Shown here piece by piece: positions 1 through 49,441 of a DNA stretch of 49,441 nucleotides. Positions within the stretch are counted from its first letter, which is position 1, and the number at the start of each line of letters is the position of its first letter. The notes under the pieces are model-generated. The model was not told the DNA's origin. It made no database searches and was given only the letters and a program-made list of their open reading frames with translations. This DNA is from Pseudomonadota bacterium (lineage in GTDB: Bacteria; Pseudomonadota; Gammaproteobacteria; Burkholderiales; SG8-39). Position numbers and translations under genes: made by a program. The stretch lies in assembly GCA_021811085.1 (NCBI GenBank), contig JAJZPQ010000006.1, positions 68,914-118,354 on the forward strand, given 5' to 3'.

Positions 1-1
1 C

Positions 2-1159
2 GTGCATAGGACGATTATGGGTGTGGATTCTTTCGTGCTGCTTGCTATCCCGCTGTTTATATTTGCTGGGACCATCATGGAGCAGGGCGGAATTTCGGAA
101 CGTCTCGTGCATTTTACGCGCACCATTTTCGGTCGTTTCCGCGGAGGACTTCCCATGGGAGTGGTAGCGGGGACGATGTTGCAGTCCGGCGTTTCCGGTT
201 CTACCGTCGCTGACGTGTCGGCCATAGCGACTATGACACTTGGGCCGCTCGAGCGCGCCGGCTATGCGAAGCCCTACAGCCTTTCTGTAATCGGTTCCTC
301 ATGCGCGTTCGCTATCCTGATTCCGCCGTGCATCCTGATGGTGATCGTGGCCGCAGTCGCTAATGTCTCGGTGATTGCGCTGTTCGCCGCCGGCCTCCTA
401 CCGTCGGTGGTTATGGGAGTGCTGGTGCTCGGCCTCATCCACCTCCAGGCTCGCAGGCATAACATGCCGCGGGACAAGGCCTATTCGCTGCGCGAGATTC
501 TCGCCGGCGTGAAGGATGCGTCGCTCGCGCTCGGTATCCCCGTGTTCATCTTCACCGGCATTCGCCTCGGCGTTGCGACAGTCACCGAGATGGCAGCGTT
601 AACCGTGGTTTATTCGCTTGTAGTTGGCGGCCTGATCTATCGCAGTCTCACATGGCGATCGATTTTAGACGCACTGGTACAGTCCGCACTCGCCACCGGT
701 ACGATTACGATGATGCTGGGCTTTGCCATGATCTTCGGCTACCTGATCGCGACACAGGGGCTGCCGATGACTTTCGCCAATTGGATGCGCGATGCGCAAG
801 TACCGGCATGGGGCGTGCTGGCGATCTCAGCTCTCATTTTTGTCGTCATCGGTTCGGTGCTCGAAGGTGCTCCTGCGGTGTTGATCTTCGTGCCGATCCT
901 GCTGCCGGTCGTGCGCGCGCTGGGTATTGACGTCGTCCACTGGCTGACGATCGTGGTGCTCGCGTCGGGGATCGGCCTGTTCGTTCCGCCGACCGGGATC
1001 GCGGTGCTCATGGCTTGCAGTATCGGCAAGATCAAGATGGAGAGTTTGCTCAGGCCGATGATGCCGTTCCTTGGGGTGCTCTTTCTCGGCCTGCTGATTC
1101 TGATCGCGTTTCCGGACATCACGACAGTGCTACCACGATTGCTAGAAATTCCCTATTGA
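2..1159 (+). CDS. dctM: TRAP transporter large permease (DctM family), 5'-truncated by window edge
   Basis: This is the large membrane subunit of a tripartite ATP-independent periplasmic transporter, which imports organic acids with a cation gradient and a periplasmic binding protein. The 385 readable codons are a run of hydrophobic helices with family landmarks: the FAGTIMEQGG segment near residue 22, the SGSTVADVSAIA stretch around 65-77, the IPPCILMVIVAAVANVS segment near 107-123, and a late LFVPPTGIAVLMACSIGK segment near 325. Full-length members have about 425 residues, so roughly 40 N-terminal residues lie upstream of the window; the GTG at base 2 is probably internal. The small permease and binding protein are not visible and may lie further upstream. 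It ends 11 bases before the next gene, suggesting co-transcription and a shared substrate with the catabolic enzymes. Confidence 0.92.
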   Translation: MHRTIMGVDSFVLLAIPLFIFAGTIMEQGGISERLVHFTRTIFGRFRGGLPMGVVAGTMLQSGVSGSTVADVSAIATMTLGPLERAGYAKPYSLSVIGSSCAFAILIPPCILMVIVAAVANVSVIALFAAGLLPSVVMGVLVLGLIHLQARRHNMPRDKAYSLREILAGVKDASLALGIPVFIFTGIRLGVATVTEMAALTVVYSLVVGGLIYRSLTWRSILDALVQSALATGTITMMLGFAMIFGYLIATQGLPMTFANWMRDAQVPAWGVLAISALIFVVIGSVLEGAPAVLIFVPILLPVVRALGIDVVHWLTIVVLASGIGLFVPPTGIAVLMACSIGKIKMESLLRPMMPFLGVLFLGLLILIAFPDITTVLPRLLEIPY

Positions 1160-1170
1160 GGCCGCTTGCA

Positions 1171-2964
1171 ATGAATTCCACAAACAACATGGCGCCGCAA
1201 ATCTCCGGCGGAGATCTGATCGTCGAGTACTTGGTGCGCGAGAAGGTGCCGTACCTATTCGGCGTGTGCGGGCATGGCAATATCGGTTTTCTCGACTCGG
1301 CGTTCAAGGCGAAGGATCGCATCAAGACGGTGATGACACATCACGAGCAGACCGCCGGATTCATGGCCGAAGCCTACTACAAGGTGTCGCACCAGCTGGT
1401 TGCCACCTACAGTTCCTGCGGCCCCGGCTCGTGCAACATGCCGGTTGCGCTGGCGAGCGCAATGATGGATTCCGCTGCCTATCTGGCGATCACCGGCAAC
1501 GTGCCGACCGGTCAGTTCAATCGCAATGCATTCCAGGAAAGCGGCAAGTACTTCCAGGCGGACTTTCCTTCCGTGATCCGTCCTTACGTGAAGCGAAGTT
1601 TCCAGCCGACGCGGGTGGAGATGTTGCCGCTAGCGCTCAAGCAGGCGTTCGGTTTGATGCGGACCGGGCGTCCCGGGCCGGTGAACATTGATGTACCGCT
1701 CAACCTGTTTGTCGAACAGGGCGCGGTGCAAGTGCCGCAGCCGGATCCGCCGGTGGCCCAGCGTTCGCCGGGAGATCCGGCCGCGCTGCAGCGCGCTTAC
1801 GCGATGCTGACAGGCGCCGGGCGGCCGGTAATCGTCGCGGGACAGGGGGCACTTCTTTCGGAGGCGTCCAAGGAACTGCTTCGCTTCGCCGAGCTGACCG
1901 GCATTCCGGTGGCGACGAGCCCGAACGGTAAGGGCGCGATCGACGAGACCCACGACCTTGCGCTCGGCCCGATCGGGCGCAACGGCTCATATGCCGCGAA
2001 TGGCGCGAGCAGCAAAGCGGACGTAATCCTCGCGCTGGGCTTCAGCTTTGACGACCGGGCCTGCAGCGCCTGGTTGCCCGGGTATACGTTCAGCATTCCG
2101 CCGAGCCGACTGATCCAGGTCGATATCGACGCGACGGAGATCGGCCGCAACTATCCGGTGGAACTCGGCATCCTGGCCGACATCCGGGGGTTTCTCGTGG
2201 CCCTCATCGAACTGGCGCAGGCAGCGGGGGCGAGGCGGCGTCCTGACGACGCATGGATGCGCGGGCTGCGCGAGCGCCGCAAGGTATGGGACGATTACCA
2301 TGCACCGCTTGGCGCAAGCGCAGCAACGCCGATCCGCCCGGAGCGGCTGGTTCGTGCGCTCGGTAACGTGTTGCCAGAGGATGCCATCGTTGCGGCCGAC
2401 GTTGGATCGCACCATAACTGGCTGGTGGAACTCTGGCCTGTACGGCGGCCGCGCCATTTGCTGCAGTCCTGGGGATTCGGATCAATGGGGTTCGCAACCT
2501 CGGGCATCCTCGGGGCGAAACTGGCGGTACCCGATGCTCCCTGCGTCGCGGTGGTCGGCGACGGTTCCTTCCTGATGACGCCGCACGCGGTGGCGACCGC
2601 CGTCGAATACGGCATCCCGGTGGTCTGGGTGGTTTGGAACAACTTCGGCTTTACGTCGATCCGTGACTTGCAACTGGGCGCGTTCAAGCGCGAGCTTGAC
2701 TCGTCGTTTCGACGCGCTGACACCGGACAACTCTACTCGCCCGATTTTGCGTCCCTGGCGCGCTCATTCGGCGCCGACGGCGTGCGAGTGGAGAAGCCTG
2801 GCGATCTCGAGGACACGCTCAGGGCGGCGCTGCGTTCCGGACGGCCGAGTCTGGTGGAAGTCGTCATCGACCGCGAGATCCGGCCGGTCTCAACAGGCGG
2901 CTGGGAACTGCCACCGCTACCGCCCGCTGAACCCAATTTCGAGAAGCTGGCTCTCGGCAGGTAG
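1171..2964 (+). CDS. ThDP-dependent enzyme, acetolactate synthase-like (2-oxoacid or 2-hydroxyacyl-CoA lyase type)
   Basis: A 597-residue cytoplasmic enzyme of the thiamine diphosphate superfamily with the usual N-terminal Pyr, central and C-terminal PP domains. The catalytic Glu that activates the cofactor is seen in the HHEQTAGFMAEA segment (Glu59). The Mg-ThDP motif starts with VVGDGSF near residue 460 and closes with the WNN pair near 488. The chosen start is ATG 1171; an open frame continues upstream but overlaps the transporter gene. The family includes acetolactate synthase, sulfoacetaldehyde acetyltransferase, benzoylformate decarboxylase and 2-hydroxyacyl-CoA lyase, and the reaction cannot be fixed by eye. 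Biosynthetic acetolactate synthase is less likely because no small subunit follows and the context is catabolic. Confidence 0.85.
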   Translation: MNSTNNMAPQISGGDLIVEYLVREKVPYLFGVCGHGNIGFLDSAFKAKDRIKTVMTHHEQTAGFMAEAYYKVSHQLVATYSSCGPGSCNMPVALASAMMDSAAYLAITGNVPTGQFNRNAFQESGKYFQADFPSVIRPYVKRSFQPTRVEMLPLALKQAFGLMRTGRPGPVNIDVPLNLFVEQGAVQVPQPDPPVAQRSPGDPAALQRAYAMLTGAGRPVIVAGQGALLSEASKELLRFAELTGIPVATSPNGKGAIDETHDLALGPIGRNGSYAANGASSKADVILALGFSFDDRACSAWLPGYTFSIPPSRLIQVDIDATEIGRNYPVELGILADIRGFLVALIELAQAAGARRRPDDAWMRGLRERRKVWDDYHAPLGASAATPIRPERLVRALGNVLPEDAIVAADVGSHHNWLVELWPVRRPRHLLQSWGFGSMGFATSGILGAKLAVPDAPCVAVVGDGSFLMTPHAVATAVEYGIPVVWVVWNNFGFTSIRDLQLGAFKRELDSSFRRADTGQLYSPDFASLARSFGADGVRVEKPGDLEDTLRAALRSGRPSLVEVVIDREIRPVSTGGWELPPLPPAEPNFEKLALGR

Positions 2965-3200
2965 ATCGATGGCACTGCGCGGTCCGGTAGTCAGCAATTT
3001 ATGCGCCACGCGCAAGGTGGGCTTCGACGCTATTGATTCTTGCGAAAAATCTCGGCACGCGCCGATTAGCCGACAAGCGGAACTGGAGGGCGTCCGACTA
3101 GGCAGCGAGGTTTCGCGCGATTCCGTCGAGGACACGCCCCATCTCCGAATAGTCAACCTGAAGAGCAATCTGATCTAATCCCCCTACTAGGAGGTCTACC
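2965..3200 (+). other. Intergenic stretch with strong Shine-Dalgarno for the next gene
   Basis: These 236 bases hold no convincing gene. A 69-codon open frame from ATG 2969 to 3178 has no recognisable family and no ribosome binding site. The only clear signal is AGGAGGT at 3189-3195, five bases before ATG 3201, which fixes the start of the amidohydrolase-fold gene. Confidence 0.6.
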
Positions 3201-4082
3201 ATGGCATTTTCTATCTGCCCGATCATCGACATGCGTCTCCGCCCGCCCATTCCGGCATGGACGCGCGGTTCTGTGTTTAAGACGGCGATGCACTACCCGC
3301 GCCAATGCTTGAGTTTCAAGGGGGCGCGCTCGGCTTGGCTCGAGTCGCTCGACATTCTCTTCCAGGAGATGGACGTCTCGGGTATTAAGTATGGCGTGCT
3401 CATGGGCCGATCCTCGAGCGGTGCCGGAAGCCTGGGTGGAGTCGCGAACCGGGAAATTGTCGAGGCGGTGGCGAACTATCCTGACCGCTTTCTCGGCTTC
3501 CTCGCAATCGATATGGAGGCAATTGGCACGGGTCTTGGCGAGGTGCGCGAGTACGCGAGTGCACCGAATATCAAGGGAATTTCCATCGAGCCCGGATCGG
3601 GGCTGCGCCCACGCTGGTGCGATGACTCGAGCCTCGATCCGATTTATGAAATCGCTTTGGAGCTCGATTTGCCGGTTTCGATTTCACTGTCTGGACTGCT
3701 TTCGGCGCTGGGCGGGCACGACATCAGCTGGTCCAGTCCAATTTCGATTCAGCGTGTCGCCCGGAAGTATCCCGATCTCAAGATAATCGTGTCCCACGCG
3801 GCGTGGCCCTACGCCGACGAAATGGTCGTCGTCGCGCTTGCATGCCCGAACGTCTACGTATCGCCCGACCTCTATGCTTCGACCGCTGGCATGATTTGCG
3901 CCGACACCTACGTGAAGGGTGCGAACATGTTTCTCGAGGACCGGACGCTCTTCGGTACTGCCTATCCCGTCAAGGATCTGCAGGAATCAGTCAGAGACTT
4001 CCTAAATATGGGGTGGCGACAGGAAATTATTCCGAACATCCTCTGGCGGAACGCTGCGAGGCTGCTGAAGGTGACGGGGTAA
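3201..4082 (+). CDS. Amidohydrolase-2-fold protein lacking canonical metal ligands
   Basis: A 293-residue TIM-barrel protein of the amidohydrolase-2 group, which includes ACMSD-type decarboxylases and lactone hydrolases. The barrel signature is visible as IIVSHAAWPYADE (His199) and the terminal strand as LFGTAYPVKD near 250-259. The usual HxH pair after the first strand is replaced by Arg12-x-Arg14 (IIDMRLRPP), and the usual metal-binding Asp of the GSDYP-like motif is Ala254. By family logic a classical binuclear or mononuclear metal site is unlikely; it may be metal-independent or have another role. An AGGAGGT ribosome site sits just upstream. It shares strand and neighbourhood with the ThDP enzyme and converges on the PRISE reductase gene 12 bases away. 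Confidence 0.8.
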   Translation: MAFSICPIIDMRLRPPIPAWTRGSVFKTAMHYPRQCLSFKGARSAWLESLDILFQEMDVSGIKYGVLMGRSSSGAGSLGGVANREIVEAVANYPDRFLGFLAIDMEAIGTGLGEVREYASAPNIKGISIEPGSGLRPRWCDDSSLDPIYEIALELDLPVSISLSGLLSALGGHDISWSSPISIQRVARKYPDLKIIVSHAAWPYADEMVVVALACPNVYVSPDLYASTAGMICADTYVKGANMFLEDRTLFGTAYPVKDLQESVRDFLNMGWRQEIIPNILWRNAARLLKVTG

Positions 4083-4094
4083 TTCACTCGCGAG

Positions 4095-5147
4095 TCAGGG
4101 AATGATCCGCTCGGCTCGCATGCGGGCGAATAGCCGATTGAACATCCGCATGGCTTCCAGCGGTTCGTTCCAGCCTGCACGGTGGATTTTGGTTAGGCTA
4201 GACATTTGATCGAACGGACTCGAGTAGACCCAATCGGCAAATTTCCAATTGACCAGTTCGTCCATGCGGTAGGGTTTTAGCCCGTGCCGCTCTCGGATAC
4301 TGGACCAGAGTGGCTCCTTATCCGCCATGAACCGCGACAGGCTGATCGTCTGTACCGGGCCGGGTTCAAGGCCGAATTCCCTGGCGAGATCTGACCAAAT
4401 GTTTTCCCAACGGTCGTAGTCGCCATTGGTAATGTTGAACGCCTGGTTGGCGCAGGACGGTTGTTCACTGGCCCAGAGCGCGGCCCGAGCAAGGAGGGAG
4501 GCATCGGTGAACTGGTACACAGCGCGGAACGCATTGGCGCTTCCGGGAAAACGCAGTGGCAGATCCAACTCACGGGAAATCGTGGCGTAAATGGCGAGCG
4601 CATTTAGTTGGTTCATGGGACTGCCCACCGATAGGCCGCACAGTCCGTGAGGTCGCCACGACGACCACGTCCACCGTTTGCCCCGCTGATACTTCTCGAG
4701 CCAGTCTTGCTGATCATAGTAGAAATTGGGAGGCATGTGACGCGGGTCATCCTCCCGCGCAGGGGTCTTGTAGGGTCCCAGATGGTTGCCGTACCACTTG
4801 CTTCCATGCACAATTGCGACGTGCCTAAGGGAAGGGGAGATTCTGTCCAGTGCGCTCACCAAGTTTACAAGCATGGCGAGGTTCGGGGCAGTCTCATCAG
4901 TCAAGGTTGTGCTCGGCGCATAGGCCGCGAAGTAGATGCGTGTAATTCCGCTGAATTCGGCCAATACGCGGTCGCACGCATCGGCATCGGTCAGGTCAAG
5001 CGAGACAAAACGCGCGCGAGTGGAAAAATCGGGCTTTCGGCGCGATATGCCGATAACCTCCCAGTCTGAGCGGCTTTCTAGTTCTTCGATAAACGCGCGG
5101 CCTGCCACACCCAAAGCGCCGGCGACGATACAGATCTTCGTTGGCAT
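4095..5147 (-). CDS. PRISE-family SDR reductase (progesterone 5-beta-reductase/iridoid synthase-like)
   Basis: A 350-residue NADPH-dependent reductase of the atypical short-chain dehydrogenase group that contains progesterone 5-beta-reductase. Landmarks are the nucleotide loop GALGVAG (residues 10-16), the phosphate-selecting SRRKPDF near 35-41, the catalytic Lys117 in HGSKWYGNHLGP, the KTPAREDDPR loop, and the tyrosine pair 143-144 in NFYYDQQDWL. Family members reduce the C=C bond of enones or act on related activated alkenes. It is transcribed opposite to the GntR regulator, with start codons only about 30 bases apart, so their control regions lie inside each other's coding DNA. The exact substrate is unknown. 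Confidence 0.85.
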   Translation of the reverse strand: MPTKICIVAGALGVAGRAFIEELESRSDWEVIGISRRKPDFSTRARFVSLDLTDADACDRVLAEFSGITRIYFAAYAPSTTLTDETAPNLAMLVNLVSALDRISPSLRHVAIVHGSKWYGNHLGPYKTPAREDDPRHMPPNFYYDQQDWLEKYQRGKRWTWSSWRPHGLCGLSVGSPMNQLNALAIYATISRELDLPLRFPGSANAFRAVYQFTDASLLARAALWASEQPSCANQAFNITNGDYDRWENIWSDLAREFGLEPGPVQTISLSRFMADKEPLWSSIRERHGLKPYRMDELVNWKFADWVYSSPFDQMSSLTKIHRAGWNEPLEAMRMFNRLFARMRAERIIP

Positions 5148-5179
5148 GGTTCGTAGATTCCTTTCATTCGAGACAAACG

Positions 5180-5998
5180 ATGAGGCGTTCCACTAAGAAG
5201 AAAACGACTGAGCGTAGCACGCGCGTTCTGCGCAAGCGGCACAAGGTGCCACGCCGGACCGCTGGCCAGATACTGCCACTTTACAAGCGCATCAAGCTGG
5301 AGGTCACACGTACCCTGAGTAGTAGTGAAATCCAGGCGACCGAGCCGCTGCCCACGGAGAAACAGCTGGCGGCGCGCTATGGCGTTAGCGTAGGCACAAT
5401 TCGACGCGCCATGGATGATCTCGTAGCCGAGCATATCCTGGTACGCCAGCAGGGGCGTGGAACCTTTCTTGCACCGTTCAACGCAGAAAGGCTCCTCAAC
5501 CGGTTCTGGCCAGTATTCCGTAAAGATGGCAGGCGCGAGATTCCAATTGTGCAGACGTTGCTCTTCGCGAGTGAGCGCGCTGACCGCGCGATCGCCGAAG
5601 CGCTCGCGATACGGAAGGGTGCGGGAATCTATCATATTATCAATTTGTTGCTCATCGGCGGTAATCCAGTACTACTCGACGACGTGCGACTTGCGGAGGC
5701 ACTCTTCCCCGGCTTGACGGAGCAGAACTTCGTATCCCGCGAAACAACCATGTATGGCTTCTATCAAAACCGATATGGCGTGAGCGTCATCCGCACCGTG
5801 GACCGGCTGACGGGTGCAGTGGCCGATCCGGAGACCGCGCGCCGCCTTTCGGTGCCGATCTTGACACCGCTATTGGCGTTTACGCGAATCGCCTATACGT
5901 TCGATGACAAACCCGTCGAGTTTCGCCGCACGCTCATAGATACTACAGCCTATGAATACCGTAATGCCATCGGCGGCGAGAGCCCTCGGGGGGGCTAG
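5180..5998 (+). CDS. GntR-family transcriptional regulator with UTRA ligand domain
   Basis: A 272-residue one-component repressor-type regulator of the HutC/FadR-like group. The N-terminus is very basic (RRSTKKK), followed by a winged helix at about 30-100 with the recognition segment YGVSVGTIRRAMDDLV and the wing RQQGRGTFLAP. A UTRA small-molecule sensing domain covers roughly 115-265. I chose ATG 5180; an in-frame TTG at 5141 would add 13 residues and overlap the divergent reductase gene, and neither site has a strong ribosome binding site. Its place between the reductase and carboxylase operons suggests it controls both, with a pathway intermediate as ligand. That role is inferred. Confidence 0.88.
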   Translation: MRRSTKKKTTERSTRVLRKRHKVPRRTAGQILPLYKRIKLEVTRTLSSSEIQATEPLPTEKQLAARYGVSVGTIRRAMDDLVAEHILVRQQGRGTFLAPFNAERLLNRFWPVFRKDGRREIPIVQTLLFASERADRAIAEALAIRKGAGIYHIINLLLIGGNPVLLDDVRLAEALFPGLTEQNFVSRETTMYGFYQNRYGVSVIRTVDRLTGAVADPETARRLSVPILTPLLAFTRIAYTFDDKPVEFRRTLIDTTAYEYRNAIGGESPRGG

Positions 5999-6027
5999 TT
6001 GCTTGCTTGTACTAGATTGCGATGGTA

Positions 6028-6039
6028 TTATAATTATAA
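6028..6039. promoter_or_regulatory. 12-bp perfect AT palindrome, candidate operator/promoter for the carboxylase operon
   Basis: TTATAATTATAA is a perfect inverted repeat within the 120-base gap between the regulator gene and accC, in an AT-rich patch that contrasts with the surrounding coding DNA. GntR proteins commonly bind short AT-rich palindromes, and the site also contains a TATAAT-like hexamer. No partner copy near 5150 was recognised, so the assignment is tentative. Confidence 0.3.
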
Positions 6040-6118
6040 AGATATATATGAATTTTCCGACTTCCGATGTTTAACACTGCGTTTTCTGCAGAGAGTCAAA
6101 TAGGTAACGGAACCGCAA

Positions 6119-7492
6119 ATGCCAAAGATAAGACGTGTTTTTGTTGCCAACCGCGGGGAGATCGCGGTACGTATTATCCGCGCCTGCCGGGACCTAGGGA
6201 TACAGACGGTACAGGCGTATTCGGAGGCCGACGCGAATTCGCTGCCGGTACGCCTTGCGGATGAGGCGGTTTGCGTCGGTGTCGCCGCCTCGAAGCATAG
6301 CTACCTTAATCATGCAGCGCTAATTGGCGCAGCCAAAGCGAGCGGCGCTGACGCAATCCATCCCGGCTACGGTTTCCTCTCTGAGAATGCGGATTTTGCA
6401 GAGCTGTGCGAAGCCGCCGAGCTGGTATACATTGGGGCGCAGTCGTCGGTTATTCGCCTGATGGGTGATAAGGCCGCCGCGCGTAGACTAGCTGCGGAGA
6501 CCGGTGTACCGATCAGCCATGGCTCCGAGGATCCGCTGGACAACCCGGAAAGGGCAGCCGAAATCGCGAATCGAATTGGCTATCCAATTCTTGTGAAGGC
6601 GGCCGCTGGCGGAGGCGGGCGCGGCATGCGTATCGTCACGACTGCAGCCGATCTTCGGGATAGCGTCGAGCGGGCATCGATGGAGGCCGCTGCTGCATTC
6701 GGCAGCGGCGCCGTCTACATCGAGAAGTACCTTCATCCGGTGCGTCATGTGGAGGTGCAAGTTCTAGGCGACGGGAAACGCGTGGTGCACTTAGGCGAAA
6801 GGGACTGCACGATTCAGCGACGACACCAAAAGCTGGTGGAAGAGAGTCCATCATCTGCGCTTACGCCCGGGCTTCGCCGCCGAATTACCGAGTCCGCGGT
6901 GGCACTAGCGTCGCGAGTCGGCTATCGCAGTGCTGGGACGATCGAGTACATTGTCGATGAGGCTCGCCAGGAATTCTTCTTCATCGAGATGAATACTCGA
7001 ATTCAGGTGGAGCATCCGGTCACCGAGATGCTTACTGGTCTCGATCTGGTTGCTCTGCAGATCCGAATTGCCGCCGGCGAGCCACTTCCCTTTGAGCAGT
7101 CTCAGATTCGTTTTACGGGTCACGCGATTGAGTGTCGAATCAATGCGGAGGACCCGGAACGGGGATTTCTGCCGCAGCCCGGCACGTTGACTGAGTATTC
7201 TGCGCCGTCCGGCCCGGGCGTTCGCGTGGACAGCCACGCATTTCCCGGCTACTCTCTGCCGCCGCAATATGACTCACTCATTGCGAAGCTCATCGTATTA
7301 GGGACCGATAGGGAGGAGGCCCGCGCGCGGATGCAGCGCGCGCTCCGAGAATTCCATATTGTGGGCGTGCCGACCACTGTGAAGTTTCATCAGCGTCTTA
7401 TGGCGGAACCCGATTTCGTCACGGGCAATGTGCACACGCGATACCTCAAGGATACGATGTGGGCCGGTCATCCGGCCCAAAAGATGCTTTAA
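6119..7492 (+). CDS. accC: Biotin carboxylase subunit of an acyl-CoA carboxylase
   Basis: A 457-residue ATP-grasp enzyme that carboxylates biotin on the carrier protein using ATP and bicarbonate. It shows the N-terminal VANRGEIAVRIIRA motif, HPGYGFLSENADF, the glycine-rich ATP loop AAAGGGGRGMRIV, the lid and bicarbonate site segment GERDCTIQRRHQKL, and the metal/biotin segment EMNTRIQVEHPVTEM. Length matches stand-alone AccC (about 450). No biotin carrier is fused at the C-terminus; a separate small one lies two genes on. It heads a run of six genes on the same strand. Its clustering with a decarboxylase/propionyl-type beta subunit and a CoA synthetase points to a dedicated catabolic carboxylase, not the fatty-acid synthesis AccC. 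Confidence 0.95.
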   Translation: MPKIRRVFVANRGEIAVRIIRACRDLGIQTVQAYSEADANSLPVRLADEAVCVGVAASKHSYLNHAALIGAAKASGADAIHPGYGFLSENADFAELCEAAELVYIGAQSSVIRLMGDKAAARRLAAETGVPISHGSEDPLDNPERAAEIANRIGYPILVKAAAGGGGRGMRIVTTAADLRDSVERASMEAAAAFGSGAVYIEKYLHPVRHVEVQVLGDGKRVVHLGERDCTIQRRHQKLVEESPSSALTPGLRRRITESAVALASRVGYRSAGTIEYIVDEARQEFFFIEMNTRIQVEHPVTEMLTGLDLVALQIRIAAGEPLPFEQSQIRFTGHAIECRINAEDPERGFLPQPGTLTEYSAPSGPGVRVDSHAFPGYSLPPQYDSLIAKLIVLGTDREEARARMQRALREFHIVGVPTTVKFHQRLMAEPDFVTGNVHTRYLKDTMWAGHPAQKML

Positions 7493-7493
7493 C

Positions 7494-7507
7494 GCGCCCT
7501 CGGGCGC
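7494..7507 (+). other. Short intercistronic GC hairpin
   Basis: GCGCCC and GGGCGC form a six-pair stem just after the accC stop codon, ahead of the GGAGG ribosome site at 7518-7522 of the next gene. No T-run follows, so it is not a terminator; it could stabilise the upstream message or tune translation. The role is a guess. Confidence 0.25.
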
Positions 7508-7526
7508 CCACCAAACTGGAGGCCGG

Positions 7527-9062
7527 ATGGCAGTCAACGATGTGCTTAACGAATTGACGCAACGCAGAGCGAAGGCTTTAGGTATGGGCGGAGCCGAAAA
7601 GCTTGAGCGGCGACGCGCCGAGGGCGTACTTAATGCGCGCGAACGCATCGAGAAGCTGCTCGATCCGGGTAGCTTCTTCGAAAGCGGACTGTTGGCGACA
7701 TCGTATCGGCCTGAAATGAGAGATCGCACGCCGGCCGACGGCAAGATAGCAGGGTTCGGGAAAATCGAGGGCCGGCCAGTCGCGCTGATGTCGAACGATT
7801 TTACCGTTCTTGGCGCTTCAAGCTCGATCGTCAACGGTAAGAAGATCAGGCATATGCGCGAGATTGCTAACCGCAACGGCATGCCGTTTATCCTCCTGGG
7901 GGAGTCCTCCGGGGCGCGCATGCCAGATCGTATGGGTGCGCAAGGGCGCGCAATTCTCGGGCAGGACCCAACTGAGTATCAGCGGTGCCGGCATTCGCCC
8001 TGGGTTTCGGCGCTTCTTGGCGCCTGCTATGGGTCCTCTACCTGGTATGCGTGCATGTCGGACTTCGTGGTGATGCGCAAGGGCGCAGTAATGGCGGTCG
8101 CAAGCGGTCGTGTTACCTCAATGGCGATCAACCAACCAATTGAGTCCGAAGAACTTGGTGGCTGGAAGCTGCAGGCGGAGATAACGGGTCAAGCCGACCA
8201 TGTGGTGGACTCTGATGAGGCCGCACTCGCGGTCATTCGACGCTACTTGGGCTATTTGCCAAGCAACCGCAGTGAAGCGCCACCGGTTCATCCCGTGCCG
8301 GACGGGGCGGGAGAGAATGCACGCCGAATACTGGACATTCTGCCCCCAGACAGTAACAAGGTCTATGATGTTCGCAAGATTATTGAAGCAATCTCCGATC
8401 CTGACAGCGTGTTCGAGATCAAGGCGCGGTTCGGCAAGTCGATCGCGACCGCGTTGACGCGACTTGACGGAAGGACCGTCGGCGTTATCGCCAACAATCC
8501 TATGTTTAAGGGAGGCGCGATCGACGTTGATGCTTGCGCAAAGGCGACCAGCTTCCTCGTGTTCTGCGATAGCTTCAATATACCGATTGTATTTCTCGTA
8601 GATCAGCCTGGCTTCATGATCGGAATTGAAGGCGAGCGACGCGGCGCACCAGGCCGGATCATCAACTGGATGAACGCCCTTTCACTAGTCACCGTTCCAA
8701 AGATCTCGGTCATTATGCGCAAGAGCTACGGCCAGGCCTACCTGAATATGGGCGGGGGCCGGAATTCAGATGAAGTCGTGTGCTGGCCGACAGCCGATCT
8801 CGGTTTTATGGCGCCAGGTGTTGGCGTCAACGCGATGTATGGCGTTAAGAAAGAGGATGACCCCAAACGGTTTCAGGAACTGTTCGAGGAACTTACGCGC
8901 GACACGGCTGCTTGGGGCCTAGCCGCACTCTACGAGACTCAAACCGTAATCGATCCCAGGGAGACGCGCGACTGCCTCATTTCGCTGCTCGCGGTACACC
9001 GAGCTCGGCATGGAAGTGAAGTTGGGCAGCACCTATTGAGCAATTGGCCTACCAGTTATTAA
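7527..9062 (+). CDS. Acyl-CoA carboxylase carboxyltransferase subunit (propionyl/methylmalonyl-CoA type)
   Basis: A 511-residue carboxyltransferase that moves the carboxyl group from biotin to an acyl-CoA. It has the two crotonase-like halves of the family: an N-half with ARERIEKLLDPGSFFE and the acyl-CoA oxyanion region GESSGARMPDRMG, and a C-half with the VGVIANNPMFKGGAID strand, the DQPGFMIGIEGER segment and the KSYGQAYLNMGGG motif. ATG 7527 follows a GGAGG site by four bases; a longer open frame upstream runs into accC and was not used. Substrate choice (propionyl, methylcrotonyl, geranyl or another acyl-CoA) cannot be read off. The partner subunits are the genes on either side. Confidence 0.93.
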   Translation: MAVNDVLNELTQRRAKALGMGGAEKLERRRAEGVLNARERIEKLLDPGSFFESGLLATSYRPEMRDRTPADGKIAGFGKIEGRPVALMSNDFTVLGASSSIVNGKKIRHMREIANRNGMPFILLGESSGARMPDRMGAQGRAILGQDPTEYQRCRHSPWVSALLGACYGSSTWYACMSDFVVMRKGAVMAVASGRVTSMAINQPIESEELGGWKLQAEITGQADHVVDSDEAALAVIRRYLGYLPSNRSEAPPVHPVPDGAGENARRILDILPPDSNKVYDVRKIIEAISDPDSVFEIKARFGKSIATALTRLDGRTVGVIANNPMFKGGAIDVDACAKATSFLVFCDSFNIPIVFLVDQPGFMIGIEGERRGAPGRIINWMNALSLVTVPKISVIMRKSYGQAYLNMGGGRNSDEVVCWPTADLGFMAPGVGVNAMYGVKKEDDPKRFQELFEELTRDTAAWGLAALYETQTVIDPRETRDCLISLLAVHRARHGSEVGQHLLSNWPTSY

Positions 9063-9078
9063 TTGGGAGAAGGAACGC

Positions 9079-9300
9079 ATGGCTGATACGACGATCTGTT
9101 CGGAAATCGCTGGTACGGTCTGGAAGGTATTTGTAGAGGTCGGCGATGCGGTAGAAGCCGACGTTCCCCTGCTTCTGCTGGAATCGATGAAAATGGAAAT
9201 TCCGGTGGTTTCAAGCGACCCCGGCGTGGTGGTCGAAATCTTCGTTGCCGTGGGCGATTCGGTCGCGCAAGGCAGTCCTGTTCTCTCGATCCGGTGTTAG
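9079..9300 (+). CDS. Small biotin carboxyl carrier protein
   Basis: A 73-residue stand-alone biotinyl/lipoyl domain. The biotinylation site is Lys38 in the ESMKME motif, with the typical beta-hairpin glycine turns VFVEVGDAV and IFVAVGDSV placed symmetrically around it. It lacks the N-terminal extension of AccB (about 150 residues) and resembles the minimal carriers found with catabolic acyl-CoA carboxylases. It starts 16 bases after the carboxyltransferase stop, with GGGAGAAGGA as ribosome site, and its end overlaps the likely GTG start of the following synthetase subunit. It completes a three-protein carboxylase with the two upstream genes. Confidence 0.93.
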   Translation: MADTTICSEIAGTVWKVFVEVGDAVEADVPLLLLESMKMEIPVVSSDPGVVVEIFVAVGDSVAQGSPVLSIRC

Positions 9301-10025
9301 CTTTGTCCGTGACCGAAACGGATCCCTGGGCGGCGCTGCGTGCCGCCCGCGCGCAAGAGCGGAAGACGCTCGACGAGCCGTCAGGAAAGGCGATCCTCGC
9401 GTCTTTCGGCATTCGTGTCCCTGCATTCCGCGTTGTGCGAAGCAACGGCGACCTTGACGCGATCAAGGGGGAGCTACGGCCGCCCTTCGTCCTGAAGGTT
9501 GTATCGGCTGAGGTTGTACACAAGAGCGAATTCGGTGCCGTCAAAGTTGGTTTGAAAGACGAATTCGAGCTAAATAGTGCCCTTGACGCCATGAGAGCCA
9601 CGCTCGAAGGACGAGGGATCCGAGCCGATTGCTGGATGGTGGAGGAGATGGTGCCTGCAGGCTTGGAATGCGTCATCGGTGGAGTGATTGACCCGGAATT
9701 CGGACCGATGGTGATGGTTGGGCTTGGAGGAATCCTCGTGGAATTAATGGGTGATGTCGCATTTCGGATCTGTCCGATCGAAAAAGCGGACGCGGTCGAG
9801 ATGCTTCGCGAACTACGCGGTGTGGCGTTATTCAGCGGGGCGCGTGGGCGCGAACCTGCGTCGTTCGATGCGCTGGTAGACGCCCTGCTCAAGGTCGGTG
9901 GCAAGAACGGCGTACTGATGGGCTGCGCTGACGCGGTCTCGGAAATTGACGTTAATCCGATCATCGTAACTCGAGATGCTGCAATTGCTGTCGATGCCAG
10001 GTTTATCCTGACTCCGCTCGCCTGA
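9294..10025 (+). CDS. NDP-forming acyl-CoA synthetase, beta (ATP-grasp) subunit
   Basis: A 243-residue ATP-grasp subunit of the acetyl-CoA synthetase (ADP-forming)/succinyl-CoA synthetase superfamily. Family landmarks are the LASFGIRVP opening, the KVVSAEVVHKSEFGAVKVGL strand pair, the MVEEMVPAGLE segment and the glycine-rich GLGGILVELMGD loop near 145. It ends with the metal-site-like EIDVNPIIV segment. GTG 9294 overlaps the biotin carrier stop; TTG 9303 and GTG 9309 are alternative starts. With the next gene it would form an acyl-CoA from a carboxylate, CoA and ATP, giving ADP. Many bacteria fuse the two subunits in one chain; here they are separate and in beta-alpha order. Confidence 0.88.
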   Translation: MLALSVTETDPWAALRAARAQERKTLDEPSGKAILASFGIRVPAFRVVRSNGDLDAIKGELRPPFVLKVVSAEVVHKSEFGAVKVGLKDEFELNSALDAMRATLEGRGIRADCWMVEEMVPAGLECVIGGVIDPEFGPMVMVGLGGILVELMGDVAFRICPIEKADAVEMLRELRGVALFSGARGREPASFDALVDALLKVGGKNGVLMGCADAVSEIDVNPIIVTRDAAIAVDARFILTPLA

Positions 10026-10030
10026 ATGCG

Positions 10031-11470
10031 ATGTCTGCACTCGAACAATTTGCGCCGCTGTTTACGCCTGCGTCTGTGGCCATCATCGGGGCATCGGCAA
10101 GTTCCGTGTCGGCCGGGAACCGCTTCATCCGGCATATGAAGACCTTCGGCTATGACGGACGGATGTACCCGATCCATCCGTCTGCCGATGAGATCGAGGG
10201 ATTGAAGGCCTGCGCCTCGGCGACGGATCTGCCTGGCGTAATTGACTATGCATATGTAGCCGTGGCAGCGGCTCAGGTTCCTTCCGTAATTCGGTCTTTG
10301 ACCGGGCGCGTTCGTATCGCGCAGGTCATGTCAAGTGGTTTTGGAGAGACTAGCGCCGGCCACGGACTCGAGCAACAAGTCGCACAAGCCGCCCGGGATG
10401 CCGGGGTGCGAGTAATTGGACCGAACTGCCTTGGGGTCTACTCGCCGCGCGGGAGGATGACCTTCACCGAGCGGACATCGGCTGACCTCGGCGTCGTCGG
10501 GGTCGTATGCCAAAGCGGTGGCCTTGGCATTGACATCATACGACGCGGCCAGAATCGGGGGCTTCGCTTCAGCGGACTGGTGACAGTGGGAAATTGTGCC
10601 GACGTGAGTCCCTCCGAACTCCTTGAGTACTTTCTCGAGTCGCCCGATACGTCTGTTGTGGGCCTATATCTCGAGGGAGCGGGAGATGGCCGCCGGCTGT
10701 TCGAAGTTCTTAGCGCGGCGAATAGTAGGAAACCGGTTGTACTGCTAAAAGGCGGATGCACGCGCCAGGGACAACGAGCGGCTGCCTCGCACACAGGTGC
10801 GCTTTCGGGACACGAGCGGGGCTGGAAGGCGCTCGCTGCTCAGACCGGCGCTGTGCTAGTGGATAGCTTAGACGCCATGATTGACGCGCTCCTGGCCTTT
10901 CAGTGCTTACTTCCACGAGCGAACCCGACCAGACGTGCGGTTCTCTTTGGCAATGGCGGCGGTACCAGTGTCCTAGGTACCGACGCGTTCGCTAAGGCGG
11001 GATTTGAGGTTGGCGCATTTAATCCCCCGACTCTTGCTCGACTGGAGGCACTGAATTTGCCGGCTGGTTCGAGCGTTCTGAATCCCATCGACATTCCGGC
11101 GGGCGCACTTCAGCAAGACGAAGGCAAAGTCGCGGAGCGCGTCATTAATGCGGTGCAGGAGTCCCGTGCGGCAGATGTTCTCGCCATGCACATTAACATG
11201 ACGGTAGTGCTAAGTTTTCGGCATATAGACATGCTGGGTAACCTAATCGAGGCGGCGTTGCGCGTGAAAGCGCGCGATCGAGTCGGCATGCACGTTGTTC
11301 TCGTGCTGCGCTCCGATGGCGAGCCCGACGTCGAGCAGCGCAAGCGCGAATATCGTCAACGAGCAGTAGCCGCTGGTATTCCGGTATTTGACGAATTGAT
11401 CCCGGCGGTCGGCGCACTTTCGGCGCTGCGCCATGTTGAGACATTTCGCGCGCATCGAACCGACGCTTAG
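10031..11470 (+). CDS. NDP-forming acyl-CoA synthetase, alpha (CoA-binding) subunit
   Basis: A 479-residue partner of the preceding ATP-grasp subunit. The N-terminal Rossmann CoA-binding domain is visible as FTPASVAIIGASAS, the second ligase domain as GVVCQSGGLGIDI near 155, and the phospho-His site as AASHTGALSGHERG near 255, matching the His that relays phosphate in the family. The third domain follows from about 290 (AVLFGNGGGTSVLGTDAF). It begins six bases after the beta stop, so the pair is surely co-translated. Its presence in a carboxylase operon suggests that the free acid is first turned into the CoA thioester that the carboxylase uses. Substrate unknown. Confidence 0.9.
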   Translation: MSALEQFAPLFTPASVAIIGASASSVSAGNRFIRHMKTFGYDGRMYPIHPSADEIEGLKACASATDLPGVIDYAYVAVAAAQVPSVIRSLTGRVRIAQVMSSGFGETSAGHGLEQQVAQAARDAGVRVIGPNCLGVYSPRGRMTFTERTSADLGVVGVVCQSGGLGIDIIRRGQNRGLRFSGLVTVGNCADVSPSELLEYFLESPDTSVVGLYLEGAGDGRRLFEVLSAANSRKPVVLLKGGCTRQGQRAAASHTGALSGHERGWKALAAQTGAVLVDSLDAMIDALLAFQCLLPRANPTRRAVLFGNGGGTSVLGTDAFAKAGFEVGAFNPPTLARLEALNLPAGSSVLNPIDIPAGALQQDEGKVAERVINAVQESRAADVLAMHINMTVVLSFRHIDMLGNLIEAALRVKARDRVGMHVVLVLRSDGEPDVEQRKREYRQRAVAAGIPVFDELIPAVGALSALRHVETFRAHRTDA

Positions 11471-11559
11471 GATATGTCTACAAGCGTCCAAATCAGGGTG
11501 TCTTGGCAGGTCGTGGAGGCAGCGCAAGCGCGGCTCCGACCTGCAGGGCGGATGAATTT

Positions 11560-12678
11560 ATGACGAGCACACTGTTTTCGTCGATCCGCTTTCGCGGGAT
11601 GTCCCTTTCGAACCGAATAGTGGTTGCGTCGATGTGCCAGTACAGTGCCCACGATGGGTGCATGAATGACTGGCATTTGATGCATCTCGGCCAGTTTGCT
11701 GTCTCCGGTGCGGGGCTGGTTATGACGGAGATGACCGACGTGGAGCCGGAGGGTCGTATCGGGCCATATTGCGTTGGTCTCTATTCCGACGCCTGTGAAA
11801 CTGCGATGCGTAGGGTTGTGGAGTTTTGTCGCCGTCATGGAAACACCAAGCTTGGCCTTCAGCTGGCTCATGCGGGTCGCAAGAGTTCCGTCCTTCCCCC
11901 GTGGGAGGAGCGGCGATCGCTAACTCCAGATGAAGGCGGGTGGCATCCGGTCGCGCCGTCTGCCATAGGGGTGTTCGCGGACCAACCGCCGCCGCGGGAG
12001 TTGACCAGCGACGATATCAGGGAGTTGAAGCGCAAATTCGTCGATGCGGTGCGCCGAGGGAACCGCATTGGGTTTGACGTGATCGAGCTTCATGCAGCGC
12101 ATGGATATCTGATTCATCAGTTCCTGTCGCCCATCAGCAATCGGCGCACCGACGAGTACGGCGGTTCTTCCGTTAACAGGATGCGGTTTCCACTCGAGCT
12201 CTTCCAGGCCATGCGCGCTGCATGGCCTGCCGACAAGCCGATGGCCGTAAAGTTATCGGTTCTGGACTGGTGCGAAGGCGGATGGACGATGGCGGAGGCG
12301 ATCGAGTTCTGCAGCCGACTGCGGGATCTGGGATGCGACTACGTCGTCGTCTCAACGGGCGGGATCGAGTGGACTGAAAAGATACCGACTGCGCCGGGAT
12401 TCCAGGTGCGGTTCGCCGAAACAATTCGCGAGAAGACTGCCATGCCCGTCGTCGCCATCGGGCTGATCAGAGAACCCGAACAGGCAGAGGAGATCGTCGC
12501 CTCCGGCCGTGCCGACATGGTAGCGCTAGCGCGCGGAATGCTATGGGATCCACGCTGGGCGTGGCACGCCGCCGACGCACTCGGTGCGGCGCTGGAACTG
12601 CCGAACCAGTACACACGGGCGCGTCCTCAGCTTGCGCACGATACATTTGCCGTGGCGGACGCTGGCCGCAAGCGCTAG
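11560..12678 (+). CDS. Old Yellow Enzyme-family FMN oxidoreductase (YqjM/XenA class)
   Basis: A 372-residue FMN-containing TIM-barrel ene-reductase that reduces activated C=C bonds with NAD(P)H. It carries the YqjM-type Cys26 in VASMCQYSA, which tunes flavin potential, the substrate-binding His178 and His181 in LHAAHGYLIHQFLSP, the SNRRTDEYGGS loop, and the FMN phosphate segment ADMVALARGMLWDP near the end. I start at ATG 11560 because the open frame upstream of it has no ribosome site and is atypical in composition. It is the last gene of the carboxylase block; together with the PRISE reductase it gives two different enone reductases in one locus. Confidence 0.92.
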   Translation: MTSTLFSSIRFRGMSLSNRIVVASMCQYSAHDGCMNDWHLMHLGQFAVSGAGLVMTEMTDVEPEGRIGPYCVGLYSDACETAMRRVVEFCRRHGNTKLGLQLAHAGRKSSVLPPWEERRSLTPDEGGWHPVAPSAIGVFADQPPPRELTSDDIRELKRKFVDAVRRGNRIGFDVIELHAAHGYLIHQFLSPISNRRTDEYGGSSVNRMRFPLELFQAMRAAWPADKPMAVKLSVLDWCEGGWTMAEAIEFCSRLRDLGCDYVVVSTGGIEWTEKIPTAPGFQVRFAETIREKTAMPVVAIGLIREPEQAEEIVASGRADMVALARGMLWDPRWAWHAADALGAALELPNQYTRARPQLAHDTFAVADAGRKR

Positions 12679-12849
12679 ATCGAATCGTCGTAGATTCGTC
12701 GGTCAAAACGAGCGTCATTATCGCAGGTAACGATCAAGCGCAGCCGGGGCGGGGGATGATGCTCTGGCGCGCTACGCTGGCGCGATGTTTCCCGCCAACG
12801 GTAGTTGATTGCAAACCGCCCAAACTAAAAAAGGTTTTTGGATGCGCTA
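12679..12849. other. Non-coding spacer before IS630 remnant
   Basis: 171 bases with no recognisable gene or terminator. The stretch ends at a TA dinucleotide (12848-12849), the expected target of IS630-type elements. Confidence 0.5.
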
Positions 12850-13374
12850 GTGTCCTGAGTTATTAATTAGTGGAAGGTTTTGTTCGTTCCCTGGTCTCAC
12901 GATAAAGGGAGTACTCAGGAGGCGAAGAATGAGAAAAGGTCTGCGGCTTGCGCCAGTGGAGTTGACCGTGCGAGAGAACAATCAACTGATCGAGTGGACG
13001 CGACGGCACAGGACCTCGCAAGCGCAAGCGTTGGCGTTGCGTTCGCGGATCGTCATGGCCTGCGCCCAAGGGGCGAGCAACAGCGAGACGGCCGACCGGC
13101 TCCGAATTACGAAACAGACGGTGTGTAAGTGGCGCAGCCGTTTTTTGGAGCGCCGGCTCGATGGCCTGCTCGATGAATCTCGTCCCGGAGCACCGCGGCA
13201 GCACGGTGATGCGAAGATCAAGCAGTTGATTGCCACTACGCTCAATGAGCGTCCGCGTGAAGCTACCCATTGGAGCACGCGTCTGCTCGCGAAGAAGCTG
13301 CGCGTCTCGCAGAGTACAGTGAGTCGCGTCTGGCGAGCCTTTGGTTTGCAGCCGCACCGTGCAGAAACCTTTAA
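12850..13374 (+). mobile_element. IS630-family element, left half only
   Basis: The left end appears to be GTGTCCTGAGTTATTAATTA directly after a TA dinucleotide, as expected for this family, followed by a strong ribosome site and the start of the transposase. The element is interrupted at 13371-13374 (TTAA) by an IS5-family insertion. On the far side of that insertion the transposase does not resume, so the catalytic half and right terminal repeat are lost. Confidence 0.7.
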
Positions 13375-13402
13375 CAGGCTGTTGAATTTCGATCATGTGT
13401 AA
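12929..13402 (+). pseudogene. IS630-family transposase, N-terminal half (truncated)
   Basis: 157 codons, of which about 148 are native. They encode the helix-turn-helix DNA-binding part of an IS630-type transposase: ASNSETADRLRITKQTVCKWR, then the DGLLDESRPGAPR linker and a second helix-turn-helix ending LRVSQSTVSRVWRAFGLQPHR. Family proteins are about 340 residues, so the whole DDE catalytic domain is missing. The last residues, after RAETF, are read from the terminal repeat of the inserted IS5 element and end at a stop inside it. An AGGAGG site lies just upstream of ATG 12929. Non-functional for transposition. Confidence 0.85.
13371..13374. repeat. Target-site duplication TTAA, left copy
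   Basis: TTAA flanks the IS5-family element directly on the left; the matching copy is 14710-14713. It fits the YTAR target consensus of the IS5 group. Confidence 0.75.
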
Positions 13403-14709
13403 ACGGGATGGGGCGGGTAAACGTTATGGATATCGTGTTCATAAGGAACGGATTGGAGTGAATGCGATGCGTGGATCCGATGCGATGCAAGAGAGCCTGT
13501 TCATGGTGGCGAAGTTGGAAGACTTTGTGCCGGCCGATCATCCGCTTCGGCCGATTCGGGCGCTGGTAAATCAGGCGCTGGCAAGATTGAATGGGCTGTT
13601 CAATGCGGTCTACGCTGATACGGGTCGCGAGTCGATCGCGCCGGAGAAGCTCCTGCGGGCGCTGTTGCTGCAGGTGTTCTATTCGGTGCGTAGCGAACGC
13701 ATGCTGATGGAGCAAATGCGCTACAACCTGCTGTTTCGCTGGTTCGTAGGTCTGGCCATCGAAGACACGGTGTGGGACCACTCGGTATTCTCGAAGAATC
13801 GCGACCGGCTGCTGGAGCATGAGGTGATCGAGTCGTTCTTTACCGAAGTGATGACACTGGCGGACAAGGCCGGGCTGCTCTCGAAGGAACACTTCTCGGT
13901 CGATGGCACGCTGATCCAAGCGTGGGCCGGGCAAAAGAGCTTTCGGCCCAAAGACGGTTCCGACGACCAGACCCCCAATGGGGGTGGTCGCAACGCCCAG
14001 GCTGACTGGAAGGGTAAGCCCCGCAGCAACGACACGCACGCGAGCACCACCGACGCTGACGCGAGGCTGTTCAGAAAGAGCAACAACACCGCCTCGATAC
14101 TTTGCTACCAGGGCCATGCGCTCATGGAGAATCGCACCGGGCTGGTGGTGGGGGCGGTGGTGACGCATGCCAATGGAATGGGTGAGCGTACCGCGGCGCT
14201 GGCGATGCTTGACACCGTTCCGGGGAGCCAACCGAAGACTCTCGGGGCGGACAAAGCTTATGACACGGCCGACTTTGTCGCCGACTGCCGTGCGCGTAAC
14301 GTGATCCCGCATGTGGCGAGGAACACTGCCCGGCGCGGCGGTAGCGCGATTGACGCACGCACCACCCGGCACATCGGCTACGGGCTGAGCCAGAGCATTC
14401 GAAAACGCATCGAGGAGCACTTCGGCTGGTGCAAGACCGTAGGCCGTATTCGCCAGACCGTCTTTCGGGGAATAAAACGCGTCGATCAGCACTTCAAGCT
14501 CACGATGACGGCAAGTAACATCGTGAGGATGGCTCGAATAATGACGGTGGTACCGCCGGAGATTGCACAATGAACCACGAAAGTGCATGGAAATCGGCGC
14601 GCCGCACGCGCGACACCATAAACAACGAGCAGCGTTACCGAAAACACTCATTCGACACTCGCTCAAATATCGTGGCAATCACCGTTCTTGGCCGAATTTC
14701 AACAGCCTG
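13375..14709 (+). mobile_element. Complete IS5-family insertion sequence (1335 bp)
   Basis: The element is bounded by terminal inverted repeats CAGGCTGTTGAATTTCG (13375-13391) and, on the other strand, CAGGCTGTTGAAATTCG (14709-14693), 16 of 17 bases matching. TTAA lies directly outside both ends. One intact transposase gene fills it. It sits in the IS630-like transposase gene, but the sequence right of it is not the continuation of that gene, so a deletion or a second event took place on that side. Confidence 0.88.
13467..14573 (+). CDS. IS5-family DDE transposase
   Basis: An apparently intact 368-residue transposase from ATG 13467. It opens with a DUF772-like N-terminal domain (PADHPLRPIRALV, LLRALLLQVFYSVRSER, YNLLFRWFVGL). 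The DDE core is then visible: FSVDGTLIQAW gives the first Asp, LGADKAYDTADF the second, and RKRIEEHFGWCKTVG the Glu near 330. The KPRSNDTHASTTDADARL segment is typical of this transposase group. A longer frame from ATG 13395 overlaps the terminal repeat and was not used. GGAG at 13453-13456 is the likely ribosome site. All catalytic residues appear present, so the element may still be mobile. Confidence 0.92.
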   Translation: MRGSDAMQESLFMVAKLEDFVPADHPLRPIRALVNQALARLNGLFNAVYADTGRESIAPEKLLRALLLQVFYSVRSERMLMEQMRYNLLFRWFVGLAIEDTVWDHSVFSKNRDRLLEHEVIESFFTEVMTLADKAGLLSKEHFSVDGTLIQAWAGQKSFRPKDGSDDQTPNGGGRNAQADWKGKPRSNDTHASTTDADARLFRKSNNTASILCYQGHALMENRTGLVVGAVVTHANGMGERTAALAMLDTVPGSQPKTLGADKAYDTADFVADCRARNVIPHVARNTARRGGSAIDARTTRHIGYGLSQSIRKRIEEHFGWCKTVGRIRQTVFRGIKRVDQHFKLTMTASNIVRMARIMTVVPPEIAQ

Positions 14710-14713
14710 TTAA
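14710..14713. repeat. Target-site duplication TTAA, right copy
   Basis: Second TTAA directly outside the right terminal repeat of the IS5-family element; see 13371-13374. Confidence 0.75.
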
Positions 14714-14725
14714 AGGCTCGAAGCC

Positions 14726-15760
14726 ATGTCTGTCAGTTTCGCGCAGATAGTCAAGAATTTTGCCCCCTCCTGGTTTGCTGCGGTCATGGGCACCGGTGTA
14801 CTGGCGCTGGGTGCGGCGCGCATCGGTCATGAGTACCCGCCGCTGGCATACGCGGCCGGGGTATTGCATTGGTTCAACATCGTCCTGTTCCTGGTTCTGC
14901 TCCTGCCCTGGACCTTGCGGTGGTTCCAAGCGCGGCCGCAGGCGGCCGGGTCGCTGGTTCATCCGGTTGTCGGCAATTTCGTTCCCACCGTGGCGATTGC
15001 GCTGTTGGTGCTCTCGGTGCAGTTCGTCCAACTGGCCAAAGCGCCGGAAATCGCGCTGCCGCTGTGGTGGCTCGGGACCGCACTTGCGTTTGGTTTCAGC
15101 TTTCTGATTCTGTTTAAGCAATTCCTCGGCGAACAGGTGATGCTCGATCATGTCACGCCGGGGATGTTCATACCTCCGGTCGGGCTGGTGGTGATTCCGG
15201 TGGCAGGCGCGCCGCTGGCGCTTGCCGCGGACGGTGCGATGCGGGGATGGATGCTGCTTGTCTGCTATATCGCATTTGGAAGCGGGGTCCTGCTCTGGCT
15301 TGCGCTCCAGGCGATCACCATGTTCCGGTTCGTCCTGCACAAACCGATTCCGGGTCCCATGGTGCCGACTTTCTGGATCAATCTGGGGCCGTCGGGCGTG
15401 ATGCCGATCAGTCTGATCGCACTTGCGGACGCCTCGCCTTTTGTCGCGGACAAGGCGCCGTTTTACGTTGCGGCGCTCCTGCTTTGGGGTTTCGGCGCCT
15501 GGTGGCTGTTCATGGCGGCCCTGCTTACCTATTCATACTGGCGACGCGGACAGTTGCCCTTCGCGCTGTCCTGGTGGGCATTTACCTTTCCCACCGGCGC
15601 CTTCGCCATCGCGTCGTTCAAGCTATCCGGTGTTCTGCCGCTGCCGGGTATCTTTGGCCTCGGCCTCGTCACCTTTGGCTTGCTGGCAATGTTCTGGAGC
15701 GTGACGCTGGTGCGCAGTGTGCGCGGCGTGATGGACGGCAGTTTGTTCCAGCCGCACTGA
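14726..15760 (+). CDS. TDT-family transporter (SLAC1/TehA/SSU1-like anion or sulfite channel)
   Basis: A 344-residue integral membrane protein with about ten hydrophobic helices. The opening APSWFAAVMGTGVLAL is the family signature, and PLWWLGTALAFGFSF, HVTPGMFIPPVGLVVIPVAG and FWINLGPSGVMPISLIAL match the repeated-hairpin fold of TehA and SLAC1, which conduct anions or dicarboxylates. The start lies 12 bases right of the IS5 target duplication, so any native promoter was probably cut away, and the IS may now supply or block transcription. The gene looks complete at both ends. Likely cargo (sulfite, dicarboxylate or halide) cannot be decided. Confidence 0.85.
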   Translation: MSVSFAQIVKNFAPSWFAAVMGTGVLALGAARIGHEYPPLAYAAGVLHWFNIVLFLVLLLPWTLRWFQARPQAAGSLVHPVVGNFVPTVAIALLVLSVQFVQLAKAPEIALPLWWLGTALAFGFSFLILFKQFLGEQVMLDHVTPGMFIPPVGLVVIPVAGAPLALAADGAMRGWMLLVCYIAFGSGVLLWLALQAITMFRFVLHKPIPGPMVPTFWINLGPSGVMPISLIALADASPFVADKAPFYVAALLLWGFGAWWLFMAALLTYSYWRRGQLPFALSWWAFTFPTGAFAIASFKLSGVLPLPGIFGLGLVTFGLLAMFWSVTLVRSVRGVMDGSLFQPH

Positions 15761-15788
15761 TGGCTGCAGGCCGACGGCTTTCGACTAG

Positions 15789-16402
15789 AAGTCATCTCAA
15801 AAATAATTTCGCAACAGGATGATCATGCAGCCCAGTTGTACTAACCCGGTGTAGTTCTCAAGGTGATGCTCCCAGCGATGAAGCAATCTGCGGAAATTAC
15901 CCAGCCACGCGAACAAGCGCTCGATCTTCCAGCGGCGCACGTAGCGACGCAGAACGCGCCCGTCTTGGGTTTGGGGCGTCTTGCGATTGCTGCGGTGCGG
16001 AGCAATCAGTTCAACGCCTTGTTGCTCAAGCATCACATCGAGTTTGTCGCTGTCATAGGCTTTATCGCCGATCAACCGAGTCGGTCGCTCTCCAAGAAGA
16101 GATTGCTCAAGGGTAGCCTGGACAAGGGTGACTTCATGCGGCGAAGCACTTTCTGTGTGAATGGCGATAGGAAGACCATTGCGGTCCGCCACTGCCATGA
16201 TCTTGGTCCCCTTGCCACGCTTGGTTTTGCCAACACCAGCGCCCCCTTTTTCGCGGCTACAAAGGTCGCGTCGATGAAACACTCCGACAGGTCGAGCTTG
16301 CCCCGACTTCGCAGATCCTCGGCCAGTGCTTCCAAGACCACGCGTAGCGTGCCCGCTCGTACCCACGCCTGGAAACGCCTGTGGCAAGTCTGGTACGGCT
16401 AT
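15789..16402 (-). mobile_element. IS5-family (IS427-like) element, 5'-truncated
   Basis: On the minus strand the element runs from about 16402 to a likely terminal repeat at 15789-15803 (minus strand TTTTGAGATGACTTC). The transposase signature [12 protein letters not shown] begins directly after an in-frame stop near 16400, and nothing upstream resembles the first part of such a transposase, so the left end and about 70 codons are lost. The two reading frames are joined by a -1 frameshift as in intact members. Confidence 0.75.
15797..16400 (-). pseudogene. IS5/IS427-type transposase, N-terminally truncated, two frames
   Basis: The first frame reads [31 protein letters not shown] and TFVAAKKGA. 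At a GCGAAAAAGGGGG run (minus strand, about 16258-16246) the continuation is one base back and reads [32 protein letters not shown] and then [20 protein letters not shown] to the stop. The D (FIDATF), D (GDKAYD) and E (KIERLFAW) catalytic residues are all readable. The A-run shift is the usual programmed -1 slippage of this group, here with only five A's. The start and leading DNA-binding region are absent, so the gene is dead. Confidence 0.8.
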
Positions 16403-16810
16403 GCGTCTGCTTTCAGAAAGTCTATCTGTCTGCTGTGGGTGCGCGCCGTGAAAAGGCGGCGCTTTTCCAGTGGGTGCGAATCCCACCCGGCAACCGCTCC
16501 AGCCGGAAGTAACCGGAGATGTAATGGAGGTAACGAAGTGGCTGAAGCTGTTCACGCGCAACTCGGATTACCCATTCTGCGCATTTATCGGTACCCGGAT
16601 AGTTTTTCCAACAAAGCCGGCGAGACCAGACGCTTGAGGCCATTCCACCTGGATACTCGACATTGCGTAGATCTGCGTAATCCAACCCGCGCAACAACGG
16701 CCCTGATATCGCGTTTGCACCTTTGTACTACGCCGGCTGAATGTTCGTCCGTTTAGTAGGCGGCGTGCTGCTGTAGCGCCCGCTGGGCAACGGGGACGGG
16801 GCACCGCCCG
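16403..16810 (+). other. 408-bp gene-free stretch with structured RNA-like segment, possible group II intron 5' fragment
   Basis: No protein gene is supported here. On the plus strand a GTGCG start at 16439 leads into a GCGCGCC...GGCGGCGC hairpin (16441-16462), then a T-arm-like hairpin GTGGG-TGCGAAT-CCCAC (16470-16486). CCGGAAGTAACCGGAG follows. This order resembles the 5' region of bacterial group II introns, which begin GUGYG and contain such stems, but no reverse transcriptase or domain V was found, so it would be only debris. From about 16600 to 16810 I see nothing recognisable. Confidence 0.3.
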
Positions 16811-17563
16811 CTACTTGAGGAGCAGCGCGCCGCCGCTAAGCACGAGCAGCAGGGCGACGATGCGCTCGAACGACGCCTGGTCGAGGCGCGCATGCCAGCG
16901 GTCGCCGGCGAGCATCGCGAGGGCCATCACCGGTGCGAACAGAAGGAGCGCGGCGATCGCCCTGGTGTCGTACAAGCCCAGACTGCCGTAGGCGCCGGCG
17001 CGCACCATTCCTAGGCACAGCACCATCGAGGAGATGCTGGCGCGAAAGCGCCGCTTGTCGAGCGCAAGCGCGCGCAGGTAGATGACGTAGAAGGGCCCGG
17101 CCATACCGCCGAACAGCGTCGCCACCAGCCCGCCCGCGCTGCCTGCGGCTGCGGCCAGTAACTGCGGCGGCAGGCGCACTGCGAGCGGATGCGGCACAAA
17201 GGACCATAGGCCGTAAGCGATGATGAACGAGGCGAAGGCCTTGAGTAGAAGCGCGTGGTCGAGCGACGCGAACAGCCATAGGCCGAGCGTGAGCCCGAAG
17301 GCGGAGGGCAGCGCCAGCCCGCGCAGGGCGCGCCAGTCCACGTGACGGATCTCCTGCACCGACTGGCCGAGGGACGCGATGATGCCGAGGGCCGTGATCA
17401 CCGGGATGACGACGGTGAGCGGTAATACGAGAGTGAGAAGCGGAATGGCGACCACGCCGGCGCCAAAGCCAGTGGCGCCACGTAGCGTGTACGCGGCAAA
17501 CACCACGGCCGCGCCGAAGGCGAGAGCCCAAGGGGTAGCGAGACTTAGCAGCGCGTCGATCAT
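16811..17563 (-). CDS. TSUP-family permease (TauE/SafE-like sulfite/anion exporter)
   Basis: A 250-residue membrane protein with about eight helices in two repeats. Each repeat opens with the family's glycine-rich hairpin: GATGFGAGVVAIPLL near 28-42 and GLVATLFGGMAGPFYVIYL near 144-162. TSUP members move sulfite, sulfonates or related organosulfur anions across the inner membrane. The start is ATG 17563 on the minus strand. It has no partner gene beside it. The nearby TDT transporter may also carry anions, but they face opposite ways and are separated by a transposase remnant, so a joint role is not supported. Confidence 0.85.
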   Translation of the reverse strand: MIDALLSLATPWALAFGAAVVFAAYTLRGATGFGAGVVAIPLLTLVLPLTVVIPVITALGIIASLGQSVQEIRHVDWRALRGLALPSAFGLTLGLWLFASLDHALLLKAFASFIIAYGLWSFVPHPLAVRLPPQLLAAAAGSAGGLVATLFGGMAGPFYVIYLRALALDKRRFRASISSMVLCLGMVRAGAYGSLGLYDTRAIAALLLFAPVMALAMLAGDRWHARLDQASFERIVALLLVLSGGALLLK

Positions 17564-17762
17564 AAGCGCGGTGACTTTGGCTGGGGTTCTTCAAGTACCC
17601 TGCCGGAGTGCCCAGTTTTGTACCGGGAAGGCTGTCCGATCCGATCAAAAGTGAGAACTCCTGGCTGGTACTGGTGCCGCTGGCTTAACATCATGCTGTA
17701 CGGCGGGCCGGCCCGGCGATCGAGGATGCACGATGCTGGCGGCCCGTCCGTAGCAATGATGG
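17564..17762. other. Spacer upstream of TSUP gene
   Basis: About 200 bases between the TSUP start and the presumed left limit of the IS110-type remnant. It should hold the TSUP promoter, but no clear hexamers or repeats stood out. Confidence 0.4.
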
Positions 17763-18107
17763 GATGGACTTCCCCCGTTTTTGAACCGCATCATTGTGCC
17801 AACTGGCGCTCATATGGGATGGGTTGTCAGCACTCATCAACAGGAGGAGTTCGACATGAATGCTACTACTGCAACGAGGTCTTCCGCCAGTGTCGTGGGC
17901 GTAGATGTGGCCAAGAGCGTGTTCCAGCTGGCAGTGGCCGACCGGAACTGGAAGGTGATTGAAACGCACCGTCTCACTCGCAGCCAGTTCGAGCGCTGGC
18001 TCAACGGCCTTGGCATCGAGGTGTTGCTGCTGCCGGCGCGTTACGTGCGCGCCTACGTGAAGCGCAACAAGACCGACGCAGCCGACGCAGCCGCTCTGCT
18101 TGAAGCG
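17763..18107 (+). mobile_element. IS110/IS1111-family element remnant
   Basis: The left non-coding leader and first part of the transposase remain; homology stops near 18107, where the sequence switches abruptly to the 3' part of an antitoxin gene on the other strand. The left limit is estimated from the leader TGGACTTCCCCCGTTTTTG and is not certain. Confidence 0.6.
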
Positions 18108-18167
18108 ATAGTCTCGCGCGTGAGCTTGACCTGGCGCGCGATTTCGGCAACACCACCTTGGGCCTGA
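17856..18167 (+). pseudogene. IS110/IS1111-type transposase, N-terminal fragment with internal deletion
   Basis: A good ribosome site (AGGAGGA) precedes ATG 17856. The product begins with the DEDD-type RuvC-like strand SVVGVDVAKSVFQLAVAD, then RSQFERW and LNGLGIEVLLLPARYVRAYV with the second acidic cluster KRNKTDAADAAALLEA. In intact relatives about 25 residues containing the conserved MEACGSAHHWARW-like segment separate FERW from LNGLGIE; they are gone here, perhaps by recombination between two CGCTGG copies. After codon GCG 18105-18107 the frame reads foreign DNA to a stop at 18167. The C-terminal catalytic serine domain is missing. Confidence 0.8.
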
Positions 18168-18355
18168 GCGACGTGGCGCAACGCGAGCATAAGCATCGCT
18201 TGGTCACCGTCTTCGATCGCAGCTTCCAAGTAGGCAGCCGCCTCTTTCCGGTCTTTCAGGTTCTCTATCAGCCAGTCCTCGTAAGGCAGGCTAGGTGCGG
18301 CCGCGCGGCTTCTGCGTCTCACGAGTTTTGAAGTCTTCGAGATAGGCTTTGGCAT
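18053..18355 (-). pseudogene. HigA-like addiction-module antidote (HI1420 type), 3' end cut by IS110 remnant
   Basis: The first 81 or so residues match the small antidote family that pairs with HI1419-type toxins: PYEDWLIENLKDRKEAAAYL, EDGDQAMLMLALRHVAQAQG and the helix-turn-helix start GVAEIARQVKLTRE. At about 18108-18111 the sequence changes into IS110 DNA read backwards, giving the unrelated tail IASSRAAASAASVLLRFT. The family normally continues for about 20-25 residues, including the second half of the recognition helix, so DNA binding is probably lost. The cognate toxin gene that should precede it is absent. It lies 25 bases downstream of an intact antitoxin gene on the same strand. Confidence 0.7.
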
Positions 18356-18380
18356 GTTCGATGTCCTTTTGCTGCGTCTC

Positions 18381-18677
18381 TCAGGCCGCCTTCTTCACGA
18401 GGAGTCGCACGCTTAACCCCGCACGCGTCGCAATGTTGACCAGCGCGTCAAGGCTGAACAGTCCAATCTTTCCCTTGAGTAACGCATTGAGGCGCGGTGC
18501 CGTCAGGCCAAGAACCTTGGCCATAGCCGCTTGAGGCGCGCCGTTTTTCAGACAGCAATCTTCGATGCGCATCATTAGCTCTGCGCGCAGTTTCAAGTTC
18601 TCGGCTTCGTCCTTGTCGAATCCGATGTCGGCAAAGATATTGCCGGAGCTGCGGGTGATCTTCAATTTTTTGCTCAT
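18381..18677 (-). CDS. XRE-family antitoxin (HigA-like)
   Basis: A 98-residue helix-turn-helix protein. Its centre LMMRIEDCCLKNGAPQAAMAKVLGLTAPRLNALLKGK is the classic XRE fold of HigA-type antitoxins, read in two parts around residues 33-69, followed by SLDALVNIATRAGLSVRLLV. The ATG at 18677 overlaps the toxin stop codon as ATGA, so the pair is translationally coupled with the toxin first, the usual order for HigBA. By family knowledge it neutralises the toxin and represses the operon. Its place in a mobile island beside the integrase fits a maintenance role. Confidence 0.85.
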   Translation of the reverse strand: MSKKLKITRSSGNIFADIGFDKDEAENLKLRAELMMRIEDCCLKNGAPQAAMAKVLGLTAPRLNALLKGKIGLFSLDALVNIATRAGLSVRLLVKKAA

Positions 18678-19012
18678 CGCTGTTTTCTCTCCTGTACCAA
18701 ATCCCTGAAGCGCTGCCTGGCAAGGTCGATGTCGTGCTTCGGGGTCTGCTGCGCCTTCTTCTGAAAGGCGTGCAACACGTACACCGCCTCCACAAACTTG
18801 GCCACATAGATGACGCGATAGGCGCCACTGTCCTCGCGCACCCGAATCTCGTTGACTCCGAGCCCGATTGAAGGCATCGGCTTCCAATCGGCAGGTTCCT
18901 TGCCGGCCTGGACACGCCCCAACTGATACCCCGCCTCGCGCCGGGGGTCATCGGGGAACGCACTGATTTTCTCGTGGCTGTCGCCAACCCATCGAACTTG
19001 CTTGAGCATCAT
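18674..19012 (-). CDS. RelE/HigB-type toxin (phage Gp49-like)
   Basis: A 112-residue protein of the Gp49/HigB-like group of RelE-fold mRNA interferases. Family features are the WVGDSHEKISAFPDDPRREAGYQL opening (residues 9-32), the GVNEIRVREDSGAYRVIYVAKF central strands carrying basic residues, and VLHAFQKKAQQTPKHDI with the typical FxKKxxxTP motif. The C-terminal helix is RQRFRDLVQERKQR. Two adjacent ATG codons (19012, 19009) are possible starts. It should cleave ribosome-bound mRNA when free of the antitoxin encoded by the overlapping next gene. Confidence 0.85.
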   Translation of the reverse strand: MMLKQVRWVGDSHEKISAFPDDPRREAGYQLGRVQAGKEPADWKPMPSIGLGVNEIRVREDSGAYRVIYVAKFVEAVYVLHAFQKKAQQTPKHDIDLARQRFRDLVQERKQR

Positions 19013-19040
19013 ATTATCAGAACTGGTAATTTATGCAACA

Positions 19041-20312
19041 CTAGCGAACAGCCCGAATGTTGTCCCGCTGCTTCGGGCTCGCGGTAAAGGCCGGCAACTT
19101 CGTGACAGCCATGGCAAGCGTCTTGTCCGCCAAATGCGCGTAGTGCTTTGCGGTAATGCGCGTGTCGGCATGGCCGAGCAGCTTAGAAATCGTCAGCAAA
19201 TCGACGCCTGCCTGCGCCAGGTGGGAAGCGTAGGTGTGGCGCAGTTCGTGAAAGGACACGGCCGGCTTGACCTTGGCGATCTTGCACGCCGCCTGAAGGG
19301 CACGGATATGATGATTGTGACCCCAGGGTTTGCCGTCCGCGCGGGTCAGCACCAGCTCGTCGCCGGTCTTGCCCGTCACGAGCGCCTTGAAATGCTCGAC
19401 GCCTTCGGGGTTCAGGGGGACATGGCGCGACCGCCCGGACTTGGATTCGGCGATGTACAGGTGCCCGGTCGAGAGGTTCACGTCCGCCGCCTTGAGCGAA
19501 GTGATTTCGCCCCAGCGGGTGCCGGTAAGCAGAGCCGCACGCACCAGCCGGCGCAAGTCGGGAGGGCAGGCGTTGACCAGGCGCGTGGCCTCGGCATCGG
19601 TCAGGTAGCGGATACGGGCCTCGTCCACCTTGGCGAAGGGTTTGACCTTGCGCCAGGCCGAATCATCGGCCACCAGACCATCCTGAAAGGCGCGGTTGAG
19701 GATCGCCTTCAACACCGACAAGATGCGATTGGCGCTTGCCCGGCGCGCTCTCTTCTGGTCCTTCGTCTCCGCGGCGGGGCGCAGGTTAAGCTTCTTGGAG
19801 AGCTTGCTGCTGCGCAGGCGCGCGGCCTTGGTTGCGAGCTTATCGAGCCAGGCGCGAAGGTCCACAGTCGTCAAGTCGGCCAGGCGCCGGTCGCCAAGGG
19901 TGGGGGAGATGTGGGCGCGAACGGCGCTCTCCGCCATCTTGACGCCTTTGCGATGCTCCCGAAACCACTCCAGGTAACGATCTGCCGCCTGCTGAACTGT
20001 CACATCCTTCTGCCTGGGTGTGCCTCCGCTGAGGATTTCCTCGTACATTGTCCGCGCCGCGCCCTGGGCCTGGTAGAAGTCGAGCACGCCTTCGCCGTTG
20101 GCGTCCTGGAAGTCGTCGGCGCGGCCGAGGTTCTGATAGTGGTAGCGGGAACCATCCCACGCACGGGCCTGCCATGTGCCGTATTCGCCCTCAGTGCGCC
20201 TGTAGCCGAGGGCGAGGCCCTTGCCTATGGTCAGAAACTCGCTCTTGCCCTGAGGCAGTTTCAAGCGTGCCGTGCGCGTTTCCAGTTTTCCGGACCGTTG
20301 CGACCGTGCCAT
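19041..20312 (-). CDS. Tyrosine-family site-specific integrase of the island
   Basis: A 423-residue phage-type integrase. It has an N-terminal arm-binding region, a SAM-like core-binding domain at about 105-215 (VTVQQAADRYLEWFREH), and a catalytic domain with Arg266 (TGTRWGEITSL), His355-x-x-Arg358 (FHELRHTYASHLAQAG), His381 (LLGHADTRITAKHY) and nucleophile Tyr391. All active-site residues are present. ATG 20312 follows a GGAGG site; the longer frame to 20360 is not needed. It reads away from a tRNA-Glu 3' fragment located 130 bases from its start, the standard layout for integrases that use tRNA 3' ends as attachment sites. Confidence 0.93.
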   Translation of the reverse strand: MARSQRSGKLETRTARLKLPQGKSEFLTIGKGLALGYRRTEGEYGTWQARAWDGSRYHYQNLGRADDFQDANGEGVLDFYQAQGAARTMYEEILSGGTPRQKDVTVQQAADRYLEWFREHRKGVKMAESAVRAHISPTLGDRRLADLTTVDLRAWLDKLATKAARLRSSKLSKKLNLRPAAETKDQKRARRASANRILSVLKAILNRAFQDGLVADDSAWRKVKPFAKVDEARIRYLTDAEATRLVNACPPDLRRLVRAALLTGTRWGEITSLKAADVNLSTGHLYIAESKSGRSRHVPLNPEGVEHFKALVTGKTGDELVLTRADGKPWGHNHHIRALQAACKIAKVKPAVSFHELRHTYASHLAQAGVDLLTISKLLGHADTRITAKHYAHLADKTLAMAVTKLPAFTASPKQRDNIRAVR

Positions 20313-20444
20313 GATCAATCCTCCGTGCCAAACTCGTGCCAAACTGATGTACCTGGACAAGCATAGACATCAATGGACGAGAAAGCAAGTTTTCATAGGA
20401 GAATTGATAATCCATGGATGTCCAACAAAGTCCATGATATATCT

Positions 20445-20488
20445 CTTTCACGGTGAGTACGGGGGTTCGAATCCCCCTGGGGACGCCA
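20445..20488 (+). repeat. tRNA-Glu(UUC) 3' fragment, probable attR of the island
   Basis: The 44 bases carry the anticodon loop CTTTCAC (anticodon TTC at 20447-20449), the 3' anticodon strand, the T-arm GGGGG-TTCGAAT-CCCCC (20461-20477), the acceptor strand TGGGGAC, discriminator G and CCA at 20486-20488. The 5' half of the tRNA is absent: bases left of 20445 cannot pair with the anticodon stem, and no GTCCCCA acceptor strand is found. This is what integration into tRNA-Glu leaves at the distal end of an element; the intact gene should be at the left end, outside the window. Confidence 0.85.
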
Positions 20489-20491
20489 TTC

Positions 20492-21442
20492 ATGATATCT
20501 GTCCTGCTGTGGCTAAACGAAGCCGAGGTCTACGCCGAGGCGCTGCGGCGCGCCGGATGCGGCCCGCGTTTGGAGATCGAGCTCCTTCGCTCCGACCAGA
20601 ATCCGAGCGAACAGCAGCTGGCGCGCACCGAGATTCTGCTCGCGCGGCAGGTGCCGCCCGGGCTGCTGGCGAAAATGCCCAAGCTGCGCTGGATCCAGGC
20701 GCTTACCGCCGGTGTCGAGCACTGGATTTCGCGCCCTGATTTGCACTCGGGTATCGCGCTGACCTGCGCGCGTGGCACCCATCGCGTGGCGATGCCCGAA
20801 AACATCCTCGGCGCGCTGTTTCATCTGACCAAGCCTTACGCGCAAGCGACGCTTGATCAGCGCGAACGGCGCTGGGTCAGACGGGTGTCCGAGCCGCTCG
20901 CGGGCAAGACACTGGGCATACTCGGATTGGGTGAAATCGGACGTGAAGTTGCAAAGAAAGCGAGTGCGCTGGAATTGCGCGTGATCGGTACGCGGCGTGC
21001 GGCGGAGCCGGTGCCGCAGGTGGACAGGATCTATCCGCCCGGGGCGACCGACGAGGTGCTGGCCCAGTCCGATTTCGTGCTGCTCCTGCTGCCGCTCACG
21101 CCGCAGACGGACGACATCATGAATGCGGCGCGTTTCAAGGCGATGCGCGCCAGCGCCTACCTGCTCAATTTCGGCCGCGGTGCGTTGATCGTCGACGCCG
21201 ATCTGGTGCGCGCGGTCCAATCCAAAACCATCGCGGGCGCGGTGCTGGATGTCTATCGCACTGAGCCGCTGCCCGCCGACCATGCTTTCTGGACCACCGC
21301 CGGCATCACCGTGCTGCCGCATATCGGCGGGCTGGATGCGCAGCGGGATGAAATCGTCGCCGCGCTGTTCGCCGAAAACGCGCGACGCTATCTCGCCAGC
21401 GAGGGTTTGGCCGCGCTGGTCGACCGCGTGCGCGGCTACTGA
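20492..21442 (+). CDS. D-2-hydroxyacid dehydrogenase family protein (NAD-binding)
   Basis: A 316-residue oxidoreductase of the D-isomer 2-hydroxyacid dehydrogenase family, which interconverts 2-oxoacids and D-2-hydroxyacids. The Rossmann motif is GILGLGEIGREVA near residue 147. The catalytic set is Arg in LLNFGRGALIVD (about 229), Glu in VYRTEPLP (about 257) and His in LPHIGGLD (about 275). ATG 20492 lies only three bases after the CCA of the tRNA-Glu fragment; the frame remains open further left, but that part merely translates the tRNA. The gene was therefore probably next to tRNA-Glu before the island entered and may have lost its native promoter. Confidence 0.88.
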   Translation: MISVLLWLNEAEVYAEALRRAGCGPRLEIELLRSDQNPSEQQLARTEILLARQVPPGLLAKMPKLRWIQALTAGVEHWISRPDLHSGIALTCARGTHRVAMPENILGALFHLTKPYAQATLDQRERRWVRRVSEPLAGKTLGILGLGEIGREVAKKASALELRVIGTRRAAEPVPQVDRIYPPGATDEVLAQSDFVLLLLPLTPQTDDIMNAARFKAMRASAYLLNFGRGALIVDADLVRAVQSKTIAGAVLDVYRTEPLPADHAFWTTAGITVLPHIGGLDAQRDEIVAALFAENARRYLASEGLAALVDRVRGY

Positions 21443-21473
21443 AACTGCGGCTGCGCGGGATGCGCGTTTCAAA

Positions 21474-22100
21474 TTGAAAGAGCTGCGCTTCGATGCCGCG
21501 CTGCGCGCGCTCCTGACGCGCAATCTCGCCGGCCGCGCCGCGGCAGCGCTGCCGCAACGCAACCTCAAGCGCGCCGCGGTATGCCTGATCCTCACCGATG
21601 ACGGCGCAGGACATGCGGCGCTGGTGCTGACTTTGCGCGCCAGGACCCTGAACACGCATTCGGGCCAGTTCGCGCTGCCCGGTGGGCGCATCGACGCGGG
21701 GGAGTCGGCCGTGGACGCCGCGCTGCGCGAAGTGCGCGAGGAGATCGGCCTCGCGCTTGCGCCCGAGGCCGTCCTCGGTTGTCTGGACGATTACCCCACG
21801 CGCTCGGGCTATCTGATCACGCCTATCGTCGCTTGGGCGCCGGACGATGCGCGCATGCGCGCGAATCCGCAGGAAGTCGAGGTCATCTATCGGGTGCGGT
21901 TGGCCGAACTCGGCCGCCCGGGCGCGCCCGAATTCGTGGCTACCCCGGAAAGCGACCAGCCGGTCATCCGCTATCCGCTGCTGGATACCCTGGTGCATGC
22001 GCCGACGGCGGCGGTGATGTACCAGTTCATGGAAGTCGCGCTGCACGGCCGCGCCACGCGCGTGGCGCATCTGGAACAGCCGGTCTGGGCTTGGCGCTAG
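21474..22100 (+). CDS. Nudix hydrolase, CoA pyrophosphatase (NudL-like)
   Basis: About 208 residues if TTG 21474 is the start; no ATG is well placed, so the N-terminus is uncertain. The Nudix box is complete: Gly in LPGGRIDAGES, then AALREVREEIGL about nine residues on, giving the GX5EX7REUXEEXGU pattern. Upstream, LTLRARTLNTHSGQFALPGG matches the UPF0035/CoA-type extension that marks CoA pyrophosphatases (LxxRxxxxxxHxGQxxFPGG). It would cut CoA and acyl-CoA to phosphopantetheine and adenosine 3',5'-bisphosphate. It starts about 30 bases after the dehydrogenase stop and is likely co-transcribed with it. Confidence 0.85.
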   Translation: MKELRFDAALRALLTRNLAGRAAAALPQRNLKRAAVCLILTDDGAGHAALVLTLRARTLNTHSGQFALPGGRIDAGESAVDAALREVREEIGLALAPEAVLGCLDDYPTRSGYLITPIVAWAPDDARMRANPQEVEVIYRVRLAELGRPGAPEFVATPESDQPVIRYPLLDTLVHAPTAAVMYQFMEVALHGRATRVAHLEQPVWAWR

Positions 22101-22112
22101 GCGCGCAGGTAT

Positions 22113-22442
22113 TTAATCTACAACGAACAGCTTAGCGCCTACGGCAGTGGCCGAGCGATGCGCCTCGGCCGCGTCGGCGACCTGATAGCTCATGCCTGGA
22201 CGCAACACGAACCGGCGTCCGTCCTCGAGTTCGGTGTACAACTCGCCCTCGAGGCAAAGCAGGATGTGGCCTTTGCTGCACCAATGGTCCGCGCTATAGC
22301 CGGGCGAGTATTCGACCAGGCGCACGCGTATGCTGCCGAATTGCCGCGTGCGCCAGCGCGCTACACCGCGTTCGCCCTGGTGTTCGGTCGCTTCGATTTC
22401 CGACCAATCGGTCGTCCCGAACGGAATTCCATGCATTTGCAT
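22113..22442 (-). CDS. Small cupin-fold protein (DHCW-motif cupin type)
   Basis: A single-domain cupin of 109 residues. The barrel motifs are visible in VRLVEYSPGYSADHWCSKGHILLCLEGE (two histidines and a cysteine around residues 53-59) and RRFVLRPGMSYQVADAAEAH, with a closing strand GAKLFVVD. Proteins of this length and motif order are annotated as DHCW-motif cupins of unknown function; a metal site is plausible from the H-W-C-x3-H cluster. It converges on the Nudix gene, whose stop is 12 bases away. No operon partner is seen. Confidence 0.75.
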   Translation of the reverse strand: MQMHGIPFGTTDWSEIEATEHQGERGVARWRTRQFGSIRVRLVEYSPGYSADHWCSKGHILLCLEGELYTELEDGRRFVLRPGMSYQVADAAEAHRSATAVGAKLFVVD

Positions 22443-22522
22443 GCGCGTTAGCCGAATTCCGGCTCCGAAACAGCGGGATCCCGCTGGATTTCTGCGCAGT
22501 ACACGGCCGACCCTGTACCGAC

Positions 22523-23125
22523 TCAGCGCCGGACGACGCTGTCGCCAGCGGCTTTTACCAAGTCTCCCGAGGACATTCCGGGATCATGATCGAAATTGAA
22601 AACACGCTCCTCGCCATTGTCGAAGCGCACCGTGACCGCCCAGGTTTTGACCTTGTTCATTTTGCCTTCGATCTTGTGACCGGCATAAGCGCCTCCGGCC
22701 GCGCCCGCTATAGTGGCCAGATCCTTGCCCGTACCTTTGCCCACCTGGTGGCCCAGCAGCGCGCCGGCGACGCCGCCCCCGATCAAGCCTACGGCGCCGC
22801 CTTTGCCGTCCTTTTCGGTCATCTTCACCGCGCTGACCTTGCCGCAGCCGGTGCAGCTCGCGGCAGGTTTGTTCGCCGCGTTGAGTTTGTCCTCGGCCGC
22901 CGCGAGCGCACGCGAGTGTTCTTCTTTTGCGTCGCGCAGGCATTGCATGCGCCGCGCAGACGTGGATTCGTCGGCGCATAGCTTCTGGTCTTCGCTATAG
23001 CGCGCATCCGCCGTTTTTTTCGCCGCATCGTAGGCGGACTGCGCCGTAACATCGTTCGCGGCATAGGCGGCTGGCGCGCCGAGCAGCATCAGCAGCAACA
23101 GGATTTTTCGCTTCATTGCATTCAT
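22523..23125 (-). CDS. Exported glycine-zipper protein
   Basis: A 200-residue envelope protein. A Sec signal peptide (MKRKILLLLMLLGAPAAYAA) is clear after a short MNA extension; GGAG lies about ten bases before ATG 23125. The mature part has a charged alpha-helical stretch to about residue 100, with several cysteines including a CTGCGK turn. It is followed by a glycine-zipper pair, GGAVGLIGGGVAGALLG and AGAAGGAYAGH, as in SlyB and the rickettsial 17-kDa antigen. The last 45 residues (WAVTVRFDNGEERVFNFDHD) look like a small beta domain. The cysteine is not in a lipobox, so it is probably periplasmic or membrane-inserted. Function unknown. Confidence 0.75.
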   Translation of the reverse strand: MNAMKRKILLLLMLLGAPAAYAANDVTAQSAYDAAKKTADARYSEDQKLCADESTSARRMQCLRDAKEEHSRALAAAEDKLNAANKPAASCTGCGKVSAVKMTEKDGKGGAVGLIGGGVAGALLGHQVGKGTGKDLATIAGAAGGAYAGHKIEGKMNKVKTWAVTVRFDNGEERVFNFDHDPGMSSGDLVKAAGDSVVRR

Positions 23126-23368
23126 GATTCAATTTCTCCAGTTGACGGTCCCTCGTTACAGCCGCATCGGTGCAAGCGTGAGATCAATCGTATAGGCTAC
23201 TCGGCCGCGGCACGGGCGGCAACTGCTCGTTTGGGAGCGGGGTCGGCGCTTGACGCCCTAGCACCAGATAGCGTGTAATTCGGCCACAGCCAAGGAATTT
23301 GGCGTCTTAGCGCTGGAATTTTACTTGCTGATCCAGAATTTTTATCGGTCGAGGCGAGGCCGCCCAGG

Positions 23369-24559
23369 ATGATAGACGTGCCGGGATCGCTCGAATTGGC
23401 CTCGCTGTTCCTGCTGCTGGTCGGAATCGGACTTGCGTTTTCCGACATCCGCCTTTCGGGTTGGGTATTGGGCTGGATCCTGCTCTCGGGCGCGCTGCTG
23501 GTGCAATGGTTCCGCAGCGTTTTGAGTTACAGCATGGAACGCGGCAGCGCCGATGCCGAAATCTATCAGATCGCCGATGACTGGATGGGGCTTGGCTTCG
23601 CGCTGCTCATCGTGGCTTCCATGTACATGATGCGCGAGGTTCTGCGCCGGCACAGCCTGGCCGAGGAGAGAGTGCGCGTCGTCAGCGCTGTGGCGCAGGA
23701 CGCGGTCGTCATGATGGATCACCAGGGCAGGATCGCCTTTTGGAACAAGGCAGGGCAAAGAATATTCGGTTTCACCGAGGATGAGGCGCGCGGAAAGAAA
23801 CTGCACGAGTTGATCATCCCAGAGCGCGGCCACATGGATTTCGAACGAAGCTTCGTCGATTTCCGCAGAACCGGGCAAGGGCCGGCCATAGGCAAGACGC
23901 TGGAGCTGGCGGGGCTGCGCAAGGACGGCGTGGAGATCGTGACCGAGGTCTCCATTTCAGGGGTGAGCATCAATTCCAAATGGCATGCGGTCTGCATTTT
24001 CCGCGATATCAGCGAGCGCAAACGCGCCGAGAAAATGCTGGAGCTGGAGTACGCGGTGACGCGCTGCCTTGACAGCACGGACAGCGTAACGGAGGCGCTC
24101 AGAGCGGTCATCCGCGCTGTCTGCCAGACGATGAACTGGGATTGCGGCCGCTATCTGCGCGTGGACGAGGCCGCCGGGGTGTTGCGCCTGGTCGAGTACT
24201 GGAGCGTGCCGGATAAGACGATTCAGGGATTCCTGAGCGCGGCGCAGGGATTTACCTACGAACCGGGCATGGGCATGGCGGGCAAGGTGTGGCAGTCGGG
24301 GCAGCCGCTATGGATCCCGGATATCACCAAGGACGCGCGCGCGCTGACGGCAATTTTCAAAGCCGAATCCGGCGTGCGCAGCGCATTTGTGTTTCCGTCA
24401 AAATCGGAAGGCAGGACGACCGGAGTATTCGCGTTCAACAGCCGCGATATTCGCGAGCCCGATGCACAACTGCTCTCGGCAGTCAGGATGATCGGCGGCC
24501 AGGTTGGCGGTTTTATGCAGCGCCAGCGCGGAGAAAACGAGTACACCGTCGTGCAGTGA
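23369..24559 (+). CDS. Membrane PAS-GAF sensor protein without output domain
   Basis: A 396-residue protein with two or three N-terminal membrane helices (about 8-50 and 75-90). A PAS domain follows at about 100-225: VVMMDHQGRIAFWNKAGQRIFGF and the PAC-like HAVCIFRDISERKRAE. A GAF domain covers 230-390, with GMGMAGKVWQSGQPLWIPDI. No kinase, cyclase, GGDEF or EAL domain follows; the chain ends at a normal stop with MQRQRGENEYTVVQ. It may pass its signal to a partner by protein contact, or be a shortened sensor. The neighbouring genes are convergent gshA and the divergent glycine-zipper gene, so the partner is not obvious. Confidence 0.8.
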   Translation: MIDVPGSLELASLFLLLVGIGLAFSDIRLSGWVLGWILLSGALLVQWFRSVLSYSMERGSADAEIYQIADDWMGLGFALLIVASMYMMREVLRRHSLAEERVRVVSAVAQDAVVMMDHQGRIAFWNKAGQRIFGFTEDEARGKKLHELIIPERGHMDFERSFVDFRRTGQGPAIGKTLELAGLRKDGVEIVTEVSISGVSINSKWHAVCIFRDISERKRAEKMLELEYAVTRCLDSTDSVTEALRAVIRAVCQTMNWDCGRYLRVDEAAGVLRLVEYWSVPDKTIQGFLSAAQGFTYEPGMGMAGKVWQSGQPLWIPDITKDARALTAIFKAESGVRSAFVFPSKSEGRTTGVFAFNSRDIREPDAQLLSAVRMIGGQVGGFMQRQRGENEYTVVQ

Positions 24560-24622
24560 GGCCGGCTTCGAGTCTGCGCGGCCGGCGCGGCGTGGGACGC
24601 ATCAGCTCGGGCTCCTGCCGCC

Positions 24623-26212
24623 TCAATTTTGAGACCGCAGCAATGCGCCGCTGAGCAGGTCCTTGGATAGATATTGCTGGCGGTAGGTCTCGAACGGCAT
24701 TTTGTCCGCGGCTTCGATGCGACGCTGCGCCGCGAGCGATTCTTCGGCCATGCGCGCATAGCGCGCCTCGACCTCCGCCGGTACGTGCAGTTCCTGCAGG
24801 CTGCGCCTGTGGCGCGCCGATTGGGCCAGGGCGAAGCCTACGTAGGATTTGTCGCTGCTGCTTCCGATTTCTGCAAGGATGCGGGCCGAGCGCGTTTTTG
24901 CCGGATCCGCAAGGGCGGCGCCGGCCGCCTCCAGGGTATCGCGGTAGGCGCTGCCCGCATGGGCGCGGTCCAGCGCGGCGGCGATCGGTTCGCACTCCTC
25001 GATCAGGCTGCGGCCCCATTCAGCCAGGCCAAGTTGCTCCGCGCCCCTGGTCAGGCGCAAGTCCGGGTCGCGCCCGCGCTCGGCGACGTCGTGCTGGTTT
25101 TGCGACATGGCTGCAATCTCCTCCGGCGTATCCGGAGGGCTGTCGTGCAGCAGGCAATGCAGCAGGAAGATGTCGAGGAAACGCATGGTGTCGGCGGCGA
25201 TACCCACGGGGCAGAACGGATCGTTGTCCATGCAGCGCACTTCGATATATTCGACGCCGCGCTCGCCCAGCGCGTACAAGGGGCGCTCGCCCGAGCGAAA
25301 GCGCGGCTTGGGCCGAATGGTGCCGTAGAACTCGTTTTCGATCTGCAGCAGCGTGGTGCCCAGCTGCAGATAGGTATCGCCGTCGCGCAGGCCGATCGCT
25401 TCGTAAGGCGGATAGGGTTTAGTCAGCCCGACGTTGAGCGATTCGGCGTAGCTCTTCAGGCTGTTGAAGCTCACCGCCAGCGACGCCTGGGCATCGCTCT
25501 GATATCCCAGCGGCCCCATGCGCAAGGAGGTGGCGCCGGGCAGGTACAGCGTGCCGGCATTGAATTCCTGCAGCATGTGCTTGCGGCCGGCGACGAAACT
25601 GCGGCATACCGTGGGCGAAGCGCCGAACAGATAGAGCAGCAGCCAGGAATGGCGCCTGAAATTGCGAATCAGGTGAAAATATCCGGCCGTTTGATAGGCG
25701 AGGACGGAACCGCCGCGCGCCTCGGCCGTTTGCAGCACCGGCCAGACTGCCTCCGGCAGGGAGAAGTTGTAATGCACGCCCGAAATGGTCTGCATGCGCC
25801 TGCCATAACGATGCGCCAGGCCATGCCGGTAGACGGTCTTGGCCCTGCCCAGGTTGGAATGGCCATACTGTCCGATCGGAATGTCGTCGTCGGCCGGCAG
25901 GCCGCAGGGCATGCTGGTGCACCACAGCAGTTCCTCGCCCACATGCCGGTAGACCAGCTGGTGAATCTCGGTGAGTTCGGCAAAACAGGATTCCGCATCC
26001 GGGTGCACGCCGGTGATCAGTTCGAGCTGGGATTCGCTGAAATCGGTGGTGATGTGCGGGTGCGTGAGCGCCGACCCTAGCGCGCGCGGATGCGGCGTAT
26101 CGGCGAGCATGCCATCCGGTCTGACGCGCAGGCTCTCCTTTTCGACGCCGCGCCGGATGCCGGTGAGCACTTCATGCGGCAGCAGCCGTAGCAGTTGATG
26201 AAGCCGGTTCAT
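24623..26212 (-). CDS. gshA: Glutamate-cysteine ligase (E. coli-type GshA)
   Basis: A 529-residue enzyme for the first step of glutathione synthesis, joining glutamate and cysteine with ATP. It belongs to the gamma-proteobacterial type (E. coli GshA has 518 residues): RRGVEKESLRV near 19, THPHITTDFSESQLELIT near 49-66, RMQTISGVHYNFSLPE near 140 and RGVEYIEVRCMDNDPF near 335. These give the conserved acidic ATP/Mg residues and the substrate arginine. ATG 26212 leaves 167 bases to the divergent gor gene, so both glutathione genes may answer to the same control region. Confidence 0.95.
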   Translation of the reverse strand: MNRLHQLLRLLPHEVLTGIRRGVEKESLRVRPDGMLADTPHPRALGSALTHPHITTDFSESQLELITGVHPDAESCFAELTEIHQLVYRHVGEELLWCTSMPCGLPADDDIPIGQYGHSNLGRAKTVYRHGLAHRYGRRMQTISGVHYNFSLPEAVWPVLQTAEARGGSVLAYQTAGYFHLIRNFRRHSWLLLYLFGASPTVCRSFVAGRKHMLQEFNAGTLYLPGATSLRMGPLGYQSDAQASLAVSFNSLKSYAESLNVGLTKPYPPYEAIGLRDGDTYLQLGTTLLQIENEFYGTIRPKPRFRSGERPLYALGERGVEYIEVRCMDNDPFCPVGIAADTMRFLDIFLLHCLLHDSPPDTPEEIAAMSQNQHDVAERGRDPDLRLTRGAEQLGLAEWGRSLIEECEPIAAALDRAHAGSAYRDTLEAAGAALADPAKTRSARILAEIGSSSDKSYVGFALAQSARHRRSLQELHVPAEVEARYARMAEESLAAQRRIEAADKMPFETYRQQYLSKDLLSGALLRSQN

Positions 26213-26379
26213 GCCTGGTTCCCTCGCTTGGACAGCCCCAAGGGTAGCAGAACTGCGCTGCTGTTTGCTGCCCCGCGCGCATCTTTACGTTACCATGCCA
26301 GCAGTCGCGGCGGCCGCAGCTGCATGCCGCCCCGGCAAAATTCCTATCAACGGCGAGCGCTGCGCGAGAGGGCGACGAC

Positions 26380-27738
26380 ATGGCCCAGTACGACTACGAT
26401 CTTTTTACCATCGGCGCCGGTTCAGGCGGGGTGCGCGCGAGCCGTTATGCCGCGCGCCTGGGCGCGCGCGTCGCGGCGGCCGAGGAGCGCTACCTCGGCG
26501 GTACTTGCGTCAATGCCGGCTGCATTCCGAAGAAACTCTTCTCTTACGCGGCGCACTATGGCGAGGATTTCGGGCACGCGGCCGGCTATGGCTGGCAAGT
26601 CGCTGCGCCCGCATTCGACTGGCATGCCCTGGTCGCGAACAAGGATCGCGAGATCGAACGCTTAAATGGCGTCTATGCGAAGCTGCTCGGCGGCGCGGGG
26701 GTCGCGCTGCTGCGCGGGCGCGCCACGCTCGCCGATGCGCACACGGTGGAAATCGATGGCAGGCGCATCAGCGCGCGCTATATCCTCATCGCCACCGGCG
26801 GCTGGCCGGTGGTGCCGCCCATTCCCGGCGCAGAGCTCGCGATCAGCTCGAACGAAGCCTTCCATCTGAACGAGCTGCCGCGGCGCGTGCTGGTGGTGGG
26901 CGGCGGCTACATTGCGGTCGAATTCGCTTCCATTTTCAACGGGCTCGGCGTGGACACCACGCTCGTCTATCGCGGTGAGCGCCTGCTGAAGGAGTTCGAC
27001 GCCGACCTCGGCAGTTTTCTCGCCGCGCAAATGCAGCACAAAGGCGTGCGCATACATTTTCACAGCAACATCGAGCAGATCGCGCGCGACGCAGGCGGCG
27101 GCGGGCTGCGCGCGACGCTGGCCGGCGGCGCCGCGCTTGAAGCCGACTGCGTCATGTACGCGACCGGCCGCGCACCGAATACCCGCGGCTTGGGTCTGGA
27201 ACATGCCGGTGTGAATCTGGCGCCCAGCGGCGCGGTCGTGGTGGACTCGAAGTTTCAATCGAGCGTGCCCTCGATTTATGCCCTGGGCGATGTGATCGAC
27301 CGGGTATTGCTCACGCCTGTGGCACTGGCCGAGGGCATGGTGGTAGCGGAGAATCTGTTCGGGGCCGGCGGCCGCAGCATGGACTATGAAGGCATTCCGA
27401 CGGCGATTTTCAGCAATCCCAATGTCGGAACGGTAGGGTTGTCCGAGGCGCAGGCGCGCGCGCGTTATGGCGAAATCGACCTGTATCGATCGAGCTTCGG
27501 CCCGCTGCGCCACCAGCTCACCGGCAGCGGCGAGCAGGTGCTGATGAAGCTGGTGGTCGAACGCAACACCGAGCGCGTGCTCGGGGTGCATATGGTGGGG
27601 CCCGATGCCGGCGAAATCATCCAAGGTTTCGCCGTGGCCCTCAAGTGCGGGGCGACCAAGCGCCAGTTCGACGCCACCATCGGCATTCACCCGACCATCG
27701 CCGAGGAACTGGTGACCATGCGCGAAAAGACCGGCTGA
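26380..27738 (+). CDS. gor: Glutathione reductase
   Basis: A 452-residue FAD- and NADPH-dependent disulfide reductase that regenerates reduced glutathione. The FAD loop is TIGAGSGGVRASRYAA near 10-25, the redox disulfide Cys43-Cys48 lies in GGTCVNAGCIPKKLF, the NADPH Rossmann loop is VVGGGYIAVEFA near 175, and the interface His-Glu catalytic pair is in GIHPTIAEELVTM near the C-terminus. The disulfide box reads NAGCIPKK where many relatives have NVGCVPKK, a mild change. The gene is divergent from gshA, making a two-gene glutathione locus. Confidence 0.95.
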   Translation: MAQYDYDLFTIGAGSGGVRASRYAARLGARVAAAEERYLGGTCVNAGCIPKKLFSYAAHYGEDFGHAAGYGWQVAAPAFDWHALVANKDREIERLNGVYAKLLGGAGVALLRGRATLADAHTVEIDGRRISARYILIATGGWPVVPPIPGAELAISSNEAFHLNELPRRVLVVGGGYIAVEFASIFNGLGVDTTLVYRGERLLKEFDADLGSFLAAQMQHKGVRIHFHSNIEQIARDAGGGGLRATLAGGAALEADCVMYATGRAPNTRGLGLEHAGVNLAPSGAVVVDSKFQSSVPSIYALGDVIDRVLLTPVALAEGMVVAENLFGAGGRSMDYEGIPTAIFSNPNVGTVGLSEAQARARYGEIDLYRSSFGPLRHQLTGSGEQVLMKLVVERNTERVLGVHMVGPDAGEIIQGFAVALKCGATKRQFDATIGIHPTIAEELVTMREKTG

Positions 27739-27887
27739 GGATCGCGGTGCCGGTCCCATGGTACCGGTGCGTCCCGCATTCGCCATCGCGCAGCTGCCGC
27801 GCTCGGGGACGAAGTCGCGCCAAAGCGGTAAAATTCAGAAATAGAAAAACAACGCCCGGCCGACTCCGCGGGGAAAGGAAATTTCCG

Positions 27888-28433
27888 ATGCACTCAACAA
27901 CGACGCTTGAAGCCGCGCACGGTCTCGGGGCGGCCGGCAATCGGCGCGGCTATCTGCGCGCTGCATTGGCGCTGTTTGCCTTTGTCTACGCCACGGCGGG
28001 ACAGGCCGCAGCGGGACAGGAGGAGTCCTGGCCGCAAGTCTGGATCAATCCCGGCATCTACTCGCAGCACTTCGATTCGAGCAAGGGCCTGCGCAACAAT
28101 AATATTGGCTTCGGCATCGAGGCGGGGCTTGCCCCGGACCACGTGGTAATGGCCGGCAGCTTTATCAACAGCAACCGCGCGCGGACGCACTTCGCCGGCT
28201 ACGAGTGGCGGCCCTTGCACTGGCGCGTATCCGGCGTCGACGTGGGCGCGGGCGTCGTCCTGGGCGCATGGGACGGTTATCCGAATTATCGCAACGGCGC
28301 GTGGTTCGTCGCTCCCTTGCCGATGTTGTCGATCGAGGGCAGGAGACTGGGCGCCAATATCGCCCTAATCCCGACGGTCGCAAACCGATTCGATGGCGCG
28401 CTGGCGGTGCAAGTCAAGCTGCGGGTGTGGTGA
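27888..28433 (+). CDS. Probable outer-membrane beta-barrel protein of unknown function
   Basis: A 181-residue exported protein; ATG 27888 follows a GGAAAGGAA ribosome site. An uncommonly long N-region leads to a signal-like hydrophobic stretch AALALFAFVYATAGQAAAG (about 25-43). The mature part alternates polar and hydrophobic residues in short strands typical of small 8-stranded barrels (NNIGFGIEAGLAPDHVVMAG, GAWFVAPLPMLSIEG) and ends in a terminal Trp (KLRVW), as many outer-membrane proteins end in an aromatic residue. It recalls PagP/PagL-sized barrels, but I see no clear catalytic signature, so no enzymatic role is assigned. Confidence 0.6.
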   Translation: MHSTTTLEAAHGLGAAGNRRGYLRAALALFAFVYATAGQAAAGQEESWPQVWINPGIYSQHFDSSKGLRNNNIGFGIEAGLAPDHVVMAGSFINSNRARTHFAGYEWRPLHWRVSGVDVGAGVVLGAWDGYPNYRNGAWFVAPLPMLSIEGRRLGANIALIPTVANRFDGALAVQVKLRVW

Positions 28434-28736
28434 GGCGGCGGCTGTTCCGCGGTTGCTCGTCGCCGCGTATGTAGGCAAAACGCATCGGCGGTAGGTACGG
28501 GATGAGTGCGGCCTGCACCTCCTGTACGAGCAGTTTGCCTCGGGCACTTGTTCGGACCAGTCTGCTTAGGGTACAGTTTGCGCAGTAGACCCCGTGTGCG
28601 ATATGCGGTCGAGTGGGTCCGGGAATCGGACCTATCCGTGATGCGCGTCAACATGGGCGAAGTTAAAACAATAAATTATATTGAATGTGGTGCGGGACCC
28701 GGCCCGAGGATTTTCCGGTGAAACTTTCATATTCCC
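28434..28736. other. 303-bp intergenic region upstream of the signalling genes
   Basis: No gene is supported. The last 75 bases before the cyclase contain an AT-rich patch (28662-28685, AGTTAAAACAATAAATTATA) that stands out in this GC-rich half and is a plausible promoter region. A six-pair hairpin GGTCCG/CGGACC (28616-28632) lies upstream without a T-run. Confidence 0.4.
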
Positions 28737-31100
28737 ATGCAAATCGGCCCTGAAACGCTGCGCGACATTGTCGATCGGCCGTTAAGCCAGTCCGAAGTCG
28801 AAGGGCTGCTGCGCGGCTTGGACGAGGCTGCAAAGGCGCAGTTGTTCTTGCGCATGGCCGAACTCGTGCGGCGCAATGCGGCGGTCGCCGACATCGCCAA
28901 TCGCGTATCCGACAGCCTGTCGCTCGACGTGCTGTTCCCGCGCCTGATGGAAGTAGTCAGCAGTACGCTCAACGCCGATCGCAGTTCTCTGTTCCTGTAC
29001 GATGCCGAGACCCGGGAACTGTACTCGCGCGTGATGCAGGGCAATGCGATCGGAGAAGTTCGCTTTCCGAGCACGCTCGGCATCGCCGGTTCGGTATTTA
29101 CCAAGGGCGAGGCGGAAATCATCACGGCGGATGCGTACGACAACAAGCGCTTCAACCAGGAGGTCGACCGGCGCACGGGATACCGCACCCGGAACATCCT
29201 GTGCGTGCCGATCCGCAACAAGAACCGCGATGTGATCGGCGTCACCCAGGTGCTGAACAAGAACGTCGGCGATTTCGACGCCGAGGATCAGCGCCTGCTC
29301 GAGGGCTTGTCGCAGCAAGCCGCCGCCGCGCTCGAAAATGCGCGTCTGTTCGAGAAAGTCGAGCGCCAACAGCGTGAAGAGGCAATGCTGCTCGAGGTTG
29401 TCAGCTCGATCGTTTCCGAAATCCGCCTCGAACCATTGCTCGCGAAAATTCTGGCGGCCGCAACGCAGCTGCTGGAGTCGGATCGCGGCGCGCTGTTCCT
29501 GTACGACCCCAAGCGCAATGAATTGTTCTCGCATGTGGCCGGGGGCATCGACAGTGCACAGATCCGCTTCCCCGCCAATGCCGGCATTGCCGGGGAGTGC
29601 TTCAGCACGGGTAAGGTCATCAATATTCTGGATGCATACAAGGACGCGCGCTTCAACCAGGAAATCGACCGGCGCACCGGCTATCGCACGCGCAATATGC
29701 TGTGCATGCCCATCGTGGTCAAAGGGGCGCGCGTCATCGGTGTGATGGAAATCCTCAATCGCAAGCTCGGCGCCTTCGGTGCCGCCGACGAGCGGCGCCT
29801 GCACGCGTTCTGCGCCGAAGCGGCGGTGGCGATCGAGAACGCGCAGTTGTTCGAGGAAATCAACGCTGAGCGCAATTACAACGAGTCGATTCTGCGCAGC
29901 ATGAGCAATGCCGTGCTCACGCTCGATGCCGACGGTGTTCTGCGCAAGGTAAATGAATCGGCGACGCGCATCCTGCATCGAGGTGCGCGCGAACTGGTCG
30001 GGCGCGCCCTGAGCGAGCTTTTCGTCGGCCGCAATGCCTGGGTGGCGCGCAGCCTGGACAAAGTGCGCGCTGCGGGCAAGACCGATATCACCGTGGACAC
30101 CGACCTATACGTCAACCGTGCCCAGGTCGTGTCGGTCGATCTCACCACCGTGCCGCTGCTGAGCATGAGTGACGAGCCGATCGGCTACATGCTGATGATG
30201 GAGGACATCACACGCGAGAAGCGCCTGCGCAACACCTTATCGCGCTATATGAGCAAAGCGGTAATGGACCAGCTGCTCGAAAGCGGTGACAACGTGCTCG
30301 GCGGCATCAGCCGCGAGGTGAGCGTGCTGTTCTCCGACATCCGCGGCTTCACTTCGATCTCCGAGCGCCTCGGCGCTCAGGAAACCGTGGCCCTGCTCAA
30401 TGAGTACTTTACCGACATGGTGGATATCGTTTTCGCGCACCAGGGCGTGCTCGACAAGTACATGGGCGACATGATCATGGCGGTGTTCGGCTCGGTACTG
30501 CAGCACGACGATGATCCGGACAATGCGGTAGCCGTAGGCAACCAGATGATGGCGGGCCTGCGCGAGTTGAACGGCCGGCTGGCGGCGCGCGGGCGCGACG
30601 CCATCAGAATCGGCGTGGGCATCAGCACCGGCCAGGTGGTGGCCGGCAATATCGGTTCGCCCAAGCGGCTGGAATATACGGTGATCGGCAATCGCGTGAA
30701 CATCGCTCACCGGTTGGAGGACGCAAACAAGTTTTACGGCACTTCGGTGCTGATTTGCAGTCAAACCTACGAGCGCTTGAAGGAGCCTACGCCGGTGCGA
30801 GAAATCGACCTGATCCGCGTGCGCGGCATGGAGACGCCGGTCGCGATCTACGAGGCATTAGGCCATCACACCGAGGAATCCTTTCCGCACCGGGATGCCG
30901 TGGTGGGTGCCTTCAACCGGGGCGTGGCGCGCTATCGCAGGCGCGAGTGGAACGGTGCCGCGCGCTGTTTCAGGGATGCGCTCGCGGCCAATCCGCAGGA
31001 TGGACCCTCGCGCGTCTACCTCGATCGCTGTGAGATTTTCCGCAGTACGCCGCCGGCTGCGAATTGGGACGGCGTGTCGTCAGTTCAGAGCAAATATTGA
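28737..31100 (+). CDS. Class III adenylate cyclase with tandem GAF and PAS domains
   Basis: A 787-residue cytosolic sensor-cyclase. Two GAF domains (about 60-205 and 225-372) share the block RFNQE(V/I)DRRTGYRTRN and carry near-complete NKFDE-type motifs (Asn174-Lys175-Phe180-Asp184; Asn341-Phe347-Asp351-Glu352), as in cyclic-nucleotide-binding GAFs of CyaB1-like cyclases. A PAS domain follows (380-495), then a class III catalytic domain (525-710). The latter shows metal ligands Asp534 (LFSDIRGF) and Asp578 (KYMGDMIM), the adenine-selecting pair Lys574/Thr648 (EYTVIG), and transition-state Asn654/Arg659 (VNIAHRL). A TPR-like C-terminal tail ends the protein. It should make cAMP, with feedback through the GAF domains. 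The HD-GYP gene begins one base after its stop codon. Confidence 0.93.
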   Translation: MQIGPETLRDIVDRPLSQSEVEGLLRGLDEAAKAQLFLRMAELVRRNAAVADIANRVSDSLSLDVLFPRLMEVVSSTLNADRSSLFLYDAETRELYSRVMQGNAIGEVRFPSTLGIAGSVFTKGEAEIITADAYDNKRFNQEVDRRTGYRTRNILCVPIRNKNRDVIGVTQVLNKNVGDFDAEDQRLLEGLSQQAAAALENARLFEKVERQQREEAMLLEVVSSIVSEIRLEPLLAKILAAATQLLESDRGALFLYDPKRNELFSHVAGGIDSAQIRFPANAGIAGECFSTGKVINILDAYKDARFNQEIDRRTGYRTRNMLCMPIVVKGARVIGVMEILNRKLGAFGAADERRLHAFCAEAAVAIENAQLFEEINAERNYNESILRSMSNAVLTLDADGVLRKVNESATRILHRGARELVGRALSELFVGRNAWVARSLDKVRAAGKTDITVDTDLYVNRAQVVSVDLTTVPLLSMSDEPIGYMLMMEDITREKRLRNTLSRYMSKAVMDQLLESGDNVLGGISREVSVLFSDIRGFTSISERLGAQETVALLNEYFTDMVDIVFAHQGVLDKYMGDMIMAVFGSVLQHDDDPDNAVAVGNQMMAGLRELNGRLAARGRDAIRIGVGISTGQVVAGNIGSPKRLEYTVIGNRVNIAHRLEDANKFYGTSVLICSQTYERLKEPTPVREIDLIRVRGMETPVAIYEALGHHTEESFPHRDAVVGAFNRGVARYRRREWNGAARCFRDALAANPQDGPSRVYLDRCEIFRSTPPAANWDGVSSVQSKY

Positions 31101-31101
31101 G

Positions 31102-32301
31102 ATGGAATTAAAGCAAATACCGGTCGACGAGCTGGAGCTCGGCATGTACGTGTCCAAGCTCGATCGTCCCTGGACCGAAACGCCGTTCGTATTTCAGGGC
31201 TTCATCCTGAGGAGCCAGAAGCAGATCGACGTGATGAAGAAGTATTGCGCGCATGTGTTCGTCGACCCGGAGAAGGAGGATCGGTCCGAGATCGAGGGGC
31301 ACGCCGGCGGCACGGCGGCGAGCATCCGCGGCACCACGGTGTACAAGGAGGTCGCGAGCCTGGACGCCGAGCTGCCGCGGGCGCGCAGCGCGATCGTCGA
31401 GACGGCGACGGTGCTGAGGCAGATCGGCCGCGACGTGCAGATCGGGCACGCTGTCGACGGCGCCAAAGTGAAGCAGGCGGCCTCCGACATAACCGAAAGC
31501 GTGGTGCGCAATCCGGATGCGGCGACTTTGCTGGTGCAGCTGCAGGAGAAAAGCGGCGAAACTTTCAATCGCGCGATCCACGTGTCGGTGATGATGAGCA
31601 TTTTCGGCCGCTTTCTGCAGCTGCCGCGCGAGAGCATCGAGCAGCTCGGCCTGCTCGGCCTGCTGCAGGACGCGGGCAAGCTCAAGCTGCCGACCGCGCT
31701 GTTGGAAAAGCGCGAACCGCTGACCGCGGAGGAAATGGCCCTGTATCAGACACATGTCGACCACTCGGTCGAAATCCTGACCAAGACCCCCGGTCTGCCG
31801 AACGAGCTGCCGGGGCTCGCGTCTCTGCATCACGAGCATTTCGACGGCTCCGGCTATCCGCGCGGATTGCGCGGTGTCGCGATTGCGCTACCAGGGATGA
31901 TCGCCGCGATCGTGGACGCATTCGACATGCTGGTGGCGCCGCCGCCGCAGGGAAAGCACATGTCGCCCTCGAACGCGCTCAACGTCATCTATAAAGGGCG
32001 CGGCACCCAGTTCCAGCCTGCCCTGGTCGAGCAGTTCATTCAATGCATCGGCATATATCCGGTGGGCAGCGCAGTCGAACTGAACACCGGGGAAGTCGGG
32101 ATCGTAATCGCGCAAAACCCCTTGCGCCGGCTGCAGCCGCGCGTCATGGTAGTCAAGGATGCGAAGGGCAACGAGAATCGGCCGTACAAGATGCTCGACC
32201 TGGCGAAAGAGCCCAAGGCCACGCCGGACGAGATTTACCGGATCCGGCACACGCTGAAGTACGATGCGATCAAGGTCGATCCGAGGGAACTGTTTCTTTG
32301 A
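31102..32301 (+). CDS. HD-GYP domain protein with altered HD motif (DUF3391-HD-GYP)
   Basis: A 399-residue protein. The N-terminal DUF3391-like part (KQIPVDELELGMYVSKLDRPW) precedes an HD-GYP domain at about 145-330. HD-GYP enzymes cut c-di-GMP with a metal centre. Here His160, His218, His221, the HHEHFDGSGYP segment (243-253) and the VDAFD acid pair are kept, but the name-giving HD is Gln189-Asp190 (GLLQDAGK), and the usual TSxRPYR-like loop reads APPPQGKH. Loss of that His should impair metal binding, so a receptor or regulatory role is plausible. It starts at ATG 31102, one base after the cyclase stop, and overlaps the next gene by four bases. Confidence 0.9.
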   Translation: MELKQIPVDELELGMYVSKLDRPWTETPFVFQGFILRSQKQIDVMKKYCAHVFVDPEKEDRSEIEGHAGGTAASIRGTTVYKEVASLDAELPRARSAIVETATVLRQIGRDVQIGHAVDGAKVKQAASDITESVVRNPDAATLLVQLQEKSGETFNRAIHVSVMMSIFGRFLQLPRESIEQLGLLGLLQDAGKLKLPTALLEKREPLTAEEMALYQTHVDHSVEILTKTPGLPNELPGLASLHHEHFDGSGYPRGLRGVAIALPGMIAAIVDAFDMLVAPPPQGKHMSPSNALNVIYKGRGTQFQPALVEQFIQCIGIYPVGSAVELNTGEVGIVIAQNPLRRLQPRVMVVKDAKGNENRPYKMLDLAKEPKATPDEIYRIRHTLKYDAIKVDPRELFL

Positions 32302-33596
32302 GTCCGAACGGTCCGGCCGCGCAGGTCGCGTCTGGCGCGCCGGCCGCCGCAGCGGAAGTGCCGTTCCTGGAGCGCCTGCGCAGCGGCATCGAACAACGGC
32401 GCGCAGACGGGCAAAGCCTAGGCCTGCTGCTGGTGGATTGCGGCGTAATCGGCCGCATCGACGCCCTGTGGGGCTACCACATCGGCGACGCGGTACGCGC
32501 GCGGATACTGGCGAGCCTGCGTGCCGAGGTGTTGCGGCCCGACGATTTTGCCGCAGAATTCGGACGTGACGAGCTGGCCTGCGTGCTTTCGGTGGTGGAG
32601 GGGGAGCAATTGGCGCGGCTCGCAGCGGAGAAATCCCTGCGCACCATGAACGTGCCGCTGTTTCTGGGGGACGAGGAGATCTTCTCTTCGCCCGCGGTGG
32701 GGATCGCGCTGTTTCCGCAAACGGCGGACGATGCCGAGTCCTTGCTGCGCCAGGCCAAGAGCGCCTGCGTGCTGGCGCGTAACCTGCGCGGCCGCGTTGC
32801 GCTGTACGAAGAAGGGCAGATCTCCGGTGTGTCGCAGCTGGTCGAGGAGAGCCGTCTGCGCACGGCAATCGCGGAAGACGCGCTGGAGCTGGCGTTTCAG
32901 CCTCAATTCGACCTGCGCTTCGGGCAAATCATGGGTATGGAAGCGATGCTGCGCTGGCGCGACGGCAAGCGCGAGCTGGTGCCGATGCGTGAGGCGATCG
33001 CGGCCGCAGAGCAGGGCGGCATGGTCGCCAAGCTGATCTCGTCGCTGTTGAACCGGGCGCTGCGCAACTGTTCCGAATTCCGGCAGCGCGCCGGATTGGA
33101 TTTGCGCATTGCCATCAATTTTCCGGCGCGCACTCTGCTGGAGCCGGAGCTTCCCGAACTGGTCGAGCGCGCGCTGCGCACCTGGTCGCTGCGCCCGGGC
33201 AGGCTGATGCTCGAAATTGGGGATCTTTCGGCACTGCCGGCGCAGGCGCAAGCGCAGGCGGCGCTCCTGCGCCTGCACCAGACCGGTGTAAAGCTGTCGC
33301 TCGACGATGCGCGCGCACCGCTGTCGTCCCTGTTCTGGCTTGCCACCCAGCCGTTTCACGAACTCAAGATCGACCTGTCCATTGCCCAGGACTGGAGCGT
33401 ACAGGCGCAATCCGAAGGCGTGCTGCGCGCGCTGATCGGACTGGTGCATCAGCTCAAGCTCGATGTGATCGCCCTCGGCGTTGCCGACGATGCGGCCGCC
33501 GCGCGCTTGTTGGAACTGGGCTGCGACTTCATCCAGGCCGATTTCAAGGGCCCTGCCGTCGGTGCGGAGGAGTTCGTCGCCCGTTTCGCCGGCTGA
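32298..33596 (+). CDS. Degenerate GGDEF-EAL protein, probable c-di-GMP receptor/regulator
   Basis: A 432-residue protein from TTG 32298, which overlaps the HD-GYP stop (TTGA). A GGDEF-fold domain (about 25-170) has FGRDEL in place of GGDEF (88-93), so cyclase activity is unlikely. An EAL-fold domain (185-430) has EAM at 215-217 (MEAMLRW), keeps Asn274 and the DD pair near 336, but replaces the catalytic AEGVE by ALGVA (392-396) and the QGY-type motif by QAD (413-415). Both activities are therefore probably lost, and nucleotide binding or protein contact is the likely role. It is third in the cAMP/c-di-GMP signalling operon and is followed by a terminator hairpin. Confidence 0.9.
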   Translation: MSPNGPAAQVASGAPAAAAEVPFLERLRSGIEQRRADGQSLGLLLVDCGVIGRIDALWGYHIGDAVRARILASLRAEVLRPDDFAAEFGRDELACVLSVVEGEQLARLAAEKSLRTMNVPLFLGDEEIFSSPAVGIALFPQTADDAESLLRQAKSACVLARNLRGRVALYEEGQISGVSQLVEESRLRTAIAEDALELAFQPQFDLRFGQIMGMEAMLRWRDGKRELVPMREAIAAAEQGGMVAKLISSLLNRALRNCSEFRQRAGLDLRIAINFPARTLLEPELPELVERALRTWSLRPGRLMLEIGDLSALPAQAQAQAALLRLHQTGVKLSLDDARAPLSSLFWLATQPFHELKIDLSIAQDWSVQAQSEGVLRALIGLVHQLKLDVIALGVADDAAAARLLELGCDFIQADFKGPAVGAEEFVARFAG

Positions 33597-33694
33597 CGCA
33601 GCCTTGCGGGGAAGCCAAGCCCGCAGCACCTAGCTCGCGCAGAGCTTGCGCGGCTTATCGCCCGGACCATGGCGCGCTGCGCCGCGCTTCACTG

Positions 33695-33719
33695 CCATGC
33701 GGCTCCCGCATGGTTTCTC
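33695..33719 (+). terminator. Rho-independent terminator after the signalling operon
   Basis: CCATGCGG-CTC-CCGCATGG forms a perfect eight-pair stem with a three-base loop (33695-33713), followed by TTTCTCT. It lies about 100 bases after the GGDEF-EAL stop and 115 bases before hypA, so it separates signalling and hydrogenase transcription units. Confidence 0.65.
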
Positions 33720-33834
33720 TTGACCAAAATCAAATTCGGCGCGCGCACAACGCGTAGCTTAGATATGCGTGGTGCCGCCAGGTTAGGCGTAGGCCCGGGT
33801 CCGCCATGCAATCAGTCGAAAAAGGAATTCGCGC

Positions 33835-34176
33835 GTGCATGAAATGGCGCTGGCCGAAGAAGTACTGCAGATTGTGCAGGATACGGCGCGGCGCGAGGGC
33901 TTGCGGCGCGTGCACGCATTGTGGCTGGAAATCGGGCAGCTCTCCAGCGTCGAGCCCGAAGCGCTGCGCTTTTGCTTCGATGCGGTGGCGCGCGACAGCA
34001 TCGCCGCCGGTGCGCGCCTGGAAATCGTCGCGGCCCCGGGTAAGGCTTGGTGCGAGGCCTGCGCCGAACATGTCGCGTTGGCAGCGCTGGGCGAGGCCTG
34101 CCCGCGCTGCGGCGGGTACCGCCTACGGGTAACCGGCGGGACGCAAATGCGGGTGCGGGAGCTGGAAGCGGAATAG
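33835..34176 (+). CDS. hypA: Hydrogenase nickel incorporation protein HypA
   Basis: A 113-residue nickel metallochaperone for [NiFe] hydrogenase maturation. The N-terminal MHEMALAE gives the Met1/His2/Glu3 nickel site, which requires the GTG start at 33835. The structural zinc site is formed by Cys73, Cys76, Cys89 and Cys92 (WCEAC and CPRCGG). Length matches the family (about 113-116). It opens the hyp-hox cluster; the next gene starts 35 bases downstream. HypA hands nickel to the large subunit precursor with HypB. Confidence 0.96.
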
Positions 34177-34211
34177 CGCGCGGCGGGACCGGCGCGGGCG
34201 AGGAGAGATCG

Positions 34212-35054
34212 ATGTGCAGCACTTGTGGATGCGAAACAGGCGAAGCCGTAATCGAGGGTGGAAGCAGTGATCATGCGCGGCTGCACGCCGCGTGCATGCC
34301 GCACAGCCATGCCCATGATGACCCGGTCGGGCATTCATCTGCGCGCATACTCAGGATCGAGCAGGACATCCTGGCAAAGAACGACGCTTACGCCGCGCAC
34401 AACCGCAGGGCGCTGGCCGAGCGCGGCATCTTCGCGCTCAATCTGGTCTCCGCGCCCGGAGCGGGCAAGACCGCGCTGCTGGTGCAGACGATACGCGCGC
34501 TGGGCGCGGGCTGCCCGATCTGCGTCGTCGAGGGCGACCAGCAGACCAGCAATGACGCCGAGCGCATCCGTGCAACCGGCGCGCGCGCGGTGCAGATCAA
34601 CACCGGCAAGGGCTGCCACCTCGACGCGCATATGGTCGGGCATGCGCTGGCGCAGCTCGACCCGCCGCGGCATGGCATCCTGATGATAGAGAACGTGGGC
34701 AATCTCGTCTGTCCCGCGGCCTTCGATCTGGGCGAAGCGCATAAGGTGGTGCTGCTGTCGGTGACCGAAGGCGAGGACAAACCGCTCAAATACCCGGATA
34801 TGTTCCGTCGCGCCTCGCTCATGCTGCTGAGCAAGATCGACTTGTTGCCGCACCTGGACTTCGATTTGCGGTGCTGCATCGACAACGCGCGCCGGACCAA
34901 TCCGGATTTGAACGTCATCGGCATATCCGCGCGCAGCGGCGAAGGCATGGCGGAATGGTTCGCCTGGATAGGAAAGGGAGCACAGCTCGCGCGCGCAGCC
35001 GGTGGCGCTCAGGCGCCGGCGGCGCCTCTGGCCGAATGGAGTGTGCACGCATGA
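34212..35054 (+). CDS. hypB: Hydrogenase nickel incorporation GTPase HypB
   Basis: A 280-residue GTPase that drives nickel delivery. It has the N-terminal high-affinity nickel motif Cys2-x2-Cys5-Gly-Cys7, a short His-containing linker ([13 protein letters not shown]), the P-loop [11 protein letters not shown] near 86, the dimer-interface metal residues in GKGCHLDA and ENVGNLVCP, and the [11 protein letters not shown]4 region (guanine specificity). The His stretch is much shorter than in nickel-storing HypB proteins. ATG 34212 has AGGAGAGA upstream. Its stop overlaps the hypF start as ATGA. Confidence 0.96.
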
Positions 35055-37372
35055 GCCTCGTCGCCCTAGCGCCGGCGGGGATTGCCACGCGGCGCGCGAT
35101 TCACGTGCGCGGAACGGTGCAGGGGGTGGGCTTTCGCCCGTTCGTATGGCGCCTTGCCCACGAACTCGGGCTCTCCGGCTGGGTGCGCAACGACGCAGCG
35201 GGGGTGGCGATCGAAGTACAGGGCCGGGACGACGAGCTGGAACTTTTCGTCGCGCGTCTCGCGCGCGAAGCGCCGGCGCTGGCACGCATCGATGCCATCG
35301 AAACGCGCGAACTGTGCGCCGACGCAGCAGGCGGTTTCGACATCGCCGGCAGCGGGACGGGCCGCGCGACTACCGCCGTTGCGGCCGATACGGCCGTATG
35401 CGCTGCCTGCCTCGGCGAGTTGTTCGACCCGCGCGACCGGCGCTACCGCTACGCCTTCATCAACTGCACCGACTGCGGACCGCGCTATAGCATCAGCCGG
35501 GCGCTGCCCTATGACCGCGCCAATACCAGCATGGCGCCGTTTGCGCTGTGCGCGGCTTGCGCCAATGAGTATGCCGCGCCGGACTCCAGGCGCTTTCACG
35601 CCGAGGGCAACGCGTGCGCCGCTTGCGGGCCGGCGTTGGCGCTAGTCGACAGCGCCGGCGCGCCGTTGCATGAAGGCGATGTGGTTGCGGCGGCGCTGGC
35701 CCGCCTGCGGCGCGGCGAAATCATCGCCCTGAAGGGTCTGGGCGGATTCCATCTTGCCTGCGATGCACGCAACGCAGCTGCGGTAGCGCGGCTGCGTGCG
35801 CGCAAGGCGCGCGAGGAAAAACCATTTGCGGTGATGGTCGCCGGCGCGGCTTCGCTGCGCGCGTTGGCGCAGCTCGACGGCGAACAGCGCAACCTTCTCG
35901 AAGCGCGCGAGCGACCGATCGTGCTATTGCCCAAGACTGCGGCTTGCGATGCCCTGCTGGCCAACATAGCGCCGGGTATGGCCTGGCTGGGGGCGATGCT
36001 GCCTTATACGCCGCTGCAATACCTGCTGTATCACCAAGCGGCGGGACGCCCACAGGGCTGCGCCTGGCTGGGCGAAGAGCAGGCGCTGGTACTGGTGATG
36101 ACCAGCGCCAACCTGGGCGGGGAGCCGCTGGTGGCGTCGAACGCGCAGGCGCTGGCGCGCCTGGGCGCGGTCGCCGATGCGTTTGTCGTGCATGAGCGCG
36201 ACATCGTCGTGCGCTGCGACGACAGCGTGGTGCGCGCCACGGCCGATCGCCCGGCGTTCATACGGCGCGCGCGCGGCTACACGCCGGCGCCGATCCGGCT
36301 CGCGCGCAGCGGGCCGGCGGTGCTCGCGCTGGGCGGCCATCTGAAAAACACTGTCTGCGTTACGCGCGGCGACGAAGCGTTTCTGTCGCAGCATGTGGGC
36401 GATCTGGACAACCCGGAGAGTTGCCGCGCGTTGGAACTTACGGTGGAGCAACTGCTGCATATACTGGAGGTGAAACCGGCGCTGGTGGCGCACGATCTGC
36501 ATCCGGACTACTACAGCAGCCGCTTTGCCGCGGTCTTTGCCGCGCGGCACGGACTGCCGCTGCTGGGCGTGCAGCATCATCACGCGCACATCGCCGCGGT
36601 CGCGGCGGAGCACCGCCTGCGCGCGCCGCTGCTCGGCCTGGCGCTGGATGGCGCGGGGCTGGGCGGGGACGGCGGCATTTGGGGCGGCGAGCTGCTGCGT
36701 GTGGACGGCGCGGCCGTGCAGCGCATCGCGCACCTGCGCCAACTGCGGCTACCGGGCGGGGATAGTGCCGCGCGCGAACCCTGGCGCATGGCCGCGTCGG
36801 CCCTGTTCGAGCTCGGACGCGCCGGTGAGATCGAGCGGCGCTATGGTGCCCGCGGCGCGTCGCTGCGACAGGTGCTCGCGCGCGGGCTCAATTCGCCGCT
36901 GACCAGCAGCGCCGGCCGCTGGTTCGATGCGGCCGCAGGTCTGCTTGGTGTGCGCGGTATCTGCTCCTATGAAGGACAGGCGGCCATGTTGCTGGAGGGT
37001 TTGGCCGAGAAACATGGGCCGGTGGCGCCGCTCGCGGGCGGCTGCCGCATCGGCGCGGACGGCAGCCTGGATCTGCTGCCTTTGCTGGCGCAGCTAGCCG
37101 GGCAACAGGACAGCGGGTATGGGGCGGCGGTGTTTCACTCGACGCTGGCAGCGGCGCTCGCCGCCTGGGTCGGGGCTGCGAGCGCGCGCAGCGGTATCCG
37201 CGCCATCGCCCTCGGCGGCGGCTGCTGCATGAACCGGATACTCGCCGCAAAGCTGCGCGAGCTGCTGCAAGCCGCAGGGCTGGCCGTGTTCGAGGCGCGG
37301 CAGGCGCCGCCCAACGACGGCGGGCTTGCGCTGGGCCAGGCCGCTCTGGCCATTGAAACGATGGCCGGCTAA
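35051..37372 (+). CDS. hypF: Carbamoyltransferase HypF
   Basis: A 773-residue enzyme that turns carbamoyl phosphate into the thiocarbamate on HypE from which the active-site cyanides are made. Domains in order: acylphosphatase ([10 protein letters not shown], 23-32); a paired zinc-finger region with Cys117/120, 139/142, 167/170 and 189/192; a YrdC-like domain ([13 protein letters not shown], then [12 protein letters not shown]); and a Kae1-like carbamoyltransferase domain with the metal site [14 protein letters not shown] near 508-520 and a late ALGGGCCMN segment. ATG 35051 overlaps the hypB stop; the frame open further upstream belongs to hypB sequence. All signature residues seen are intact. 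Confidence 0.96.
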
Positions 37373-37374
37373 TC

Positions 37375-37611
37375 ATGTGCCTCGCGATTCCGGCGCTGGT
37401 GTTGAGACGGCTCGAAGCCGAGGAGGCGCTCATCGACGCCGGCGGCGTGCAGCTGCGCGTGTCGCTTGCGTTGGTGCCCGAGGCCGCGGCGGGCGATTAT
37501 GTGATCGTGCATGCCGGATTTGCGCTCAGTCGCCTCGATGCGGAGGAAGCACTGCGTACGCTCGCATTGTTCGCCGAGTTGCAGCGCGAGCCGGTGGCGG
37601 TGTCCAGATGA
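37375..37611 (+). CDS. hypC: Hydrogenase assembly chaperone HypC
   Basis: A 78-residue OB-fold chaperone. The essential N-terminal Cys2 in MCLAIP binds the Fe(CN)2CO moiety with HypD, and the second conserved spot, His46 in DYVIVHAGFAL, is present. It begins two bases after the hypF stop and its own stop overlaps the hypD start (ATGA). It carries the iron unit to the large subunit precursor HoxH. Confidence 0.95.
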   Translation: MCLAIPALVLRRLEAEEALIDAGGVQLRVSLALVPEAAAGDYVIVHAGFALSRLDAEEALRTLALFAELQREPVAVSR

Positions 37612-38753
37612 AATACATGGACGAATATCGCAACGCGACGCTGGCGCGCGCGCTCGCACGCCGGATCGCGCAAGAAGCGCAGGCGCCGCGCCGCTACCGG
37701 CTGATGGAGTTCTGCGGCGGCCATACCCATGCGATTTCGCGCAACGGCATCACCGAGCTGCTGCCCGATAACGTCGATATGATCCACGGTCCCGGCTGTC
37801 CGGTATGCGTGCTGCCGGTCGGGCGCATCGACAACGCGATCGAACTCGCTACGCGGCAGCCGCTGACCCTGTGCACCTATGCGGACACCCTGCGCGTGCC
37901 CGCGTCCAGGCGCACCAGTCTGATGCAGGCAAAAGCGCGCGGTGCGGACATCCGCATGGTGTATTCGGTGACCGATGCGCTGCGTCTGGCGCAGGAAAAC
38001 CCGGCGCGCGAGACTGTTTTTTTTGCGATCGGTTTCGAAACCACTGCGCCGTCGACCGCGCTCGCGATCCGCACGGCCGAACGCCTGCGGCTGGCCAACT
38101 TCAGCGTCTTCTGCAACCACGTGCTCACGCCTGCGGCAATGGCCGAAATTCTCGGCGCGCCGCAGTCTTGCGGCGCCGACGGCGGCGGCATCGACGGCGT
38201 GGTCGGGCCGGGGCATGTCTCCTGCATCATCGGCAGTAAGCCTTATGAAGCGGTCGCCGAACAATACCGGCGGCCGCTGGTGATCGCGGGCTTCGAGCCG
38301 CTGGATCTCATGCAGACGGTGCTGATGCTGCTGCGGCAGATCAACCAGAACCGGCACCAGGTCGAGAACGAGTACACGCGCGCGGTCACGCGCGAGGGCA
38401 ATGCCCGGGCGCAGTCGTTGATGGCGGAGGTGTTCGAGCTGCGCGACTTCTTCGAGTGGCGCGGCCTGGGCGAGATCGCGCATAGCGCCTACCGCGTCAG
38501 ACCCCGATACGGGCGCTTCGACGCCGAGCGGCGCTTCGGCATCGCCTATCGCCCGGCGCCGGACAACAAGGCCTGCAAATGTGGCGCGATTCTGCGCGGC
38601 GCGAAACAACCGCGTGAGTGCAAGGTGTTCGGCACCGCGTGCACGCCCGAAAGCCCGCTGGGCGCATGCATGGTTTCCAGCGAAGGCGCCTGCGCCGCAC
38701 ATTATAGCTACGGCCGTTTTCGCCAAATGAAAATGGACAGGTTATCGGCATGA
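37608..38753 (+). CDS. hypD: Hydrogenase formation protein HypD
   Basis: A 381-residue [4Fe-4S] scaffold on which the Fe(CN)2CO group is built. Conserved sites are Cys36 with His39 (MEFCGGHTHAI), the Cys64-x2-Cys67 pair (HGPGCPVCVLP), and GFETTAPSTA near 146. The C-terminal iron-sulfur cysteines are CKCGAILRG, PRECKVFGTACTPESPLGACMVSSEG. Start and stop both overlap neighbours by ATGA, implying tight coupling with hypC and hypE. Confidence 0.96.
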   Translation: MKYMDEYRNATLARALARRIAQEAQAPRRYRLMEFCGGHTHAISRNGITELLPDNVDMIHGPGCPVCVLPVGRIDNAIELATRQPLTLCTYADTLRVPASRRTSLMQAKARGADIRMVYSVTDALRLAQENPARETVFFAIGFETTAPSTALAIRTAERLRLANFSVFCNHVLTPAAMAEILGAPQSCGADGGGIDGVVGPGHVSCIIGSKPYEAVAEQYRRPLVIAGFEPLDLMQTVLMLLRQINQNRHQVENEYTRAVTREGNARAQSLMAEVFELRDFFEWRGLGEIAHSAYRVRPRYGRFDAERRFGIAYRPAPDNKACKCGAILRGAKQPRECKVFGTACTPESPLGACMVSSEGACAAHYSYGRFRQMKMDRLSA

Positions 38754-39799
38754 GCGCGATCAGACCCGGCTACGCACGGCCATTGGACTTGCGCAACGGT
38801 TGCGTGGACATGAGCCACGGCGCCGGCGGCCGCGCGATGGCGCAACTGATCGAAGAGCTGTTCGTGCAAGCCTTCGATAACGAGTGGCTGCGGCAGATGA
38901 ACGATCAGGCCCGTTTCGCGGTGCTGAGCGGACGCATGGTCATGAGTACCGACAGTCATGTGGTGTCGCCGCTGTTTTTTCCCGGCGGCGACATCGGCAG
39001 CCTCAGCGTGCATGGCACCATCAACGACGTGGTCATGTCGGGTGCGCGCCCGCTGTATCTCGCGGCGGGCTTCGTGCTGGAGGAGGGTTTCCCGCTCGCC
39101 GACCTCAAGCGCATTGTGACGTCCATGGCCGGCGCGGCGCAGGAAGCGGGCGTCGCGGTGATTACCGGGGACACCAAGGTGGTCGAGCGCGGCAAGGGGG
39201 ACGGTGTGTTCATCACCACGACCGGCGTGGGCATGGTGCCGCCCGGAGTGGACATATCCGGCGACCGCGCGCGGCCCGGGGACCGCGTGCTTGTATCCGG
39301 AACCCTGGGCGATCACGGTGTGGCCATCATGTCGTTTCGCGAAAATCTGACTTTCGCCACCAGCATTCGCTCCGACAGCGCAGCGCTGCACGGCCTGGTG
39401 GCGGCGATGCTGCAGGCGGTGCCGGGGATACGCTGCCTGCGCGATCCCACGCGCGGAGGCCTGGCGACGACGCTGAACGAATTCGCGCAGCAATCCGGCG
39501 CGGGCATACGCATTGCCGAGGCGGCAATCCCGGTGCAAGCGGAGGTGCGCGCGGCTTGCGAACTCCTCGGACTCGATCCGCTGTACGTGGCCAACGAAGG
39601 CAAGCTGGTCGCCGTGTGCGCGCCGCAGGACGCCGAGCGGCTGCTTGCGGCGATGCGCGCCCATCCGCTTGGGCGCGATGCGGCCGAGATCGGAGAAGTC
39701 ATCGCGGACGCGCAGCAGTTCGTGCAGATGCAGACGGCTTTCGGCGGCACGCGCATCGTGGATTGGCTCGCCGGCGAGCAATTGCCGCGAATCTGTTAG
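38750..39799 (+). CDS. hypE: Carbamoyl dehydratase HypE
   Basis: A 349-residue ATP-dependent dehydratase of the PurM/AIR synthase fold that forms the thiocyanate donating cyanide to the active-site iron. The SHGAGGRAMAQLI glycine loop, STDSHVVSPLFFPGGDIG, GTINDVVMSGA and DTKVVERGKGDG are the family ATP-site blocks. The chain ends in the required PRIC with the acceptor cysteine as last residue. It overlaps hypD by four bases; hoxF follows after 36 bases with its own ribosome site. Confidence 0.97.
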   Translation: MSAIRPGYARPLDLRNGCVDMSHGAGGRAMAQLIEELFVQAFDNEWLRQMNDQARFAVLSGRMVMSTDSHVVSPLFFPGGDIGSLSVHGTINDVVMSGARPLYLAAGFVLEEGFPLADLKRIVTSMAGAAQEAGVAVITGDTKVVERGKGDGVFITTTGVGMVPPGVDISGDRARPGDRVLVSGTLGDHGVAIMSFRENLTFATSIRSDSAALHGLVAAMLQAVPGIRCLRDPTRGGLATTLNEFAQQSGAGIRIAEAAIPVQAEVRAACELLGLDPLYVANEGKLVAVCAPQDAERLLAAMRAHPLGRDAAEIGEVIADAQQFVQMQTAFGGTRIVDWLAGEQLPRIC

Positions 39800-39835
39800 C
39801 AAAGCCGTGGACCCCAACAGGACAAAGAGGCCGTC

Positions 39836-41641
39836 ATGAGTGCAATCCCGGACCCGGTCGCTGCGGCAGTCGCCGCGACCGTCGCGCGCCATCGCCAGGA
39901 TCCGCATTACATCCTGCAGATGCTGCGCGAGATACAGGAAGCCTGCGACTGGATCGCGCCCGAGGCGATCGACCGCTTGCAGCAGGCGCTCGGCCTGCCG
40001 CGGACCAAAGTCGAAGGCGTGGCGGGGTTCTATTCGTTTCTGTACACCAAGCCGCGCGGGCGCTACCGCGTCCTGTTCAGCGACAACATCACCGATCGCA
40101 TGCTCGGCAACATGGAGTTGCTGCGGCGCATGTGCGAACAGCTGTGGATCGAGCGCGGCAAGACCTCGGAGGACGGCCTGGTGAGCGTGGACACCACCTC
40201 CTGTACCGGCATGTGCGACCAGGGACCGGCGCTGCTGGTCAACAATTACGCCATCACCCGCGTCGACGCGCCGCGCGTGGACGCGATTTGCGAGCTGATC
40301 CGGGCCCAGGTGGAGCTCGCCGCCTGGCCGCGCGAATACTTTCGCGTTGACGATCAGGTCCGGCGCAAGGATGTGCTGCTCGGCGCCGCGCTGGCGCCCG
40401 GCGAAGCGCTCGCGGCAGGATGCGCGCGCGGGGCGGAGGCGCTGCTGGCGGAACTGAAGCTGTCGAAGCTGCGCGGACGCGGCGGTGCCGGCTTTTCCAC
40501 CGGCCTCAAATGGGAAGCCTGCCGCAACGCGGCCGGCAGCGAGCACTACGTGGTATGCAATGCCGATGAGGGCGAACCGGGCACGTTCAAGGACCGCGTC
40601 CTGCTCAGCGCGCATGCGGACCTGGTGTTCGAGGGCATGAGCTTGTGCGCGCTGGCGCTGGGCGCGAGGCGGGGCATGCTGTATCTGCGCGGGGAATACC
40701 GCTATATGCTCGATCAACTGAACGCGGTGCTCGAGCGCCGACGGCAGGCCGGGCTGTTGGGCATCGGCATCCTCGGGCGCGAGGGTTTCGATTTCGACAT
40801 CGAAATCCATCTCGGTGCGGGCGCCTACATCTGCGGCGAGGAATCGGCGCTGATCGAGTCGCTCGAAGGCAAGCGCGGCACGCCGCGTAACCGGCCGCCG
40901 TTTCCGGTGACCCACGGCTATCTGGATCAGCCGACGGTGGTGAACAATGTCGAGACCTTTGCGGCGTCCTGCCTCGTTGCGCTGCGCGGCGGCGCCTGGT
41001 ATGCCGGAATCGGCACCAGCGCCTCGGCCGGGACCAAGATCCTGAGCGTCTCCGGCGACTGCGCCCGGCCCGGATTGTACGAATACCCGTACGGCGTGAG
41101 CGTGAGCGAGGTACTTGCGGCCTGCGGCGCCGTTGACGTGCAGGCGGTGCAGGTCAGCGGCCCGTCCGGCGTATGCCTCGCGGCGGGGGAATTCGGGCGC
41201 CGCATCGCGTTCGAGGACATTCCCACCGCGGGCGCCTTCATGGTATTCGACCAGCGTCGCGACATGTTCGCGGTCGCGCGCAACTTCGTCCACTTCTTCG
41301 CGCACGAAAGCTGCGGCTTTTGCACGCCCTGCCGCGTCGGCACCTCCTTGTTGCGCAATCTAATGGACAAACTCAACAACGGCCATGGCTCGCCCTACGA
41401 TTTCGCCGAAATCGAAAAGTTGAACCGCATCCTGCAGGCCATGAGCCATTGCGGGCTGGGCCACTCGGCCTGCAATCCGGTGCTCGACACCATCGCCAAA
41501 TTCCGCCCGGCCTACGAGCGGCGCCTGCAGCAGAAGGAATTCGAACCCGCATTCGACCTCGATTGGGCGTTGGAACCGGCGCGGCAGATGACCGGCCGCG
41601 ACGATGCGGGGGCGCATATCGGTAGCGTGGAGAAATCATGA
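39836..41641 (+). CDS. hoxF: NAD-reducing hydrogenase diaphorase subunit HoxF
   Basis: A 601-residue flavoprotein that exchanges electrons with NAD. An N-terminal NuoE-like domain (1-145) is fused to a NuoF-like domain: GRGGAGFSTGLKW (FMN), NADEGEPGTFKDR, GAGAYICGEESALIESLEGKR (NADH), and the [4Fe-4S] cysteines ESCGFCTPCRVG plus the later CGLGHSAC. In the NuoE-like part only the second cysteine pair (Cys123, Cys127 in TSCTGMCDQG) remains; the place of the first pair reads LFSDNITDRM, so that [2Fe-2S] cluster is probably missing, as in other one-chain HoxF proteins. No separate hoxE exists. The stop overlaps hoxU (ATGA). Confidence 0.95.
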   Translation: MSAIPDPVAAAVAATVARHRQDPHYILQMLREIQEACDWIAPEAIDRLQQALGLPRTKVEGVAGFYSFLYTKPRGRYRVLFSDNITDRMLGNMELLRRMCEQLWIERGKTSEDGLVSVDTTSCTGMCDQGPALLVNNYAITRVDAPRVDAICELIRAQVELAAWPREYFRVDDQVRRKDVLLGAALAPGEALAAGCARGAEALLAELKLSKLRGRGGAGFSTGLKWEACRNAAGSEHYVVCNADEGEPGTFKDRVLLSAHADLVFEGMSLCALALGARRGMLYLRGEYRYMLDQLNAVLERRRQAGLLGIGILGREGFDFDIEIHLGAGAYICGEESALIESLEGKRGTPRNRPPFPVTHGYLDQPTVVNNVETFAASCLVALRGGAWYAGIGTSASAGTKILSVSGDCARPGLYEYPYGVSVSEVLAACGAVDVQAVQVSGPSGVCLAAGEFGRRIAFEDIPTAGAFMVFDQRRDMFAVARNFVHFFAHESCGFCTPCRVGTSLLRNLMDKLNNGHGSPYDFAEIEKLNRILQAMSHCGLGHSACNPVLDTIAKFRPAYERRLQQKEFEPAFDLDWALEPARQMTGRDDAGAHIGSVEKS

Positions 41642-42354
41642 GCGCAAGCTTCACCATCGACGGCAAGGCCGTCCCATTTGCCGAGGGACAAACCATCATC
41701 CAGGCGGCGCTGGCTGCGGGCGTGTACATCCCGCATTTGTGCCATCACCCGGAATTCAAGCCGCACGGCTCCTGCAAGCTGTGCACCGTCAGGATCAGCG
41801 GCCGCCAGAGCGCATCCTGCACCACGCTGGCGCAGGCGGGCATGGCGGTCGAAAGCGATACGCCGGCGCTGAACGACGAGCGCCGCACGCTCACGCAGAT
41901 GCTGTTTGTCGAAGGCAACCATTTCTGTCCGTCGTGCGAGAAAAGCGGCAACTGCAAGCTGCAGGCCACTGCCTATGACCTGGGCATGATGACGGCGCAT
42001 TTCGACCACTTCTTCCCGAGCCGGCCGGTCGATGCCTCGCACCCGGACGTGCTGCTCGATTTCAACCGCTGCATTCTTTGCTCGCTGTGCGTGCGCGCCA
42101 GCCGCGACGTGGACGGAAAGAATGCGTTTGCACTCTCCGGGCGCGGCATCAAAACCCATCTCATCGTCAACGCCAAATCGGGGCGCCTCGCCGATACCGA
42201 CGTGACTTTGCAGGACAAGGCGGTGCGGGTGTGTCCGGTGGGCGTGTTCCTGCGCAAGGACCGGGGCTTCAACGTGCCGATAGGCAGGCGGGTGTTCGAC
42301 CTGAAGCCGGTTTCGGCCTATGTCGATGCCACCGCGGCGCTGGCGAAGGAGTAG
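41638..42354 (+). CDS. hoxU: NAD-reducing hydrogenase iron-sulfur subunit HoxU
   Basis: A 238-residue electron-transfer subunit homologous to the N-terminal part of complex I NuoG. Clusters read from the sequence: a [2Fe-2S] site Cys35, Cys46, Cys49, Cys61; a His-ligated [4Fe-4S] site His95, Cys97, Cys100, Cys106 (NHFCPSCEKSGNC); and a further [4Fe-4S] site Cys145, Cys148, Cys151 with Cys199 (CILCSLC and RVCPVG). It links the FMN of HoxF to the hydrogenase module HoxYH. It overlaps hoxF by four bases, and hoxY starts two bases after it. Confidence 0.96.
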   Translation: MSASFTIDGKAVPFAEGQTIIQAALAAGVYIPHLCHHPEFKPHGSCKLCTVRISGRQSASCTTLAQAGMAVESDTPALNDERRTLTQMLFVEGNHFCPSCEKSGNCKLQATAYDLGMMTAHFDHFFPSRPVDASHPDVLLDFNRCILCSLCVRASRDVDGKNAFALSGRGIKTHLIVNAKSGRLADTDVTLQDKAVRVCPVGVFLRKDRGFNVPIGRRVFDLKPVSAYVDATAALAKE

Positions 42355-42356
42355 CA

Positions 42357-42908
42357 GTGGACACCGTCGTGAAGAAAAAACTGAAAGTCGCCACGACCTC
42401 GCTCGCCGGCTGCTTCGGCTGCCATATGTCCTTCCTCGATATCGACGAGCGGCTGTTCGATCTGCTCGAACTGATAGCGTTCGACCGCACGCCGCTGACC
42501 GACATCAAGGAGTTGGGCGAATGCGACATCGGCATCATCGAGGGCGGTCTGTGCAATGCCGAAAACGTGCACGTGCTGCGCGAGTTCCGCCGGCAGTGCA
42601 AGCTGCTGATTGCCATCGGCGCCTGCGCCATCAACGGCGGCCTGCCGGCGCAGCGCAATCAGCTGAGCCTGGCGCTGATCCTGGAGGAGGTGTATCACAC
42701 CAGCGTCGGACTCGCCAACGGCCTGATCCCGAACGATCCGGAACTGCCTTTGCCTCTGGCCAAAGTGCGGCCGTTGCACGAGGTGGTGAGAATAGACTAT
42801 TTCATTCCCGGTTGTCCGCCCTCGGCCGACGCCATCTGGAAAGCGCTCAACGACATCCTTGCCGGACATGCGCCCGCGCTGGGCCATGGCCTGATTCACT
42901 ACGATTGA
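42357..42908 (+). CDS. hoxY: NAD-reducing hydrogenase small subunit HoxY
   Basis: A 183-residue small subunit of a group 3 [NiFe] hydrogenase holding the proximal [4Fe-4S] cluster. Ligands are Cys19 and Cys22 in LAGCFGCHMS, the Cys in IGACAING, and the Cys in IPGCPPSAD. It is short, lacking the extra clusters and Tat signal of membrane-bound uptake hydrogenases, which fits a soluble bidirectional enzyme. GTG 42357, two bases after the hoxU stop, is the likely start; GTG 42369 is possible. Confidence 0.95.
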   Translation: MDTVVKKKLKVATTSLAGCFGCHMSFLDIDERLFDLLELIAFDRTPLTDIKELGECDIGIIEGGLCNAENVHVLREFRRQCKLLIAIGACAINGGLPAQRNQLSLALILEEVYHTSVGLANGLIPNDPELPLPLAKVRPLHEVVRIDYFIPGCPPSADAIWKALNDILAGHAPALGHGLIHYD

Positions 42909-42919
42909 GAACGGACGCC

Positions 42920-44413
42920 ATGAGGCATCAACTCGAGACCGCAGAAAATCCCGCAAGCTTGCGCCGCATCGCCATCGACACCGTGTCGCGCGTGGAAGGG
43001 CACGGCAAGGTGACCATCCTGCTCGACGAGCGCAATCAGGTGCACCAGGTCAGGCTGCATATCGTCGAATTCCGCGGCTTTGAGCGCTTCATCCAGGGCC
43101 GTCCCTACTGGGAGGTGCCGGTGACGGTGCAGCGCCTGTGCGGCATTTGTCCGGTCAGCCACCACCTTGCGGCATCGAAGGCGCTGGATCAGGTGGTCGG
43201 GGCGACGCAGCTCACGCCGACGGCGCTGAAAATCCGCCGGCTGATGCACTACGGCCAGATACTGCAGTCGCACGCGCTGCATTTTTTCTATCTCGCTTCG
43301 CCGGACCTGCTGTTCGGCTTCGACAGCGACTTGTCCAGGCGCAACATCGTCGGCATCGCCGCGGCCGAGCCGCAGACGGCGAAGCGCGGCGTGCTGCTGC
43401 GCAAGTTCGGGCAGGAGGTGATCCGCGTGACCGCCGGCAAGCGCGTGCACGGCACCGGCGCTATCCCCGGCGGCGTGAACAAGGCCGTCACGCCCGAAGA
43501 GCGCGCGCTGCTGCTCGCGGATATCTACCGGATCGTCGGCTGGAGCCGCGATGCGGTGCACCTGATCAAGCAGCTGCATGCGCAGAACCCGTCGCTGTAC
43601 AACAGCTTCGGCGTGTGCCGCTCGAATACGATGTCGCTGGTCGGCACGGGCGGGGAGCTCGATTTCTACCACGGCAGCCTGCGCGCGCGCGACGCCAACG
43701 GCGGCATCCTGTTCGACGGCGTGGATTATTGCGATTACTCGCAGCATATCCAGGAGGAGGTCAAGCCGTGGAGCTACATGAAGTTTCCGTTCCTTGTCGC
43801 CTTCGGCAAGCGCAATGGCTGGTACAAGGTGGGGCCGCTGGCGCGGGTGCAGAACTGCGACCACATTCCGACGCCGCTGGCGGAAATCGAGCGGCGCGAG
43901 TTTGTGGATTATTGCGGCGGCCTGCCTACGCACGCACCGCTCGCCTACCACTGGGCGCGTATGATCGAAATGCTGCATGCGGCGGAAACGATCAAGGATC
44001 TGCTGCATGACGACGATATCGTCGGCCAGGACCTGCTGCGCAGCGGCGTGCGCGCCACGGCGGGCATAGGCGTAATCGAGGCGCCGCGCGGCACGCTGAT
44101 CCATCACTACCGCGTGGATGAGGACGATCTGGTGACCATGTGCAATCTGATCGTGTCCACCACCCACAACAATCAGGCGATGAACGAGGCGATCCGGCAG
44201 GTGGCATCGCGCTATCTGCAGGGACGCGAACTGACCGAGGGGCTGCTGAACCACATCGAGGTGGCGATCCGCTGCTTCGATCCCTGCCTGTCCTGCGCGA
44301 CGCATGCGCTGGGGCAGATGCCGCTTGCGCTGGAGCTGGTCGACGCCGAAGGCAGGCTGGTGCACGCGCTTGCGCGCAACGGCGACGGCTCCTTTGCCTG
44401 TGCGGCGGACTGA
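42920..44413 (+). CDS. hoxH: NAD-reducing [NiFe] hydrogenase large subunit HoxH
   Basis: A 497-residue precursor carrying the NiFe(CN)2CO active site, group 3d type. The L1 motif is QRLCGICPVSHH with Cys74 and Cys77; the L5 motif is DPCLSCATH with Cys456, Cys459 and His462. The 35 residues after His462 form the extension removed by the maturation protease after nickel insertion. ATG 42920 lies 11 bases after hoxY; the frame open further upstream covers hoxY in another phase and is not used. With HoxFUY it would couple H2 oxidation to NAD reduction, or the reverse. Confidence 0.97.
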   Translation: MRHQLETAENPASLRRIAIDTVSRVEGHGKVTILLDERNQVHQVRLHIVEFRGFERFIQGRPYWEVPVTVQRLCGICPVSHHLAASKALDQVVGATQLTPTALKIRRLMHYGQILQSHALHFFYLASPDLLFGFDSDLSRRNIVGIAAAEPQTAKRGVLLRKFGQEVIRVTAGKRVHGTGAIPGGVNKAVTPEERALLLADIYRIVGWSRDAVHLIKQLHAQNPSLYNSFGVCRSNTMSLVGTGGELDFYHGSLRARDANGGILFDGVDYCDYSQHIQEEVKPWSYMKFPFLVAFGKRNGWYKVGPLARVQNCDHIPTPLAEIERREFVDYCGGLPTHAPLAYHWARMIEMLHAAETIKDLLHDDDIVGQDLLRSGVRATAGIGVIEAPRGTLIHHYRVDEDDLVTMCNLIVSTTHNNQAMNEAIRQVASRYLQGRELTEGLLNHIEVAIRCFDPCLSCATHALGQMPLALELVDAEGRLVHALARNGDGSFACAAD

Positions 44414-44916
44414 TGCAAGCCGGCGTCGTCGTTCTCGCCAGCGGCAATCGCAGCCGCGGCGACGATGCCGTTGGACCGCTGCTGCTCGAGCGTCTGGACG
44501 CCTGGCTGGCCGCTGCGGGGCGCAGCGGGGAATTCGAACTGCTTGATGACTATCAGTTGCAGATCGAGCACGCGCTCGACCTGCAAGGCCGGAGGCTGGC
44601 GCTATTCATCGACGCCGGCTGGCACACACCGGCGCCGCTCGCGTTCTATGACATCGCTCCGGCGCGTGCTGCCGCGGTGAGCAGCACGCACGCGTTGTCG
44701 CCGCAGGCCGTGCTGGACGTATACCGGCAAATCGCGCTCACCGACCCGCCGCCCGCATTCGTGCTGTGTGTGAGCGGAGAGCAATTCGAACTTGGCGCAG
44801 GCATGAGCGCAGCGGCCAAGACGCATGTCGAGGCGGCCTGGCACAAGCTCCAGCTCTTATGCGAGCAGCCCGATGCGGCGCGCTGGCGCAGCATGGTCAC
44901 GGAGTCTGTAGATTAA
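44413..44916 (+). CDS. hoxW: Hydrogenase maturation protease HoxW
   Basis: A 167-residue endopeptidase of the HycI/HoxW group that trims the C-terminus of HoxH. The nickel-sensing and catalytic acids appear as SGNRSRGDDAVGP near 9-21, LLDDYQLQIEHALDLQG near 41-57 and LFIDAG near 64. ATG 44413 shares a base with the hoxH stop (TGATG), so enzyme and protease are co-translated. It is the last gene of the hyp-hox run; no hoxI or hypX follows. Confidence 0.93.
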   Translation: MQAGVVVLASGNRSRGDDAVGPLLLERLDAWLAAAGRSGEFELLDDYQLQIEHALDLQGRRLALFIDAGWHTPAPLAFYDIAPARAAAVSSTHALSPQAVLDVYRQIALTDPPPAFVLCVSGEQFELGAGMSAAAKTHVEAAWHKLQLLCEQPDAARWRSMVTESVD

Positions 44917-44956
44917 TTCTTCCGGCCCGGGGTTCGGCGCGGCATAATTGCGCTAT

Positions 44957-46156
44957 ATGCATAAAATCCGCGTTTTCAAGTGGCGCGCGCAATCCGGCGG
45001 GCTGGTCACGGGGCTTGCGCTTGCGCTCGCCGTCCTGGTGATTCTGGCCGGTGCGGCGTGGTACTTCACCCGTCCGAAGCCGGTCGCGGTCAGCGTCGCT
45101 TTGGTCGATGTCGGCCGCGTGGAGCAGACGGTCGCGAACACGCGCGCAGGGTCGGTGATGCCCTGCCGCCGCGCCAAGCTCGCGCCGCCCGCGGGCGGAC
45201 GCATCGAGCGGCTCAACGTGACCGAAGGCGACCGGGTGCGCCCGGGACAGGTGCTGCTGACGCTGTGGGATCAGGATCTTGCGGCGCGCGAGCACGTGTC
45301 GCGCGAGCAACTGCAGACGGCGAAGGCACATGTGCGCGAGGCGTGCGAACTGGCCAAAGCTTCGGCGCGCGACGCCAGGCGCGCGCGCGACCTGAGGGCG
45401 AAGAATTTCATTTCGCAGGAGGCGCTGGAGCGGGCCGATGCCGATGCGGCGGCGAAGCAGGCAAGCTGCGACTCGGCCGGCGCCCAGGTGGCGGAGGCCG
45501 AGGCGCGCATTCAGGCCGCGCGCGCGGACATCGATCGCACCGTGCTGCGCGCACCTTTTGCGGGCATCGTCGCCGAGGTCAACGGCGAGGTGGGCGAATA
45601 CCTCACGCCGTCTCCTCCGGGAATTCCGACGCTGCCCGCGGTCGATCTGATCGACGATTCCTGCCTCTATGTTTCGGCGCCGATCGACGAAGTCGATGCG
45701 GCGCAGCTCAAAGTCGGCATGAGCGGGCGCGTGACGCTGGATGCCTACCGCGGTCAGCATTTTCCCGGCAAGGTACGCCGCATCGCGCCCTATGTGCTGG
45801 CGGTGGAGAAGCAGGCGCGCACGGTGGAAGTGGAGGTCGAGTTCGATCAGCCCGCCGAGGCCAGGCAATTGCTCGTGGGCTATAGCGCCGATATCGAAAT
45901 CGTCGTGACCGGCCGCGACGGCGTGGTGCGCGCGCCGACACCCGCGCTGATGCCGGGCAATCGCGTGCTGGTGCTGGGTGCGGACGGATTGCTGCAGGAG
46001 CGCAAGATCGAAACCGGTCTGGCCAACTGGGAGTTCACCGAAGTGAAATCCGGCTTGAGCCGGGGCGATGCGGTGGTGACCTCGCTCGAACGCGAGGGCG
46101 TCAAGGCCGGCGCGCGCGCCGTGGCGGAGAAGAAGGAGGCCGCCAAGGGCCGATAA
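44957..46156 (+). CDS. Periplasmic adaptor of an ABC efflux system (MacA/HlyD type)
   Basis: A 399-residue membrane-fusion protein. A single N-terminal anchor (LVTGLALALAVLVILAGAAW, about 15-34) is followed by a beta-barrel/lipoyl start (KLAPPAGGRIERLNVTEGD), a coiled-coil hairpin rich in Ala, Arg and Glu (about 100-190), the second lipoyl half (TVLRAPFAGIVAEVNGEVGEY) and the barrel and membrane-proximal domains. It would join the inner-membrane transporter encoded next to an outer-membrane TolC-type channel, which is not in the window. ATG 44957 lacks a clear ribosome site. The stop and the next start share one base (TAATG). Confidence 0.9.
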   Translation: MHKIRVFKWRAQSGGLVTGLALALAVLVILAGAAWYFTRPKPVAVSVALVDVGRVEQTVANTRAGSVMPCRRAKLAPPAGGRIERLNVTEGDRVRPGQVLLTLWDQDLAAREHVSREQLQTAKAHVREACELAKASARDARRARDLRAKNFISQEALERADADAAAKQASCDSAGAQVAEAEARIQAARADIDRTVLRAPFAGIVAEVNGEVGEYLTPSPPGIPTLPAVDLIDDSCLYVSAPIDEVDAAQLKVGMSGRVTLDAYRGQHFPGKVRRIAPYVLAVEKQARTVEVEVEFDQPAEARQLLVGYSADIEIVVTGRDGVVRAPTPALMPGNRVLVLGADGLLQERKIETGLANWEFTEVKSGLSRGDAVVTSLEREGVKAGARAVAEKKEAAKGR

Positions 46157-46830
46157 TGATTCGTCTCACCGGCATAGCGCGCACTTTCCTGGTGGGCGGC
46201 GAGGAGGTTCATGCGCTGCGCGCAGTGGACCTCGAAATCGCGCGCGGCGAATACCTGTCGATCATGGGTCCTTCCGGATCGGGGAAATCGACGCTGTTGA
46301 ACATCATCGGCTTGCTCGACCGACCCAATGCCGGAACCTACGAACTCGACGCGCGCGACGTCACCGCGCTCAGCGACGACGAGCTCGCGCGCGTGCGGCG
46401 CGAAAAAATCGGTTTCGTGTTCCAGTTCTTTCATCTGGTGCCGCGCCTGACCGCACTGCAGAACATTGAGCTGCCGATGGTGCTCGCAGGCATCGATCCG
46501 GCTGAACGCAAGCGACGGCTCGCGCGCCTGCTGGCCGAATACGGCCTCGAGGGCCGAGCTGGACATCGCCCCGACCAGCTCTCCGGCGGCCAATGCCAGC
46601 GCGTGGCGATCGCGCGCGCAATGTCCATGGGGCCGACGGTGATCCTCGCCGACGAGCCGACCGGCAACCTCGACCGGCACACCGGGCAGGAAGTGCTGAA
46701 CGTGCTGGAGCAGGTGCATCATAACGGCGGGACCGTAGTGATCGTGACGCACGATCCGGAGATCGGTGCGCGTTCGCACCGCCGCCTGCGGGTGCTCGAC
46801 GGCGCCGTCGTGTCCGACGAACGCGACTGA
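46156..46830 (+). CDS. ABC transporter ATPase (MacB/LolD-like)
   Basis: A 224-residue ATPase of the MacB/LolD/FtsE class. Walker A is [12 protein letters not shown] (residues 36-47), the Q-loop is [12 protein letters not shown], the signature is [14 protein letters not shown], Walker B is [12 protein letters not shown] and the switch His is in VTHDP. In canonical MacB the ATPase is fused to its permease; here it is separate and followed by two permease genes, as in LolCDE or YknYZ-type systems. It starts on the last base of the adaptor stop codon. Confidence 0.94.
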
Positions 46831-46832
46831 GC

Positions 46833-48041
46833 ATGCGCCTTAGCGACTTGCTCGAATTCGCCTGGCGCGTGGTCCGCGGTGCGCCGGGGCGCGCGCTGCT
46901 GACGCTGCTCGCCATGGGCATAGGCGTGGCCGCGGTGGTGCTGGTGACTTCGCTCGGCGAAGGCGCGCGCCTGTACGTCGCGAGCCAGTTCGGCTCTCTC
47001 GGCACCAATTTGATTATCGTGCTGCCCGGCCGCAGCGAAACGGCCGGCGCCATGCCGGGGGTGCTGGTGGGCAAGACCTCGCGCGACCTGACGCTGGAGG
47101 ATGCGCTCGCGCTCAAGAGCAGCCATGCCGTGCGCCGCCTTGCCCCTTTGATTGTCGGCGCGGGCGACATACGCGTAGGGGCGCGCAATCGCGAAGTGCC
47201 GGTGCTCGGATCGACCGCGGAGCTCATGGATATCCGCAGCATGGAAATGGCGCGCGGCCATTTTCTGCCCGCAGGCGATCCGCGCAACAGCCAGCCGGTG
47301 TGCGTGCTCGGTGCCAAGGTGGCGAGCGAAATGTTCGGCTCAAATGCGGCGCTGGGAGAATGGGTGCGCGTGGGCGACCGGCGCTTTCGCGTTATCGGCA
47401 TCATGGCCAGACAGGGGGAGTCCCTCGGCACGAATACCGACGAAATCGTCATCGTGCCACTCGCAGCGGCGCAGGCGCTGTTCAACACCGAGGCCTTGTT
47501 CCGCGTCCTGGTCGAGGCCAAGAGCCGGGAGCAGATAGCCGACGCGAAAGCGGATGCCGAAGAGATCATCCGGCTGCGCCACGAAGGCGAGCGCGACGTC
47601 ACGGTCATCACCCAGGACGCGGTGCTCGCGACGTTCGATCGCATCCTGCGCGCGCTCACGCTGGCGGTCGGGAGTCTGGCGGCGATCAGTCTGGCCGTGG
47701 CCGGCATCCTGATCATGAACGTGATGCTGATCGCGGTGACGCAGCGGCGCCGCGAAATAGGCCTGCTCAAGGCGCTCGGCGCCACGGGGCAGCAGATCCG
47801 CCTGGCGTTTTTCACCGAGGCGGTGCTGCTCGCTCTGGGCGGCGCCATAGTCGGGCTCATCGCAGGGGAACTGGGGCGCAGCATCGTCGTGCAGATGTAC
47901 CCGGCGATACCGTTCCAGGCGCCCTGGTGGGCCTTGCTCGCGGCTCCGGCTACGGCGGTGGTCACGGCCGTGCTGTTCACCGTGGCGCCGGCGCGGCGCG
48001 CGGCCATGCTCGATCCGGTACAAGCCTTGTCGAGACGATGA
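46833..48041 (+). CDS. ABC transporter permease 1 (MacB/FtsX type)
   Basis: A 402-residue permease with one N-terminal helix (ALLTLLAMGIGVAAVVLVTSLGEGA), a large periplasmic MacB_PCD-like domain (about 50-265) with SQFGSLGTNLIIVLPGR and NSQPVCVLGAKVASEMFG, and three C-terminal helices of the FtsX domain (LAVAGILIMNVMLIAV, RRREIGLLKALGATGQQIRLAF). It starts two bases after the ATPase stop and ends overlapping permease 2 by four bases. The two permeases are similar in length and fold and probably form a heterodimer. Confidence 0.93.
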   Translation: MRLSDLLEFAWRVVRGAPGRALLTLLAMGIGVAAVVLVTSLGEGARLYVASQFGSLGTNLIIVLPGRSETAGAMPGVLVGKTSRDLTLEDALALKSSHAVRRLAPLIVGAGDIRVGARNREVPVLGSTAELMDIRSMEMARGHFLPAGDPRNSQPVCVLGAKVASEMFGSNAALGEWVRVGDRRFRVIGIMARQGESLGTNTDEIVIVPLAAAQALFNTEALFRVLVEAKSREQIADAKADAEEIIRLRHEGERDVTVITQDAVLATFDRILRALTLAVGSLAAISLAVAGILIMNVMLIAVTQRRREIGLLKALGATGQQIRLAFFTEAVLLALGGAIVGLIAGELGRSIVVQMYPAIPFQAPWWALLAAPATAVVTAVLFTVAPARRAAMLDPVQALSRR

Positions 48042-49243
48042 GCATGCGCTACGCCGATTTCGTCAGCTTCATCTACATTTCATTGAGGACGCAGCGCCTG
48101 CGCACGGCGCTTACTGCGCTCGGGATAGCCGTCGGCATTGCCGCGGTGATCATGCTTACTTCCATCGGCGAAGGCCTGCATCGCTTCGTCATCGCGGAAT
48201 TTACCCAGTTCGGCACCAACATCATCAGCGTCACGCCGGGGCGCATCCAGACGCATGGCGCGTCCCTGGGCGCGGTCAACACGGTGCGACCGCTGACGGT
48301 CGACGATGCGCTGGCGCTGCGGCACGCGCCTTACGTCGAACTGTCCGATCCGGTGGTGCAGGGGAATGCCGAAGTCGTGTACGAGGGCAAAAGCCGCCGC
48401 GTCACGCTCTACGGCGGGAGCCCCGACTTTGCCGCAGCGCTGCGCATGCGCGTGGCGAGCGGAGAATTCCTGCCGCGCGACGACCCCCATGGGGCCCGCG
48501 CGCTGGTCGTGCTCGGCTCCAAGGTTGCGCGCGAGTTGTTCGGCAGCGCCAATCCGCTCGGCGGCCGCATACGCGTCGGCGGCGAGCGCTACCGCGTCGT
48601 CGGCGTGATGCAGTCGAAAGGCCAGGTGCTCGGCTTCGATCTGGACGACACGGTGTTCATCCCGGTCGGGCGTGCGCTCGAGATGTTCAATCGCGAAAGC
48701 CTGCAGGAAATCCACGTCGTCTACGAGCCGACCGCGCCGCTCGCCGAAGTGGAGGAGGGCATCAAGCGCATCCTGATCGCGCGCCACGGCGCGGAGGACA
48801 TCACGGTCACACCGCAGCAGAAAATGCTGGAAGTGTTCGGCACCGTGCTCAACGCGATCACTTTCGCCGTCGCTGCGATCGGCGGCATCTCGCTGCTGGT
48901 CGGCGGCGTGGGTATACTGACGATACTCACGATCGCGGTGGCCGAGCGCACATCCGAAATCGGCCTGCTGCGCGCCGTGGGTGCGACGCGGCGCGGCATA
49001 CTGCTGCTGTTTCTGGGCGAGGCGGCGCTGCTCGCCGCACTCGGCGGCACGGCCGGGCTGCTTATGGGCTGGGGCATGTCGCTTGCGCTGGGCGTTGCAT
49101 TGCCGGCGCTGCCGGTGCATACGCCCTGGCTTTATGCCGTATTGGCAGAACTGGTCGCCGTCGGCGTCGGCCTTGCCGCCGGCGTGCTGCCGGCGCGGCG
49201 CGCAGCGCAGCTCGATCCGCTCGAAGCACTGCGCAGCGAGTAG
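48038..49243 (+). CDS. ABC transporter permease 2 (MacB/FtsX type)
   Basis: A 401-residue paralogue of the preceding gene with the same plan: first helix ALTALGIAVGIAAVIMLTSIG, periplasmic domain with EFTQFGTNIISVTPGR, and C-terminal helices including GVGILTILTIAVAERTSEIG and LLRAVGATRRGILLLFLGE. Sequence identity between the two permeases looks moderate, so they are an old duplication, not a recent tandem repeat. ATG 48038 overlaps the previous stop (ATGA); ATG 48044 is an alternative. Substrate of the system (a lipid, peptide or macrolide-like compound) is not indicated. Confidence 0.92.
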   Translation: MSMRYADFVSFIYISLRTQRLRTALTALGIAVGIAAVIMLTSIGEGLHRFVIAEFTQFGTNIISVTPGRIQTHGASLGAVNTVRPLTVDDALALRHAPYVELSDPVVQGNAEVVYEGKSRRVTLYGGSPDFAAALRMRVASGEFLPRDDPHGARALVVLGSKVARELFGSANPLGGRIRVGGERYRVVGVMQSKGQVLGFDLDDTVFIPVGRALEMFNRESLQEIHVVYEPTAPLAEVEEGIKRILIARHGAEDITVTPQQKMLEVFGTVLNAITFAVAAIGGISLLVGGVGILTILTIAVAERTSEIGLLRAVGATRRGILLLFLGEAALLAALGGTAGLLMGWGMSLALGVALPALPVHTPWLYAVLAELVAVGVGLAAGVLPARRAAQLDPLEALRSE

Positions 49244-49295
49244 GCATGTCCTCTTATCAAAAGTTGGTTCGATTCATCGTAGTTGAAGGAAAAAA

Positions 49296-49441
49296 ATGAA
49301 AAGTTCGTCCCACGCTCTGTTGTCCGTATTCCACGATCATGGCATCGACCGCGTATTTTTGGTTCCGGGCGAAAGCTACCTGGGGATCCTCGATGCGTTG
49401 TGCGATTTTCCCGGCATCGATGCCGTCACCTGCCGCCACGA
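49296..49441 (+). CDS. ThDP-dependent decarboxylase/synthase-like protein, N-terminal 49 codons
   Basis: The gene starts at ATG 49296 behind GAAGGA (49285-49290) and runs off the window. The visible start (SHALLSVFHDHGIDRVFLVPG, then ESYLGILDAL and VTCRH) is the Pyr-domain opening of acetolactate synthase-like ThDP enzymes. The final partial codon GA follows CRH and would give the catalytic Glu if completed by A or G. It is a different gene from the ThDP enzyme at 1171, with little shared sequence beyond the family pattern. Confidence 0.8.
   Translation, partial: MKSSSHALLSVFHDHGIDRVFLVPGESYLGILDALCDFPGIDAVTCRH

Follow-up and report, generated by a model that had tools for sequence, protein, structure and literature searches.

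In the literature consulted, cAMP signalling is joined to c-di-GMP signalling by transcription factors, by contacts between effectors, or by fusion of a sensor domain (FleQ, CRP, and Bd1971). On the cAMP side, Anabaena CyaB1 and CyaB2 combine tandem GAF domains with a class III cyclase domain and also contain PAS. cAMP feedback has been reported for the tandem GAF domains of CyaB2, and the excerpted text treats the enzyme alone (PMC4411481). On the c-di-GMP side, FimX, LapD, and Filp each unite a pair of degenerate c-di-GMP domains in a single presumed receptor, and Filp and LapD are described as c-di-GMP receptors (PMC11139211; PMC6637768). DvhD is a non-catalytic HD-GYP receptor of c-di-GMP that consists of PAS and HD-GYP domains, reads SQ for HD, has lost the double histidine, and is encoded in an adhesin-control operon (PMC13090378). 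Bordetella PdeE, a membrane protein with a Cache domain, is a QD-GYP protein, and the excerpt describing it mentions neither a cyclase nor an EAL partner (PMC12805831). The two messengers meet at an EAL domain in Bd1971, a cAMP-sensing phosphodiesterase in which a sensor of the cNMP/CRP family is fused to an active EAL domain (PMC6717892).

Here, we describe a locus within a 49,441-nucleotide stretch of a Burkholderiales genome (the window), in which an adenylate cyclase gene is followed by genes for a defective HD-GYP protein and a degenerate GGDEF-EAL protein. Full-text searches of the open-licence literature returned no paper describing this trio among the matches listed.

Organization of the locus

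All three genes are genuine and lie close together (Table 1); they are conserved and show purifying selection, and the Pfam domains of all three proteins score above cut-off. An initial reading of the sequence alone (the sequence-only reading) had the genes joined by a 1-base gap and a 4-base overlap and closed by a terminator. The coordinates agree with both junctions. The terminator is weak, as the single candidate comes from a consensus scan in which such sites are not above shuffled expectation (4 in the region vs. 5.4 ± 2.7 in shuffles). In relatives with the cyclase upstream, the gap to the HD-GYP gene is mostly 1 base and otherwise 4, 12, or 135 bases, in a tally that counts some genomes twice. 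The 4-base overlap between the HD-GYP and EAL genes recurs in 47 of 72 distinct pairs. Measured against eight relatives, dN/dS spans 0.05–0.23 over the three genes (cyclase, 0.10–0.14; HD-GYP, 0.05–0.12; GGDEF-EAL, 0.17–0.23).

Table 1. Features of the trio and their positions in the window.
Feature	Position	Strand	Basis
Adenylate cyclase gene, 787 aa	28737-31100	+	sequence, Pfam
1-base gap, cyclase/HD-GYP	31101	+	sequence
DUF3391 + HD-GYP gene, 399 aa, metal centre defective	31102-32301	+	sequence, Pfam DUF3391 + HD_5
4-base overlap (TTGA), HD-GYP/GGDEF-EAL	32298-32301	+	sequence
Degenerate GGDEF-EAL gene, 432 aa, TTG start	32298-33596	+	sequence, Pfam GGDEF + EAL
Terminator-like hairpin 3′ of the third gene	33694-33714	+	consensus scan only

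The adenylate cyclase

Class III adenylate cyclases use two metal-binding aspartates, an adenine-selecting Lys and Thr/Asp, an Asn, and an Arg. The window cyclase carries the full catalytic set, as first read: D534, D578, K574, T648, N655, and R659 are invariant in 21/21 homologues, a table of distinct sequences of at least 700 aa at a bit-score limit of 600 that leaves out truncated and most distant homologues. Its domain order, GAF-GAF-PAS-class III cyclase (Pfam GAF twice, PAS, and Guanylate_cyc), is that of CyaB1 and CyaB2, and both GAF domains contain NKFDE-like motifs, with Q for E in GAF-A and R for K in GAF-B. Relatives in the PDB are class III cyclase domains and the adenylate cyclase GAF pair 1ykd, which we take to be Anabaena CyaB2. 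The tail of the protein gives a weak TPR-like match below the Pfam cut-off. The context differs from that given for CyaB2, since the window cyclase is packed with the two degenerate proteins. A role in Pycsar defence was judged unlikely. PycC models hit the cyclase domain, which is shared, and the HD-GYP and GGDEF-EAL partners have no PADLOC matches.

The HD-GYP protein

The HD motif of the second protein reads QD, as in Bordetella PdeE. This much the sequence-only reading had noted, and the loss proves wider: in an alignment to PmGH (4mcw), S, R, and Q occupy the positions of D183, H189, and H221. Two metal-binding histidines and the essential D183 are thus gone from the set that defines the phosphodiesterase metal centre (E185, H189, H221, D222, H250, H276, H277, and D305, together with D183), with the PmGH ligands assigned as in the excerpted PMC4159591. 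In PmGH, D183A abolishes activity, and H189A and H221A essentially abolish it (PMC4159591). The window protein retains D222, H250, H276, H277, and D305. Among 88 distinct homologues (at least 340 aa, bit-score limit 140, truncated and most distant sequences left out), GYP, HH, H250, and D305 are kept in 88/88, and the H221 column is never H. An absence of c-di-GMP turnover by this protein is strongly predicted. At the positions of R314 and K317 the window protein has P and G, and since both substrate contacts are lost across the window's clade, binding of c-di-GMP by the HD-GYP protein is doubtful.

Fold matches are 4mcw, 3tmb, and 9rbz, and sequence matches include 9rbz and 9rc0. The protein resembles DvhD in its HD-GYP fold, in these sequence matches, and in the lost HD histidine. 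Unlike DvhD, it keeps HH, begins with DUF3391, and is partnered by a cyclase and a GGDEF-EAL protein.

The GGDEF-EAL protein

An EAL phosphodiesterase needs the E-N-E-D-D-K-E-Q set and the DDFGTG loop. In the third protein, the GG(D/E)EF motif of a diguanylate cyclase is replaced by GRDEL, and AEGVE by ALGVA, both in keeping with the initial claim that the GGDEF, EAL, and AEGVE sets are all missing. That claim went too far for the EAL domain, where the EAL glutamate (MEAM) and six further residues of the set remain (N, the first E of EITE, DD, K, and Q), so that the set reads ENEDDKLQ (7/8). Three features are missing: the glutamate of AEGVE, the final E of EITE, and loop 6 (DFGTG), where the sequence is DDARAP. 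Of 65 distinct homologues (at least 380 aa, bit-score limit 170, truncated and most distant sequences left out), seven keep all eight residues of the set and only 16 keep E703. It is likely that the EAL protein does not turn over c-di-GMP.

All 65 of these homologues keep the I-site RxxD, even though 64 of them have R for the second G of GGDEF. For comparison, 46 of 53 GGDEF matches were aligned, with partial or split matches left out; RxxD is near-universal in canonical domains (31/33) and kept in 2/11 other non-canonical ones, in two genomes. A distant homologue lacks RxxD (L086, 1 of 27 inspected). In 36/65 homologues K or R replaces the EAL-pocket N; because of this and of the P and G at the HD-GYP substrate contacts, c-di-GMP binding by the pair is uncertain.

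The model lies nearest PA0575 and MorA GGDEF-EAL, and LapD, FimX, and 6hq5 are among its fold matches, the last a point of likeness to Bd1971. In uniting two degenerate c-di-GMP domains the protein, a presumed receptor, recalls FimX, LapD, and Filp. Unlike them, the window protein keeps the EAL glutamate and the I-site, has lost the AEGVE glutamate, has no further Pfam domain over cut-off in its 432 aa, and is packed with an HD-GYP gene. In contrast to Bd1971, all three window proteins lack a Pfam cNMP_binding match. In the long EAL proteins of L143 (~180 residues before the GGDEF match) and L147, no Pfam family matched the N-terminal part.

Linkage of the cyclase and other neighbours of the pair

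Of 98 genomes from the window's family, 20 carry a cyclase ortholog, and in every one of these it adjoins the HD-GYP/EAL locus. The triplet therefore extends beyond the window, and its absence from all relatives, which would have refuted the sequence-only reading, does not hold. In 12 the cyclase lies upstream and co-directional and in 8 downstream and convergent. In one of the 20, at a contig end, the cyclase adjoins the EAL gene and a fragment of HD-GYP; two carry a second, unlinked cyclase copy. A contig end cuts the locus in G001, G004, G009, and G081. The HD-GYP/GGDEF-EAL pair is more widespread than the trio: the isolate Sulfurisoma sediminicola (L114) carries it, and in the genus members G007 and G010 it is present without the cyclase ortholog. 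Outside the family the rule that the ortholog is always linked fails: of the 12 Sulfuritalea-type genomes tested, nine have it elsewhere in the genome (in two of the nine ~18–20 kb away, apparently on the same contig), which means that linkage is not obligatory.

The cyclase takes three placements beside the pair: upstream, downstream convergent, and, in one case (L147), downstream co-directional. These three fall in separate places of a 37-row cyclase tree, unlinked cyclases are sisters of the upstream group (95/99) and of L147 (97/97), and the linked or unlinked state needs three changes. In an HD-GYP tree built by a quick method, the L147 protein falls within the clade linked to PDEase_II, far from the window. 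It seems that such neighbourhoods arose repeatedly among related bacteria; one old linkage followed by losses and moves may also be compatible with the trees. HD-GYP/EAL and EAL/cyclase fusions reported by the first gene caller in L133, L136, and L147 were discarded, as the reading frames overlap without fusion.

Other cAMP-related genes also adjoin the pair, whose neighbours vary between lineages and in many cases lack annotation. In the scan of named genomes, which covered the best 80 of 239 relatives, a PDEase_II-like hydrolase lies 40–102 bases upstream of HD-GYP in 9/80 loci; its best NCBIfam score is RNase Z-like, below every cut-off there in 3/3 proteins tested, and its PDB matches are mixed. 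A cNMP-binding Ser/Thr kinase lies 96–124 bases from HD-GYP in L074, L149, L133, L136, and L137, and a REC-cyclase with a REC-kinase stands beside it in L241 and L245. For 54 of 88 HD-GYP homologues no cAMP neighbour was recognised, some neighbours being without annotation (55 were first labelled so, before the kinase of L074 was found). In L090, which is excluded from these counts, a REC-cyclase lies directly upstream of HD-GYP; the first 155 residues are missing from the HD-GYP match, and the domain of this cyclase is apparently shortened.

Interpretation of the trio

Our preferred reading, to which we give slightly less than an even chance, is that of a non-catalytic receptor pair for c-di-GMP, made up of the HD-GYP and GGDEF-EAL proteins and serving as an adaptor on proteins of the cAMP pathway, the partner here being the GAF-GAF-PAS adenylate cyclase. 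From the residues kept, c-di-GMP would be held without turnover by the GGDEF-EAL protein, at the I-site and/or the EAL pocket; the HD-GYP protein, with its conserved DUF3391 and dead core, would connect this protein to the cyclase; and the complex would raise or lower cyclase output. The tandem GAF domains may add cAMP feedback sensing, as in CyaB2. In favour of this reading are the complete linkage in the family, the three placements lying apart in the cyclase tree, the other cAMP-related neighbours, the dN/dS values, the H221 column without H, and an RxxD kept throughout the tabulated homologues but in few other non-canonical GGDEF domains. Weighing against it are the HD-GYP homologues with no recognised cAMP neighbour, the unlinked Sulfuritalea-type cyclases, the pair without a cyclase ortholog in G007 and G010, the uncertain c-di-GMP binding, the near-universal RxxD of canonical domains, the RNase Z-like scores of the PDEase_II-like hydrolase, and the second HD-GYP/cyclase neighbour pair in the window's genome. 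Since the neighbourhoods were seemingly built more than once, one messenger probably controls the other by way of the degenerate pair, in a direction that we infer. The single circuit proposed by the sequence-only reading gains support from the repeated, differently arranged association with cAMP genes; its assumption that both proteins bind c-di-GMP fares less well, given the lost R314 and K317 equivalents.

A rather unlikely account has the cyclase and the receptor pair working side by side on a shared target, such as pilus, flagellum, or matrix machinery, with the cyclase supplying cAMP locally, the pair reading c-di-GMP, and no regulation of the cyclase by the pair. It agrees with the retention of the pair in several lineages where the cyclase is unlinked or absent and with the cNMP-binding kinase beside the pair elsewhere; the window's genome also has 23 cNMP-binding domain matches, 19 over cut-off, which are possible cAMP readers. 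Against it, no conserved output gene was seen beside the pair among annotated neighbours, which differ by lineage, and the cyclase itself adjoins the pair in several arrangements.

That hydrolysis of a cyclic nucleotide (c-di-GMP or another, such as cGAMP or cAMP) persists in one of the supposedly dead proteins, making the trio an ordinary make-and-break cassette, is unlikely. The seven EAL residues, the complete set in some homologues, and the five HD-GYP ligands retained would allow it, and RpfG is an active phosphodiesterase. RpfG, too, lacks H189 according to the excerpted PMC4159591; the window protein, however, lacks D183, H189, and H221 together, each of which PmGH needs, and E703 is rare among the EAL homologues. 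Least probable, and improbable in its own right, is that the genes are mere operon neighbours without joint function. G007 and G010 and the unlinked Sulfuritalea-type cyclases fit this, and a second HD-GYP/cyclase neighbour pair in the window's genome, with REC domains and an intact HD-GYP, means that neighbourhood alone is not unique. With 10 class III cyclases in 4.48 Mb, however, adjacency to one given gene would arise by chance in ~0.5% of cases by our own estimate, and the complete linkage in the family and the three arrangements lying apart in the cyclase tree also argue against it.

The receptor-pair reading may reach further, in a tentative form that we hold to be somewhat unlikely: a dead HD-GYP and a degenerate GGDEF-EAL protein would make a general betaproteobacterial adaptor from c-di-GMP to cAMP, with a GAF-cyclase, REC-cyclase, cAMP phosphodiesterase, or cAMP-dependent kinase as partner by lineage, and c-di-GMP would govern cAMP signalling at the level of proteins, with neither transcription nor c-di-GMP turnover involved. 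If the receptor-pair reading is true, a conserved pair of pseudo-enzymes placed on an adenylate cyclase would join the two messengers directly at the protein level, and DUF3391/HD-GYP proteins without their histidines would gain a function. Annotation pipelines are expected to name such histidine-less proteins phosphodiesterases by default.

Organization and conservation of the trio

In the window, an adenylate cyclase gene is followed by genes for a DUF3391/HD-GYP protein and a GGDEF-EAL protein (see table). The sequence itself agrees with the tight packing described in the sequence-only reading, with a gap of one base between the cyclase and HD-GYP genes and an overlap of four bases between the HD-GYP and GGDEF-EAL genes. 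A TPR match in the cyclase falls below the Pfam cut-off. No flanking gene looks to belong to the module: 5′ of the trio are genes for glutamate-cysteine ligase and a pyridine nucleotide-disulphide oxidoreductase, plus one whose product has only sub-threshold outer-membrane matches; hyp and hydrogenase genes lie 3′. Elsewhere in the window, a single 601-aa ORF (39836-41641) contains both a NuoE-like and a NuoF-like part of a hydrogenase diaphorase (HoxE/HoxF type).

Coordinates of the trio in the window and of cAMP-related neighbours of HD-GYP genes in loci of relatives (L numbers)
Feature	Location	Strand	Remarks
Adenylate cyclase, 787 aa	28737-31100	+	GAF, GAF, PAS, Guanylate_cyc (Pfam)
HD-GYP protein, 399 aa	31102-32301	+	DUF3391, HD_5 (Pfam)
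GGDEF-EAL protein, 432 aa	TTG 32298 to 33596	+	GGDEF, EAL (Pfam)
cNMP kinase, cNMP domain C-terminal	L133:4243-5538; L149:6579-7904; L074:8527-9825		Adjoins dead HD-GYP
REC-cyclase, REC-Ser/Thr kinase, and QD-type HD-GYP	L241:3143-6781; L245:4080-7765		One gene run

Comparison with eight relatives shows purifying selection on each of the three genes (dN/dS: cyclase 0.10-0.14, HD-GYP 0.05-0.12, EAL 0.17-0.23). In the family (98 genomes), the HD-GYP protein occurs in 52 at E <= 1e-90, or 53 counting a contig-end fragment in G081. The trio recurs in relatives, as its proposal as one circuit would lead one to expect: 20 of the 98 genomes encode a cyclase ortholog, in all 20 beside the HD-GYP/EAL locus, either upstream and co-directional (12) or downstream and convergent (8), and two (G001 and G012) each carry an additional unlinked copy. 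Co-occurrence of cyclase and HD-GYP in the family gives a Fisher p of 1e-6, a value that ignores shared ancestry. Within the genus (14 of these genomes), the entire trio lies on a single contig in eight and is divided between two contigs in G001 and G004; in G009, the cyclase and HD-GYP genes are followed by the contig end. G007 and G010 contain the pair of HD-GYP and GGDEF-EAL genes without a cyclase ortholog, and neither was found in G006, which is 77% complete. The pair is more widespread than the trio, extending to Sulfuritalea MAGs, Sulfurisoma sediminicola, and many other betaproteobacteria, and the four-base overlap is present in 47 of 72 distinct pairs. No gene fusions among trio or pair members were seen in the loci checked. 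In the HD-GYP search, MAG records titled Bordetella parapertussis (L130, L142, and L172) group with uncultured betaproteobacteria and are apparently mislabelled.

Catalytic state of the three proteins

The two c-di-GMP domain proteins had been read as degenerate and the cyclase as active-looking. For the HD-GYP protein, alignment to PmGH (4mcw) upholds the loss, as the equivalents of H189, H221, and D183 are R157, Q189, and S151; those of D222, H250, H276, H277, and D305 are kept. The PmGH study states that H189A or H221A essentially abolishes hydrolysis and that D183A abolishes it (PMC4159591). Across 88 distinct HD-GYP homologues, the H221 column holds Q (77), L (6), M (2), R, E, or A (1 each), and never H, while the H189 column holds R in 73, H in 10, and other residues in five; GYP and HH are invariant. 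R314 and K317, substrate contacts in PmGH, are mostly P and G in the HD-GYPs of the window's clade. The predicted HD-GYP structure (pLDDT 83, pTM 0.79) has Bd1817, PmGH, PA4781, and DvhD as its nearest folds. DvhD, which has SQ for HD and is reported to bind c-di-GMP without hydrolysing it, is a precedent for an HD-GYP as c-di-GMP receptor (PMC13090378).

The HD histidine is gone in all 88 aligned HD-GYP rows; EAL decay is partial and varies by lineage, with the full catalytic set kept in 7 of 65 GGDEF-EAL homologues. The window's GGDEF-EAL protein had been said to lack the GGDEF, EAL, and AEGVE sets; GRDEL does replace GGDEF and the AEGVE glutamate is missing, but the EAL glutamate and most catalytic residues are present (catalytic set ENEDDKLQ; loop 6, DDARAP). 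Since the AEGVE glutamate and loop 6 are lost, the protein is probably PDE-dead. For the seven full-set homologues, whose neighbours mostly lack annotation, no cAMP gene was recognised directly beside HD-GYP; one of them (L078) has a cNMP kinase ~1.8 kb away.

RxxD is found in all 65 tabulated GGDEF-EAL homologues, with R as the second G of GGDEF in 64, and is absent from a more distant protein (L086). As an I-site control, the remaining GGDEF domains encoded by the window's genome and by G013 were aligned, leaving aside the window copy and its G013 ortholog. RxxD occurs in 31 of 33 canonical control domains and in only 2 of 11 non-canonical ones, thus it is unusual for a degenerate GGDEF domain to keep the motif (Fisher p 4e-10, shared ancestry ignored). 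The kept motif is compatible with c-di-GMP binding or with a structural requirement. The GGDEF-EAL model (pLDDT 85, pTM 0.61) lies nearest to the GGDEF-EAL regions of PA0575 and MorA, with further fold matches to Bd1971, LapD, and FimX. In the cyclase, the two metal Asp residues and the residue pairs Lys/Thr (adenine) and Asn/Arg are kept, as first read, and are the same in 21 of 21 homologues; both GAFs contain NKFDE-like motifs.

Recurrent cAMP-related neighbours

Orthologous cyclases appear to have joined the pair more than once, because the linked groups (upstream, 12 rows; convergent, 8 rows; and L147) fall apart in a 37-row cyclase tree, and L147, the single downstream co-directional case (order HD-GYP, EAL, cyclase), lies within a PDEase_II-linked clade of the HD-GYP tree, built by a quick method. 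In the cyclase tree, unlinked cyclases of the Sulfuritalea type form the sister of the upstream group (95/99), and an unlinked cyclase is the sister of L147 (97/97). Three changes are needed for linked versus unlinked in this tree, which does not resolve the deeper branching order. A single ancient linkage followed by several losses and moves may also have occurred.

In other lineages, different cAMP-related genes adjoin HD-GYP. A 255-aa metallo-hydrolase is encoded upstream of it in 9 of 80 loci (the best 80 of 239 relatives). One such protein matches Pfam PDEase_II at 49.9 bits (cut-off 23.7); in NCBIfam, three of three are closer to RNase Z with no cut-off reached, and the PDB matches are mixed. 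The GGDEF-EAL proteins of the PDEase_II-linked clade (L143:9196-10992, L147:1423-3219) have a long N-terminal extension with no Pfam match. Some loci encode a Ser/Thr kinase that carries a cNMP-binding domain, possibly a bacterial counterpart of cyclic-nucleotide-dependent kinases; the domain is identified by Pfam in L133, L149, L074, and L137, and the assignment is by similarity in L136/L075 and L139/L078. The kinase gene is separated from HD-GYP by 96-124 bases in L074, L133, L136, L137, and L149 and by ~1.8 kb in L139. In L241 and L245, a REC-cyclase and then a REC-kinase stand beside HD-GYP, and the EAL gene is absent.

Proposed function and limits of the linkage

The best-supported reading is a putative c-di-GMP receptor pair, formed by the degenerate HD-GYP and GGDEF-EAL proteins, that would regulate proteins of the cAMP pathway, here the cyclase. 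The loss of HD-GYP catalytic residues and the holding together of the genes under selection are evident from the sequences; the pair would bind c-di-GMP and form a complex, with c-di-GMP acting on cAMP. Three points suggest this direction: within the trio, the active site is intact in the cyclase alone; the partners that recur resemble enzymes or readers of cAMP; and Pfam detected no cAMP-binding domain in the pair. In the main rival explanation, the cyclase and the pair instead converge on one unnamed target.

Several observations speak against the receptor-pair reading, and linkage is not obligatory. A cAMP neighbour was not recognised for 54 of the 88 HD-GYP homologues. Among 12 Sulfuritalea-type genomes, the cyclase ortholog is unlinked in nine, two of which (G123 and G124) have it ~18-20 kb from the pair, apparently on the same contig, and none was found in three. 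In the loci examined, the unlinked cyclases lie by genes such as those for a methyladenine glycosylase or an AMP-binding enzyme.

Each trio protein is a member of a known superfamily, and published reports already describe degenerate GGDEF-EAL receptors (PMC6637768), an HD-GYP receptor (PMC13090378), cAMP-activated GAF cyclases (PMC4411481), and a cAMP-sensing EAL enzyme (PMC6717892). The open-access literature searched held no report of the trio combination or of a dead HD-GYP/EAL pair recurrently with cAMP genes.

The window's genome encodes 10 class III cyclases and nine HD_5 proteins, including a second HD-GYP/cyclase pair (L249:4504-6812, G000:C142) in which a REC-HD-GYP is followed after 122 bases by a REC-class III cyclase. 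Because this HD-GYP has intact HD and HHE motifs, the HD-GYP/cyclase neighbourhood is not limited to the dead HD-GYP family. In the Sulfuritalea locus L259, genes for a hemerythrin-GGDEF protein and a class III cyclase-hemerythrin protein adjoin (10590-13209) near the unlinked GAF-cyclase, as another cAMP/c-di-GMP neighbour pair.
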